Of a stretch of 50,612 nucleotides of DNA, positions 1 through 50,612 are shown piece by piece. Source of the stretch: a virus. Location of the stretch: positions 1-50,612 of IMG/VR virus record IMGVR_UViG_3300049810_001630. One strand, written 5' to 3'. The stretch's first letter is position 1. The number at the start of each line of letters is the position of its first letter. A program made the translations under genes and the position numbers. Under the pieces are notes generated by a model. The model had not been told where the DNA came from. It did no database searches and saw only the letters and a program-made list of their open reading frames with translations.

Positions 1-35
1 CCACTTGATGCTCCATCAGGAAAGTTAAAAGCCAT
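1..35 (-). CDS. 5' end of a virion/fibre-like protein (partial)
   Basis: Only the first 11 codons are inside the window (MAFNFPDGASS), so function cannot be read. The start is well supported: an AAGGAG ribosome binding site lies just upstream and a TATTTATA late-type promoter box lies 18 bases before the ATG. Phage fibre and decoration proteins often begin with a similar MAFNFP stretch, so a late structural gene is my guess. Inference only. Confidence 0.5.
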   Translation of the reverse strand, partial: MAFNFPDGASS

Positions 36-53
36 AAATGTTCTCCTTTACTA

Positions 54-61
54 TATAAATA
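54..61 (-). promoter_or_regulatory. Late-type promoter box TATTTATA
   Basis: TATTTATA on the coding strand ends 18 bases before the ATG at 35. It is one of about twelve copies placed at similar distances before late genes in this window, with no recognisable -33 element. Confidence 0.5.
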
Positions 62-682
62 TTAATTACTACACTCTACCTCGTATTCTATCCAAGGTTT
101 GGTAGGTTTTTCATTTGGGAATACAAATTTTCTACAAGTACCATCTTGTTCAAAGTAAATTGTTTTTATCATTGTAGTTGGAATATGTCCACCTGTTGGT
201 AAAACTTCATGTCCTTCTTCAAAGATATTTTCAATCGTAATTGTTAAATTTTGTACATCATCCCATATTCTTTCTTCTTGTTCTAATAATCTCCAAGCAC
301 CTCTATTCAAATCTTGTTGTTGTAAAGTACAATTTAAATAAGAAAAAGTAGAATACAAGTTAGCTTGTGTATCTGAGTAAGTTGCCGCTGGTGCAAGGTG
401 TCCTTTATCCCATGGATTAGCATAATAATCATGTCTATCTGATGTATGAACTGATGGTTCTACATGGAAATCCATATTACCTCTATCAACATTCTTTGGT
501 CTATTTGTAGATGTATAAATCAACTTCATTGGTTGTTCATATACTTCATTGTACCAAACTTTAAATATTGCGTTTTCAATGATAACTTCATCTCTTAGTT
601 CTCTTTCAGGTACTTGAGAAAAACCCTCTGGTGTACATCCCATCAATATGATGGAAAGTAAAAATAATTTAATAAATTTCAT
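62..682 (-). CDS. Secreted lipoprotein DNA/RNA non-specific endonuclease
   Basis: A 206-residue protein of the DNA/RNA non-specific endonuclease (NUC, Serratia nuclease) family. The family motif DRGH appears as DKGH at residues 92-95, followed by LAPAA, with His95 as the expected general base. Asn117 and the later N126-R127...W130...E134 stretch match the metal-binding Asn and the helix that follows in this family. The N-terminus is a lipoprotein signal: MKFIK, a hydrophobic run, then the lipobox LMGC with Cys16 as the lipidated residue. It should therefore act outside the cytoplasmic membrane. A TATTTATA box 24 bases upstream suggests late expression, separate from the preceding glycosyltransferase operon. 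Possible roles are degrading incoming DNA of competing phages, degrading DNA released at lysis, or action from the virion. The family call is firm; the role is inference. Confidence 0.85.
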   Translation of the reverse strand: MKFIKLFLLSIILMGCTPEGFSQVPERELRDEVIIENAIFKVWYNEVYEQPMKLIYTSTNRPKNVDRGNMDFHVEPSVHTSDRHDYYANPWDKGHLAPAATYSDTQANLYSTFSYLNCTLQQQDLNRGAWRLLEQEERIWDDVQNLTITIENIFEEGHEVLPTGGHIPTTMIKTIYFEQDGTCRKFVFPNEKPTKPWIEYEVECSN

Positions 683-706
683 AATAATTATTTGGTTCTG
701 TTAATA

Positions 707-714
707 TATAAATA
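707..714 (-). promoter_or_regulatory. Late-type promoter box TATTTATA before the nuclease gene
   Basis: TATTTATA (extended TATATTTATA) lies 24 bases before the nuclease ATG, in the 36-base gap after the glycosyltransferase-like gene. It would let the nuclease be transcribed late, independently of the upstream operon. Confidence 0.5.
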
Positions 715-718
715 TAGA

Positions 719-1921
719 TTAAATTAGTTCCTTTGAATTATTTAGAATAATATCTAAATATGAGTTATTAGTATATGAAATATCAATTAAATTTTTTCGA
801 GTAGTTTCTACCCACTTTTTTAATTCTTCCTTTACATAATTCCACTTATCTTTATCAGCTATAGATTCTTTTATAAATTCACACAACTCATCAAATGAAT
901 TATATCTAAAAGAAAGTATATATGGTTCTTTATTATACTTAGTTTGTATTTTATTGTAAAAATCATACACCTTAAAGGAAGATGATAAAAACAACTTCCC
1001 ACTTAAAATTCTTATTACTGATTTTTCACTTATATAATCTAACTCCATCCACTCATCAATTATTTCAACTTCTGCTAAAGGAAGTATTTTATAATACATT
1101 TCGTGAATATTGTTTATATTAGATTCTCTACCCCAATCATGAATACCATATCCTCTTTTATTAATATAGTTATCTTTTATATGAGCTTGAATATATTTTC
1201 TAAACTCATCTACTTCTTTATCTATATTACTATCAACACTATCATCGGTGAAAGAGTATGAAGAATGTGTTATAAAAACTTCTGGTATTGTTAATAGTTT
1301 TTTAATTTGTTTTATTTTTTCACCAATTATTCTTCTAACCGAATAACTTAATTTATGGTTGGGAGTTATTTGTTTTAAGTAATTATATAAGAAATATGAA
1401 TGTTTTATATCTAAATTAGAATCGTGTATATATGATAGAAAATTGTTAGTAAAAACATAATGATGGTTTTTACAATTAGTAGCTGAAACTATTTCATCTA
1501 CGAATATTTTACAATTTTTAATTTTAGAAATAGGTAATGTGTGATTTCTACCTTCCCAATCTATATAAAAAATATTTAATTTTTCACCAAGAACTCTTCC
1601 TTTTTTAATTAAATCATCTCTAAGTTTATATTCAAAGTAATTTAAAGTTTTATAACTATATCCCCTATCTGTTGAAATTCCTTCTTGCATTAGATAGGTA
1701 TGGATATCAAATATATGATTTCCATCTAGTTTATCCCATTCATCATCTCCACAAAAAATTATTTTAATGGAATCATTTTTATATTTTGTTTCTAGTACTT
1801 GTTTTGTATTTTGTTCCTTAAAAAAATAAGAAGGAATATCTGGTTCTTTTAAATCAGTGCCATGAAAAAAATACCAAACTAAATCATTAGAGTAGTTGTG
1901 ATGTACATAGAATTTTTTCAT
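719..1921 (-). CDS. Glycosyltransferase-like protein, paralogue 2 (tentative)
   Basis: A 400-residue protein clearly paralogous to its upstream neighbour. Both begin with (K)F/IYVHH, and share FFHG near residue 20, YIDWEG near residue 120, an NKRGYGIHDWG/QKRGYGIHDWG motif, and a C-terminal SEKS...GKLF (here) or TEKS...GKPF (neighbour) stretch. An acidic residue, then (S/T)EKs/t, then GKPF is typical of the nucleotide-sugar binding end of several phage glycosyltransferases. That is the only functional clue, so the assignment is tentative. Its ATG overlaps the stop of the upstream gene (ATGA), so translation is probably coupled. This copy has lost about 40 residues and has L for P in GKPF, suggesting divergence after duplication. 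Very AT-rich and Lys/Asn/Ile-rich. Confidence 0.45.
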   Translation of the reverse strand: MKKFYVHHNYSNDLVWYFFHGTDLKEPDIPSYFFKEQNTKQVLETKYKNDSIKIIFCGDDEWDKLDGNHIFDIHTYLMQEGISTDRGYSYKTLNYFEYKLRDDLIKKGRVLGEKLNIFYIDWEGRNHTLPISKIKNCKIFVDEIVSATNCKNHHYVFTNNFLSYIHDSNLDIKHSYFLYNYLKQITPNHKLSYSVRRIIGEKIKQIKKLLTIPEVFITHSSYSFTDDSVDSNIDKEVDEFRKYIQAHIKDNYINKRGYGIHDWGRESNINNIHEMYYKILPLAEVEIIDEWMELDYISEKSVIRILSGKLFLSSSFKVYDFYNKIQTKYNKEPYILSFRYNSFDELCEFIKESIADKDKWNYVKEELKKWVETTRKNLIDISYTNNSYLDIILNNSKELI

Positions 1922-3234
1922 AATATGGATAACGGTTTACTAGATTTATCGGATATAACATAATCCAAATAAGAATTATTTTCATGAATTAACTCAATCA
2001 ATTGTGTTCTTAGGTTATTTACATATATTTTTAGTTTTTCAACAAATTCATTCCATTTGTGTTCATCATATGTTAAGTTATCGATGTAATCCATTTTATC
2101 TAAAATACAATCATATTCTAATGGAAATTCTATTACTTTCTTTCCATACGTTGTTAACCATTTATTATAAAAATCAATAGTTTCTTTATAAAATGGAATA
2201 AATGGCTTACCAACTAGTATATGTGAAATAGATTTTTCTGTTATGAAATTGTTTCCAACTGCTGAAAAACGAGATGTTAATATTCTATCTCGTGTAGGAG
2301 AATGTTCAAATAAAATACATACTTCTGATATCCCAAACATTTTCCACATATTTTCATTCATATTGTTTGAGTTCCACTCACCACCCCAATCATGAATACC
2401 ATATCCTCTTTTTTGTATAAAGTTTTCTTTTGGTATTTTTGAAATTAACTCTTTTCTGTATGGTGTTGGTTTATGAGTATCAGGTGTTATTTGGTTTTCA
2501 TCTCCAAATGATGATTGAGTAACCGAAATAGTTGGATTGTTTAATTTTAAAACAATATTTGCCATTGCTTCTTTATCCCCATACATCCTTCTAATTGGAA
2601 CGTTAATTTTATATTTGTAGTCGTTTTTATATTTTAGGTAATCCCCAAAAAAATAATAATCTCTAACACCCAATGTATTTGGATAGATAAATGACCATAT
2701 TAGATTTGTAAATACAAAGTGATGATTGGGTACTTTTTCTTTTACAGATGTAGTTTCTTCATCCACAAAAAATTGTATTTTAGAACTCATCCTTTTATAC
2801 CACCCTTCCATGATATATGGGTCATGTCCTTCCCAATCAATATAATGGTAATGAATTTTATTATTTAATACTTTAGCTTTAGAATTAAGAAAATCTAAAT
2901 TTTTATTGTTAGTTTCTACCATTAAATTAGAATTGAATCCTCTATCGGAAACCAAACCATCCTCTAATAATTTTATACTATAATCAAATAAATGAAATCC
3001 ATCAGTTTTATCCCAATTTTTTTCATTACAAAATTCTATTTCAATTTTATTATTTTTATAGATTCCATTTAGAATAACACTTTCTTTTACTTTTATATTT
3101 TTATTCCATCTATTATAGTTTCTAAACCAAGTTGGAACATTATCTGGCTCAATCTCTAACCCATGAAAAAATAACCAAAATAATTCATAGGTATAATAAT
3201 GATGTACATAAATTTTAAACTTTTCCATAATCAC
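1918..3234 (-). CDS. Glycosyltransferase-like protein, paralogue 1 (tentative)
   Basis: A 438-residue protein, the longer member of the tandem pair. The C-terminal third holds an acidic segment (ILFEHSP), then FITEKS and a GKPFIPF motif. This resembles the donor-binding end of phage glycosyltransferases related to fucosyltransferase-like folds. The N-terminal half has the pair-specific motifs YVHH, FFHG, a D-rich DKTDGFHLFD and YIDWEGHD. The start codon lies inside the end of the polymerase-like gene (20-base overlap), so the two are probably co-translated. Sugar acceptor unknown: phage DNA bases, a virion protein or host surface glycan are all possible. No membrane segment is seen. Genus of function moderately supported, specificity not. 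Confidence 0.48.
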   Translation of the reverse strand: MIMEKFKIYVHHYYTYELFWLFFHGLEIEPDNVPTWFRNYNRWNKNIKVKESVILNGIYKNNKIEIEFCNEKNWDKTDGFHLFDYSIKLLEDGLVSDRGFNSNLMVETNNKNLDFLNSKAKVLNNKIHYHYIDWEGHDPYIMEGWYKRMSSKIQFFVDEETTSVKEKVPNHHFVFTNLIWSFIYPNTLGVRDYYFFGDYLKYKNDYKYKINVPIRRMYGDKEAMANIVLKLNNPTISVTQSSFGDENQITPDTHKPTPYRKELISKIPKENFIQKRGYGIHDWGGEWNSNNMNENMWKMFGISEVCILFEHSPTRDRILTSRFSAVGNNFITEKSISHILVGKPFIPFYKETIDFYNKWLTTYGKKVIEFPLEYDCILDKMDYIDNLTYDEHKWNEFVEKLKIYVNNLRTQLIELIHENNSYLDYVISDKSSKPLSIL

Positions 3235-4471
3235 TACCCCAATCTACTTTGACAGGAAATCCATAACTTTCGAGAACGGATTTAACCAATTTAATTTCTT
3301 CTACTTCAGAATCATCGAATTCAAATAAGAATGAATCATAAGTGTATAATATAGGAAGAGGAAGTTGTAACTTCTTAAGTTTACTCAGTACCTCAATGTT
3401 GAACTCAGTTTCCGTCGCTTGGAGAATATAGTTGAAGAACTTTTGTGCGTTAGGTTTTTCAATCCAACCTAAAGGTATTTTTCTTCCTTTTGGAGTTTGT
3501 AAGTAACCATTTTTCACCGCCTCTTCTTGCATCTTTCTAATAAACTTATCTACTTTATCAAAGAATGGTATATTTCTATCTTCATCGGATACTCCCCCAT
3601 ATAAGATTCTAAACGTTCTTCCTTTGGATTCCCCATAATCACAACCATATTGGTCTGCTAACCATTGGTGAACCGAACCACTTGGAAGTTTGTATTTAAT
3701 TAACTTACCAATAATTCGGACATGATAAGCATCGTAATCGAATTGTAAGAAGAGTTTTCCTTTTCTTGGAACGAATACATCCCTACTACCATCTTTTTTA
3801 TTAAGAGCACCATAATTGATACCTAAATGTCTATTGGAAGGTCTTGATGTAATCGTGTATGGATTGTACTCGGTGAATGTATTCTCTAAAAGTAATGACT
3901 TTTGGTGAGTAGGCCATCTATCAAAAAATTTTTCCCTATCGACTTGAATCCCTTTTCTCTCGATATCTGAAAGGATAGGAATCATCGTTTCATCCACCCA
4001 ATTGTTTGTATGTTTTATATCCCATTCATCTGCAATACCTCGTAGTACCTCACCCCACTTCATTATAGGGATACTCTTACCCAAACCATCTCTTATACCC
4101 ATTCGGATATAAAAACTCGTTAGAACCTCTAATTTATCACCGAAAGGATATATCTTAAAGTTTTCAAAGAATAAAGAAGTTTGCACATCTTTTAGATTAG
4201 TTACCTTAATATCGGTTTGTAAGAAACCTTTTTTGTTCCAAATCCATTTTGGTTGATTCGAGGTTGATAAATCTATTTCTAACTTTTCACAATCATTATG
4301 GTTGAATGGAAGTATAAAATCAAGATTTCGGAATTGGACATACAAAAATGACAACCTATTATTCATAGGATGTCTTTCCAAATCTTCCCAAATAGGAATA
4401 ATCGTTGATTGTTCGTTATTCCAATATTCGAGAAATTGGTCTTTCTCTTTATTAGTTTCTACTATTACCAT
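3215..4471 (-). CDS. Reduced family A DNA polymerase-like protein
   Basis: A 418-residue protein with the palm and fingers signatures of family A (Pol I) polymerases. Motif A is FDYDAYHVR with Asp245; motif B has K283, F287 and Y291 followed by GG; motif C is YTYDSF with Asp379. TSR (Arg210) corresponds to the TGR before motif A, and GYLQTPKGRKIPL to the GYV.T..GR.R.LP segment. Both catalytic Asp are present. Oddities: the steric-gate Glu of motif A is His250; motif C HDE is YDS; only about 35-40 residues separate the ERKGIQVD segment from TSR, so most of the thumb is missing. Residues 1-130 resemble a decayed 3'-5' exonuclease (I27-W28-E-D30 where DxE is expected). The start is certain because an in-frame TAA directly precedes the ATG. 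T4-type phages normally replicate with a family B enzyme, so this is probably an accessory polymerase. Confidence 0.75.
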   Translation of the reverse strand: MVIVETNKEKDQFLEYWNNEQSTIIPIWEDLERHPMNNRLSFLYVQFRNLDFILPFNHNDCEKLEIDLSTSNQPKWIWNKKGFLQTDIKVTNLKDVQTSLFFENFKIYPFGDKLEVLTSFYIRMGIRDGLGKSIPIMKWGEVLRGIADEWDIKHTNNWVDETMIPILSDIERKGIQVDREKFFDRWPTHQKSLLLENTFTEYNPYTITSRPSNRHLGINYGALNKKDGSRDVFVPRKGKLFLQFDYDAYHVRIIGKLIKYKLPSGSVHQWLADQYGCDYGESKGRTFRILYGGVSDEDRNIPFFDKVDKFIRKMQEEAVKNGYLQTPKGRKIPLGWIEKPNAQKFFNYILQATETEFNIEVLSKLKKLQLPLPILYTYDSFLFEFDDSEVEEIKLVKSVLESYGFPVKVDWGSDYGKV

Positions 4472-4557
4472 TTACCCCACATACCCGCTTTACCACTAAG
4501 ATACATTTCTGTTGATATCTTAATACCAAGGTACATTTCTTTTAATATCTTTTTCAT
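4465..4557 (-). CDS. 30-residue ORF leading the polymerase-like gene
   Basis: A 30-codon ORF reading MKKILKEMYLG... to GMWGKW. Its ATG overlaps the TGA of the preceding 45-codon ORF, and its TAA overlaps the first codons of the polymerase-like gene. It has no recognised domain and repeats the phrase EMYL twice. The stacked stop/start overlaps on both sides argue that it is translated, perhaps as a coupling leader. It could be spurious. Confidence 0.42.
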   Translation of the reverse strand: MKKILKEMYLGIKISTEMYLSGKAGMWGKW

Positions 4558-4691
4558 TCTGTAACTCCATTATTATATTCTAATAGGATTAGTTCTGCAG
4601 TTTCTTCATCTACATAACCACTACCATCGATATCGATTAAGTGTCCTATATAATACATACCATCTTGTTGTGTTAAATCTGTTTTTTTCAT
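4554..4691 (-). CDS. 45-residue acidic protein, first gene of the polymerase operon
   Basis: A 45-codon ORF beginning MKKTDLTQQDG and containing DIDGSGYVDEE. It lies 7 bases downstream of the best Bacteroidota-type promoter in the window (TTTG-N20-TATATTTG), so its mRNA would have almost no leader. Its TGA overlaps the ATG of the next ORF. The DIDGSG stretch looks like an EF-hand loop, but position 12 is Thr rather than Glu and there is no partner loop, so calcium binding is doubtful. Function unknown. Confidence 0.5.
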   Translation of the reverse strand: MKKTDLTQQDGMYYIGHLIDIDGSGYVDEETAELILLEYNNGVTE

Positions 4692-4698
4692 AATATTA

Positions 4699-4730
4699 CA
4701 AATATACGAATTATTTTTGAATTTACCAAA
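4699..4730 (-). promoter_or_regulatory. Bacteroidota-type promoter of the polymerase/glycosyltransferase operon
   Basis: On the coding strand TTTG (4730-4727), a 20-base spacer, then TATATTTG (4706-4699), a full match to the Bacteroidota consensus TTTG / TAnnTTTG. It sits in the gap after the 80-residue gene and only 7 bases before the ATG at 4691, which predicts a leaderless or near-leaderless transcript. Confidence 0.65.
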
Positions 4731-4737
4731 TTATTTT

Positions 4738-4980
4738 TTAAAAAGGTAAAGGTTCATCCTTTTTTTCTTTAGGGATTGGTTTACTCCAATCATCCAATTT
4801 TATGTAATCATATGAAGCAAATGGTTGTATTCCCATTTCTGTGATTTCTGGTCTAGCATTTGGATTTTTTTCATCTATCTCATCTAACATCTTATGTGCA
4901 TTTTTACGAGCCATATAATCATCCTCGCCATACACATACATATCAACTGTTACTACATATCGTGTTCTTGTTTCTTTCAT
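4738..4980 (-). CDS. Hypothetical 80-residue protein
   Basis: Unrecognised small protein. The N-terminal half reads as a beta strand plus helix (RYVVTVDMYVYGEDDYMARKNAHKMLDE) and the C-terminal tail is proline- and charge-rich (PIPKEKKDEPLPF). It starts 3 bases after the stop of the SWIM protein gene and is the last gene before the polymerase operon promoter, so it belongs to the small-gene unit read from upstream promoters. No motif supports a function. Confidence 0.7.
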   Translation of the reverse strand: MKETRTRYVVTVDMYVYGEDDYMARKNAHKMLDEIDEKNPNARPEITEMGIQPFASYDYIKLDDWSKPIPKEKKDEPLPF

Positions 4981-4983
4981 AAT

Positions 4984-5181
4984 TTATATACTTAAATGGT
5001 TTAACTTTTCTTTTAATCTTTTCATATGTTTACAAGGTGAATAAGAACGAAAAGAACGTGCTGGACATTCACAATCATCAATCTTGTAATCAGTTACCCT
5101 TACTTGGTAGTAAGATAACTTACCTGTCTTTTTGTTTCGAGAACCCATTTCTCGATAGTACCAACTATTTGTCATAACCAA
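4984..5181 (-). CDS. Mini SWIM-type zinc-finger protein
   Basis: A 65-residue protein whose second half is a SWIM zinc-finger signature, CxC-x10-CxH: Cys37, Cys39, Cys50 and His52, followed by a basic helix (MKRLKEKLNHL). SWIM fingers occur in DNA- and protein-binding proteins such as MuDR-type transposases, helicases and recombination factors, usually as a small part of a much larger protein. Here the finger is nearly the whole protein, preceded by a strand-rich segment (SYYQVRVTDYKID). It is likely a DNA- or protein-binding accessory factor. The gene overlaps the upstream gene by 17 bases. A start at the second Met (codon 3) is also possible. Confidence 0.68.
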   Translation of the reverse strand: MVMTNSWYYREMGSRNKKTGKLSYYQVRVTDYKIDDCECPARSFRSYSPCKHMKRLKEKLNHLSI

Positions 5182-5488
5182 TAAAATTAAGAGTTACAGG
5201 TGGAACTAATCCTTTTTTAACATAGTAAGGATACTCCTCATTCAACCAATAGTTTTGAACGTTATGTAATTCATTTAAACAATCTTCCCATAATTCACCA
5301 AGGGTATATCCATCACCATATTTGATACCACCACAAAGAACCATTAGTTCATTTAAGGTTTCAAAATCATCATTCTTTTCAGCTTTGTTTATTTGGGTTT
5401 CAATTTCTATCTTCATGAAGTTAGCAACATAATCATTGTACTCATACATTTCTTTACTCCAAGGTTTTGTTATTTTAGGTATTTTCAT
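5165..5488 (-). CDS. Hypothetical 107-residue protein
   Basis: Unrecognised, Tyr/Glu/Asn-rich protein, probably cytoplasmic and mostly helical (EIETQINKAEKNDDFETLNELMVLCGG). The ATG at 5488 is preceded by the leader AAACCTTTAAACCTTT, a variant of the repeat seen before two other small genes here, and no Shine-Dalgarno sequence. Its 3' end overlaps the SWIM gene. Confidence 0.7.
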   Translation of the reverse strand: MKIPKITKPWSKEMYEYNDYVANFMKIEIETQINKAEKNDDFETLNELMVLCGGIKYGDGYTLGELWEDCLNELHNVQNYWLNEEYPYYVKKGLVPPVTLNFIGYDK

Positions 5489-5499
5489 ATTTTAAAGGT

Positions 5500-5799
5500 T
5501 TAAAGGTTTATTTCTTTCATTATATCGTTAAGAATATTATTAAATATCATATCTGTTTTCTTTTTTTCTTGATATTTTTTCTTATTGATTATAGAATTTT
5601 GTTTCTTGATTATCGTATTAAGAGCAGAAATTACATCATTTTTAGTATCACCAATCATACCAACTAACCACTTGGTTCCATCAATATTTAAAGTATCACC
5701 CAAGTTTCTTTCCCACTTAGATAACATATACTGAACTCCGTATAACTCAGTTTTACTCTCATTCATTCTTACTAATCCGATGTGTGTTTCTTTTATCAT
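5500..5799 (-). CDS. Hypothetical 99-residue protein
   Basis: Unrecognised basic, helical protein. I place the start at the ATG at 5799 (MIKETHIGLVRMN) rather than the in-frame TTG at 5835. The TTG would lie at the expected transcription start of the promoter at 5844-5875, whereas the ATG follows an AAACCTTAAAA leader like those of neighbouring genes. The C-terminal half is Lys/Asn-rich with a likely helix (TIIKKQNSIINKKKYQEKKK). Function unknown. Confidence 0.68.
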   Translation of the reverse strand: MIKETHIGLVRMNESKTELYGVQYMLSKWERNLGDTLNIDGTKWLVGMIGDTKNDVISALNTIIKKQNSIINKKKYQEKKKTDMIFNNILNDIMKEINL

Positions 5800-5843
5800 T
5801 TTTAAGGTTTTAATCGTGGTTAAACTCCCACTCAATTACAGTA

Positions 5844-5886
5844 CTAATATACGAAAAATATTTGAATTGACCAAATATTTTAACAC
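5844..5886 (-). promoter_or_regulatory. Bacteroidota-type promoter with upstream GTGTTAAAA box
   Basis: Coding strand: GTGTTA (5886-5881), 5 bases, TTTG (5875-5872), 20 bases, TATATTAG (5851-5844). The -7 box has one mismatch to TAnnTTTG. The GTGTTA box stands at the same distance from the -33 element in the promoter at 6272. It drives the 99-residue gene. Confidence 0.6.
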
Positions 5887-5892
5887 TTTTTT

Positions 5893-6234
5893 TTAAAATT
5901 GGCCATCATCTTCAAATGATACCAATTCTGGTTCAGAATACTTGTATGTTACTGATAAAGTTGGGTTGAATATTGTTTGATATCCACTTTGATTATAAAC
6001 ACTATTAGTAAAGTTACTAATAACTGTATCTATAAAATCTTTTAGAAGATAAGTTCCATCAGAAGAACCAAATCCATCTCCTTCATCCCAATCATTAGTC
6101 CATTCTTCAGCTATTTGTACTGAAATATCAACCAATTCAGAGAATTGAATTTGTTCATCATTAATCATTTGTTTGAAAGAATCAATACCAAGGGCTCTTG
6201 ATACGATATTGGAAGGGTTTACTAAGTAATTCAT
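5893..6234 (-). CDS. Hypothetical 113-residue protein
   Basis: Unrecognised acidic protein. The middle is Asp/Gly-rich (NDWDEGDGFGSSDGTYLLKDF) and the C-terminus is acidic and strand-like. It stands alone between two promoters: the host-like promoter at 6272-6314 gives it a leader of about 30 bases, and another promoter follows its stop. That placement suggests a separately controlled early gene. No motif supports a function. Confidence 0.68.
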   Translation of the reverse strand: MNYLVNPSNIVSRALGIDSFKQMINDEQIQFSELVDISVQIAEEWTNDWDEGDGFGSSDGTYLLKDFIDTVISNFTNSVYNQSGYQTIFNPTLSVTYKYSEPELVSFEDDGQF

Positions 6235-6271
6235 TCGTTTAACTTTTAAGTGTTATTAATTATTTACATAG

Positions 6272-6314
6272 TAAATATACGAAAAATAAATGAGAAATCC
6301 TAATTTTTTAACAC
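6272..6314 (-). promoter_or_regulatory. Bacteroidota-type promoter with upstream GTGTTAAAA box
   Basis: Coding strand: GTGTTA (6314-6309), 5 bases, TTAG (6303-6300), 20 bases, TATATTTA (6279-6272). The -33 box is weak, but the spacing and the upstream box match the promoter at 5844 exactly. It drives the 113-residue gene starting at 6234. Confidence 0.52.
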
Positions 6315-6330
6315 TTTTTTTGCAATTATT

Positions 6331-6519
6331 TTAATCATCCATTAATGAACATTTGAATGTTACTGATTTATCAAAAATAAATTCACAAACAGATTTTTCA
6401 TCTATTTCTGCAACTTCTATTTCTAATTCTATTAACTGAATCTGAGATTTTGATAACCAATCTACTAAGTTGATAGTTAATACTTCGTTTACAATTTCTT
6501 TTATTTTACTTACTGTCAT
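6331..6519 (-). CDS. Hypothetical 62-residue protein
   Basis: Small acidic unrecognised protein, probably a helix plus strand fold (KIKEIVNEVLTINLVDWLS). It is the only gene downstream of the structured region at 6541-6692. Its ATG is preceded by two copies of AACCTTAA instead of a Shine-Dalgarno site. If the structured RNA is a leader, this gene is what it would control. Confidence 0.6.
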   Translation of the reverse strand: MTVSKIKEIVNEVLTINLVDWLSKSQIQLIELEIEVAEIDEKSVCEFIFDKSVTFKCSLMDD

Positions 6520-6540
6520 AATTTAAGGTTTTAAGGTTTT

Positions 6541-6692
6541 ATATTTTTACTTTCTTTATTTTAGTTTTACATCCCCTATTGAACGTAGGGGATGGGATAT
6601 AAGTTGAACCAACTTTTAACGAGCTAATCAATTTCAAACTCGGATGACTTTAGAGTCATCACAACTATGTAAGTAATAAACTTTAAACTTAC
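6541..6692 (-). ncRNA. Multi-hairpin leader or small RNA candidate
   Basis: An untranslated stretch of about 150 bases with four perfect hairpins in series, read on the coding strand: 6692-6669 (GTAAGT/ACTTAC, 12-base loop); 6660-6643 (GATGACT/AGTCATC, 4-base loop); 6615-6601 (AAGTTG/CAACTT, 3-base loop); and 6594-6570 (CATCCCCTA/TAGGGGATG, 7-base loop). A promoter-like pair of boxes ends 4 bases upstream. No T-run follows the last hairpin, so a terminator is not obvious and the RNA may continue into the 62-residue gene as a structured 5' leader. It does not fold as a tRNA. Family unknown. Confidence 0.45.
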
Positions 6693-6696
6693 ACTA

Positions 6697-6728
6697 CGAA
6701 TATACAAAAAAAAGTAATACGAGTCAAG
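6697..6728 (-). promoter_or_regulatory. Bacteroidota-type promoter before the structured RNA
   Basis: Coding strand: CTTG (6728-6725), 20 bases, TATATTCG (6704-6697). It gives TTG-N20-TAnnTTnG, one mismatch in the -7 box. It lies directly upstream of the first hairpin, so transcription should start at the foot of the structured region. Confidence 0.5.
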
Positions 6729-6789
6729 TAAAATGTGATTTATTTTACCAGTTTATATTGATTCTAAATAAGAATAATTTTATTTTTTG

Positions 6790-7545
6790 TTAAGAAATTT
6801 TAGCTGAACCTACATCGATTGGTTCTCTCTTCATATGATTACCTGATGCAAAGTTTGCACCTTCTTTGATATAGCCAGTTAGGAATGCTCTTCTAAATCT
6901 TTGGGAATTATTTGGCTCTGAACCATGTACTACATTTGAATGAAGTAAAGCAACCTGTCCTTTCCTCAAATATCCATCTATATGTGTAAAGTTATGGTCA
7001 TTAGGCAATATACATGGTTTACCTCTCTCATTCCTCCAATTCTTTGGATTTGAACCAGCTCTTTCTTCATCTATTTCTATTGGTAATCTACCTAACTTAT
7101 GTGAACCTTCTAAATACCAAACAGAACCATTATTGGGGTCGTGATTATCAAAAGCAAGAGAAATGTTTACAATTTCATTTGTATTACATTGTGTATAAAA
7201 TATATTTTGATGTTGGTCTCTTCCTAATTGACCTGGTGGTTTAAAGTATGCCCAAGATTGTACTGCAAATATTTTAGATTCCATTACAAATTCACAAGCT
7301 TCTATAATTTTAGGATGTTTCATCAATTCATATAACTTAGAAGATTGTTTATGTGGATGCATAAATGGGTCATATTCTCCCCATTGTTTTTCAGTATCAT
7401 TAGTTTGTCGTTGAATTCTGATTCGTTCTAACTCCTCAGCATATGAATCTACTTCACTCTCGGTTAGTAGATTTAAAATAGATACTCCTTTGTATCTCCA
7501 ATCAAATTGTAGTTGTTGTTTTTCTTCTTGTGATAAATAACTCAT
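6790..7545 (-). CDS. PhyH-type Fe(II)/2-oxoglutarate dioxygenase family protein
   Basis: A 251-residue protein of the phytanoyl-CoA dioxygenase (PhyH) superfamily. It has the usual layout: HQNIFY at residues 112-117 (family HQD..Y), then the strand pair SLAFDNHDPNNGSVWYLEGSHK (129-150; family consensus A.DD....NG.L...PGSH), a distal HSNVVHGSEPN with His207, and a downstream RFRRAF that supplies the Arg binding the 2-oxoglutarate carboxylate. The second metal ligand, normally Asp, is Asn114, so the facial triad is H-x-N...H. That may mean an altered or lost activity. PhyH proteins are common in T4-like phages of marine hosts; targets are mostly unknown. It lies between the baseplate genes and the early-type genes with no clear promoter of its own. 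Confidence 0.82.
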   Translation of the reverse strand: MSYLSQEEKQQLQFDWRYKGVSILNLLTESEVDSYAEELERIRIQRQTNDTEKQWGEYDPFMHPHKQSSKLYELMKHPKIIEACEFVMESKIFAVQSWAYFKPPGQLGRDQHQNIFYTQCNTNEIVNISLAFDNHDPNNGSVWYLEGSHKLGRLPIEIDEERAGSNPKNWRNERGKPCILPNDHNFTHIDGYLRKGQVALLHSNVVHGSEPNNSQRFRRAFLTGYIKEGANFASGNHMKREPIDVGSAKIS

Positions 7546-7577
7546 ATAACATATTTTACTTTGTATATGTATATATA

Positions 7578-7967
7578 TTAACTTTTATAAAATTGTAATA
7601 AATTTGGTAAATATAATTTTAATGTAGGTATCAAATGAGATACTAGTTTTATTGATATTCTATTTGATTCAGATACCGCTTTATCTGTAATATTACCGAC
7701 TGAATCATATTGTGTTTCCATTGGGCCTTTTATTCTCCATTTTAATTCAACAATAGTATATAAAGAATTAGTTATAAACCTATTTCTATCTCTTTTGGAA
7801 ATCTCATATATAGGAGAACCTTTATCGTTAGTTTTTTGAATAAAATATCTTTTAACAAATCCTCTACGATAATCCACATCTTTTAAGACTGGCAAATACG
7901 CAATAATACTAATCTCCTTTGGAGTTTTTTTTATAATTTGGCTATATCTTTTAAAATTTGAATCCAT
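7578..7967 (-). CDS. Hypothetical virion-associated protein, baseplate cluster
   Basis: A 129-residue protein starting MDSNFKRYSQII. The motif DYRRGFVKRYFIQKTND followed by ELKWRIKGP resembles small structural proteins that many myoviruses keep next to the hub gene, but I do not know a defined function. Its ATG overlaps the stop of the hub-like gene (TAATG), so production is coupled. It is the last gene of the tail/baseplate unit. Structural role is inference from position. Confidence 0.55.
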   Translation of the reverse strand: MDSNFKRYSQIIKKTPKEISIIAYLPVLKDVDYRRGFVKRYFIQKTNDKGSPIYEISKRDRNRFITNSLYTIVELKWRIKGPMETQYDSVGNITDKAVSESNRISIKLVSHLIPTLKLYLPNLLQFYKS

Positions 7968-10459
7968 TATTTCTCACTTCCTATCATTCTCATTTCTGTT
8001 TTAACATCAGTCATCCATTGATTTCCACTAATAGAATGTCCTACCTTCATAACTTGAAAAAAGTTAGGGTAACCATACTTATCAGGTATTCCCTCAAATC
8101 TAACTTTATCACCAACTTTAAATCCACTAACACCATGTACTGTAAAATCTACTTGAGCTAATCCAAGTGGTGGATTTTGGACATTGTTATCAGATTTTGG
8201 TTGTTCTCCACTTACAGCTGCTGATTTTAAACCTCTATCGATTAGTTCTACCGATTTTAAGGCAGTTGGGTCATTCCATGTACCAATACAAAGTAATGTT
8301 TCAATAGCTTCTTTTACGTTTTCAGTTGTTCCATCTTTACCAACACCACTTAAAACTTGTTTTCTATCTTGATATCTTGAAAACAATCCAGCTCTCTGTG
8401 CAAATACTTCAAAAGCTTTTGCTTTAGCTGTTTCTTCTTCGGTTGGTTCACCTTCTTCATCAGAGGTATCTGTACTATCAGATTCACTCTCTTGACCATC
8501 AAGTTGTTGTCTCATCAATATAGTTCCCACTCGGTCTACCGATGTTTCATCGAAAACAGAACCAAACATAATAGGTTGACTATCTCCTGAAGCATCTTTC
8601 TTATTTTTACTCATTTTTTTAATCATGATAGAACTCATCATAGCTCCTTGAACACTCATGTTAAAATTAACCGATGTAAATGGTGATTCTGTACCTCTCG
8701 TTTGGAAAGTTGCCATATCCTCATCATCTGGTTCGGTTTTTCCTGTAAAGTTAAAATCTACTACTCTTAGTTCAGCTGGGCCGTTAGGGTCATCTGTTTT
8801 TGGTTGTTCCATTATCTGAAAATCCCATAATGAATTACATCCACTACTCAAACCATTTAACATTTCATATAAAACATCTCGTGTGTTAAAGTTTGGTTTA
8901 TTTAGACATTCTACAAAGAAATCATAGTTTATATATAAATCTTTTAACCATCCCCAAAATCCTCGTTTTTCGGTTAATGGTAAAACAGTATCATCACAAT
9001 CGTGTGTTATTATAGTTTCATCTAAATCATATAAACATGGAAATGCAAAAGGAACTGGTCTTGATTGACCTGTTGCTGGGTCATTTGCTGAACCGTTTAA
9101 TTCTGCTCTTTCATCTCCACTTGGGGCCTCTTCAACTAATGGATGTAAATTAGCTATATTATCATTATTATTTAAATCATCATAATTAATATATTTAACT
9201 TCTTCACCAGGTTCACCAAATAAAGATTTTTTTAGAGAAAAGTTAGGTGCTGTTGTATTTGGTATATATAAAGTAGATTTATCAGTACTCCACATATGTG
9301 GAAATGCTTTTATTGGAGTATCTTTAATATTAATAGTTAAATTTTTTGTATCCAAATTTGGACAATCAGATGGTTGTGATTCTAAATCTATGATAAAATC
9401 ATTTAATATTTCAACAGCTAATTCAAATCTAATAAATCTTTCCTTATCAAATATTTCTACATTCGTTGGAATTTTAACAGAATCCCCACCCTTATTAGTA
9501 ATAGTTGTTCCTTTTTGTAAAGCTTCAGATAATGTATCTCTTGCAACCTCATCAAAGTTTACATAGTTTCCTTCATAGGCCCAATTATTTCCATTTTTAT
9601 CATTATTACTACTCCATTTTTTTATAACACTAGATTGTTTAAACTTAGGTAAAGAATTAAACATCTGTTTGAATAGTTGCTGACCAGATGTACTCTTTCC
9701 TACATTTTCTGGTGGGAATGGGTCTTCTTGCCCATCACCTGCAGAATCAGTTGAATTACCTCCTCGATGTGTTTGCATATATTCAGCGGCTATACCAGCT
9801 CCTGATATTTTTACTTTTAATTCGTATGATTCTCCATCTGCAAATGATACACCACCACCAACTACTATACCTAAAGTTGCATCGTATTGATACTTAGATA
9901 ATTTTCTTTTTTCTCTAATAACGTTCCAATTATCATAAGCTGCTATTTGACATGGGTCAATAGCACCACCTCCTCCAATTCTCTGATTATATGAATCTGC
10001 TACATTCCAACCACATTCTAGTAAAATATGAAATCCTGGTTCAAGAAGGAATTTTTGTATTTTGTTCATTTGTTCTTTTGTAAAACACTTAACAGTAAAT
10101 TCTGATTGTTTTAAAGAACCTCTAGCCATTTCATTTATACTCACACCTGTAATGATAGGAGAAGGTCTTAGACCCCTCCCTATACCATCTATTTCAACTG
10201 GAGTTGTCATATCTAAAGCGTAACCCAACATACCTGGTTTTTCATTATTACCATATACAGACTCAAAGTTTTGACCTCCATGTATAGATTGCATTACCAA
10301 ACCGTTAGTATCACCAACTTCAACTGATGATATAACTCGTATCCATGATGTTAATCCACTTACACCACCTTGTTGATATACGTTTGTAGTTTGAGCTGCT
10401 CTATTATATAGAACGTCTTTTAATTCAGGATATATATTTGAGTATTTTGGAAAAAACAT
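7967..10459 (-). CDS. Baseplate hub-type tail protein
   Basis: An 830-residue protein. The N-terminal region (GLTSWIRVISSVEVGDTNG, later SLKQSEFTVKCFTKEQMNKIQKFLLEPGFHILLECGWN) and the C-terminal HGVSGFKVGDKVRF...NFFQVMKVGHSISGNQW...TEMRMIG match the pattern of phage hub proteins of the gp27/late-control-D type, where the last domain reads G....GD.V......F.V..V.H.I....W.T....R. The middle is long and variable, with an acidic Ser/Asp/Glu linker near residue 640-670. It lies 3 bases after the LysM gene and overlaps the next gene. Tail/baseplate location is well supported; the exact T4 counterpart is uncertain. Confidence 0.6.
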   Translation of the reverse strand: MFFPKYSNIYPELKDVLYNRAAQTTNVYQQGGVSGLTSWIRVISSVEVGDTNGLVMQSIHGGQNFESVYGNNEKPGMLGYALDMTTPVEIDGIGRGLRPSPIITGVSINEMARGSLKQSEFTVKCFTKEQMNKIQKFLLEPGFHILLECGWNVADSYNQRIGGGGAIDPCQIAAYDNWNVIREKRKLSKYQYDATLGIVVGGGVSFADGESYELKVKISGAGIAAEYMQTHRGGNSTDSAGDGQEDPFPPENVGKSTSGQQLFKQMFNSLPKFKQSSVIKKWSSNNDKNGNNWAYEGNYVNFDEVARDTLSEALQKGTTITNKGGDSVKIPTNVEIFDKERFIRFELAVEILNDFIIDLESQPSDCPNLDTKNLTINIKDTPIKAFPHMWSTDKSTLYIPNTTAPNFSLKKSLFGEPGEEVKYINYDDLNNNDNIANLHPLVEEAPSGDERAELNGSANDPATGQSRPVPFAFPCLYDLDETIITHDCDDTVLPLTEKRGFWGWLKDLYINYDFFVECLNKPNFNTRDVLYEMLNGLSSGCNSLWDFQIMEQPKTDDPNGPAELRVVDFNFTGKTEPDDEDMATFQTRGTESPFTSVNFNMSVQGAMMSSIMIKKMSKNKKDASGDSQPIMFGSVFDETSVDRVGTILMRQQLDGQESESDSTDTSDEEGEPTEEETAKAKAFEVFAQRAGLFSRYQDRKQVLSGVGKDGTTENVKEAIETLLCIGTWNDPTALKSVELIDRGLKSAAVSGEQPKSDNNVQNPPLGLAQVDFTVHGVSGFKVGDKVRFEGIPDKYGYPNFFQVMKVGHSISGNQWMTDVKTEMRMIGSEK

Positions 10460-10462
10460 AAA

Positions 10463-10759
10463 CTATAATTTTCTAAAATCATTAACAATCTTACTGTAAT
10501 TTACAGGTATTCTAAGTGTAGTACCATCTGGCATCGCGAATGTAACATCATGTAAATTGTTAGCAGTTGCTATTATCCACCATAATGAAGAATCACCATA
10601 ATATTCATTAGCTAAAGCATCCAATCTATCACCTGTTTGAGTTACTATATAAATATCTTTATCAGACAAAGGGATGTTAGGATATAAACGGCTTCTAAAA
10701 ACTCGTCTACCATCCTTTAATTTCTGTATTTTATTATTATCGTATCTACTGTTTGCCAT
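10463..10759 (-). CDS. LysM-domain baseplate protein (gp53-type)
   Basis: A 98-residue protein made almost entirely of one LysM domain, residues about 28-88: IYIVTQTGDRLDALANEYYGD, then LWWIIATANNL and PDGTTLRIP. LysM modules of this type form small baseplate or tail-tip proteins such as T4 gp53 and the P2 tail protein X, where they hold the baseplate wedges or hub together rather than bind peptidoglycan. Position between a tube-cap-like gene and the hub-like gene fits. No Shine-Dalgarno site; 3 bases separate it from the hub gene. Confidence 0.72.
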   Translation of the reverse strand: MANSRYDNNKIQKLKDGRRVFRSRLYPNIPLSDKDIYIVTQTGDRLDALANEYYGDSSLWWIIATANNLHDVTFAMPDGTTLRIPVNYSKIVNDFRKL

Positions 10760-10770
10760 AATGTTTTATT

Positions 10771-12837
10771 TTAGCTAAAATCTAAATCTGCATATTGAGA
10801 ATTTTCAGCTATTCTCCTTTCTTCATCTGCCTTACTTCTACCAGGCCAATAATCGTAACTTATCCAATGAGAACCATTAGGTCCATCATCAAAACCTACC
10901 ATTTTTTGAGTTCGTGGAGTTCCATAAAAAGTATAGTTTCTCATATATGTATAAGCATTTTCTTTTTCTTTCTTAATACTTGAAATATCTATTTCAAAAT
11001 CGTTAGCTATTGATTTACCTAAACCAATAAGGTTAGGGTCAATTCCTTTTCCTTTTACTTCTTTTAATCGTTCTTTAATGGTGGCTGCTCTTTTTGATTT
11101 ATAAGCTGCAATAGCTTCTTCTTTTAATTGTTCAGGTGTTTTTTCAGCCCCACCATCAAGATTCTGAGTACCACTACCTCCTTCTTCTTTTTCTGGTGTA
11201 CTAGTAGTTTCTCCTGTTTTAGGATTTACAGTTACTTTTACTTGTGCACCATCACCTGTCTGTGATTGTTCATTAGCTCCATCACCAGAAGGAGAAGTTT
11301 TTTCTTTTATCTCTTCAATAGCCTCATCTGATTTTTCATAACTATATAGTGATAGTTCACTTCCTGGCATTTCAACAAACTTAATTGTCAAGGAAGCATT
11401 TATAAACTTTGGTAATAAGATTCCAGATGATTGACTTTCCCATGTACCATTATCTGGAAAAGTATATGTTAAGGATTCTATAAATCCTATTTTACCATTA
11501 TACAAATCACCTAATCTAAATTTTATGAATGGTGGATTTGAAATACCATTTACAATAGTTGGATATGTTTTTTTAGTTAAAGCTGTAATTTTTTCCCAAT
11601 TATTGGTTAACTCACCTTGATTAGTACAATAAATATCAAAAGAAAAAGTTAATGCTCTTTCAACTCCATCGTAAGTGTAATAGTTGTAAGGATTACCTAC
11701 AAACTTATTACCTGCCCATGATGGTGTAGATGTTTCAGATAATCCTGAAATAATACATTTGAAAAATATAGCTTTACTGGCATCTAGTCCTGATATCCAA
11801 AATGGTATTATATCATATTGTTCCATTTTAGATTTTTCTACTTCAGTTCCACCAGCATCAATATATTTTCCATTACTATCAGCAAGTGAAGTTCCTCCAA
11901 ATATTTTACTTATATCATCCCATCCTTGTTTAAATCTTTCGTTATCAGTAAATTTTTTATCTGGTGAATAACCAGGTACATTTTTTATAACATCCTTACC
12001 TACTTTATATGTAAATGCATTTTCAGATTTTCCAAACTTACCATCGGAATTAGTTCTATCTAAACCATAAATTGGTGATACTAAACTAAAATCAAGTTGT
12101 TCTTTACTTTTATTTGCAAAAGGAAGATGTGTATCTGCACCCATTTCTCCACCCTCATCAAATATATTACGAGAAGCTGCTCTTGATGTATCTTTTAATA
12201 CCTGAGAATATGTGTTATCATTATGATATTCTAAGTTTTTATTATTGTTATCACCAATAGCATCACCTATGGTTCCTGGACTTCCAAATAAAGCTCCTCT
12301 GAGTTTATCTTTGGCCATTCCTATTCCACCACCAACTGCTTGTTTTACTATTGTAGATGGATTCCCACCTGATTGTTTTAGAAGTTTTCCAAGTTCGGTA
12401 CCATTCTTACCATAAGAAGCTAATGTTATAGGTTCAGATGATAAGTTTTCTGAAAAGGTGATTGAACCTTTTTTAGAACCATCTAATTTTATTACCCTTG
12501 ATGGCAATGTTGTTTCAGGTATACCTAATACACTATTTACAGCATCTCTAGCTTTACCAATTACTTTATTAAGACCTAATCCACCAGTAGCTCCTTCTAC
12601 AATACCAGCAGTCATATCCTCCTTATCAGGAGTTGTTCTTTGTGCTATACGAACTGCTTGATTACCATATATCAATGGATTATTTATATCAACAAGGGAT
12701 GCTTTTCTAATACCATTCAATTCTTGTTGAACAAAATTAGTTACATCTTGTTTAAATCCACCTTTAGATTCATTAGCAGCTGAATTAACTGCCTTATCTT
12801 GGGGAGATTCTTTAAATAGTTCTAATATAGTTGGCAT
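10771..12837 (-). CDS. Baseplate/tail-tube initiator-like structural protein
   Basis: A 688-residue protein. The central part (about residues 335-495) reads as a tail-tube-like beta domain: DIIPFWISGLDASKAIFFKC, ...GVERALTFSFDIYC, NNWEKITALTKKTYP, PPFIKFRLGDLYNGKIGFIESLTYTF, then LPKFINASLTIKFVEMPG. Tube-cap or initiator proteins (gp48/gp54 type) of myoviruses share such strands and the LPK..N..L..K phrase. The flanks are Gly/Ser/Glu-rich and probably flexible. It follows the tape measure by 14 bases and precedes the LysM baseplate gene. The structural role is well supported; the precise counterpart is inference. Confidence 0.55.
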   Translation of the reverse strand: MPTILELFKESPQDKAVNSAANESKGGFKQDVTNFVQQELNGIRKASLVDINNPLIYGNQAVRIAQRTTPDKEDMTAGIVEGATGGLGLNKVIGKARDAVNSVLGIPETTLPSRVIKLDGSKKGSITFSENLSSEPITLASYGKNGTELGKLLKQSGGNPSTIVKQAVGGGIGMAKDKLRGALFGSPGTIGDAIGDNNNKNLEYHNDNTYSQVLKDTSRAASRNIFDEGGEMGADTHLPFANKSKEQLDFSLVSPIYGLDRTNSDGKFGKSENAFTYKVGKDVIKNVPGYSPDKKFTDNERFKQGWDDISKIFGGTSLADSNGKYIDAGGTEVEKSKMEQYDIIPFWISGLDASKAIFFKCIISGLSETSTPSWAGNKFVGNPYNYYTYDGVERALTFSFDIYCTNQGELTNNWEKITALTKKTYPTIVNGISNPPFIKFRLGDLYNGKIGFIESLTYTFPDNGTWESQSSGILLPKFINASLTIKFVEMPGSELSLYSYEKSDEAIEEIKEKTSPSGDGANEQSQTGDGAQVKVTVNPKTGETTSTPEKEEGGSGTQNLDGGAEKTPEQLKEEAIAAYKSKRAATIKERLKEVKGKGIDPNLIGLGKSIANDFEIDISSIKKEKENAYTYMRNYTFYGTPRTQKMVGFDDGPNGSHWISYDYWPGRSKADEERRIAENSQYADLDFS

Positions 12838-12851
12838 ATATCTTTTTCCCT

Positions 12852-15800
12852 TTATGAATTACTTCTTACAAATTGGTTAAACCTACCTAATGCTTTATCC
12901 ATCTTACCACCACTTGTTCTAGCAACAGCTTCACCATCCATATTAATTATAGCACCTGCGGCAACTGTATCAATTAATAAATCTAATTTTTTAAGGAGGT
13001 CTGTATTATTTCCTGTGTTTGATTCTTTTAGAGTTGAAGCTAAACTATCAATAGTACTAGATAAAACACTTTCATTCGATTCAATATCTTCTGATGAAGT
13101 ATTTACATCACTAAGTGATTGAGAAGGAGTAATCATTTGGTTTGCAAGGTCTTTTCCATCTTCACCTACTACAACATTACTTACTGCCTTTAAACCATCT
13201 GATGCTATACTTAATCCTTTTGATGCTGTTTGAGTTGCTATATCTATTCCTGATTTTACAACATCTCCCATTGAAGCAAATAGTTTGGTGTTTTCCATTT
13301 CATCACCCCTACCTGTTAATGCTTTAAATCCATCAGATGCAATACTAGCTAAAGCACCCATTGGTCCTTTTTCAGCTACAACTTCTAATCCTTGTTTTAG
13401 AACATCTCCTATTTTACTAAAGAATCCTCCACCTGTTTCTTCTTGTGGAGATGATAGTGAACTTGAAAGTGCACTTGCTCCTTCTTGTACAAGAGAAGAA
13501 GCTGCTCTAAGAGGAGCAGTTAACATATCTCCCATTTTACCGAAGAATCCTTTTTCTTCTCCATCCTCACCTTCACTACTAAACATTCCACCTATCTTGT
13601 TGGCTATACTACCAAACATACTCTCTGGTTTCTTAACAGCCATAATAGTATCTTCAGGATGAGTTCCAATAACCTTTCCATTTTGAACAATACCATCATC
13701 TATACTACCACCATCACTAACACCACCACCATCTTTTGTAGCATCCATTCCAAGTAGTTTAATAGCCCAATTTGGTAATATATTAGTAAATAAACCTGAT
13801 AATCGTGCGGGTATTCCTTTAAAGAAATCTACTATCATGCCAGGCATCGTACCTAACCAATCCATTACCTCATACCATGCCTCTTTTAAACCATCAAAGA
13901 ATGGAACTCCTTCAAATATGTTAGCTAAAGAATCTACAATAGCTTCTGGTATAGCATACCACCAATCAAGGAAACCAGAAAAGGCTTGATTTAATCCATC
14001 GGTTACCATTGAAAAATCTAAGGTGAATATACCTTTAATTATTTTCCAAAAACCTGATACCATTTGTACAATACCTGCAAAACTCTTAGCTACTACTTGA
14101 AGTCCAAAAGATAATGTTCCACCAATAATCTTTCCTATCATTTTCATAACATCAAGGAATCCTCCAGCAGAACCCTCACCACTGCCACTAAACATATCAC
14201 TAAATATATCAAATACTGGTTGTAATGATTTTCTTATATTTCCAATAGTACCACTAATACCTTCAATCATACCACCTACAAAAGCAGCTACTCCTTTAAA
14301 TGCCTTTTTTATTGCAGGCATATTATCTTCTAACAATTTCATAAATGCTTTAGCGAATGGTAAAAACGCTTGAGCTAATTGTAGGAATTGAGCTTTCATT
14401 TGATTTTGCATCATATCTATTCTTGAAGTACGTTCATTATCATATTTTTGTTTCGTTATTGCAGCCTTCAATTCATCTTTATCCATTTTAGATATATCTT
14501 TACCTGATTTGATTAAATCTTGAGCAGCTTTTAGTTCTTCCTTACTAGCATTACCCATTGCTTTCTTAATCCTTTGTTGATTAATCAAATCACCAATTGG
14601 CATTCCTGATGCTTTTGCCAGTGCTTCTTGTTCATAAACATTTAATTTGGTTAAATCACCTAATTTACTTGCTTGTTTAAGAACTTCTTGTTGAGCCCCA
14701 ACCATATCTCCTTGAGCAGCTAAACCTCTAGCTCTACTTAGATTTAAGTTGGTACCTAAAATAGCACTTGCTTCTAATTCTGAATTTATACTATTTTCAA
14801 AATCTAATAAACTACCTGCAACTTGACCTGCTTGTTTTAATGAAGTACCAAATTTAGCGGCTTGAATTGCGGCAGCCTGTAATTGTTTAGGAGTTCCTTT
14901 AAAGTACTTATTTATTTCTTCGGAACTATTAGCTATATCTTCTATAACTTTTCCTACTGGTACTTTAGCTAATTTTGCTGCTGCAATGGTAGTTCCCATC
15001 ATAGCTTGAGCGGCATCACCTGATATTCCAAATTGATTTTGTAATAGTTTATTGGTTTTACCAATAGTAGATGCACTTAAACCTAAATTAAAGGCCATCT
15101 TAAGTGTACTATTAACTACCTCATCACTTAATTTTTCAATACCATCAAATTCTTTATACAACTCACCTGCTGCTTTAGCACCTGTCTCTAAATCTCCAGT
15201 TAAATGCATTACAGAACCAGCGGCTGATGTAATTTGTGAATCTAATCCTTCGAATTGATTTTTATTCATCCCAGAAGATTCTCGGAATGCTATGGTTGCT
15301 TTATCTAACGCTTGCATGGCATATAACCCAGCGGCTAATGCTCCAATGATTAGAAGTAATATAGCTTGAGGGCCTGCAAAAGCACTTAACATTGAACCAC
15401 CTGCTGCCATAGCACCTTTACCCATGGCCTTCATGTTTACAGTAGCTCCTTTTAATCTACCACTTAATCCTTTTGTAAGACCTGCATTTTTTTGCATTTC
15501 TTGACCATAAGCGGTAACATACTTTTTAGTAGCTCCACCAAACCCTTTTTTCAATGAGGCTGCTGCTTTATTTGCTGTTCCTTGAAGTAAACCACCAATA
15601 ACAGGTATTTGACTTGTATATCCTGCTAATTTATCTACTCCCTCCGCAAACTTATCATTTAAATTTTGAGCTTTGTCTTTTACTCTATCTATGGCTTCTT
15701 GTTGTTTACCATACACAGCTAAAGACATATTCTGAACTTCAAGAGTTTTTATAGCTGCGGCTGTTCCAGCTTTTGTAAATTTATTAGAACCCTTCTGCTT

Positions 15801-16055
15801 CTCATGTTCACCACTTTTGAGTTTATTAATCTCATCTTGGTTATTTAATATTTGTTTATTGATAGATTCAGAATCACCTAAGGCTTTAGTTGATTCTTTG
15901 ATTTTGTTGATATAATCTTTGGTTTCTTTTTTAAGAGCTTTCTTCTGATTTAAAAGCAGTTCAATATTTTTCTGCAAGGCACCAACACCACTCGCTGATA
16001 TCTTCAGTGCATCTTGATATTCTTTTTCTAATTTTAAATCTTCTTTACTGGCCAT
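12852..16055 (-). CDS. Tail tape measure protein
   Basis: A 1067-residue protein that should set tail length and enter the cell with DNA. The N-terminal 130 residues are coiled coil rich in Lys, Asn and Glu. A hydrophobic segment lies near residues 215-250 (GPQAILLLIIGALAAGLYAMQAL). Long helical Ala/Gly/Lys repeats follow. Further hydrophobic, Trp-containing segments occur around residues 590-770. The last third carries repeated FFSKIGDVLKQG/FFGKMGDML-type phrases. Size, composition and position directly after the chaperone-like genes and before baseplate genes all fit. A conserved phrase (ELEASAILGTNLNLSRARGLA) is typical of tape measures of T4-related phages. No lytic domain is visible. Confidence 0.83.
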   Translation of the reverse strand: MASKEDLKLEKEYQDALKISASGVGALQKNIELLLNQKKALKKETKDYINKIKESTKALGDSESINKQILNNQDEINKLKSGEHEKQKGSNKFTKAGTAAAIKTLEVQNMSLAVYGKQQEAIDRVKDKAQNLNDKFAEGVDKLAGYTSQIPVIGGLLQGTANKAAASLKKGFGGATKKYVTAYGQEMQKNAGLTKGLSGRLKGATVNMKAMGKGAMAAGGSMLSAFAGPQAILLLIIGALAAGLYAMQALDKATIAFRESSGMNKNQFEGLDSQITSAAGSVMHLTGDLETGAKAAGELYKEFDGIEKLSDEVVNSTLKMAFNLGLSASTIGKTNKLLQNQFGISGDAAQAMMGTTIAAAKLAKVPVGKVIEDIANSSEEINKYFKGTPKQLQAAAIQAAKFGTSLKQAGQVAGSLLDFENSINSELEASAILGTNLNLSRARGLAAQGDMVGAQQEVLKQASKLGDLTKLNVYEQEALAKASGMPIGDLINQQRIKKAMGNASKEELKAAQDLIKSGKDISKMDKDELKAAITKQKYDNERTSRIDMMQNQMKAQFLQLAQAFLPFAKAFMKLLEDNMPAIKKAFKGVAAFVGGMIEGISGTIGNIRKSLQPVFDIFSDMFSGSGEGSAGGFLDVMKMIGKIIGGTLSFGLQVVAKSFAGIVQMVSGFWKIIKGIFTLDFSMVTDGLNQAFSGFLDWWYAIPEAIVDSLANIFEGVPFFDGLKEAWYEVMDWLGTMPGMIVDFFKGIPARLSGLFTNILPNWAIKLLGMDATKDGGGVSDGGSIDDGIVQNGKVIGTHPEDTIMAVKKPESMFGSIANKIGGMFSSEGEDGEEKGFFGKMGDMLTAPLRAASSLVQEGASALSSSLSSPQEETGGGFFSKIGDVLKQGLEVVAEKGPMGALASIASDGFKALTGRGDEMENTKLFASMGDVVKSGIDIATQTASKGLSIASDGLKAVSNVVVGEDGKDLANQMITPSQSLSDVNTSSEDIESNESVLSSTIDSLASTLKESNTGNNTDLLKKLDLLIDTVAAGAIINMDGEAVARTSGGKMDKALGRFNQFVRSNS

Positions 16056-16069
16056 TTAAAAAGTTCCTA

Positions 16070-16321
16070 TTATTTCATATTTAGAATTTGTTTATATGAT
16101 GGTGGAATTTCTTCTCCGTTCTTTTGCATTCTTTCAACTTCGTCTTGTAGTTTACTTAGAGCATTATCCAAATCACCTACAATTCTATTAAGTTTTTTAT
16201 CTTTTTTAAGTTGACGAGAAAGAACTTTTCCAAATACCCATCCTACCAAACCTTCATTCATGTTATGCTTTTTAGCTAAAGCATTAGAAATTTTGTTAGA
16301 TTGTTTTTCTGTAAGTTTCAT
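16070..16321 (-). CDS. Hypothetical 83-residue protein upstream of the tape measure
   Basis: Small basic, helical protein (KLTEKQSNKISNALAKKHNM...LSRQLKKDKKLNRIVGDLDNALSKLQDEVERMQ), probably coiled coil. It has its own TATTTATA box 24 bases upstream and follows a terminator, so it begins the tape measure/baseplate transcription unit. It lies 14 bases before the tape measure gene. A virion or tail-assembly role is likely from position; no family recognised. Confidence 0.65.
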   Translation of the reverse strand: MKLTEKQSNKISNALAKKHNMNEGLVGWVFGKVLSRQLKKDKKLNRIVGDLDNALSKLQDEVERMQKNGEEIPPSYKQILNMK

Positions 16322-16345
16322 AATATTATTCCCTATTTGTACTAC

Positions 16346-16353
16346 TATAAATA
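16346..16353 (-). promoter_or_regulatory. Late-type promoter box TATTTATA, tape measure/baseplate unit
   Basis: TATTTATA 24 bases before the ATG at 16321. It directly follows the terminator at 16360-16389, as expected for a new transcription unit. Confidence 0.55.
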
Positions 16354-16359
16354 TAAGTC

Positions 16360-16389
16360 AAAAAAAAAGTGAGGAATTATTTCCTCACT
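16360..16389 (-). terminator. Rho-independent terminator after the 79-residue ORF
   Basis: Coding strand AGTGAGGAA / TTCCTCACT, a perfect 9-base stem with a 4-base loop, followed by a run of T. The stop codon of the 79-residue ORF is within the hairpin. Confidence 0.8.
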
Positions 16390-16616
16390 CTTACATTTGG
16401 TCCTCTAGTAGAGGAACTTGATTGTTTCCCACTTTCAGCAGCTTTCTTTTCAGCTTCCTTTGTATCAACAAGCTGTTTATAGTAAAAGTTTCTGAGATGG
16501 ACAGGTAATCTATATACTCCTTCTTGAGTAAATCCATTACCATAATAACACAATTCAAAAATCTGTTTATGAAGTAGAATTGAGTAATTACTCGGAAGGC
16601 CAAAAAAACCCGACAC
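16377..16616 (-). CDS. Downstream ORF of the tail-assembly pair, possibly made by frameshift
   Basis: An open frame of 79 codons overlapping the end of the 254-residue gene by 29 bases, in the +1 frame. The only plausible start is GTG at 16616, 18 bases from the nearest AGGAGG, which is too far for normal initiation. The overlap contains GGGTTTTTTTGG: one skipped T (or a -2 slip, or polymerase slippage on the T run) after TTT TTT would fuse the two frames into a protein of about 324 residues. The encoded sequence (FGLPSNYSILLHKQIFELCYYGNGFTQ, PVHLRNFYYKQLVDTKEAEKK) looks real and helical, with a basic tail. Its place between tube and tape measure is where other tailed phages encode G/GT-type chaperones by frameshift. 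Confidence 0.62.
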   Translation of the reverse strand: MSGFFGLPSNYSILLHKQIFELCYYGNGFTQEGVYRLPVHLRNFYYKQLVDTKEAEKKAAESGKQSSSSTRGPNVRVRK

Positions 16617-17352
16617 CCATCGGAATGGGCTTTACCTCCTTTTCACCCGTTTCTGGATTATCAAATTCAAATTCCATGTTTACATCGGGTTGTATTCTTG
16701 AAATTTCTTTTCTAAATGCTCTTGTATCTCTAGTAAGAAACTGAGTATTTATGAATTTGGTAATAGTTTGAGTGGATTCATCTCCATCAACAGAAAGAAT
16801 CATATATCTATATCGTGTAGTTAATTCAGATGTAGTATCTTTTCCTGCTTTTTTATTTAATCTACTGAGTGCTCTTACATCAGCATCTATTTTTTTCTCA
16901 TCTCCATGAGTTAGTAATTTGAATTCTAGTTCTTTACCAGTTGTTGTTTTAAACTTATACTTATTTTCTGGTGATAGAATATCCAAATCTACTTCTTTTG
17001 TTTGTACTTTTCCCAAATCAACAGATGTTTGAATATCATCTCCATACTCATCGGTCATTTGTACAGCATATTCAGGTCCATAACCTAAAATACGAGCCGC
17101 TAACATTATAGCATTTTTATCCCCTAGTATAATATCATCAATATTAACCTTTTTATCTACTATAATCGACTCAAATAACTTATCAAGAACCACCCCCTTT
17201 CGTATGAGATTCTGTGAAGCAAGAATTTCTTCTTCTTTCGCAGTCATGTATTTTATTTCTATTTCTCCAGATGATAGGGGATTATCTTCTGGATAACATT
17301 TACCTTGTGATGGTAGTGATATCACTTCGGTAGGAAAATCGTAATTTGCCAT
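16588..17352 (-). CDS. gp26-like baseplate/tail-assembly protein
   Basis: A 254-residue protein matching the T4-type baseplate protein family (gp26-like): an LPSQGKCYPEDNPLSSGEIEIKYMTAKEEEIL segment near residues 13-45, then a hydrophilic middle and a short C-terminus ending GVGFFWPSE. In T4, gp26 is needed for hub assembly. In this gene order it also sits exactly where tail-assembly chaperones are found, between tube and tape measure, and its end overlaps a second ORF at a T7 run. So the full product may be a longer frameshift fusion. A late box lies 24 bases upstream; no Shine-Dalgarno site. Confidence 0.72.
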   Translation of the reverse strand: MANYDFPTEVISLPSQGKCYPEDNPLSSGEIEIKYMTAKEEEILASQNLIRKGVVLDKLFESIIVDKKVNIDDIILGDKNAIMLAARILGYGPEYAVQMTDEYGDDIQTSVDLGKVQTKEVDLDILSPENKYKFKTTTGKELEFKLLTHGDEKKIDADVRALSRLNKKAGKDTTSELTTRYRYMILSVDGDESTQTITKFINTQFLTRDTRAFRKEISRIQPDVNMEFEFDNPETGEKEVKPIPMGVGFFWPSE

Positions 17353-17376
17353 ATAACTTTATTTTAATTGTTCGTA

Positions 17377-17384
17377 TATAAATA
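17377..17384 (-). promoter_or_regulatory. Late-type promoter box TATTTATA before the gp26-like gene
   Basis: TATATTTATATA on the coding strand, 24 bases before the ATG at 17352 and just after the terminator of the tube gene. Confidence 0.55.
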
Positions 17385-17416
17385 TATAAGTTTTAAAAAA
17401 TTAGAAAATAAGGCAC

Positions 17417-17446
17417 AAAAAAAGTTCTCACTAAGAGAACTTTTTT
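17417..17446 (-). terminator. Strong bidirectional-looking terminator after the tail tube gene
   Basis: A GTTCTC/GAGAAC stem with a 5-base loop, extended by an A7 tract on one side and a T6 tract on the other. It could stop transcription in both directions. It lies 26 bases after the tube gene stop. Confidence 0.82.
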
Positions 17447-17471
17447 CTATAAAAATAATTTTGGAGGAATA

Positions 17472-17960
17472 TTAGAATTCTAGGATAGCATAATCATATG
17501 ATAATGTTAACTCGATTGAAGTTGGTTCATTTGATGACCAATCTAAACTACCGAAGTTAGCAGAGTTGATAAATGCACCTTTAAGAGTCCATTGTTCAAT
17601 CTTATCACCAACAGGTCCTAATAGATAACATTGGATATCTTTCTTATAGAAATCCGCATATCCATCTCTACCTGTAATTGATTCGTGAGAAGTTCTTACC
17701 CACTCCATAACTGCCTGTGCACCTGATGGTACAATTGGGTCATAAAGTGTCATGGTAACATCAGCCCATTCACCTTTTCCTTTAAGTTTTCTTTTAACGT
17801 TGATGTGGTCCAAGGTAACAGTTTCAAATGAAATTGTTGGTCTTGTAGCTACTTTTATAAGATATGAAGGAATACCATCTATTTCCATGATGAACCTGTT
17901 TTGCATCTTTGGTTCAAAGTTGGTATAAAACATATCATTAAATTCTAATACTTCTGCCAT
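17472..17960 (-). CDS. Tail tube protein (gp19-like)
   Basis: A 162-residue protein with the length and sequence pattern of T4 gp19 tubes: NRFIMEIDGIPSYLIKVATRPTISFETVTLDHIN, RKLKGKGEWADVTMTLYDPI, then ANFGSLDWSSNEPTSIELTLSYDYAILEF. It polymerises into the inner tube inside the sheath. It follows the sheath gene, has its own late box 25 bases upstream and an AGGAG ribosome binding site, and is followed by a strong terminator, giving a high-expression single-gene unit. Confidence 0.93.
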   Translation of the reverse strand: MAEVLEFNDMFYTNFEPKMQNRFIMEIDGIPSYLIKVATRPTISFETVTLDHINVKRKLKGKGEWADVTMTLYDPIVPSGAQAVMEWVRTSHESITGRDGYADFYKKDIQCYLLGPVGDKIEQWTLKGAFINSANFGSLDWSSNEPTSIELTLSYDYAILEF

Positions 17961-17985
17961 TTTGTTTTCTCCTAATTTATTCTAC

Positions 17986-17993
17986 TATAAATA
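17986..17993 (-). promoter_or_regulatory. Late-type promoter box TATTTATA before the tube gene
   Basis: TATATTTATAG on the coding strand, 25 bases before the tube ATG, with AGGAG between them. Confidence 0.6.
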
Positions 17994-18017
17994 TAGTTCT
18001 TTTTTATTTTTAATTAA

Positions 18018-20375
18018 TTATGCCGAGAACGAAGCTCCAGTTGGTAAGATGTTGAAATCTAACACGATGAATTCAGCAGTTTTCGTTGGTTGTAAGAAAA
18101 TCTGTCCAGCCAATATGTTTCTGTCGATTACATCAGGTGTGTTGTTTGATTCATCCATCACCACTCTAAATGCATAAAGTCCTTGTCTTTGTTGTATTCC
18201 CTCTAAATAAGGGTTTACAGTATTTAAGAATCTACCTCTTGTTTGAGCCGTATTCTGTTCAAATACTAAATATCTTGATGTAGAAGCAATGTACTTCTTA
18301 ACCTTAATCATTAATCTTCTTACATTAATTCTATCAAGTGCAGATGCTCTATCTTGTAAAGTTTTCTGTCCAAATGCAACAATACCTTCACCAGGGAAAG
18401 CCGCGATTGGATTAACTTTTCCTTCATATAGAGTATCTCGTTCCGCATGTGTTAATCTGTTTAATACAGAAACAGCACCTACGATACCACCTCTATTTAA
18501 ACCTGCTGGTGCAAACCACTCAGCGGCGATTGCATCATTTCCAGCATATATTCCAGGCATCAATACTGATGGTGGAACAGATGTTAATCTATTCGTTCTT
18601 GAATCGATTGTTTTAACCCATGGGTAGTATGTACCTACATAGTTACTATCTAAGTTACCTGCCTGTTCAACAGCTTGTGATATACTATCAGTTGAAACTT
18701 GTCCAGTTCCACTATTGTAAGTTACACCTACAACATCACCGATAAAGAAAGCATCTTCTCTAGCTTCTACCATATCAACAATCTTATCAAATACATAAGA
18801 GTGATGTCTACGAACAATACCAGGTGCTGATACTAAGTTAATATCAAAATCATCAGGGTTAGATACAGAAGCAACTGCCTTAACATATGCAACTGAACCA
18901 CTTGCTGTAGAAGTTGAACAATTAAATCCTTGTGTGTTACCACTACCAAAGTTTGCTGATGAACCAGCAAGTGCTTTTTCAGTAGTTGGAGATACACCAT
19001 CAAATCCACCTTGGAATCCTAATACGAATTGTCTCTTATTAACATCCGAAGCGGCTGAACCAGTTAGTTCAAATCCAAATGCATGTGTTCCGTTATTAAT
19101 ATTTACGGTAGCATCGAATGCAAATACAGTATTTGCACCTTGGTTAGCACCTGTTGGTGTTGGATTTAAATAATGATTGTTATCTAGTTTAACATTGATT
19201 GTTTCTAAATCAATACCACTATATTGTACACCATTAGATGCACTATTCTCTTTTGAACCAGTTGAGAATACCACTGCTGGTACCTCAGATGGATTTCCTA
19301 CGATAATTGGATTAATGTAAGCACCATGTCCGAATGGTCCTGCTGTTATTGGGAACGAACCTTCTGGTTTACATTCAACTCTAATATACTTAGAACGATT
19401 TACATAATCACCATTTTCAGTTTGTTTACCATTAGTATCGATAACAACATTTCTATCACCAATTACTTTCTTAATATAGTTTGGTGATGCAGGGTCTAGG
19501 TTTACATTGTTAAATGTTTCTAAGATTACTGGTCTCTTATTTGTATCAGAGTATCCTCTAACTGCAATTGAGAATGTTGCATAATCAGTAGAATTATTTG
19601 AACCAGCTGCTTTTACACCGAATACTGAAATTTTAAATTCTTTGTTATAGTTTGAACCATCACCGATAGTATGGAATTTTACCAAATCATGTCTTTCACC
19701 AGAAATCAACTGCGATTTTATCCAAGGAGTGGATGCATGTTGTATATCTTGACCAAAGTCTTGTGTTGGTAAAGTTTCTAAGATTACCTTAGAACCACTT
19801 GTGAAGTAGTTTGTTTGGTTGATAGCTTCATTTTCATAATAAACATATGAATAAGCATTTTTAGAACCTCTTGCATTTTCTCCAAATACATCAGATAAAT
19901 CATTACCTGCACTTGGTAGTACAGATGCTGATAGTTCTCCAAATGAACCACTAATTGAGAATGCTGATGCGGAATCCGCTGCATCTATTGATGTAGTTGG
20001 GAATCCAATACTTTCATCTCCGTTATGTGTTGCAAATAAAGAACCAATTACTTTGATTCCTCCATCTGAACCACTAACTTTAATAGCGATTGGTGAAACA
20101 TGAGAATATCCTCCAATGTTTCCAACTCTTACGATAGTAACAGTTCCAGCTTCTCTTAAATAATTTTGTACGGTATATCCTGTATAGTAAGAACCATCAG
20201 GTGTACCGAATATTTCTTCAAATTCCGATTGTGTACTTACAACGGTTGGTACGAAAGCAGGTCCCTTTTTTGTAGGTCCTATTATAGCTGCTCCGATTTC
20301 TCCAATCCCTTGTGCTAAGAAAGAAAGGTCATTTTCTCTCGTAAATACACCAGGTGATACAATTTTTTCTGCCAT
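18018..20375 (-). CDS. Contractile tail sheath protein (gp18-like)
   Basis: A 785-residue sheath protein. The N-terminus SPGVFTRENDLSFLAQGIGEIGAAIIGPTKKGPAFVPTVV, then FGTPDGSYYTGYTVQNYL and VTIVRVG, and the C-terminal block KKYIASTSRYLVFEQNTAQTRGRFLNTVNPYLEGIQQRQGLYAFRVVMDESNNTPDVIDRNILAGQIFLQPTKTAEFIVLDFNI are textbook sheath signatures; the C-terminal region is the conserved core that makes the inter-subunit mesh. It is longer than T4 gp18 (about 660 residues), with the extra length in the variable middle. AAGGAG lies upstream of the ATG. Confidence 0.95.
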   Translation of the reverse strand: MAEKIVSPGVFTRENDLSFLAQGIGEIGAAIIGPTKKGPAFVPTVVSTQSEFEEIFGTPDGSYYTGYTVQNYLREAGTVTIVRVGNIGGYSHVSPIAIKVSGSDGGIKVIGSLFATHNGDESIGFPTTSIDAADSASAFSISGSFGELSASVLPSAGNDLSDVFGENARGSKNAYSYVYYENEAINQTNYFTSGSKVILETLPTQDFGQDIQHASTPWIKSQLISGERHDLVKFHTIGDGSNYNKEFKISVFGVKAAGSNNSTDYATFSIAVRGYSDTNKRPVILETFNNVNLDPASPNYIKKVIGDRNVVIDTNGKQTENGDYVNRSKYIRVECKPEGSFPITAGPFGHGAYINPIIVGNPSEVPAVVFSTGSKENSASNGVQYSGIDLETINVKLDNNHYLNPTPTGANQGANTVFAFDATVNINNGTHAFGFELTGSAASDVNKRQFVLGFQGGFDGVSPTTEKALAGSSANFGSGNTQGFNCSTSTASGSVAYVKAVASVSNPDDFDINLVSAPGIVRRHHSYVFDKIVDMVEAREDAFFIGDVVGVTYNSGTGQVSTDSISQAVEQAGNLDSNYVGTYYPWVKTIDSRTNRLTSVPPSVLMPGIYAGNDAIAAEWFAPAGLNRGGIVGAVSVLNRLTHAERDTLYEGKVNPIAAFPGEGIVAFGQKTLQDRASALDRINVRRLMIKVKKYIASTSRYLVFEQNTAQTRGRFLNTVNPYLEGIQQRQGLYAFRVVMDESNNTPDVIDRNILAGQIFLQPTKTAEFIVLDFNILPTGASFSA

Positions 20376-20417
20376 TTTATTTTACTCCTTGTTAATTTTG
20401 TTCTGTAAACGTACTCT

Positions 20418-20425
20418 TATAAATA
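20418..20425 (-). promoter_or_regulatory. Late-type promoter box TATTTATA before the sheath gene
   Basis: TATATTTATAAG on the coding strand, 42 bases before the sheath ATG. A longer leader than most copies, with AAGGAG close to the ATG. Confidence 0.55.
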
Positions 20426-20445
20426 TAAAATACTTTTTCTAAAGA

Positions 20446-20751
20446 TTATTTTTCTTCTTCTTTAGTTTCAGTTTTTTGTTTTTCTTGTGGAGTTGGAATA
20501 AATACATTACTCTGTGGGTCGTAATTTCCATCACCATATTTTTTATTAAGTGTTTCAAACAAGGATTGCTCTGATTGTTGTAATTGTTGATGTTTGTTAA
20601 TTAAATTAGATTCGATATTTTCGATTTCTTTAATTCTTCTATCTTTCTCAATTGTTAATTGTCCAAGTTGAGTAAATATATCAGATGCATCTTTTCTTAT
20701 CTGTGCAATCTGTGAAACTTCTTCCTTTGTAAACTTAATTTCTTTTGCCAT
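20446..20751 (-). CDS. Hypothetical 101-residue coiled-coil protein
   Basis: A highly charged helical protein (SQIAQIRKDASDIFTQLGQLTIEKDRR..ENIESNLINKHQQLQQSEQSLFETL) ending in a Lys/Glu tail. Heptad-like spacing of Leu/Ile suggests a coiled coil. It has its own late box and lies between the Hint-domain adhesin and the sheath. Similar small proteins occur beside sheath genes of other myoviruses, but I cannot name a function. Confidence 0.65.
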   Translation of the reverse strand: MAKEIKFTKEEVSQIAQIRKDASDIFTQLGQLTIEKDRRIKEIENIESNLINKHQQLQQSEQSLFETLNKKYGDGNYDPQSNVFIPTPQEKQKTETKEEEK

Positions 20752-20788
20752 TGTTTTGTGTTTAATTGACTATTGTTTTTTGTATATA

Positions 20789-20796
20789 TATAAATA
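20789..20796 (-). promoter_or_regulatory. Late-type promoter box TATTTATA before the 101-residue gene
   Basis: ATATATTTATATA on the coding strand, 37 bases before the ATG at 20751. Confidence 0.5.
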
Positions 20797-20830
20797 TATC
20801 GTTTTTTACAAAACGTAAATTTAATTTACA

Positions 20831-22147
20831 TTATACAGTAAAACTAAAACTATCACTATAAGCTCCATATAATCCATGGTCTATAGCTCTTATTCTAATA
20901 TAATTAGTACCAGAAGCTAAACTATGCCCATGTATTGATATTTCAGTAGTTGACCATTCATCATAACTTACGGTTGGTGAACTAAAATCAGAGTTATTAT
21001 CTATTTGTAGATGATATGCTGTAATACCTGTGGTACCTGATGAAGTTGGAACAGACCATTCTATTATTTTACCTTCTGAACCAGCTTTAAGTTGTACTCC
21101 ACTAACCTTACCAGGTGCACCTAAATCTCCACTATGAGTATTTCCACCTTTATTGTGAGTTATATATCCATTTACTAAATATGTATCTTGTTCTTCAACA
21201 TCAATTGATACAATTTCTACGGTTTCGTCTACTAAACTATTTGATGTTACCGAAACTTCAGTACCATCTCCTTTTATTAATTTATCATCTACTATAATAG
21301 ATGCTATCTGTTTGAATCTATATTCATCATCCGTAGAATCTTTTACCAACAACGGATGTTCAGCTGTTGCTGTTACTTCTCCATTGTTTATTGAATAATA
21401 TCTTTCTGCAAATGAGTAAATTACATTTACTACCTCTACATCTTTAGCGGTGGTTTCAAGACTACTAGCATTCCACGAATAAAAATCATATGTATATTCA
21501 TCATCAGATAATCCCTCTAAAGAATATCCACTTAACATATCACCTTCTTCTAAATCACCTACTTCCACAGTAGTTCCATCTGCAAGTGTTACAGGTGAAT
21601 CAGCAGTTAAACATAATGTTGTATTTCCATCATAAGTATCTACCGAGTAAACTGTTTTTGTTTTTGCAACATTATAATCGGTTGCATGGTCATTGAATCC
21701 ATCAGCAAATGTTACTGATAAAGTATGTGATGTAGTTGAAGATATATCCGTTTGTGAACTTGCACCTTGAGGATTCATAGCACCAACTGTAATCACACCA
21801 GTATCATCTTGGTTTGCACCAATACTTAAATATCCTGCAGAATTTCCAGCAGAATTATATGTTGGAGAAACTGCCCAAGTAAAGTTTTGATATCTACCTC
21901 TTATTGATGTAAAGTAAGAACCCGCTCCACCAAATGCTAATGTATATGTTTCGTTTGTAGCTTCAACAGCATAAGTATATCCAGATAATGAACCAACTGA
22001 ATCGATTCCCCAACCTGACATTGAAATTTCATCATCGGCCTGTGGGTCACTATAAATAGTACCCAATGATACGTTTGAATTTTGAGTATGACCAGTTGCT
22101 CCTGCTAAATTATTTAAACTAAGTGTTTCTCCTGCTGAAATTGCCAT
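20831..22147 (-). CDS. Tail adhesin with embedded Hint (intein-like) domain and FN3-like end
   Basis: A 438-residue, three-part protein. Residues 1-175 are a beta-rich structural domain opening with GETLSLNNLAGATG, common in short phage appendage proteins. Residues 179-332 form a Hint domain: Cys179 in CLTADSPVTLADG, VGDLEEGDML, the TxxH motif T261-A-E-H264, and the end YLVNGYITHN with His331-Asn332. Residues 345-438 resemble a fibronectin type III module (PGKVSGVQL...IIEWSVP...YIRIRAIDHGLYG). The residue after Asn332 is Lys, not Cys/Ser/Thr, so normal protein splicing is not expected; Asn cyclisation could still cleave the chain and release or attach the FN3 part. A late box lies 20 bases upstream. 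Confidence 0.8.
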   Translation of the reverse strand: MAISAGETLSLNNLAGATGHTQNSNVSLGTIYSDPQADDEISMSGWGIDSVGSLSGYTYAVEATNETYTLAFGGAGSYFTSIRGRYQNFTWAVSPTYNSAGNSAGYLSIGANQDDTGVITVGAMNPQGASSQTDISSTTSHTLSVTFADGFNDHATDYNVAKTKTVYSVDTYDGNTTLCLTADSPVTLADGTTVEVGDLEEGDMLSGYSLEGLSDDEYTYDFYSWNASSLETTAKDVEVVNVIYSFAERYYSINNGEVTATAEHPLLVKDSTDDEYRFKQIASIIVDDKLIKGDGTEVSVTSNSLVDETVEIVSIDVEEQDTYLVNGYITHNKGGNTHSGDLGAPGKVSGVQLKAGSEGKIIEWSVPTSSGTTGITAYHLQIDNNSDFSSPTVSYDEWSTTEISIHGHSLASGTNYIRIRAIDHGLYGAYSDSFSFTV

Positions 22148-22159
22148 ATATAATGTTTC

Positions 22160-23155
22160 CTATATATTATAAATATTAAGTAAATCGTTTACCCATTTAT
22201 CTTTATTAGTAAAATTGTTAATCATATATTCTTTTAACAAATTAAACCATTTATTTTTTTCTGAATATGAGGTTTCTTTTAACCTACTATAAATATGATT
22301 AAATTCTTTTTTAGATGAAGCTCTATACGGATACTCAAAATCTTTACACCAATCTTGATGTATTATTGGTAGTTTACCTCTATCTACTGCTTCAATTATA
22401 CCATACCCAAACGGTTCTACTGAAAAACAAGAATGTGAAATCCCCCAATCCATATTATAAAACATATTTTTAAATTTTGAATCATAATGATATATTTTAT
22501 GTTTTCTTGTATCCAATTTTACACTATTTTTCCATACAGTTATAAAATCATTTGAATTAGTAAAAATAAAAGCTTTCTTATTATCTAAAAAGTGAGGATT
22601 TTTTCTACCTTCACATCTTGAAGCAAAACCTATATTGTTTGAATCAGATAATTTTAAATTATGTTTAAATTCGTAAAAGTTTTTTATATTAATATTATTA
22701 TATTTTATTTTATATAATCCTATCCATATATTATTTTTTGAATGTTCTGTTATTTTTTGTTCCCATGATGAATCTACAAAAGGATGCCATCCCATTGAAG
22801 CATCTGTTACTACTTGTGATTTAATAACATCATCTACTGAATTGTGTAAAACATTTGAATGAATTTTATCTAAATTATCATCAATAACGTTCATTGGTGT
22901 ATAATGACCATGTAATATATTAATTCTACGGGCCCCTTTACATAGTTCTTCAAACTTTTCTATATTATCTCCATGCCAATAAGTTTCAATTGGAAATTCA
23001 TAATCTTCATGTCCATTTGGTTTATTTCTATGAATTAAAAGAATTGGTTTTACATCTAATTTAGGTGCAATTAATTCCATCCATAAATTAACCCAAGTAT
23101 CAGTACCAGCATTTACCCAAGGGCCACCACCAGTAGTATAATACACATCATACAT
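22160..23155 (-). CDS. GT4-like glycosyltransferase inside the fibre cluster
   Basis: A 331-residue protein. The C-terminal half has the GT-B signature SVEPFGYGIIEAVDRGKLPII, an E-x7-E pair at Glu247 and Glu255 that binds the nucleotide-sugar donor in GT4-type enzymes. The N-terminus has a Gly-rich loop (TTGGGPWVNAGTDTW) and an LHGHY phrase, as in the acceptor half of GT-B folds. It is cytoplasmic with no membrane segment. Flanked by fibre genes with gaps of 3 and 12 bases, it should be co-transcribed with them and may glycosylate a fibre or capsid protein. It is much more AT-rich and Lys/Asn-rich than the surrounding fibre genes, which suggests separate acquisition. Confidence 0.7.
   Translation of the reverse strand: MYDVYYTTGGGPWVNAGTDTWVNLWMELIAPKLDVKPILLIHRNKPNGHEDYEFPIETYWHGDNIEKFEELCKGARRINILHGHYTPMNVIDDNLDKIHSNVLHNSVDDVIKSQVVTDASMGWHPFVDSSWEQKITEHSKNNIWIGLYKIKYNNINIKNFYEFKHNLKLSDSNNIGFASRCEGRKNPHFLDNKKAFIFTNSNDFITVWKNSVKLDTRKHKIYHYDSKFKNMFYNMDWGISHSCFSVEPFGYGIIEAVDRGKLPIIHQDWCKDFEYPYRASSKKEFNHIYSRLKETSYSEKNKWFNLLKEYMINNFTNKDKWVNDLLNIYNI
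22168..22175 (-). promoter_or_regulatory. Late-type promoter box TATTTATA inside the end of the glycosyltransferase gene
   Basis: TATTTATA 20 bases before the Hint adhesin ATG, overlapping the last codons of the preceding gene (encoding IYN). Weaker evidence than intergenic copies because it is coding sequence. Confidence 0.4.
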
Positions 23156-23158
23156 ATT

Positions 23159-24502
23159 TTATTTTTTTACGATTATAATTCCAGCAAATGTTGTTGAGAA
23201 TACAACAGTAACTCTACTTGTTGAATTTGTAGTAATTGAAACTGGTACTTCTTGTTGAGATGTAGCAGTATTCCAAGCTTGTACTATTGGATATTGTTCA
23301 CTTAAATTGTGGTCTACTGCATATGAAGATGCTCCACTTACAGTTTCTTTATGTGTTGTTAAATCTGTAATTTGTGTTGAACCACTTACTATCGTATCTG
23401 CATTTAATTTTGTTTTTACTCTTGCATCTGTATAATAAAGATTTGTTGAACCTTCGGTTATTTCATCTGTATTATCTTGTGCTTGTGCTTTAGAATCTAC
23501 ATATGCTTTTACAGATTGTTGAGTTGGTACTTTAGTTGCTGAATTGGATGCGAAGTTATCTTCATCAACCGATACTAAGTTTAATATCTGCTGTGAACCA
23601 CTAACTACTGTTTTTGTATTTAATCTAGTATCTACTCTAGCATTTGTGAAAAATACATTAGTAGCTCCTTCTGTAATATCATCACTATCACCATCTAATT
23701 CACTCAAATGGTCTTGGGAGTTTATTTGAGAAGCAATGTAAGCTTTAATTGATTGTTGAGTTGGTAGTTTGGTTTCTGAATTTGAAGAAAAATCATCTTC
23801 ATCTATACTAACTAAATTAATAATTTGTGTTGAACTACTAACTATACTATCTCCACTTGTATTAAGATATCTCGTATCAAAATCTGATGTTAATTGTGAA
23901 GAACCAGATACAATTCCTGCAGGTATATTATTAAAATTATTCCAATTTAGATAATACGAGCCTGGTTGACTATTAAGTTTATTTGCATTATCTGCTATCT
24001 GAGAACCACTAATTAAGTGTCCACCTTTCGCAACTACAACAAATCCTGTTTGAGTATCTGATAATGTTACTCTAGCAGTATTTTGAGTTGGTAATGAAGT
24101 TGTTGCTGGTATTAATAAATTTCTATTAGTATCATAAACAGATACTAATATATTATATGAATTAAAGTTGTGAGTTACTGTAATATCATCTACATCAACG
24201 TATGAAGCAGTTACAGTTGTTGCTTCTGCAATTGAAATATCAGTTGGTAAGTTTGTTAATTGTGAACCATCTCCTTTGAAGAATGAAGCGGTTACGGCAC
24301 CATTTAAATAAAGTGAACCTGTTATTGCAAATGGATGTGAATTTGTTGTAAGTATTTCTTGTATTGATTCTTCTGAAGAAGATTTCTCGAAAAATATCCT
24401 ACCATCGTAGGTGTTCATAGCCAACTCACCGAGTTGTATATTACTCGTAGTTGGTATCTTACCTGATACTGATGTTCTTTTTAGTTTAACTATCTGTGCC
24501 AT
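23159..24502 (-). CDS. Tail fibre/appendage protein, 447 residues
   Basis: The N-terminus MAQIVKLKRTSVSGKIPTTSNIQLGELAMNTYDGRIFFEKS is the attachment-type module seen at the start of many phage fibres (major tropism determinant-like N-terminus). Then comes FKGDGSQLTNL, followed by repeats of the fibre phrases SGSSQL, TRYLNTSGDS, VSIDEDDF, ATKVPTQQSVKAYV and YYTDARVKTKLNADT shared with the larger fibres. It ends in a short beta domain (ASSYAVDHNLSEQYPIVQAWNT...FAGIIIVKK), with no S74 chaperone. No late box is visible; it follows the terminator at 24541-24573 and lies 3 bases before the glycosyltransferase. Confidence 0.78.
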   Translation of the reverse strand: MAQIVKLKRTSVSGKIPTTSNIQLGELAMNTYDGRIFFEKSSSEESIQEILTTNSHPFAITGSLYLNGAVTASFFKGDGSQLTNLPTDISIAEATTVTASYVDVDDITVTHNFNSYNILVSVYDTNRNLLIPATTSLPTQNTARVTLSDTQTGFVVVAKGGHLISGSQIADNANKLNSQPGSYYLNWNNFNNIPAGIVSGSSQLTSDFDTRYLNTSGDSIVSSSTQIINLVSIDEDDFSSNSETKLPTQQSIKAYIASQINSQDHLSELDGDSDDITEGATNVFFTNARVDTRLNTKTVVSGSQQILNLVSVDEDNFASNSATKVPTQQSVKAYVDSKAQAQDNTDEITEGSTNLYYTDARVKTKLNADTIVSGSTQITDLTTHKETVSGASSYAVDHNLSEQYPIVQAWNTATSQQEVPVSITTNSTSRVTVVFSTTFAGIIIVKK

Positions 24503-24540
24503 ATCTATGACTTACTTCTTTCATTATATAATTAACAAAA

Positions 24541-24573
24541 TAAGAAATCCTTATATAAGGATATAATTTCTTA
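24541..24573 (-). terminator. Probable terminator after the 2178-residue fibre gene
   Basis: An outer stem TAAGAAAT/ATTTCTTA encloses a palindrome CCTTATATAAGG, followed on the coding strand by a broken T tract (TTATTTTGTT). The fibre stop codon lies in the hairpin arm. Moderate quality. Confidence 0.5.
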
Positions 24574-27500
24574 CTTCAACTTCTCTTTCAATATATCAAT
24601 TTCTTTTTGCTGTTCTTTGATAGCCTCTATTAATAGACCTGTAAGTTTAGCATAATCTACTCCTTTATATCCATTATCTCTATCAGTTACTAATTGAGGT
24701 AATACTTTTTCAACATCTTGAGCAATAACCCCTACATTTGGTAAAGATTGTTGTAACTCATCTGCATTATCATTCCAATTCCAAGTAACACCTTTTAGAG
24801 ATTGAACTTTTTCAATTGGATTAGAAATAAGTTCTATATTATCTTTTAATCTTTCATCCGAAGAAGCGTATGCAACAACATCACCACCTACATTCAATGC
24901 TCCACCTATACCTACACCACCAGTCACTATAACAGCTCCAGTTGTTTTATTACTTGAAGAGGCTGTGTTAGAAAATGTGATTATTCCACTTGCCGTATCA
25001 GTTGCATTACTTCTTAAATATTTACTATCTGTTTGAGATGTAATATCGAATGATGAAATATAATTAGCACCATTTGCAATGTATTGGTTATCTAATGCTC
25101 CACCATTACCAGTATAAGTTGATAATGCTGTATTTTCAACACTTCCTAATCCAACATCACCTTTTGTTGTTCCTTGTGCTCTTAAACTTGTATAAGTTCC
25201 ATCTTCATCAAATGCATCAGTACTAAGTGAACTTAAAGTTGCTTTGTTGAATGTATTAGTACCATCTGATACCGATGTTGAATCAACGGTGATTGTTGTA
25301 TTTGCAACACTTCCTAATCCTAAGTTTGTTCTTGCAGTAGCAGCATTTGTTAAATCACTTAAGTTTTGGTCTTTTTGTAATTTTCCACCTACTGTTGTTA
25401 CTAAACTTGCAAGTGAACCAGAATCACTATCCAAAGATGCAGATAATTCACCAAGTGTATCTAATGTTGAACCAGCAGTTCCAATAATAGCATCAATTCT
25501 ACCTTGTACGAATGCCGTTGTTGCGATTCGTGTAGAAGAGTTAGTACCTGTTTGAGTAGGAGCAGTTGGATTAGAAGTTAAAGCAGCTCCACTAAACATG
25601 GTTGCTTTCGATTCGTTTGTTACATTACCTAAACCAATATTTGTTGCTGTAAGTGTTCTTGTAGTTGCAGAAGCATCAGTAACATGACCAGATGTATCTG
25701 TTGTTATTGTTAATGTATCTATTACACTAGCACCACTAGTATCAATAGAAATATCATCACCATCGTAGGTTGGGTGAACATATTTATTAGCATCTGATGC
25801 TCCAGTATATCCAAGGTTTGCTAATGTTAATGTTCTAGTTGCAATAGAACCATTTGCATCTGTAACGTGACCATCAGTATTAGTAGTAATGTTAAAATCT
25901 AAATCACTAATTACAGTAGCTCCTGTTAGAGCTCCAGTATCAATTGCAATATCATCACCATCAAATGTTGGGTGAGAATAGTTATTAGCATCTGATGCTC
26001 CAGTATATCCTAAATCTCCTAATGTTAATGTTCTAGTTGCAACACTACCATTAGCATCTGTTACAAGTCCACTTGTATTTGTTGTAATATTAATATCTAA
26101 ATCAGATATTACAGTTGCACCTGATAAAAGAGTAGTATCGATATCTATATCATCACCAGCTAAGTTAGTTGGTAATACATAATTGTTTGCATCAGTATCA
26201 CCAGTATATCCTAAATCTCCCAATGTTAATTCTCGTGTACTAACACTACCATTTGCATCGGTAACGTGTCCTTGTCCATTAGTAGTAACATTGATATCAA
26301 TATCAGATACAACTGTTGCTCCTGATAATACTCCAGTATCTACCGAGAAATCATCTCCATTAAATGTTGGGTGAGAATAAACTGTATTTGTATCAGTTGA
26401 AGATATTGTAACGTTATTAGCATCTGTATGAGTTAATGTAACATTAGAACCTGCAACTAATTTAATATCTTGAGTACCACTTGAATGACCACCAGTCGTA
26501 TTTCTTAAAATAATATCATTAGTACTATCTACAAAAGATAATGTAGTAGTATTTTGTGTATTATCATTAGCTGTCATATCATTAACAACTAAATCAATAG
26601 TTCCATCACCATCTTGATAAGTTGCTGAAATTCTTGTTTCAGTATTACCAGTGAACATAGCACCAACTATATCTTGTACCGCATCTGTTGATAACTGAGT
26701 GTTATCATTAGCGGTCATATCATCAACAACAACATTAATTTTTCCAGTTGAATCATCATAAGTAGCTGCTACTCTAGTTTCAGTATTTGAACTAAACATC
26801 CCACCTACGATATCCTGAACTGCTTCGGTTGATAACTGAGTGTCATCATTTGGTGTTGTTACCGAACCACCTAATGCAATTGATGTTCCATTAATTGTAA
26901 TTGAATTATTGGTTAATTGAGAATTACCAATACCTGTTACTTGTTCTGAACCACTAATTACGGTGTTTGCATTTAAAATAGGTACAACATTACCCGAATC
27001 TGTTACATCAGCACTACCTTCAATGTTATCTAATTTATCTTTTAAAGTATTTGTAAAGTTATTATCTGTTTGTGATGCAACTACAAAATCAATATCACCA
27101 GTACCATCTTGATAAGTTACTGTTATACCTGTTTCAGTACCACCTAACATTCCACCTACTATATCTTGAACTTGTTCTGTTGATAATTGTGTATTATCAT
27201 TTGGAGTTGAAACTGAACCACCTAATGAGATAGCCGAACCATTAATTGTTATACTTGAGTTAGTTAATTGTGAGTTTCCTATACCCGTTACTTGGTCAGA
27301 ACCACTAATTACTGTATTTGCATTTAAAATAGGTACAACGTTATCAGCATCAGTTACATCAGCACTACCTTCAATGTTATCTAATTTATTTTTGAGTGTA
27401 GTTGTGAAGTTGTTATCTGTTTGTGATGCAACTACAAAATCAATATCTCCAGTTGTATCCTGATAAGTTACTGAAATACCCGTTTCGGTACCTCCCAACA

Positions 27501-30500
27501 TTCCACCAACTATATCTTGAACTTCTTCTGTTGATAGTTGAGTGTTTGTATTTGTATCTACCCATGGTACATTAACGTACATTTTCTCAGAATCCAATTC
27601 AACTGGGTAATTTTTATCATTTTCAGAATATCCAATTTTAAACCCACCTCTTGTTGATGAACTACCTAATGGTAAACTATAATTTACTGTTCCTGCGGCA
27701 TCAACACCTAAGTTAGTTCTAGCAGTTGAAGCATTTGCTAAATCAGATAAGTTACTTGATTTAGCTAATTTAGTACCAACAGTATTTGTTAGTGATGTTA
27801 ATGCATCCTCATCATCGGATAATGAAGCGGATAATTCACCAAGTGTATCTAAAGCACTACCAGCGGTACCTACTAAATCAGTAAGTTCTTGTTGTACATA
27901 AGCAGTTGTTGCTATTTTTGTTGAATCATCGTTTGCTGAAGGTGTTTCTGCTGTTGAAGCACCTGTCAATGCAGCATCAGTAAACATAGTTGATTTTGAT
28001 TCGTTTGTTACGTTTCCTAATCCTACATCACCCTTTGTTGTTCCTTGTGCTCTTAAACTTGCATAAGTTCCACTTTGTGAGAAGGCATCAACATCTGTGA
28101 TATCAGATGAAGAGATAGAACCACTTAATACTTCTTTAGCATCTAATATTGGATGAACATTACCAGTATCCGTTACATCAGCACTACCTTCAATATTATC
28201 TAATTTAGATTTTAAAGTGTTTGTAAAGTTATTATCTGTTTGAGATGCTACGGAGAAATCTAATGAGTTTCCAACATCATCATAAGTAACACTAATACCA
28301 CTTTCAGTATTACCAGCAACCATTCCCCCAACAATATCTTGAACTTCTTCTGTTGATAATTGTGTGTTATCGTTTGGAGTTGATACTGAACCACCCAATG
28401 AAACACTTGCACCATTGATGGTAATAGATGAATTAGTTAATTGTGAGTTTCCTATACCTGTTACTTGGTCAGAACCAGATATTACAGTTTCTGCATTTAA
28501 TTTAGTTTTTACAAGAGCATCCGTATATCCAACTTTACTTGAGTTCGTAGTAATTGCTGATGCTTGACCACCTGTTATAGTTGTTGGTTGGTTTTGTATT
28601 GAACCATAATCTACTTGGTCAGAACCCGATATTACAGTTTCTGTGTTTAATTTAGCTTTTACAAGAGCATCTGTATATCCAACTTTATTCGTGTTAGTAG
28701 TAATTGCTGATGCTTGACCTCCAGTAATAGTTGTAGTATCTCCAGCAAGTGCAGTAGTACTACTTGTACCCAATTGTAGAGTTGTTATCGAATCTCCCAA
28801 TGAAACACCTGTACCATCTATTGTTATACTTGAGTTTACTAATTTACTATTTGCTATTGAACCAGCTAATTGTGTATTAGTTATTCCACTAATTTGTTCC
28901 GAACCACTTACTACACCATCTGCATTTAATTTTGTTTTTACTCTAACATCCGTATAATACTTGTTTGTACCTTCCGAAAGGTTTGTTGTACTAAATCCAC
29001 TTAGAGATATTTGGTCTGAACCAGATATTACTCCTTCGGCATTTATTTTTGTAAGTACATTTGCATCGAAGTTTGTAATTGAATCTGCATCTACTTGGTC
29101 AGAACCAGATAATACACCTTCTGTATTTAATTTGGTCTTTACAAGAGCATCTGTGTATCCAACTTTACTTGTGTTAGCAGTAATTGCTGATGCTTGGGCC
29201 CCACTAATAGTTGTAGTATCTCCAGCAAGTGCAGTTGTTGAACTTGTACCTAGTTGTAGAGTTGTTACCGAACCACCTAGTGAAACTGCAGTTCCATCAA
29301 TGGTAATTGAACTATTTGATAATTTAGAATTACCAATTGAACCAGCTAATTTACTTGCAGCAATTGAACCTGCTAACTGAGTATTTGTTATTCCACTAAC
29401 TTGTTCTGAACCTGATATTACACCACCACCGACTGTAAATGTTATTGTTTCATCTGAACTTTGGTTAAGTGTTACTGCACCCCCACCAACTAATCCATTT
29501 CCTGCGGTAAATGTAATTGTATTATTATTAACACCACCCAATGCCTGTACTTGGTCTGAACCTGATATAACACCACTTGGTAGAATTGATGTTACGTTAC
29601 CAGTAGTTATTGTACCTATTGTTGTGATTGAATTATCACCCGTATATGTTCCTGCAGCAACAGTATCTAATGTTGAATTATATGCTTGTACATCCGAACC
29701 AATTGAAACTCCTAAGTTAGTTCTAGCAGTTCCAGCATTTGCTAAATCAGATAAATTACTTGATTTTGCTAATTTTGTTCCTACTGTTGTTACTAAACTT
29801 GCAAGTGAACCAGAATCTTCAGCTAATGAAGCAGAAAGTTCTCCTAGTGTATCTAGTGTTGAACCAGCAGTACCTACTAAATCAGTAAGTTCTTGTTGTA
29901 CATACGCCGTTGTTGCTATTTTTGTTGAATCATCGTTTGAACTTGGTGTTGGTGCCGCGGTTGTTCCAGTAAATGTAGGAGAAGTAAACATTGTTGATTT
30001 ACTCTCATTTGTTACATTACCCAAACCAACATCACCTTTAGTAGTTGCCTGTGCTCTTAAGTTTGCATATGTTCCACTTTGTGAGAAAGCAGCAACATCT
30101 GTAATATCAGCCGATGTTATTGAACCACTTAATACTGTTTCAGCATTTAATTTTGTTTTTACTCTAGCATCAGTATAATATTTGTTTGTACCTTCCGAAA
30201 CATCACCAGTATCAAACCCTGTCTTAATAGCATCGTTTAATGTTACTTGTTGTGAACCTGATATTGTTCCTGTTCCACTAGCAATACTTGAGAATGTTAT
30301 AGTATCTCCTAATGAAACACTTGTACCAGCAATAGTAATTGAATTATTTTGAATAGTAGTACCATCTATTTGTGCTGATTGAGATACTATACTATCACCT
30401 TCTGTATTCAAATATCTCGTATCAAATTCAGATGTTAGTTGTGCTGAACCTGATAATACACCAATAGAATTATTGTAAGCAAGCACATTTGAATCAAAGT

Positions 30501-31107
30501 TTGTTATTGTGTTTGCATTTACTTGAGCAGATTCAGAAATAATTCCATCACCATCTACATTTAGATATCTAGTATCATATGATGAAGTTAATTGAGATGA
30601 ACCAGATACAACTCCAGTAGCTTCTGCTATTTTTGCAAATGTTATAGAACTATTTAAATTAACTGCAGTACCAGCAATAGTAATTGAATTATTTTGGATG
30701 TTAATACCATCTATTTGTGCTGATTGGGATACAACATTATCTCCATCTGTATTCAAATATCTCGTATCTAAATCTCCAGTTACTTGGGCCGAACCAGATA
30801 CTACACCTTCTGCATTTAATTTGGTTTTTACCCTAGCATCAGTATAATAAAGATTTGTATTTTCTGATAATTGTGAAGTATTAAATCCACTTAAAGAAAT
30901 TTGGTCTGAACCACTAACTACTCCTAATGAATTAATATATGTTAATGTATCTGAATTTGTATATGAGGTTACTCCAGAGAGATTAGAACCATCACCAACG
31001 AAAGAACCACTAAACGAACCACTATATGTGGAATCAGATGGTGGGGTTAGTGTAGCTCCGTTTGCAAAGGTAAGTGAACCTGAAACTATGGGACTGTGTA
31101 TTATCAT
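24571..31107 (-). CDS. Giant tail fibre with C-terminal S74 chaperone, 2178 residues
   Basis: The longest gene in the window. The N-terminus MIIHSPIVSGSLTFANG lacks the attachment module of its neighbours; SFVGDGSNLSGV follows. The shaft is built from many copies of a beta phrase around (V/I)SGS(D/E/A)Q, TNFDANVLTKINAEG, YYTDARVKTKLN and long repeats containing QLSTEEVQDIVGGM...VTY.D...VVASQTDNNF. The C-terminus, residues 2081-2178, is a peptidase S74 intramolecular chaperone: ASSDERLKDNI with the cleaving Ser, then GVIAQDVEKVLPQLV and a coiled-coil tail. It should trimerise the fibre and cut itself off. Its ATG follows the stop of the upstream fibre by one base, so they are co-translated. 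Confidence 0.85.
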   Translation of the reverse strand: MIIHSPIVSGSLTFANGATLTPPSDSTYSGSFSGSFVGDGSNLSGVTSYTNSDTLTYINSLGVVSGSDQISLSGFNTSQLSENTNLYYTDARVKTKLNAEGVVSGSAQVTGDLDTRYLNTDGDNVVSQSAQIDGINIQNNSITIAGTAVNLNSSITFAKIAEATGVVSGSSQLTSSYDTRYLNVDGDGIISESAQVNANTITNFDSNVLAYNNSIGVLSGSAQLTSEFDTRYLNTEGDSIVSQSAQIDGTTIQNNSITIAGTSVSLGDTITFSSIASGTGTISGSQQVTLNDAIKTGFDTGDVSEGTNKYYTDARVKTKLNAETVLSGSITSADITDVAAFSQSGTYANLRAQATTKGDVGLGNVTNESKSTMFTSPTFTGTTAAPTPSSNDDSTKIATTAYVQQELTDLVGTAGSTLDTLGELSASLAEDSGSLASLVTTVGTKLAKSSNLSDLANAGTARTNLGVSIGSDVQAYNSTLDTVAAGTYTGDNSITTIGTITTGNVTSILPSGVISGSDQVQALGGVNNNTITFTAGNGLVGGGAVTLNQSSDETITFTVGGGVISGSEQVSGITNTQLAGSIAASKLAGSIGNSKLSNSSITIDGTAVSLGGSVTTLQLGTSSTTALAGDTTTISGAQASAITANTSKVGYTDALVKTKLNTEGVLSGSDQVDADSITNFDANVLTKINAEGVISGSDQISLSGFSTTNLSEGTNKYYTDVRVKTKLNADGVVSGSEQISGITNTQLAGSIANSKLVNSSITIDGTGVSLGDSITTLQLGTSSTTALAGDTTTITGGQASAITTNTNKVGYTDALVKAKLNTETVISGSDQVDYGSIQNQPTTITGGQASAITTNSSKVGYTDALVKTKLNAETVISGSDQVTGIGNSQLTNSSITINGASVSLGGSVSTPNDNTQLSTEEVQDIVGGMVAGNTESGISVTYDDVGNSLDFSVASQTDNNFTNTLKSKLDNIEGSADVTDTGNVHPILDAKEVLSGSISSSDITDVDAFSQSGTYASLRAQGTTKGDVGLGNVTNESKSTMFTDAALTGASTAETPSANDDSTKIATTAYVQQELTDLVGTAGSALDTLGELSASLSDDEDALTSLTNTVGTKLAKSSNLSDLANASTARTNLGVDAAGTVNYSLPLGSSSTRGGFKIGYSENDKNYPVELDSEKMYVNVPWVDTNTNTQLSTEEVQDIVGGMLGGTETGISVTYQDTTGDIDFVVASQTDNNFTTTLKNKLDNIEGSADVTDADNVVPILNANTVISGSDQVTGIGNSQLTNSSITINGSAISLGGSVSTPNDNTQLSTEQVQDIVGGMLGGTETGITVTYQDGTGDIDFVVASQTDNNFTNTLKDKLDNIEGSADVTDSGNVVPILNANTVISGSEQVTGIGNSQLTNNSITINGTSIALGGSVTTPNDDTQLSTEAVQDIVGGMFSSNTETRVAATYDDSTGKINVVVDDMTANDNTQLSTDAVQDIVGAMFTGNTETRISATYQDGDGTIDLVVNDMTANDNTQNTTTLSFVDSTNDIILRNTTGGHSSGTQDIKLVAGSNVTLTHTDANNVTISSTDTNTVYSHPTFNGDDFSVDTGVLSGATVVSDIDINVTTNGQGHVTDANGSVSTRELTLGDLGYTGDTDANNYVLPTNLAGDDIDIDTTLLSGATVISDLDINITTNTSGLVTDANGSVATRTLTLGDLGYTGASDANNYSHPTFDGDDIAIDTGALTGATVISDLDFNITTNTDGHVTDANGSIATRTLTLANLGYTGASDANKYVHPTYDGDDISIDTSGASVIDTLTITTDTSGHVTDASATTRTLTATNIGLGNVTNESKATMFSGAALTSNPTAPTQTGTNSSTRIATTAFVQGRIDAIIGTAGSTLDTLGELSASLDSDSGSLASLVTTVGGKLQKDQNLSDLTNAATARTNLGLGSVANTTITVDSTSVSDGTNTFNKATLSSLSTDAFDEDGTYTSLRAQGTTKGDVGLGSVENTALSTYTGNGGALDNQYIANGANYISSFDITSQTDSKYLRSNATDTASGIITFSNTASSSNKTTGAVIVTGGVGIGGALNVGGDVVAYASSDERLKDNIELISNPIEKVQSLKGVTWNWNDNADELQQSLPNVGVIAQDVEKVLPQLVTDRDNGYKGVDYAKLTGLLIEAIKEQQKEIDILKEKLK
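27002..27387 (-). repeat. Near-identical repeat blocks inside the giant fibre gene
   Basis: The 36-base stretch beginning gttacatcagcactacc occurs at 27002 and again about 350 bases later, embedded in longer similar blocks (encoding LDNIEGSADVTD with QDIVGGM). A further copy with one change is near 28172. Such repeats can recombine and change shaft length. Confidence 0.65.
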
Positions 31108-31108
31108 T

Positions 31109-34100
31109 CTATTTTACTTTCTTTTTCAATTCGTTTACTTCGTTTGATAATTCTTTAATTCCTTCTATAAGTAAGGAAACTATTCTATCGTATTTTACGG
31201 CCTTGTAACCATCTTCACGAGTATTTACTAATTCTGGAAGTATTGTTTCTATTTCTTGAGCAATTACTCCATAATCTTTACCTTTATAAATATTTTGTTT
31301 TTCTTCGTTCCATTCAAAACTATTACCAGAAATCTGATTTATTTTTTCTATTGGATTTTGAATAGGTTCAATATTATCTTTTAACCTTTCATCCGAAGAA
31401 GCATATGCTATAATATCATCACTTGCTTTTACAGTACCAGTTACATAAATATCATCTGATATAGCAAATCTTGAGTTTCCATTATCCCATGTAATCGATT
31501 CGTTTGCACCACTAATAAATAAACCACCACCATCTGCTGATGCTGCGGTTGAACCACCTCGGTTTACTTCGATTAATTTATCAGTAACATTTAAGTTTGT
31601 TGTATTAATAGATGTTGTTGTACCCGAAACTGTTAAATTACCAGATACGGTTAAATCATTGAATTGTACATCATCATCGGTATCTATACCTAAACTATCT
31701 CTTGTAGGAATAGTATCACTCCATGGTACATTAACGTACATTTTCTCAGAATCTAGTTCAACAGGATAGTTCTTTCCATTTTCAGAATATCCAACTTTGA
31801 ATCCACCTCTAATACTATCCGTTCCTAGTGGAAGTGTATAATTTATTGTTCCAGCTTCATCTACTCCGATTGTAGTTCTAACTGCTCCTGCCGATGTATC
31901 ATCTAATATTGTTTGTGCGAATGTTGAAGCAACTTGGTCTGAACCACTAACTACTCCTTCGGCATTTAATTTAGTTTTTACTCTAGCATCAGTATAATAA
32001 AGGTTAGTACCTTCTGATAAATCTGAAGTTGATTTTGTTCCTAATTGTGTATCCCAATCACTATTTGTATAGTGGTCTAAATCTGATATTTGTGATTGTG
32101 TAATTGTAATCTGAGCTGATTGAGAAATTATTCCACTACCATCTGTGATTTGAGTTGAACCACTAATTACACCATCTGTATTTAATTTTGATTTTACATT
32201 TGAATCAAAGTTAGTTATTGTATTAGCATTTACCTGAGCTGATTCTGAAATTAATCCACTTCCATCTGTTATTTGAGATGACCCACTAACTACTTCTAAT
32301 GAATTGATATAAGTAAGTGTATCAGCATTTGTATATGAAGTAACACCAGTTAATTGTGTACCATCACCAACGAAAGAACCAGTAAATGTTGTTGTCCCAG
32401 CAACATCACCAATATTTTCACCACTTACTCTACCACTACCAAAATCAGTAGCAACATTAAGTAATTGTGCCGAACTAGATATTACACTATCACCATTTAT
32501 TTCTAAGAAAGTATTAAATCCACTAATTTGAACTGAACTTGTAACAACGTTATCTCCTGTTATTTCTAAGAACTTATTAAAGTTACTAATCTGAGTAGAT
32601 GATGATACTAATCCATCAATATCAAAGAAATTATTATCTATTTGTGTAGATGATGAAATTATACCACTACCAGTTAGTGCATTTAGTACACCATTACCAA
32701 AATGATTAGAACCTGTATCTATACTCATTGAAACATCACCAGCATATCCACCTCCCGATAAACCTCCACCAGGTGTTGGAAGAGCGGCTGTGATATCACC
32801 AGCAGATGCATCAATAATTTTACCATCTACATAATTTTTTATAGCACCAGCATTACCAAGTACAGCAGTATTACCATCATCAATTGAGTTAGATACATGA
32901 TAAAAAGCAGCTGTTGCCAGTGTTCGTTTTCCAACTTCTCCACCAGAACCACTCATGAAAACAGTAAAGTGTGTATCAGATAAGGTATCTGTACCTGTAA
33001 GTGTTAATCCGTTAAACGTAGGTTCGTTTGAGGTTCCTAGTCCATTAAGTGTAACAGAAGTTGCCGTACCATTTTGTGTTAATCTAACTTGACCTTGTAC
33101 TGAGGTAGAACTTATTACTGATGATGAAATCATACCACTACCTGTCAATGCGTTGATTACACCTTCTCCAAAGTGACCAGAACCAGTATCTAATGTTAAA
33201 CTTCTACTTGTTGTGATGTTACCACCACCACTTATTCCTTTTCCACTACCAATCGTAATACTTGAGTGGTCAATATGTTCATTTGCAACATATCCTGTTG
33301 TATTGTGAATATCAATTTGAGAAGATTGTGATACAACATTATCTCCATCTGTATTTAAATATCTTGAATCAAATTCAGTTGTTAATTGAGCTGAAGATGA
33401 TAAAACTGTTTCCGTATTTAATTTAGATTTTACATTTGAATCAAAGTTTGTTATTGTATTTGCGTTTACTTGAGCAGATTGAGAAATAATCCCATCACTA
33501 TTAAGTTTAGCTTTTACGTTTGAATCAAAATTTGTAATTGAATTAGCATTTACTTGTTGAGAAGAAGTAAATACATTATCCCCATTCGTATTTAAGTACC
33601 TTGTATCAAATTCTGTTGTTAATTGACCAGATGAACTAATTACATTATCACCACCTATTTCTAAGAAGGTGTTGTAATTACTAATTTGAGCAGATGAACT
33701 AACTACTGTTTCTGTATTTAGTTTTGATTTTACCCTACTATCTGTGTAGTAAAGATTTGATGAATGTTCAGCAACATCTGCAGTATTAAATCCTGTTTTA
33801 TCTGCCTCATCTAATACTACTTGAGAAGATTGTGATATAACAGTCTCATCATTTAAATAAGTTTTTACATTTGAATCAAAGTTGGTTATTGTATTAGCAT
33901 TTACTTGTATAGATGAACTAATTACTGTATTTGAATTTAGCTCATTCTTAACATCACTAGAAAATCCTGTCGTACTATTGGCAGATACTTGTTCTGAACC
34001 ACTAAACAATCCTAATGAATTTATTTTAGCTTGAACTCTATCATCAGTATAATATTTATTAACCGCTTCTGCTACTTGGTCTGTATCAATACCTGTTAGT

Positions 34101-36034
34101 TCACCACCTTCTCCTTTGAATCCTACTGATGAACTTACTTTAGCATCAAATAAGAATTGTGAACCAGCATGGTCCCAAGTCATTGATTTATCAGCACCAT
34201 CTATTTCGATACCAGCACCATCAGCGGCTGCTGAATCAGCTGAACCACTTGCAACTGTAATTAACTTATCTTCAATTCTTAATTCTGAAGTTTGTATTTC
34301 AGTTGCCGAACCTAAAACGGTTAAGTTACCAGTTACTTGTACATCACCTGTGAAATCACCATCAGCGAATGTTACATTATCAGTTGTTGCAATTCCTTGA
34401 TTAGAATCACCTAAATATCCCCATTGTGTAGCGGATAATGTAGATGTTCCAATATTTTTAAGTTGATTTACTTCTGAGTTGGTTAAATCGTTTAATAATG
34501 ATTGAGATACAACATTATCACCATTTATTTCTAAGAAAGTATTATATGTACTAATTTGTGCTGAAGATGATACAACGGAATCACCATTTGTGTTCAAATA
34601 TCTTGTATCAAACTCAGTTGTTAATTGTTCTGAACCACTAAGTACACCATCTGTATCTAATCTTCCCTTAACACCATCTATAAAGTGAGATGAACCAGTA
34701 TTTAATGATAAAGTTCGTGTTGATGCAATATTACCACCACCACTCATACCATCACCAGCAGTAATTGATACCGAAGTGTGATTAATATGTTCATTTGCTA
34801 CATACCCATCAGTTGAATGGATATCAACTTGAGATGAACCACTAATAACTGTTTCTGTATTTAATTTTGTTTTTACTCTAGCATCAGTATAATATAAATT
34901 TGAACCTTCTACAACATCAGTTGTATCGAAGTTAGTTAAATCAGCATCATTTAAAACTACTTGAGCTGATTGACTGATTACTGTTTCTGTATTTAGTTTT
35001 TCTTTTACACCAGATGTGAATGTAGTTGAATCATTAACTAATTCTATATTATCAGCATTTACAACAATACCATTGTTTGCAGATACTACATTAAATGTTC
35101 TTGTTGATGCAATTGTACCACCACCAGTTAAACCAGCTCCTGCTGTCATTGTTACTGAAGTGTGGTTAATGTGTTCATTTGATACAAAACCAGTTGTATC
35201 ATCGTGATTTACTTGGTCTGAACCACTAATTACGGATTCTGCATCTAATTTTGTTTTTACCCTAACATCGGTGTAGTATAAATTTGAACCCTCTACAACA
35301 TCAGTTGTATCAAATCCAGTTAAATCAGCATCATTTAAAACTACTTGAGATGATTGACTAATTACTGTTTCTGTATCTAATTTTTTCTTTACACCACCCA
35401 AAAAGGTAACCGAACCAGTATTTAATGATAAAGTTCTTGTTGTAGTTATATCACCACCTCCACTTAGACCAATACCAGATAATATAGAAACCGAACCATG
35501 ATTTATGTGTTCATTTGCAACATATCCTGTTGTATTGTGAATATCAATTTGAGAAGATTGAGATACTACACTATCGCCATCGGTATTTAAGTATCTTACA
35601 TCATATGAAGATGTTAATTGTGAAGAACCTGATACTATATTTGAACCAGGTAGTGATATATCTAAAATAGAAGCAGATGTTAGGTATGAATTTTTCCAAA
35701 ATCGTGTTTCTGAACCTAAATCATAAGCATCTGATGCAGATGGTATTAGTGAACCACTTAAACTGGCCTGAACATTAATATTATCATTTGCCAGAGAATC
35801 TCCAAGGAATATATTCCCTCCGATTCTAATATCATTAGTAACCCGTATGTTTGATGCAGTTAAATCACCACTTAAACTAACATGGTCTACTGTATTTGAA
35901 CCAGATTTTAGTAAAATATGTGAATTCGTACCATCACCAACTAAGACAGTGTCAAGTGTTTGGTGATAAAATAGTTCCGATTCTGCAAGAGAAGGAACCG
36001 TTGTACCCCTCCTTAATTTTAGTATAGCTGCCAT
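31109..36034 (-). CDS. Large tail fibre with C-terminal S74 chaperone, 1641 residues
   Basis: The N-terminus MAAILKLRRGTTVPSLAESELFYHQTLDTVLVGDG is a fibre attachment module like those of the 447- and 740-residue fibres. The shaft repeats VS(Q/S)S(A/S)Q, NANTITNFDSNVK, SKLNTETV and YLNTDGDNV many times, with collagen-like Gly turns (GAGLTGGG, GGGLSGGG) in between. GFKGEGGELTGI and SFVGDGTQLTGV carry the GDG..LT motif. Residues 1545-1641 are a peptidase S74 chaperone beginning ASSDERLKDNI, with GVIAQEIETILPELV and a Lys-rich helix. A late box precedes it, and the giant fibre follows one base after its stop. The upstream gene is closed by a terminator. Confidence 0.86.
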   Translation of the reverse strand: MAAILKLRRGTTVPSLAESELFYHQTLDTVLVGDGTNSHILLKSGSNTVDHVSLSGDLTASNIRVTNDIRIGGNIFLGDSLANDNINVQASLSGSLIPSASDAYDLGSETRFWKNSYLTSASILDISLPGSNIVSGSSQLTSSYDVRYLNTDGDSVVSQSSQIDIHNTTGYVANEHINHGSVSILSGIGLSGGGDITTTRTLSLNTGSVTFLGGVKKKLDTETVISQSSQVVLNDADLTGFDTTDVVEGSNLYYTDVRVKTKLDAESVISGSDQVNHDDTTGFVSNEHINHTSVTMTAGAGLTGGGTIASTRTFNVVSANNGIVVNADNIELVNDSTTFTSGVKEKLNTETVISQSAQVVLNDADLTNFDTTDVVEGSNLYYTDARVKTKLNTETVISGSSQVDIHSTDGYVANEHINHTSVSITAGDGMSGGGNIASTRTLSLNTGSSHFIDGVKGRLDTDGVLSGSEQLTTEFDTRYLNTNGDSVVSSSAQISTYNTFLEINGDNVVSQSLLNDLTNSEVNQLKNIGTSTLSATQWGYLGDSNQGIATTDNVTFADGDFTGDVQVTGNLTVLGSATEIQTSELRIEDKLITVASGSADSAAADGAGIEIDGADKSMTWDHAGSQFLFDAKVSSSVGFKGEGGELTGIDTDQVAEAVNKYYTDDRVQAKINSLGLFSGSEQVSANSTTGFSSDVKNELNSNTVISSSIQVNANTITNFDSNVKTYLNDETVISQSSQVVLDEADKTGFNTADVAEHSSNLYYTDSRVKSKLNTETVVSSSAQISNYNTFLEIGGDNVISSSGQLTTEFDTRYLNTNGDNVFTSSQQVNANSITNFDSNVKAKLNSDGIISQSAQVNANTITNFDSNVKSKLNTETVLSSSAQLTTEFDSRYLNTDGDNVVSQSSQIDIHNTTGYVANEHIDHSSITIGSGKGISGGGNITTSRSLTLDTGSGHFGEGVINALTGSGMISSSVISSTSVQGQVRLTQNGTATSVTLNGLGTSNEPTFNGLTLTGTDTLSDTHFTVFMSGSGGEVGKRTLATAAFYHVSNSIDDGNTAVLGNAGAIKNYVDGKIIDASAGDITAALPTPGGGLSGGGYAGDVSMSIDTGSNHFGNGVLNALTGSGIISSSTQIDNNFFDIDGLVSSSTQISNFNKFLEITGDNVVTSSVQISGFNTFLEINGDSVISSSAQLLNVATDFGSGRVSGENIGDVAGTTTFTGSFVGDGTQLTGVTSYTNADTLTYINSLEVVSGSSQITDGSGLISESAQVNANTITNFDSNVKSKLNTDGVISGSTQITDGSGIISQSAQITITQSQISDLDHYTNSDWDTQLGTKSTSDLSEGTNLYYTDARVKTKLNAEGVVSGSDQVASTFAQTILDDTSAGAVRTTIGVDEAGTINYTLPLGTDSIRGGFKVGYSENGKNYPVELDSEKMYVNVPWSDTIPTRDSLGIDTDDDVQFNDLTVSGNLTVSGTTTSINTTNLNVTDKLIEVNRGGSTAASADGGGLFISGANESITWDNGNSRFAISDDIYVTGTVKASDDIIAYASSDERLKDNIEPIQNPIEKINQISGNSFEWNEEKQNIYKGKDYGVIAQEIETILPELVNTREDGYKAVKYDRIVSLLIEGIKELSNEVNELKKKVK

Positions 36035-36059
36035 CTAAATTATTTTCCCATTTATTTTA

Positions 36060-36067
36060 TATAAATA
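36060..36067 (-). promoter_or_regulatory. Late-type promoter box TATTTATA before the S74 fibre pair
   Basis: ATATATTTATATA on the coding strand, 25 bases before the ATG at 36034 and downstream of the terminator of the preceding gene. Confidence 0.55.
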
Positions 36068-36138
36068 TATCCAAATTTATCTTTTGTAATATGCGAATGT
36101 ATATCTCCACTTATATAAGTATAATAATCCCCAAAAGT

Positions 36139-36171
36139 AAAAAAAAATCCCCAACCTTTCGGAAGGGGATT
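36139..36171 (-). terminator. Rho-independent terminator after the 740-residue fibre gene
   Basis: Coding strand AATCCCC/GGGGATT outer arms with an inner CCTT/AAGG hairpin, followed by a run of T (A tract at 36139-36147 on the plus strand). Confidence 0.78.
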
Positions 36172-36195
36172 AATTTATTTTTAAATATATTCTAA

Positions 36196-38418
36196 TTAGA
36201 ACGTACCTCCATCGAGTATGTTACTCGCAACGAATGATGAACCATTCCATTGAATAACATCACCATCAGTAGCAGCTGCTACCGATTCAAGAGATTTATT
36301 TGAATCATAGTAAACGAATGAATTAGCAGTTGCTGAATTAACTCTTAATTCCGCAGTTCCACTAATAGTTACGTTTGTTCCATCATCAGTAATCTTTGCA
36401 TCAACTAACAATCCATTAGAATCAGCCTTAAGAACTGTATTAGAAGTTGGAGAAGCATTTAACCTTGCAAGTTCTTTTTCAGAACCAAGAGCCCCACCTT
36501 TCCAATAGTCATTAGTACCATCCCATAGTAACGAACCACTTACTGTATTTGGTGCAGTTGCATCAGTAACTTGTAAACCAGCAGTAGCTTGTGCTCCACC
36601 AATATTAAGTTCTAAAATGTTATCACCAATAGTAACAGTAGTTGAATCAACAGTTGTGGTTGTACCTAATACTGAAAGGTTACCTGTAATTGTTGCATTT
36701 CCACCAACTGAAAGGTTTTGTTGAATAGATGCAGTTGCGATAGTTACTTCATCAGGTAAACCAACAGTTACAGTTCCACCACTACCTAAAGTTACCGAAC
36801 CTCCACTTACTTCGATTTCATTATTAGTACCTTGAACAGTTAATCCAGTATTACCTTCTACAGCAGAGTTTGCAGATGAACCATAATCTACGGATAATGC
36901 TGTTCCAGCACCACCAGATAAACCATCTCCTGCAACAGAAGAGTTTAATTGTGTTTCTGCAATCCCAGCATCTTTAATTCCTACATTACCACTCGATACA
37001 CTAAAGTGTGTTGATGAGAATGAAGCAATACCCTTAGCAGATGTTGAAGAATCTTGAACAGAGTAAGTTACAGTATTATCAGTAACTGCTGATGTAACTC
37101 CCGTTCCACCTGCAAATGATAAATTATTTACTCCTATTTGTACTACATCATTACCAGTAGAACCACTAATACCAAAGTTTAGTGAACCAGATGTTATAGA
37201 TGAACCATCAAAATTAATTTTTGTATGTGAAATAGCGGCTGAAGCGTTAATATCATCATTTACAATTACACCACTTGAGATTGCTGAAGTTCCGTTTGAA
37301 GCGATAGTAATATCACCACTAACATCACCAAATACAGTTGCTGAAGATGATATAATACCACTTCCATCAGTAAATTGAGCAGAACCACTAATTACACCAC
37401 TTGGTAAATTAGCTAATACGTTTGCAGCATCTGTTACATCTGCTGAAGCTTCAATATTATCTAATTTAGTTTTTAAAGTATTCGTAAAATCATTTGCTGT
37501 TTGAGATGCTACTACGAAATCCATATTTCCATTAGCATCATCGTAAGTTACTGTAATTCCTGTCTTAGTACCACCTGTTGCAACAAGTGCTCCAGCAAAA
37601 TCTTCTACTTCTTCTTGTGTTAATTCATTATCAGTAGTAGAATATCCTAATGCTGTAATTTGAGCCGAACTACTAATTACAGTATCTAAGTTTAATTTAG
37701 TTTTTACATTTGCATCGAAGTTTGTAATTGAATCAGCATTTACTTGAGCAGATTCACTTACCAATCCACTTGGTAATTGAGATAAAAGTGAACCACTAAG
37801 TACTGCTTCAGCATTTAATTTAGTTTTTACAAGTGCATCCGTATATCCAACTTTACTTGTGTTAGCAGTAATTGCTGATGCTTGACCACCAGTAATAGTT
37901 GTAGTATCACCTGCAAGTGCTGTAGTACTACTCGTACCTAGTTGTAGAGTTGTTACCGAACCACCTAGTGAAACAGCCGAACCATCTATTGTTATACTTG
38001 AATTTGATAATTGTGAGTTTCCTATACCTGTTACTTGAGCTGATTCACTTACCAATCCACTTGGTAACTGAGCTGAAGATGATATAATACCAGTTCCACC
38101 AGTATTTGCAGTTGCTTTAACTTCTACATTTCCACCTTTGTTTAAGATATATAGTTTTTGGTCATCAGTATCATAAAATGGTACACCATCAACTGATGTA
38201 TCATAATTTGCTCCTGTTAGATTAGGTACAGCTGTACCTTGTAATATTTTGTTTGCTGGGGTTACATTCGAACCATCTATTCCTACGAATAATATAGAAT
38301 CTCCGTTAACTGCTGTAATTCCTGATGAACCTGTTACAACAAGTAATTCACCTGCTCGTTTAGTAGCACCAGCTACGGATTCAAGTGAACCTCGTCTATG
38401 TTTAATAATTTGTGCCAT
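36196..38418 (-). CDS. Tail fibre/appendage protein, 740 residues
   Basis: The N-terminus MAQIIKHRRGSLESVAGATKRAGELLVVTGSSGITAVNGDSILFVG is a fibre attachment module. The shaft carries SGSAQ/SESAQ phrases, ITNFDANVKTKL, a QEEVEDFAGALVATGG...DFVVAS block like those in the giant fibre, then TTTVDSTTVTIGDNILELNIGG, which resembles the segment before S74 domains. There is no S74 chaperone: it ends DGDVIQWNGSSFVASNILDGGTF, with the DGG tail phrase shared with the 196-residue protein. It may need another protein to trimerise. A late box lies about 100 bases upstream with a palindrome at the expected start of transcription, and a terminator follows. Confidence 0.78.
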   Translation of the reverse strand: MAQIIKHRRGSLESVAGATKRAGELLVVTGSSGITAVNGDSILFVGIDGSNVTPANKILQGTAVPNLTGANYDTSVDGVPFYDTDDQKLYILNKGGNVEVKATANTGGTGIISSSAQLPSGLVSESAQVTGIGNSQLSNSSITIDGSAVSLGGSVTTLQLGTSSTTALAGDTTTITGGQASAITANTSKVGYTDALVKTKLNAEAVLSGSLLSQLPSGLVSESAQVNADSITNFDANVKTKLNLDTVISSSAQITALGYSTTDNELTQEEVEDFAGALVATGGTKTGITVTYDDANGNMDFVVASQTANDFTNTLKTKLDNIEASADVTDAANVLANLPSGVISGSAQFTDGSGIISSSATVFGDVSGDITIASNGTSAISSGVIVNDDINASAAISHTKINFDGSSITSGSLNFGISGSTGNDVVQIGVNNLSFAGGTGVTSAVTDNTVTYSVQDSSTSAKGIASFSSTHFSVSSGNVGIKDAGIAETQLNSSVAGDGLSGGAGTALSVDYGSSANSAVEGNTGLTVQGTNNEIEVSGGSVTLGSGGTVTVGLPDEVTIATASIQQNLSVGGNATITGNLSVLGTTTTVDSTTVTIGDNILELNIGGAQATAGLQVTDATAPNTVSGSLLWDGTNDYWKGGALGSEKELARLNASPTSNTVLKADSNGLLVDAKITDDGTNVTISGTAELRVNSATANSFVYYDSNKSLESVAAATDGDVIQWNGSSFVASNILDGGTF

Positions 38419-38499
38419 TATTTTTCCTTTTTTTGTTTAAATTAATTAACTAAAAACCTTTATTTGTTCAACAGGACATATGCCTAAGTTTTTAAAATT

Positions 38500-38513
38500 C
38501 TACTATATAGTAG
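38500..38513. promoter_or_regulatory. Perfect 14-base palindrome at the promoter of the 740-residue fibre
   Basis: CTACTATATAGTAG, starting 7 bases downstream of a TATTTATA box, where transcription would begin. It could be an operator or a 5'-end RNA hairpin. The leader is about 100 bases, the longest of the late units here. Confidence 0.4.
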
Positions 38514-38520
38514 TTACCTT

Positions 38521-38528
38521 TATAAATA
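38521..38528 (-). promoter_or_regulatory. Late-type promoter box TATTTATA with long leader
   Basis: AATATTTATAAAGG on the coding strand, in the gap after the 196-residue gene and 102 bases before the ATG at 38418. Confidence 0.48.
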
Positions 38529-38548
38529 TTAAAATGTTTTGGAAGTGA

Positions 38549-39139
38549 TTAAATAACCCCACCATCTATTGTTATTTTTTGTACGGCCTCTATAAAATGA
38601 GTAGAACCAGTACTTACATTAATACCACTTGAGTTTAAAAGAATACCATTACCTGCAGTTAGTTCAAGTACAACGTTTCCACTTGAAGCTCCACCAGTAA
38701 TACCTTCATCAGATGTAAATACAGCGGTGATATCACCACCTCCACCTCCACCTCCACCTCCTTCGAGAGAAGATAAATCTATTGATTGAGATACTCTTGT
38801 TGAACCATCTATATCTTGGCCAAATAAGGTTAAAGCACTTGTTGAAGAATTAAATGATGCAGATACAAATGAACCACTATCAAAGGAAAACTGAGAGAAT
38901 GATACTGAATCATTAAATGTAGTAGGTGGATTTGCAAGAGTTACATTTGCCTTGTATAATGAACCACTATCCTTTACATAAACTAATTGTCCATCGGAGA
39001 AATAATTTACAGATTTTGCATTTAATTCTGTTGAGGTGTAAACCGCAAAGGCTCCCTTAATAGGGTCTATATCCATTAAAACTATATTACCACTAACTCC
39101 AGCTGGTGATAACTCTAATTTCGAATTATACGATGGCAT
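38549..39139 (-). CDS. Short fibre/appendage protein with poly-Gly hinge, 196 residues
   Basis: The N-terminal half (MPSYNSKLELSPAGVSGNIVLMDIDPIKGAFAVYTSTEL...YFSDGQLVYVKDSGSLYKANV) looks like a compact beta attachment domain. A run of nine Gly (residues about 130-139) follows, then a fibre shaft segment (DITAVFTSDEGITGGASSGNVVLELTAGNG) that matches phrases of the S74 fibres, ending IDGGVI. The poly-Gly is encoded by a hexanucleotide repeat. It may be a connector or short fibre. It has its own late box and AAGGAG ribosome binding site. Confidence 0.72.
   Translation of the reverse strand: MPSYNSKLELSPAGVSGNIVLMDIDPIKGAFAVYTSTELNAKSVNYFSDGQLVYVKDSGSLYKANVTLANPPTTFNDSVSFSQFSFDSGSFVSASFNSSTSALTLFGQDIDGSTRVSQSIDLSSLEGGGGGGGGGDITAVFTSDEGITGGASSGNVVLELTAGNGILLNSSGINVSTGSTHFIEAVQKITIDGGVI
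38736..38761. repeat. Hexanucleotide repeat encoding poly-Gly
   Basis: Four and a third copies of CCACCT on the plus strand, encoding the glycine run of the 196-residue protein. Copy-number change in whole units would alter hinge length in frame. A similar Gly-coding tract lies at 43757-43780. Confidence 0.75.
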
Positions 39140-39157
39140 TCTTTTCTCCTTTTAATT

Positions 39158-39165
39158 TATAAATA
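39158..39165 (-). promoter_or_regulatory. Late-type promoter box TATTTATA before the 196-residue gene
   Basis: GTATATTTATAAA on the coding strand, 18 bases before the ATG at 39139, with AAGGAG between. Confidence 0.55.
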
Positions 39166-39178
39166 TACATTTTCATTA

Positions 39179-42100
39179 TTATACTCCTCCACTTCCACTT
39201 GATGGACTCAATCCTAAGTTAATACTTGTTGAACTTGCAAATTGGTTTCTTGCACCCACCATAAACCATTTTGTATAACCTACATGAGATGTTGCTAATG
39301 TCATCTGATTTATTTCTGATGCTTCTATTGTGTTTGTTCCATCAATAGTCGTTCCATCACCACCCACTTCTAAGGTATATCTTCCTACTGTATTATCTCC
39401 ATATTCAGCGGTTGTACTTGTTGGAATTCCACTCATATCTGAACCACTTGGGAATAAAATCACAAAGTGTTTAGTTGAATTTCTTGATATAGTTCCACTA
39501 CTTCCCATACTTCTCAATACATCATGTAAATTTGAACCACTTGCTTCTGCTAATTTAGTTGCAGTTTGTGTACTTCCATATGGATAAGTAAATGTAGAAT
39601 CACCCAATATATCATCATTTATAACTGCATCTACAAATCCAATATTTGAATATGGAGTTGCTATTGGTGGAGTTGAACTATCTTCTGATGAGATACCAAC
39701 TGCAGTGTTATAAGTTGAGTTACTAAACCCAACATCATATAAATAAACTTTTCCATTATCAGCAGAAGTATCAACTGTAAAACTTCTACTATTGTATTCT
39801 CTACTCTTACCAAAATTATCAGTTACTTTAACATTATAGTTGTAAGTTGCTGCTGATAAGTTTGTTGAAGCTTGAATACCTACTGATGATGAATTTGCGT
39901 TTGTGTAAAATAATTGTAGTGAACTTGCATCTGTACCAGTCAACGAAGCTGAGAATGGAGTATCTGATTCAACATCAGAAATACTCATACTAACCATTGT
40001 AGTACCCGTTGTTGCTAAATCTGTTTCAAAGTTTGAAGTTTGATTTGTAAATGTAGCAGTTGGTGCTTGATTAGCAAATACGTTTACTGTTACAGTTCCA
40101 CTTCCAGCGTTACCATATTGGTCTTGGAATCCAATTGTTGAAACAATATCATCACCACTACCAGTAGTTGAACCACTAATATCTAAAGCTAATGATAATT
40201 GTCCACTTGTATTAATTGATATTGCTGGGTTTGATGAAGTCCATGATGAACCTTGTACTGCTTGTGAACCATAGTTTGGTGAATACGATACACTCATTTG
40301 TGATTGGTTACCTGAACCAAATCCACTAGCATCTCTAATTGATTCTCCATTTTCTCCTGATTCTATAATATAAGAAGTTGTATCTCCTCCAAGTGTACCA
40401 CCATCAGGTGTTGCAATTGCAATTGTTTGATTACTATATGTTGTTGATTTATTGTAGTTATCAGTAACTTTAAGATTGTAAGTTAATGTACCTGCTGATA
40501 AATCTTCATTTGCTCTTATATAAACAGAAGATGAATTAGAGTTTTGGTAATCTAAATTAAGTTTAGATGCATCTGTTCCACTTAATGAAGCGGAATATGG
40601 TGTATCTGATTCTGTATCAGAAATTCCTACAAGAACTAAGTTTGTATTTGCTGTTGCTAAATTAGCATTTAAGTTTGATGTTTGGTTTGTAAATGTTGCA
40701 GTTGGTGCATCATTCTCAATAACATTTACAGTTAACGAATCGGTAGTTGTTGTACCAAATCCATTTGTAAATGTAATTGTTGAATCTATTGTATCACCAC
40801 TCTGAGTTACTGAACCACTTAAGTTTACATTCAATGATAAACTACCATTTGAGTTTATTGATATTGCTGAGTTAGATGAACCCCATGTACCACTTTGGTT
40901 TGAACCATAATCAGCTTGAGTTGAACCATAATCTGTTGTTTTTATAGTTGTACCACTTAATTCAGATTCTTTGATATAAGGCCCCGCTGACCAGTTATCT
41001 GTTATGGTTGCTGCTGTATCATCTGAAATAGGTATGGTTACTATAGCAACACTTGAAATTGTTGAATTAAAGTTATCTCTTACTTGAACTCTATATTGAT
41101 ATTCATTTATTAAATCAGAATTTATTACAACACCAGTTTTTCTTGTCACATTACCACTCGAATCCATTTGGAAAGGATTTTCGTGTGGGTCTGTTAATTG
41201 TGAAGTCCCACCATATGAACCACTTGCTACATTACTATTATCTAATTCTAATTTATGTAAATCAAATGTTACAAATGAAATACTATCACCTTCGTTATCT
41301 GTTGCTGATATCGAACCAACAGATGCTCCATTTGAACTATTTTCATTTATAGATGATAGAGTTTGATTTGAAAGAGTTGGTACTAAGTTATCAGTTACAT
41401 TTATTGTAATTGGTAAAAATGTTCTCGAATCAGAATCTTCACCACTTTCATAATGTTCATCTGAAGCAGTTATACTAAATGTATATTGTGTTTGTGATTC
41501 ATAATCTAATGAACTTGTATTTTGTCTAATATCAACATAAGTTGAATATTTTGTAATATCGAAATGGTCATTATCAATTGATGAAGAAGTGATAGTGATT
41601 GTATCACCTTCTGCATCTGTAAAGAATACTCTTTTTACTAAAGTATTATTTGTAGAGTTTTCATTTAAGTTAGATGTTACAGAAGTAATAACATTTCCAC
41701 CAGTTGAACCTTCTCTAAATTTAGGAGATTCGTTTGGTGTTACAAAGATTGTAATATCTTTTTCAATTGTAGCGTTGAAAGTATCAGTTGCAGTTGCAGT
41801 AAATGTATGACCATGTACTCCACCAACTAAATCTGTATTAAACGATGATGATTCTGCTAATGCATTTAAAGTTAATACACCATTAGATGCCACTCTAACT
41901 AAATCATCGGAGTATGATGAAGCAGTTCCAAAAGTTAATGATTGTCCTTCGGGGTCTGTTCCTGCAATTGTTACGATTGTTGAACCATTTGAAGTATATT
42001 CTTCTATTGTTTGATTACCAGTTGTTATTGTTGGGGTAGTATTTGGGAAAAATACTTTAGTTATAAAATCTTCAACTGAACCACTTGTACCAAAGTTATT

Positions 42101-44323
42101 ATTATAAACACCACTTGGTAAATCTGTATTCGATACTACTCTATTTCCATTATATGTTAATTGAGCTGAACTACTTACAATTCCACTACCATCAGTAACT
42201 TGAGATGAACCACTAATTACGCTAGTTCCATCAAGTGTTCTCAATACTGAACCACTAATTACTCCACTACCATCTAAGTTTCTTAATACAGAACCACTAA
42301 CTACACCTGTTCCATCTAAGTTTCTTAATACACTTCCACTAATTACACCAGTCCCATCTAAAGTTGTGAGTACAGAACCACTAACTATGTTAGTTCCATC
42401 CGTTGAGAATGATTCTGATATAAATCCTAGTGCAGTAATTTGAGATGAACCACTAATTACATCAGTTCCACCTAAAGTTGTGAGTACACTTCCACTAACT
42501 ATATTACTACCATCAGTAACTTGTGCTGAACTAGATACTAACCCACTTGGTACATTTGTTAGTTGAGTAAAATCACTTGTTCCACCACCACTACCAAATC
42601 CACTTGAAGCGGCTGAAGCTGAAATATAAGAATCAGTAATTATTGAGGTTATCTGTGTTGAACCACTTACTACTCCTGCTGGTAAACCCGTTGATATATC
42701 AGTTGATATTACCCAATATCCATCATAATAGATATAAAGATTGCCATCATTAGATTTCCACCATAAATCTCCTTGTGATGGAGAACTAGGTGCTGAATCA
42801 GAAACAGTTACACTTGCACTACCACCACTTGCTGAAGAAGATATTTCAAAATTATCTCCAACTTGGTTTATTGTAATGTTTGTACCTGCAACTAATGAAC
42901 CACTAAATATACCTGTTTCATCAAATGTTCTAATTACAGAACCACTAACTATATCAGTACCATCAAATGTTCTAATAACAGAACCACTAACTACATTAGT
43001 TCCATCTAAGTTTCTTAATACACTTCCACTAACTATATCAGTACCATCAAATGTTCTAATAACAGAACCACTAACTATACTACTACCATCTGTTATTTGA
43101 GATGAACCACTAATTGTTCCACTTGGTAAAGAACCAATAACTTGTGCAGAACCACTAATTGTTCCTGCTGGTACTGAACCTCCTCCTCCACTTGGTAATG
43201 TAATTGTATTACCAGTTGATATTGTTAATTGGTCTCCATCAATAGAAAGTGTTTGAGAATCTGTTTCAGATGTTAAATAAGAACCGGTTGCTGCTTCTAT
43301 ACTAGATAATCTACTATCAGTTGATGATGTATATGAATTTAATGAGGTTATATTAGTTTTAGAACCACTTAAAACGTTAGTTCCATCTAAAGTTCTTAAT
43401 ACTGAACCACTAACTACACCAGTTCCATCTAAAGTTCTTAATACTGAACCACTAATTACGTTAGTTCCATCTAAATTTCGTAATACCGAACCACTTATTA
43501 CACCAGTTCCATCAAGTGTTCTTAAAACACTTCCACTAACTACATTAGTTCCATCTAAAGTTGTGATTACTGAACCACTAACTACACCAGTTCCATCGAG
43601 TGTTCTTAATACCGAACCACTAACGATTCCACTTGGTTTATTTGTAAGATTTGAGTAATCTAATGAACCTACGAATGAAGTTGCAGTAATAGAACCAGTT
43701 ACATCTAAATCTGCACTTACTTTATACTTACCATCTTCAGTAGTCCATATAGAAGAACCTCCACCTCCACCACCTCCTCCGAGGGATGATAGGTCAATAG
43801 TATTTCCTTCTGATATGGTTAATTCTTTAGAAGCTTGATTAAATGTAAGAGTTTGGTCATCTGTATCGGTGATATTTCCGATTGATGTAGCAATTGATGA
43901 ACTAAACGCAGAGAATCCACTTGTTTGAGTTATGGAAACTTGAGAAGAACCACTAACATTTCCACTTGGTAAATAATTTAATATTGAGCCACTTAAAACA
44001 CTAGTTCCATCCAAATTCCTTAACACAGAACCACTAATTACACCTGTTCCGTCTAAAGTTCTTAGTACAGAACCACTTACGATATTACTACCATCTGTAA
44101 TTTGTGTTGAACCACTTATTATAGTTGGTAATGATACGAGTGAACTAAATGGTATATTAGTAAGTGAGTTTCCATCTCCTTGAAATGAACCAGTAAATGA
44201 ACCACTAACACCAGATGCTTCAGATAGGTTAACTAACCCACCACCTGCTACTGTAAAATCTCCTTCGATTACCGATGCAGTTACTACACCTTGTATCTGT
44301 TTACTTTGAATTAATGTTGCCAT
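39179..44323 (-). CDS. Large fibre/adhesin with 14-residue repeats and cadherin-like domains, 1714 residues
   Basis: N-terminus MATLIQSKQIQGVVTASVIEGDFTVAGGG, then SFQGDGNSLTNI. Roughly residues 60-720 are dominated by a 14-residue repeat, SGSVLRTLDGTGVV and variants, interrupted by a poly-Gly hinge and beta modules. From about residue 740 on there are tandem cadherin-like/Ig-like domains with typical phrases: NQTIEEYTSNGS...IAGTDPEGQSLTF, NSPLNENSTNNTLV-type turns, DAEGDTITI, NEAPTATFTNQT-like strands repeated twice (TATFTNQTSN). The last domain ends YTKWFMVGARNQFASSTSINLGLSPSSGSGGV. Such domains bind sugars or host surface proteins. No S74 chaperone. It begins one base after a small neck-cluster gene. 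Confidence 0.8.
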   Translation of the reverse strand: MATLIQSKQIQGVVTASVIEGDFTVAGGGLVNLSEASGVSGSFTGSFQGDGNSLTNIPFSSLVSLPTIISGSTQITDGSNIVSGSVLRTLDGTGVISGSVLRNLDGTSVLSGSILNYLPSGNVSGSSQVSITQTSGFSAFSSSIATSIGNITDTDDQTLTFNQASKELTISEGNTIDLSSLGGGGGGGGSSIWTTEDGKYKVSADLDVTGSITATSFVGSLDYSNLTNKPSGIVSGSVLRTLDGTGVVSGSVITTLDGTNVVSGSVLRTLDGTGVISGSVLRNLDGTNVISGSVLRTLDGTGVVSGSVLRTLDGTNVLSGSKTNITSLNSYTSSTDSRLSSIEAATGSYLTSETDSQTLSIDGDQLTISTGNTITLPSGGGGSVPAGTISGSAQVIGSLPSGTISGSSQITDGSSIVSGSVIRTFDGTDIVSGSVLRNLDGTNVVSGSVIRTFDGTDIVSGSVIRTFDETGIFSGSLVAGTNITINQVGDNFEISSSASGGSASVTVSDSAPSSPSQGDLWWKSNDGNLYIYYDGYWVISTDISTGLPAGVVSGSTQITSIITDSYISASAASSGFGSGGGTSDFTQLTNVPSGLVSSSAQVTDGSNIVSGSVLTTLGGTDVISGSSQITALGFISESFSTDGTNIVSGSVLTTLDGTGVISGSVLRNLDGTGVVSGSVLRNLDGSGVISGSVLRTLDGTSVISGSSQVTDGSGIVSSSAQLTYNGNRVVSNTDLPSGVYNNNFGTSGSVEDFITKVFFPNTTPTITTGNQTIEEYTSNGSTIVTIAGTDPEGQSLTFGTASSYSDDLVRVASNGVLTLNALAESSSFNTDLVGGVHGHTFTATATDTFNATIEKDITIFVTPNESPKFREGSTGGNVITSVTSNLNENSTNNTLVKRVFFTDAEGDTITITSSSIDNDHFDITKYSTYVDIRQNTSSLDYESQTQYTFSITASDEHYESGEDSDSRTFLPITINVTDNLVPTLSNQTLSSINENSSNGASVGSISATDNEGDSISFVTFDLHKLELDNSNVASGSYGGTSQLTDPHENPFQMDSSGNVTRKTGVVINSDLINEYQYRVQVRDNFNSTISSVAIVTIPISDDTAATITDNWSAGPYIKESELSGTTIKTTDYGSTQADYGSNQSGTWGSSNSAISINSNGSLSLNVNLSGSVTQSGDTIDSTITFTNGFGTTTTDSLTVNVIENDAPTATFTNQTSNLNANLATANTNLVLVGISDTESDTPYSASLSGTDASKLNLDYQNSNSSSVYIRANEDLSAGTLTYNLKVTDNYNKSTTYSNQTIAIATPDGGTLGGDTTSYIIESGENGESIRDASGFGSGNQSQMSVSYSPNYGSQAVQGSSWTSSNPAISINTSGQLSLALDISGSTTGSGDDIVSTIGFQDQYGNAGSGTVTVNVFANQAPTATFTNQTSNFETDLATTGTTMVSMSISDVESDTPFSASLTGTDASSLQLFYTNANSSSVGIQASTNLSAATYNYNVKVTDNFGKSREYNSRSFTVDTSADNGKVYLYDVGFSNSTYNTAVGISSEDSSTPPIATPYSNIGFVDAVINDDILGDSTFTYPYGSTQTATKLAEASGSNLHDVLRSMGSSGTISRNSTKHFVILFPSGSDMSGIPTSTTAEYGDNTVGRYTLEVGGDGTTIDGTNTIEASEINQMTLATSHVGYTKWFMVGARNQFASSTSINLGLSPSSGSGGV
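42219..42400 (-). repeat. 42-base tandem repeats (14-residue unit), block 1
   Basis: About four consecutive 42-base units encoding SGSVLRNLDGTGVV-type repeats in the 1714-residue adhesin. Confidence 0.75.
43365..43634 (-). repeat. 42-base tandem repeats (14-residue unit), block 2
   Basis: About six consecutive 42-base units encoding SGSVLRTLDGT-type repeats, the longest unbroken run. Further copies are at about 42900-43090 and 43985-44110. Substitutions are mostly at third codon positions and at two variable residues. Confidence 0.8.
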
Positions 44324-44324
44324 A

Positions 44325-44690
44325 TTATCTGCTCACTATCTTTCCTTTTACTGAGAAATCTGTATATACAACTAGCTCTGGTGCTAATGTAATATTTTCA
44401 GTAAAATTAATTACTATATCTGTTTCATTTTGTGTAACTGAGTAACTACTTGATGGTTTTTTAATTCCAGTCAAATAAACATCAACATAATCTGCTGATG
44501 AATCTACTTTTATCTCTTCAAAAACAAATCTTTTATTAGAAAGAGTAACGGTAAATAAATTACCACTCAAACTAATAGAATCTGGAATGTGGGTAAAAAT
44601 AGATGTATCACTTATTACCTCGTTTACCAATTCTCTAAATCTTTGTTTATCATCAAAGGGAGTTACAATATTTGGTTTCTTTTTACTCAT
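44325..44690 (-). CDS. Small beta-rich virion-type protein, 121 residues
   Basis: After a basic helical start (MSKKKPNIVTPFDDKQRFRELVNEVI) it is strand-rich and contains DVYLTGIKKPSSSYSVTQNETDIVINF. This matches a motif in the next two upstream-transcribed genes (V.I/L.G......Y.......I.F.F), a beta module common in phage structural proteins. It overlaps the upstream gene by 4 bases and ends one base before the large adhesin starts, so it may be a connector for appendages. Function unproven. Confidence 0.62.
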   Translation of the reverse strand: MSKKKPNIVTPFDDKQRFRELVNEVISDTSIFTHIPDSISLSGNLFTVTLSNKRFVFEEIKVDSSADYVDVYLTGIKKPSSSYSVTQNETDIVINFTENITLAPELVVYTDFSVKGKIVSR

Positions 44691-45016
44691 ACTGATTCAA
44701 TATCTCCTTCAACTTTAATATCATCATCACTTTCCAAATTAAATGGAAAATTTTCTTTTATAAATTTAACTAAAAAGTCATTATCTTTCTGCTCACTTAT
44801 ATAATCTCGTTCCAATATAAACTGACCATTTATAAATATATCAAACCTTGAGTGTTCTTTCCTATTTTTGTGTAATTTTATATTTAAATCTTTCATTTTT
44901 ACATTAGGGACTTTCCATATAAAATATTTTGGATGACGAGAATTAACTTCTTCAAGTTTAAATTCATTAAACTCGTGTACTTGTTCTAATATTTTTTTTA
45001 AATCCTTGATAGCCAT
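44687..45016 (-). CDS. Small virion-type protein, 109 residues
   Basis: A helical start (MAIKDLKKILEQVHEFNEFKLEEVN) then beta strands with FDIFINGQFILERDYISEQKDNDFLVKF, the same INGxxxxxxxY module as in its neighbours. It overlaps the gp15-like gene by one base and the 121-residue gene by 4 bases. Unrecognised beyond this. Confidence 0.62.
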   Translation of the reverse strand: MAIKDLKKILEQVHEFNEFKLEEVNSRHPKYFIWKVPNVKMKDLNIKLHKNRKEHSRFDIFINGQFILERDYISEQKDNDFLVKFIKENFPFNLESDDDIKVEGDIESV

Positions 45017-46149
45017 TATAGTTCTAAAAATTTACCAGTTATACCAAATTCATCACCACTTTCGAGTATATAACCCAATTCAGTTGCAGTTGCAACTAGT
45101 CTGCCATCACCATCTAGGGAACCTGTTCCAAAGTTAAACGTAATTTCATTTGAAGTTTTCTGAGATGTATAATTATACTTGTTATATGGTATAAGCACAC
45201 CATTAATATAAACTCTAAACCAATCATCTACATCAAATACCCCAACAAGTTGAGGTGGAAGTACTGGTAATTCTACATTAGTTAATTTTACGGAATCTGC
45301 ATCTATAAAAGTTGCATCTTGACTTCCTCTGATTGACATGAAATCAATTACATCAGCATATTCAGAATCTAATGATTGTTGTCCCATATTTAGAGATTTT
45401 CCTGTTAAATCAGTTTCCGTACCGAAAACAACCTTTTTAGGTCCTATTACTTTTTTATGAGTACTTTCATTATCAAATTGTTCTGGTAAAAGATATGCAT
45501 TAACCATCATTGTGAATGTTGTACGAACAATTCGTTGTGTTCCTTCACCAACTTCAGTTGTATTATCAAATGAATCTATTTTTGTTCTAAATTTAAATCC
45601 ACCCTTATCTCCCCAATACTCATCTGTTGCATATTGAAATGCTTCAACGATTTTATTCATGTGTTCTGTAAAATCAGTCCATATTATTACTTCATATGAT
45701 ACAGTAACATAATCAGGCATTACTATATCGTAGAAATTAACTGGTTTTTCAGTTCGAGTTATTGCAGAAAATCTATCATATCTATGTTTCTTTGAATATC
45801 GAGATACTGCTGAATAAGATACATGGCGATTCATTGTAGATGCCAAAGTATCATCTCTTGCAACAGAGTTTCTTTTAAACATTACTAATGGAATTTGAAT
45901 CATTCCATTCTTATCTCTAAGATATCCATCCTTTTGTACAGATTTCCATCTTTCGGGATTACCATATACAACAGGTATCTTTTGTTTCTCTTCAAATATT
46001 TCAACAGTAGGTAAAATAGTATCTATCATGTGTTCAGCTATTGCCATATCCACATCATATAACTTTACACCTCTCCCAGTCTCAATACTTTCTGTTTTAT
46101 ATTGAGTTGCTCTGTTCTTATTGATATTTTTTAATGGGTCTATTGCCAT
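45016..46149 (-). CDS. Tail completion/sheath stabiliser (gp15-like)
   Basis: A 377-residue protein. Residues about 40-260 follow the pattern of T4 gp15: ILPTVEIFEEKQKIPVVYGNPERWKSVQ, IQIPLVMFKRNSVARD, DIVMPDYVTVSYEVIIWTDFTEHMNKIVEAFQY, KFRTKIDSFDNTTEVGEGTQRIVRTTFTMMVNAYLLPE. gp15 caps the tail and joins it to the neck. The last 70 residues are an added beta module (WFRVYINGVLIPYNKYNYT...ITFNFG) shared with the next two genes; T4 gp15 has no such extension. It starts 2 bases after the gp14-like gene. Confidence 0.66.
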   Translation of the reverse strand: MAIDPLKNINKNRATQYKTESIETGRGVKLYDVDMAIAEHMIDTILPTVEIFEEKQKIPVVYGNPERWKSVQKDGYLRDKNGMIQIPLVMFKRNSVARDDTLASTMNRHVSYSAVSRYSKKHRYDRFSAITRTEKPVNFYDIVMPDYVTVSYEVIIWTDFTEHMNKIVEAFQYATDEYWGDKGGFKFRTKIDSFDNTTEVGEGTQRIVRTTFTMMVNAYLLPEQFDNESTHKKVIGPKKVVFGTETDLTGKSLNMGQQSLDSEYADVIDFMSIRGSQDATFIDADSVKLTNVELPVLPPQLVGVFDVDDWFRVYINGVLIPYNKYNYTSQKTSNEITFNFGTGSLDGDGRLVATATELGYILESGDEFGITGKFLEL

Positions 46150-46151
46150 AA

Positions 46152-46715
46152 TTAACTATATATCCTATCATCTATTTGTATTTGACTTCTTCTCACCATT
46201 AATGCAGATGCAATCAATACATTACTAGCATCTTCAAATGTATTTGAATTTTTATCGTATATTTCCGGTGAACCACCAATCCATTGAGGTTCTTTTACAT
46301 TATCTATTTCATAATAGATAGTATCATATAAAATTACATCACCAATCTCTGGATATCCAACATTTGTGTTTTGAATTGCTTCTGTTGGTACTAATGTACC
46401 ATTTACATCCCTAACTTTTGGAACTGCATAAGAAGTATCTCTAATTCTCTGTCTATTGAATCTAAATTCAACTAAACCTTGTTTATCTGGTCCGAATCCT
46501 TCATAAGTAACATTAATTGGCTCTCTATCTACGATTGCCATCATAGTTGCAGGTGCTCTCCATACCTTACCTAAAGATTCTCCGTATAGATTTGTTTTAG
46601 TTTCACCAACAGATACCTTAAACAAGGTTACCGCTTGCTCTACAACATAATCCACCACTTCTTCTGAAATAGTTTTTATGAAATCCAAATCTCGTGAGTT
46701 AAAAAACTTTGGCAT
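46152..46715 (-). CDS. Neck protein (gp14-like)
   Basis: A 187-residue protein between gp13-like and gp15-like genes, as in T4-type genomes. It has VTYEGFGPDKQGLVEFRFNRQRIRD followed by PEIGDVILYDTIYYEIDNVKEPQ, which matches the gp14 pattern in which an F.F.R.R strand is followed by P..GD.I......FEI..V. It is shorter than T4 gp14 (256 residues). It starts 4 bases after gp13-like. The call relies partly on position. Confidence 0.6.
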   Translation of the reverse strand: MPKFFNSRDLDFIKTISEEVVDYVVEQAVTLFKVSVGETKTNLYGESLGKVWRAPATMMAIVDREPINVTYEGFGPDKQGLVEFRFNRQRIRDTSYAVPKVRDVNGTLVPTEAIQNTNVGYPEIGDVILYDTIYYEIDNVKEPQWIGGSPEIYDKNSNTFEDASNVLIASALMVRRSQIQIDDRIYS

Positions 46716-46719
46716 AACG

Positions 46720-47871
46720 TTATCCTACATAAATATTTAAAGGAACACGAGTCATTACTTGTTGTTGTTGTTCAACCATAGCTGCTTCGTTCTCCATTCG
46801 TACTTTTTTACTAACCGCATCAAGATTTTCTCTTAATTGTTCAATTAATGCATCTTTTTCTGTTTGAGCTTCAGCTCTAAGTGCTGCACCATCTAAAGAA
46901 ACTTCAGAACCAGGAATAGGAACTGTATTATATTTCTCTCTAACTGCACCTAATATCTCTTTTGCTAAAGCAAGTGTATATTTTCTAATCCATTGTCTAC
47001 CAACATCATTAATTTTAGTGTATTTAGCAAAATCATATCCTACATTTGAATAATCAGATACTACATCAGGTAATATAATAGTATTGTTTTCTCTTCTATC
47101 TTTTACAACTTGATATTCAAACCATAACTTGTATTCGGATGCTGGTTTTGGTAAAATTGTTATCTTATTATTTACGATATTAAAAGAGTGTGCAGATTTT
47201 CTAATCTGGTCATTGAATTCAATCTGTTGAATTCTTAACATATCTTCATAAATCGGCATCATAATAAATTGTGCTGCTGGTGAGAATGAACCAAATCCAA
47301 ATTCATCAACTAAGTTAAGAGTTCCTTGTCCACTTACTGAATAAGGGTCAAAGAATCTTTGTATAGCTGGTGAAGATTCGTAATAAACTGTTGTTACATC
47401 AATTCTTTCATTACTTTCAGAAGCATCACCCCATAAAGATTGTAAATCATATGATTGTGTACCAGGACCTACATCTATATATCCTTTTTTGATATCTGCT
47501 CTACCACCAACGTTAGCAAGGTTACCATATCCTTCTGCTATTGTTACGATATTATTTATTTCCGAACCATTTACTGATTTACCTTGGTAGTTGGAACCCG
47601 TTGTTTGTCCTTCAAGAGCTCCTAAGTTATTTCTTATATTAAATTGATTTACTTGTGCAGAATACTCAGATACTGCTTCTTCAAATACAGCAAAAAAGTT
47701 TTCTCCTTGTAATTCTATATCAATAATAGGATATCCTAATCTTTTTGCACACCATGATGCAACTTTAGGTGCATCTGATTGAAATGCAGCATCTGTATCA
47801 TAAATTCCAAATGGAGTTGATGAACCTGATGTAAAGGTGGATGTTCCTGTCCAAATTCTTGCTTGAGACAT
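46720..47871 (-). CDS. Neck protein (gp13-like)
   Basis: A 383-residue protein whose C-terminal third matches T4-type gp13: RQWIRKYTLALAKEILGAVREKYNTVPIPGSEVSLDGAALRAEAQTEKDALIEQLRENLD. gp13 forms the neck between portal and tail. The middle carries SFNIVNNKITILPKPASEYKLWFEYQVVKDRR, also conserved in this family. It follows the capsid terminator and has its own late box 33 bases upstream. Confidence 0.85.
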   Translation of the reverse strand: MSQARIWTGTSTFTSGSSTPFGIYDTDAAFQSDAPKVASWCAKRLGYPIIDIELQGENFFAVFEEAVSEYSAQVNQFNIRNNLGALEGQTTGSNYQGKSVNGSEINNIVTIAEGYGNLANVGGRADIKKGYIDVGPGTQSYDLQSLWGDASESNERIDVTTVYYESSPAIQRFFDPYSVSGQGTLNLVDEFGFGSFSPAAQFIMMPIYEDMLRIQQIEFNDQIRKSAHSFNIVNNKITILPKPASEYKLWFEYQVVKDRRENNTIILPDVVSDYSNVGYDFAKYTKINDVGRQWIRKYTLALAKEILGAVREKYNTVPIPGSEVSLDGAALRAEAQTEKDALIEQLRENLDAVSKKVRMENEAAMVEQQQQVMTRVPLNIYVG

Positions 47872-47904
47872 ATATTTTATTCCTTAGTTATACAATTATA
47901 CTCT

Positions 47905-47912
47905 TATAAATA
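47905..47912 (-). promoter_or_regulatory. Late-type promoter box TATTTATA before the neck genes
   Basis: TTATATTTATAAGAG on the coding strand, 33 bases before the gp13-like ATG and just after the capsid terminator. Confidence 0.58.
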
Positions 47913-47941
47913 TAAAATAAACGAAAAGGAGGGTATAATAT

Positions 47942-47976
47942 AAAAAAAGAGGGAAACCTTTTCAGGAATCCCTCTT
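47942..47976 (-). terminator. Rho-independent terminator after the major capsid gene
   Basis: Coding strand AAGAGGGA/TCCCTCTT, 8-base stem with an inner CCT/AGG pairing, followed by seven T. It lies 50 bases after the capsid stop. Confidence 0.82.
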
Positions 47977-48026
47977 AAATTATTGATACTCTATTAGAAT
48001 ATCTAAGTTTAAAACTTAATTAACGA

Positions 48027-49619
48027 TTATACGTTAGCTAAATCTTTTACATAGATTTTTCCGTAGAATTCAGGTCTAACCATTTTCTTAGCGTATCTCG
48101 TCATAACTCCTCTTCTTGGAGTGAAGTTAGTCGGGTCATACACTAAAGGTGTCATGATTAATGGTACATACGGTGCATAAACAGCTCCAGTTTCAAGGAA
48201 ATTACTTCCTTTAAATCCTAACAAGATTTCGTTTGAAGTCATGTAAGGGTTTTTGTAAACTGTGTATCTGTTTGCAATAGAACCAACAGTAGTTACACCA
48301 GCTGCGAAAGATGAAGCATCTTTATCAGCAGATACAGTAAATCCTGGGATAGATTCTAAAATAGTACATACGTCTGGAGAAGCAACAACGAAGTTTGCTC
48401 CACCTCTAAGTGTTAATTGGTGAATCTTGTTAGAAACTTTGTTAAGTTTCGCTCCAAGAGTCTGGAACCAAGAGTTCTTAGTATAAGCAGCTGAATTAGT
48501 TCCAGCAACCCATGCACCAGTTGAAGAGTTATACTCCTCACCTAAAGATACAGACCAGTATTCAGTAGTTAAAGCGTTAGCTTTTAACATATCAAGGATT
48601 TCAAGGTCAATCTCTAATGAGATGTACTCTGATAACATTGAAGTTAATTCAGCTTCAGCATCAATACTGTGGTATGCATTTAAATCTTGTGCTAATTCAG
48701 GTGTCCATACAGCCTTTAGTTTTCTAGTCTTAGCAACAATTGCTTCAGACTTTAATTCTAAATCAACTTCAGGAATACCAACATCAGCTCCAGTTTTATC
48801 TTCAAAATCACCTCTGTTTTCAGCAATTGGCTGTTGAGAATGTTTTACAGTAAGAGCATCTACGAAATCCTTACCATCTCCACCTTTTGCGAAAAATTCG
48901 ATGTTTGCACCATTTACTTTAGAGTAAGCTGGGTAAAAAGCATCTGCCGCTGAGAAATCAGAAGCTGAAATATAGAAACTTCTTACAGCATCTAAATCAG
49001 GTCTTACTAATCCTGCATGAGCGATTACAACTTTTTGAATCTCGTTATCAGCAACTGATGCAGATAATGCAGAATCATATTGTACGTCTGCCCATGAAGC
49101 AGTTGTAGCAGTTACAGAACCAGCAGCGATATCAATAGATACATCGTTTGCAGAGTATCCAAATCTACCTTCACCATATAAACCATTTACAGCTGAATCA
49201 GTTGAACCTAAGTCAGCTCCAGTACCACCAAAAAGTGAATTACCACTAAATCCAGGATTACCTGGTTGAGCAGTACCATACTTAAAGTCTAAATAAAAGA
49301 TTAGACCAGAAGGAAGGTTCATTGGTTGTACACTAACGAATTCTTTCGATGCAATTTCACCGAAGATACGTCTTACTAATGGAAGGGCTACCCCACTCCA
49401 TTCTTCACTACCAGCTGATGTACCAGTTGCAGTGGATTCGTCAAGCAATTGTTTTGCTTGGTTTTCTAACAATACAGAAATCTGTGATTGTTCTCTTTCT
49501 CCTAAACCTTCTAAAAGTCCAGTTTGTTCCCATTTTCCTTTAAGCTCTCTTGTTTCAGCAAGCATAACTGATTGTGGGTTCTTTCCTTCCATTAGTTTAG
49601 ATAAATCAAAATTTGCCAT
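48027..49619 (-). CDS. Major capsid protein (gp23-like)
   Basis: A 530-residue T4-type major capsid protein. Key phrases are KWEQTGLLEGL, ISVLLENQAKQLLDE, VALPLVRRIFGEIASKEFVSVQPMNLPSGLIFYLDFKYG near residues 78-115, VKTRKLKAVWTPELAQDL-type (IVAKTRKLKAVWTPELAQDLNAYHSID), and C-terminal PLVYDPTNFTPRRGVMTRYAKKMVRPEFYGKIYVKDL. Length is close to T4 gp23 (521). The N-terminal part is probably removed by the prohead protease, which is not in this window. AAGGAG upstream, scaffold gene 28 bases before it, terminator after it. Confidence 0.96.
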   Translation of the reverse strand: MANFDLSKLMEGKNPQSVMLAETRELKGKWEQTGLLEGLGEREQSQISVLLENQAKQLLDESTATGTSAGSEEWSGVALPLVRRIFGEIASKEFVSVQPMNLPSGLIFYLDFKYGTAQPGNPGFSGNSLFGGTGADLGSTDSAVNGLYGEGRFGYSANDVSIDIAAGSVTATTASWADVQYDSALSASVADNEIQKVVIAHAGLVRPDLDAVRSFYISASDFSAADAFYPAYSKVNGANIEFFAKGGDGKDFVDALTVKHSQQPIAENRGDFEDKTGADVGIPEVDLELKSEAIVAKTRKLKAVWTPELAQDLNAYHSIDAEAELTSMLSEYISLEIDLEILDMLKANALTTEYWSVSLGEEYNSSTGAWVAGTNSAAYTKNSWFQTLGAKLNKVSNKIHQLTLRGGANFVVASPDVCTILESIPGFTVSADKDASSFAAGVTTVGSIANRYTVYKNPYMTSNEILLGFKGSNFLETGAVYAPYVPLIMTPLVYDPTNFTPRRGVMTRYAKKMVRPEFYGKIYVKDLANV

Positions 49620-49647
49620 TTTTATTTTCTCCTTAAATGTTTGTTAA

Positions 49648-50612
49648 TTAATTAATGTTAGCAAGTTTCTTAAATCTATCCGCCATCGTGTTAGTTGATT
49701 CAGCTATTACTTCTTTCGAAGGAGCAGTTGATGCAACTGATTTAGATGCGAATGATTCATTAATCTTACTTGATTTTACTTTTTTCTTAGTTCCATTAAA
49801 CTTAAATGATTCAGCTAATGTGCTAAATACAAGTTTAACTTCTCTAACGTTACCTGTTCTATCTAATGTTTCAACAACTTTCATTTTCTGGTCGTTAGTT
49901 AAATCATAAGAACGGAACAATTTGTTTGTATAAAGTAATTTTGCGTTAAGCAAGTTTACTTCATTGATAGTAGATTTAAGTTCCTTGATTGTACTCATTG
50001 CTTCTTCTAGTTCAGCTTGAGCTTCTTCAAGTTCGTTAGTTTCCTCTACAACTTCTTCAGAAACTTCTTCATCAGATTCATCTTCTTCACCATATCCCAT
50101 TTCTTTTAGGATTTCGTTTAAGTCGATGTCTTCATCTAAGTCTTCTTCTTCAGTTTCTTCAACTGCTTCAGCTTCTTCTTCACCTTCTTCTGCAATTTCC
50201 TCTTCTTCAGATTCTTCACCTTCATTGTGGTGTTCTTCTTCGTGAGATTCGATTTCATCAGATGCGATATCAGATACTTCTTCAGCTTCTTCATCATCAA
50301 GTTCTTCTTCAAGTTCTTTAATGATTGATTCTAAATCAAGTTCATCTTCATCAGATTCTTCTTCAGATTCCATAGTTTCTTCTACTTCTTCTTCTTCAGC
50401 TTCTTCTTCAGATTCTTCTTCTTCAGATACTTCTTCAGCTTCTTCAGATTCTTCTTCTTCAGATACTTCTTCAGCTTCTTCAGATGATTCTTCTTCTTCT
50501 GTTACAGTTTCTTCTACTTCAGATACTTCTTCTTCAGATACAGTTTCAGTTGATTCTTCAACTTCTTCTTTATCTTCGTTTTCAGTTACTTCAGCTTCTT
50601 CTACTACTTCGT
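49648..50612 (-). CDS. Prohead core scaffold (gp22-like), 5' end outside the window
   Basis: The frame is open to the window edge, so at least 320 residues are encoded and the start is not visible; an internal ATG at 50373 is probably not the real start. The C-terminal 120 residues match gp22 scaffolds: AQAELEEAMSTIKELKSTINEVNLLNAKLLYTNKLFRSYDLTNDQKMKVVETLDRTGNVREVKLVFSTLAESFK. Before it lie about 200 residues made almost only of Glu, Ser, Ala, Val and Asp, with a repeated 12-residue unit (SEEEESEEAEEV). The scaffold guides capsid assembly and is degraded on maturation. Position directly before gp23 is as in T4. Confidence 0.85.
   Translation of the reverse strand, partial: EVVEEAEVTENEDKEEVEESTETVSEEEVSEVEETVTEEEESSEEAEEVSEEEESEEAEEVSEEEESEEEAEEEEVEETMESEEESDEDELDLESIIKELEEELDDEEAEEVSDIASDEIESHEEEHHNEGEESEEEEIAEEGEEEAEAVEETEEEDLDEDIDLNEILKEMGYGEEDESDEEVSEEVVEETNELEEAQAELEEAMSTIKELKSTINEVNLLNAKLLYTNKLFRSYDLTNDQKMKVVETLDRTGNVREVKLVFSTLAESFKFNGTKKKVKSSKINESFASKSVASTAPSKEVIAESTNTMADRFKKLANIN
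50412..50490 (-). repeat. Tandem repeat coding the acidic scaffold segment
   Basis: About two copies of a 36-base unit encoding SEEEESEEAEEV, within a longer TTC/TTCA-rich (plus strand) low-complexity tract from about 50040 to the window end. Confidence 0.7.

Follow-up and report, generated by a model that had tools for sequence, protein, structure and literature searches.

A hairpin array between a host-type promoter and a 62-residue gene in a phage with a T4-type capsid: a candidate structured leader

Stem-loops close to promoters have been described in several settings. In T4-type phages, promoter-stem-loop cassettes known as PeSL go together with gene shuffling (Arbiol 2010 and Comeau 2014, as cited in PMC4503421 and PMC3950731, both in part). 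In phage HK022, the putL RNA of about 70 nt, with two stem-loops, lies straight after the promoter (PMC9378689, in part). Hairpins in the 5' UTR stabilise the mRNA of recA and vacA in other bacteria (PMC7509114, in part).

Here we describe an array of hairpins found in 50,612 nt of viral DNA, positions 1 to 50,612 of the IMG/VR record IMGVR_UViG_3300049810_001630 (the window). RNA elements of Bacteroidota phages are, to our knowledge, poorly known. A description of the array was not found in the literature on phage small RNAs, put RNA, anti-CRISPR RNAs, structured RNAs and phage leaders, which was covered mostly at the level of titles and abstracts. The array is best called a previously undescribed structured leader, structured leaders themselves being known.

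Architecture of the locus

All large genes of the window are on the minus strand. The gene of a T4-type major capsid protein gp23 was located at 48027-49619, with annotated closest relatives including Flavobacterium phage immuto, a Microcystis phage and Rhodothermus phage RM378. Given these relatives and the type of promoter described below, the host of the phage is probably a member of Bacteroidota. Right after the capsid gene, a strong fold at 47872-48026 (minus strand; tile 47921, z -5.2) is possibly the terminator of that gene. A 418-aa protein encoded at 3215-4471 (minus strand) matched only the C-terminal part of DNA polymerase (phrog_17); because immuto too has two annotated family A polymerase genes, the polymerase of the window phage may be split. 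The neighbouring genes 719-1921 and 1918-3234 (minus strand) appeared by eye to encode proteins with similar N-termini, and a duplication is possible.

The array is situated in a non-coding gap of 270 nt (6520-6789), which the first-pass annotation had taken to be 150 bases long. The gap separates the stop of a PhyH-like dioxygenase gene from a 62-aa ORF (6331-6519, minus strand, ATG at 6519) that had no family match and is downstream of the array. The PhyH-like gene (6790-7545, minus strand) is phytanoyl-CoA dioxygenase-like (PF05721) and has a 77% identical homologue, beside a different gene, in a relative of 276 kb.

On the minus strand, the predicted transcript would run from the promoter through five hairpins (6693-6570, 124 nt) and then, over an A-rich stretch, reach the ATG of the 62-aa gene. 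Hairpin 1 (6668-6693), at the predicted 5' end, has 7 bp and a 12-nt loop, while hairpin 2 (6643-6660) has 7 bp and the 4-nt loop CUAA. Hairpin 3 (6620-6642) has 6 bp, including one U.G pair, and an 11-nt loop; hairpin 4 (6601-6615) has 6 bp and a 3-nt loop; hairpin 5 (6570-6594) has 9 bp and a 7-nt loop. Four perfect stems of 6, 7, 6 and 9 bp had been reported earlier; four stems are indeed perfect, but their lengths are 7, 7, 6 and 9 bp and there are five hairpins in all. The A-rich run (6520-6569) is unstructured, has no T-run and reaches the start codon. The earlier remark that no terminator T-run closes the array agreed with a scan of 5800-7000, where zero terminator-like sites were found. 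An 11-codon reading frame was seen by eye to begin inside hairpin 2, with its start buried in the stem and invariant among the versions of the array.

The promoter proposed beside the hairpins was recovered by direct reading as an exact match to TTG-N20-TATATTCG at 6727-6697 on the minus strand (TTGACT-17-TATATT), a pattern of the Bacteroidota, or host, sigma type. In a sigma-70-type scan it scored 10 out of 12, the top of seven sites in 5800-7000, a number of sites that is not above that in shuffled sequences (mean 8.0). Its -7 box agrees with the flavobacterial consensus TAnnTTTG (PMC9723704, in part) except for a C in place of T at one position. The narrow pattern TTYGTATATT occurs at four places in the window, within 4710-6708, and nowhere in 7000-50612; further promoters lie beyond the array at 6283, 5855 and 4710.

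Upstream of the promoter is an intergenic cassette (6728-6789, minus strand), in which a 7-bp hairpin (6748-6728) with no T-run abuts the TTG. This cassette is repeated in relatives. Together with the promoter (6791-6706) it was 98.8% identical over 86 nt to contig L011, which has no array, and the same 276-kb relative carries a related copy (89% over 93 nt) before another gene.

Two further elements were observed at promoters of this phage group. The palindrome TATTTACTATGTAAATA spans the -7 box and start region in many of them (6283-6260 of the window, minus strand; 24658, 162435, 171441, 172191, 232152 and 247581 of contig G001) and could serve a phage regulator as its operator. Other leaders have one short hairpin of the GGGG-loop-CCCC type just past the promoter (5836-5855 of the window, minus strand; G001 25319 and 250065), with a different sequence in the window's copy.

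We confirmed that the hairpin array is real and beyond chance. The minimum energy of the minus strand was -45.6 kcal/mol (z -4.9) and that of the plus strand -40.3 kcal/mol (z -4.25), and 0 of 200 shuffles was as good in either case. Among 1262 tiles of 160 nt across the window, with 20 shuffles per tile, the array tile (6561) ranked first on the plus strand (z -6.6) and sixth on the minus strand (z -4.9). Four or more perfect hairpins were present in none of 3000 first-order random sequences. The density of stems had been described as not seen elsewhere in the window, and this holds for stem bases, with a maximum of 29 bp per 150 nt at the array and 24 for the runner-up, in a coding gene; it does not hold for the count of hairpins, as one coding stretch (13381) also contains five within a 188-nt frame. 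The 276-kb relative has a stretch with 34 stem pairs, above the array, and others with 27 and 25. Therefore, perfect stems alone are no unique signature in AT-rich DNA, and the distinctive feature is the combination of dense perfect stems with a non-coding leader.

Hairpin 3 is more stable on the minus strand (-4.3 vs -1.1 kcal/mol), while hairpin 5 shows a slight preference for the plus strand (-13.0 minus vs -14.7 plus). Since folding energies do not decide the strand, it was assigned from the promoter and the gene.

Distribution of the array among relatives

The 62-aa protein was found in five viral contigs at 81-100% identity, or 81-98% apart from L005, where the gene is cut by the contig end. 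Among the six records encoding the gene, the array precedes it in four (the window, L005, L006 and L004) and is absent before it in two (L010 and L011). Because L005 is the window phage itself (100% over 1197 nt), there are three distinct versions of the array. Their leaders are 179, 179 and 169 nt long with folds of -37 to -39 kcal/mol, compared to 26 and 40 nt with folds of -3.1 and 0 kcal/mol for the leaders of the two relatives that do not have the array. Thus not every phage with the 62-aa gene needs the array. The same gene with and without the array in close relatives makes a natural experiment.

Promoters of this kind occur at 18 places in the 276-kb relative, of which 15 yield leaders of 16-74 nt with folds from 0 to -9.4 kcal/mol; the other three, with no start codon within 500 nt, are probably chance matches. 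Flavobacterial 5' UTRs average 65 nt in length, with a median of 24 nt (PMC9723704, in part).

Over 128 alignment columns, L006 differs from the window at three positions and L004 only within hairpin 5, while L004 and the window share 85.5% identity in the 62-aa gene. L006 has lost the outer pair of hairpin 1; the pairing of hairpins 1-4 is otherwise invariant. Hairpin 5 alone has changed inside its stem and kept its pairing: in L004 one pair is changed on both sides, one C-G pair has become U.G and three loop-side bases are lost. Of 139 pair cells, 99.3% are kept. The search for compensatory changes, which the first-pass annotation had recommended, thus turned up, within hairpin 5 of L004, one compensatory pair out of 35 and a single change from C-G to U.G, a result equalled in 104 of 500 shuffles with these three versions. 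With only three distinct versions covariation is not established, and the divergence of hairpin 5 is suggestive support for a conserved structure rather than proof.

We also observed that the upstream region, promoter included, is as similar between relatives as the array itself. Near-identity reaching the promoter, together with reshuffled flanking genes, means that recombination can explain the conservation; from the pattern of conservation in these sequences, selective constraint and recent recombination are indistinguishable.

The reshuffling is evident from gene order. In the window the order is 129aa-PhyH-array-62aa-113aa-111aa-107aa. In the 276-kb relative these neighbours are split over three places, two of them preceded by copies of the promoter cassette: 129aa/PhyH occupy 161-162 kb, 113aa/111aa are at 25 kb, and the third place has 62aa (171.5 kb, preceded by a different gene) and 107aa (172.6 kb). 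The gene before the 62-aa gene is a 133-aa gene, not PhyH, in L004, L006, L010 and the 276-kb relative. Small genes are reshuffled with joints at promoter cassettes when 4471-7967 of the window is set against 24.7-25.7, 161.3-162.4 and 171.0-172.9 kb of G001. Shuffling at promoter stem-loops, as known from T4-type phages, would give rise to such a mosaic (as cited in PMC4503421 and PMC3950731, both in part).

Searches for further copies returned the same few records. A covariance model run on 27 sources gave significant scores only in the four records with the array (next E-value 0.54). Run on 12 whole phage records, which include Flavobacterium phage immuto, Tenacibaculum PTm1, Chryseobacterium MA9V-1, Cellulophaga phi14:2, Bacteroides DAC19, Rhodothermus RM378 and LR756508, it gave a single chance-level match, in RM378 (E 0.16). 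Comparison with RNA families, also recommended at first pass, gave no Rfam match at the gathering score or at E-values up to 10, and a tRNA/tmRNA search found none.

The exact pattern of hairpin 2 was present in six stretches, three of them with the array. A looser version gave 42 stretches, with the array in three (L004, L005 and L006); the other 39, viewed with 60-80 nt of context, were rejected as apparent chance matches. Patterns of hairpins 3/4 and of hairpin 4 led to the same three contigs, and the promoter pattern to nine stretches in eight contigs, three with the array. Genome contigs had no match to a 27-nt pattern and none among 56 candidates for the 62-aa protein. Against phage records, the best blastn E-value was 1, which we judged to be noise; a longer query reached 3e-4, in or near the 62-aa gene and outside the array, and the 62-aa protein had a single match (E 4).

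The leader reading and its alternatives

Because a promoter lies upstream, a gene on the same strand lies downstream, no terminator intervenes and the linkage to the 62-aa gene is conserved, we consider it probable that the array is transcribed as a structured 5' leader of the message of this gene. The best reading is a leader inside a swappable promoter cassette, and among relatives the whole array is present or absent while the promoter and the gene stay. Minus-strand transcription from the host-type promoter would put the array at the front of the 62-aa gene message. The array would travel with the cassette, neighbouring genes being reshuffled at cassette copies. Of the two options offered at first pass, a regulatory leader for the 62-residue gene or a processed RNA, the former thus fits the promoter, the orientation, the missing terminator and the linkage, while a separate RNA is less likely.

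As for function, we infer both the transcription of the array and its role from the sequence. As the likeliest mechanism, the array would act in cis, self-contained hairpins from the 5' end onward hindering 5'-end-dependent mRNA decay; it may also supply a processing boundary, and the A-rich run would stay open for the ribosome. Self-contained hairpins followed by an open A-rich run fit 5'-end protection or processing. We put such a stability or processing role forward tentatively, as somewhat short of an even chance, and the same holds for a structured leader and this role taken jointly. One 5' hairpin would suffice for stability, so that five exceed the need, which counts against the stability role. 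The pair probability of hairpin 1, only 0.16-0.17 when the leader is folded with the gene start, and the two relatives that do not have the array count against the leader-plus-role explanation. If the array is cis-acting, then the shuffling of promoter cassettes also exchanges an RNA leader.

Alternatively, hairpins 1-5 could be cut off in the A-rich run to form a separate trans-acting small RNA that acts on a defence system or on an RNA or protein of the host, the 62-aa gene being only a passenger behind it; the array would then be a new phage RNA. The loops and linkers of hairpins 1-4 are invariant between versions with 85.5% gene identity, some relatives keep the gene without the array, and RNA anti-CRISPRs are a precedent for such RNAs in phages (PMC10651486, in part). 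We regard this as unlikely, given that the array is always before the same 62-aa gene, that no known RNA is alike, and that neither a terminator in 5800-7000 nor an Rfam match at E 10 was found. A terminated small RNA was rejected for want of a T-run.

It is likewise improbable that the array acts as DNA, as cassette inverted repeats serving recombination or gene shuffling in the manner of the T4-type promoter stem-loops, with the RNA fold a by-product. Flanking genes are indeed reshuffled at cassettes, the cassette stands before two genes in the 276-kb relative, and the window and L004 are identical as far as hairpin 4 and diverge from hairpin 5 on, as at a crossover. However, the five stems are unlike in sequence and have no copies elsewhere, they are downstream of the promoter within the transcript and not upstream as a terminator would be, and one stem contains a U.G pair that is open on the other strand.

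More speculatively, and with a low probability in our view, the array could be a new structured RNA of about 125 nt, encoded by the phage and brought along by a promoter cassette as an interchangeable leader module, whose target in the host would be an RNase, the RNA polymerase or a defence system at an early stage of infecting Bacteroidota. A put-like RNA, whose nascent hairpins would bind the host RNA polymerase in cis so that later pauses and terminators are ignored, is very unlikely. The array does come directly after a host-type promoter, as HK022 putL does (PMC9378689, in part), but it has five stems over 124 nt instead of two. With no terminator-like site in 5800-7000 and promoters following at 6283, 5855 and 4710, there is also little visible need for antitermination. 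Finally, a translational switch, in which the 3' arm of hairpin 1 (UUACUUAC) would alternate between its own 5' arm and codons 3-5 (GUAAGUAA), the second pairing closing the start codon, is highly improbable: the 8-nt complement is exact and is used in the lowest-energy structure of the leader joined to the start of the gene, but the duplex energy of the leader with its own start ranked 15th of 35 window gene starts (P 0.09 vs shuffled leaders) and the accessibility of the start was ordinary (P 0.105 at 20 C and 0.47 at 37 C), so this pairing is unsupported.

Comparison with described systems

The locus resembles the T4-type PeSL in that a host-type promoter and a stem-loop form an intergenic unit which is repeated, in the shuffling of neighbouring genes and in belonging to a phage with a T4-type capsid; it differs in that no terminator was found and in that the large array follows the promoter, as part of the message, and occurs at a single locus (Arbiol 2010 and Comeau 2014, as cited in part of PMC4503421 and PMC3950731). 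Taken feature by feature, a host-type promoter in an intergenic gap is present, a repeat at the joints of gene modules is present for the promoter part and absent for the hairpin array, and a stem-loop terminator joined to the promoter is absent (zero sites in 5800-7000). We did not class the array locus as PeSL because the terminator part was not found.

Stem-loops early in a phage transcript are shared with the HK022 putRNA; here there are five unlike stems (PMC9378689, in part). Flavo-1 and other Rfam leader motifs are, as the array would be, structured 5' leaders of flavobacterial-type genomes, and the array is without an Rfam match (PMC9723704, in part). The stabilising 5' UTRs of recA and vacA carry hairpins in the 5' leader as here, while here five follow in a row and a role in stability is predicted (PMC7509114, in part).
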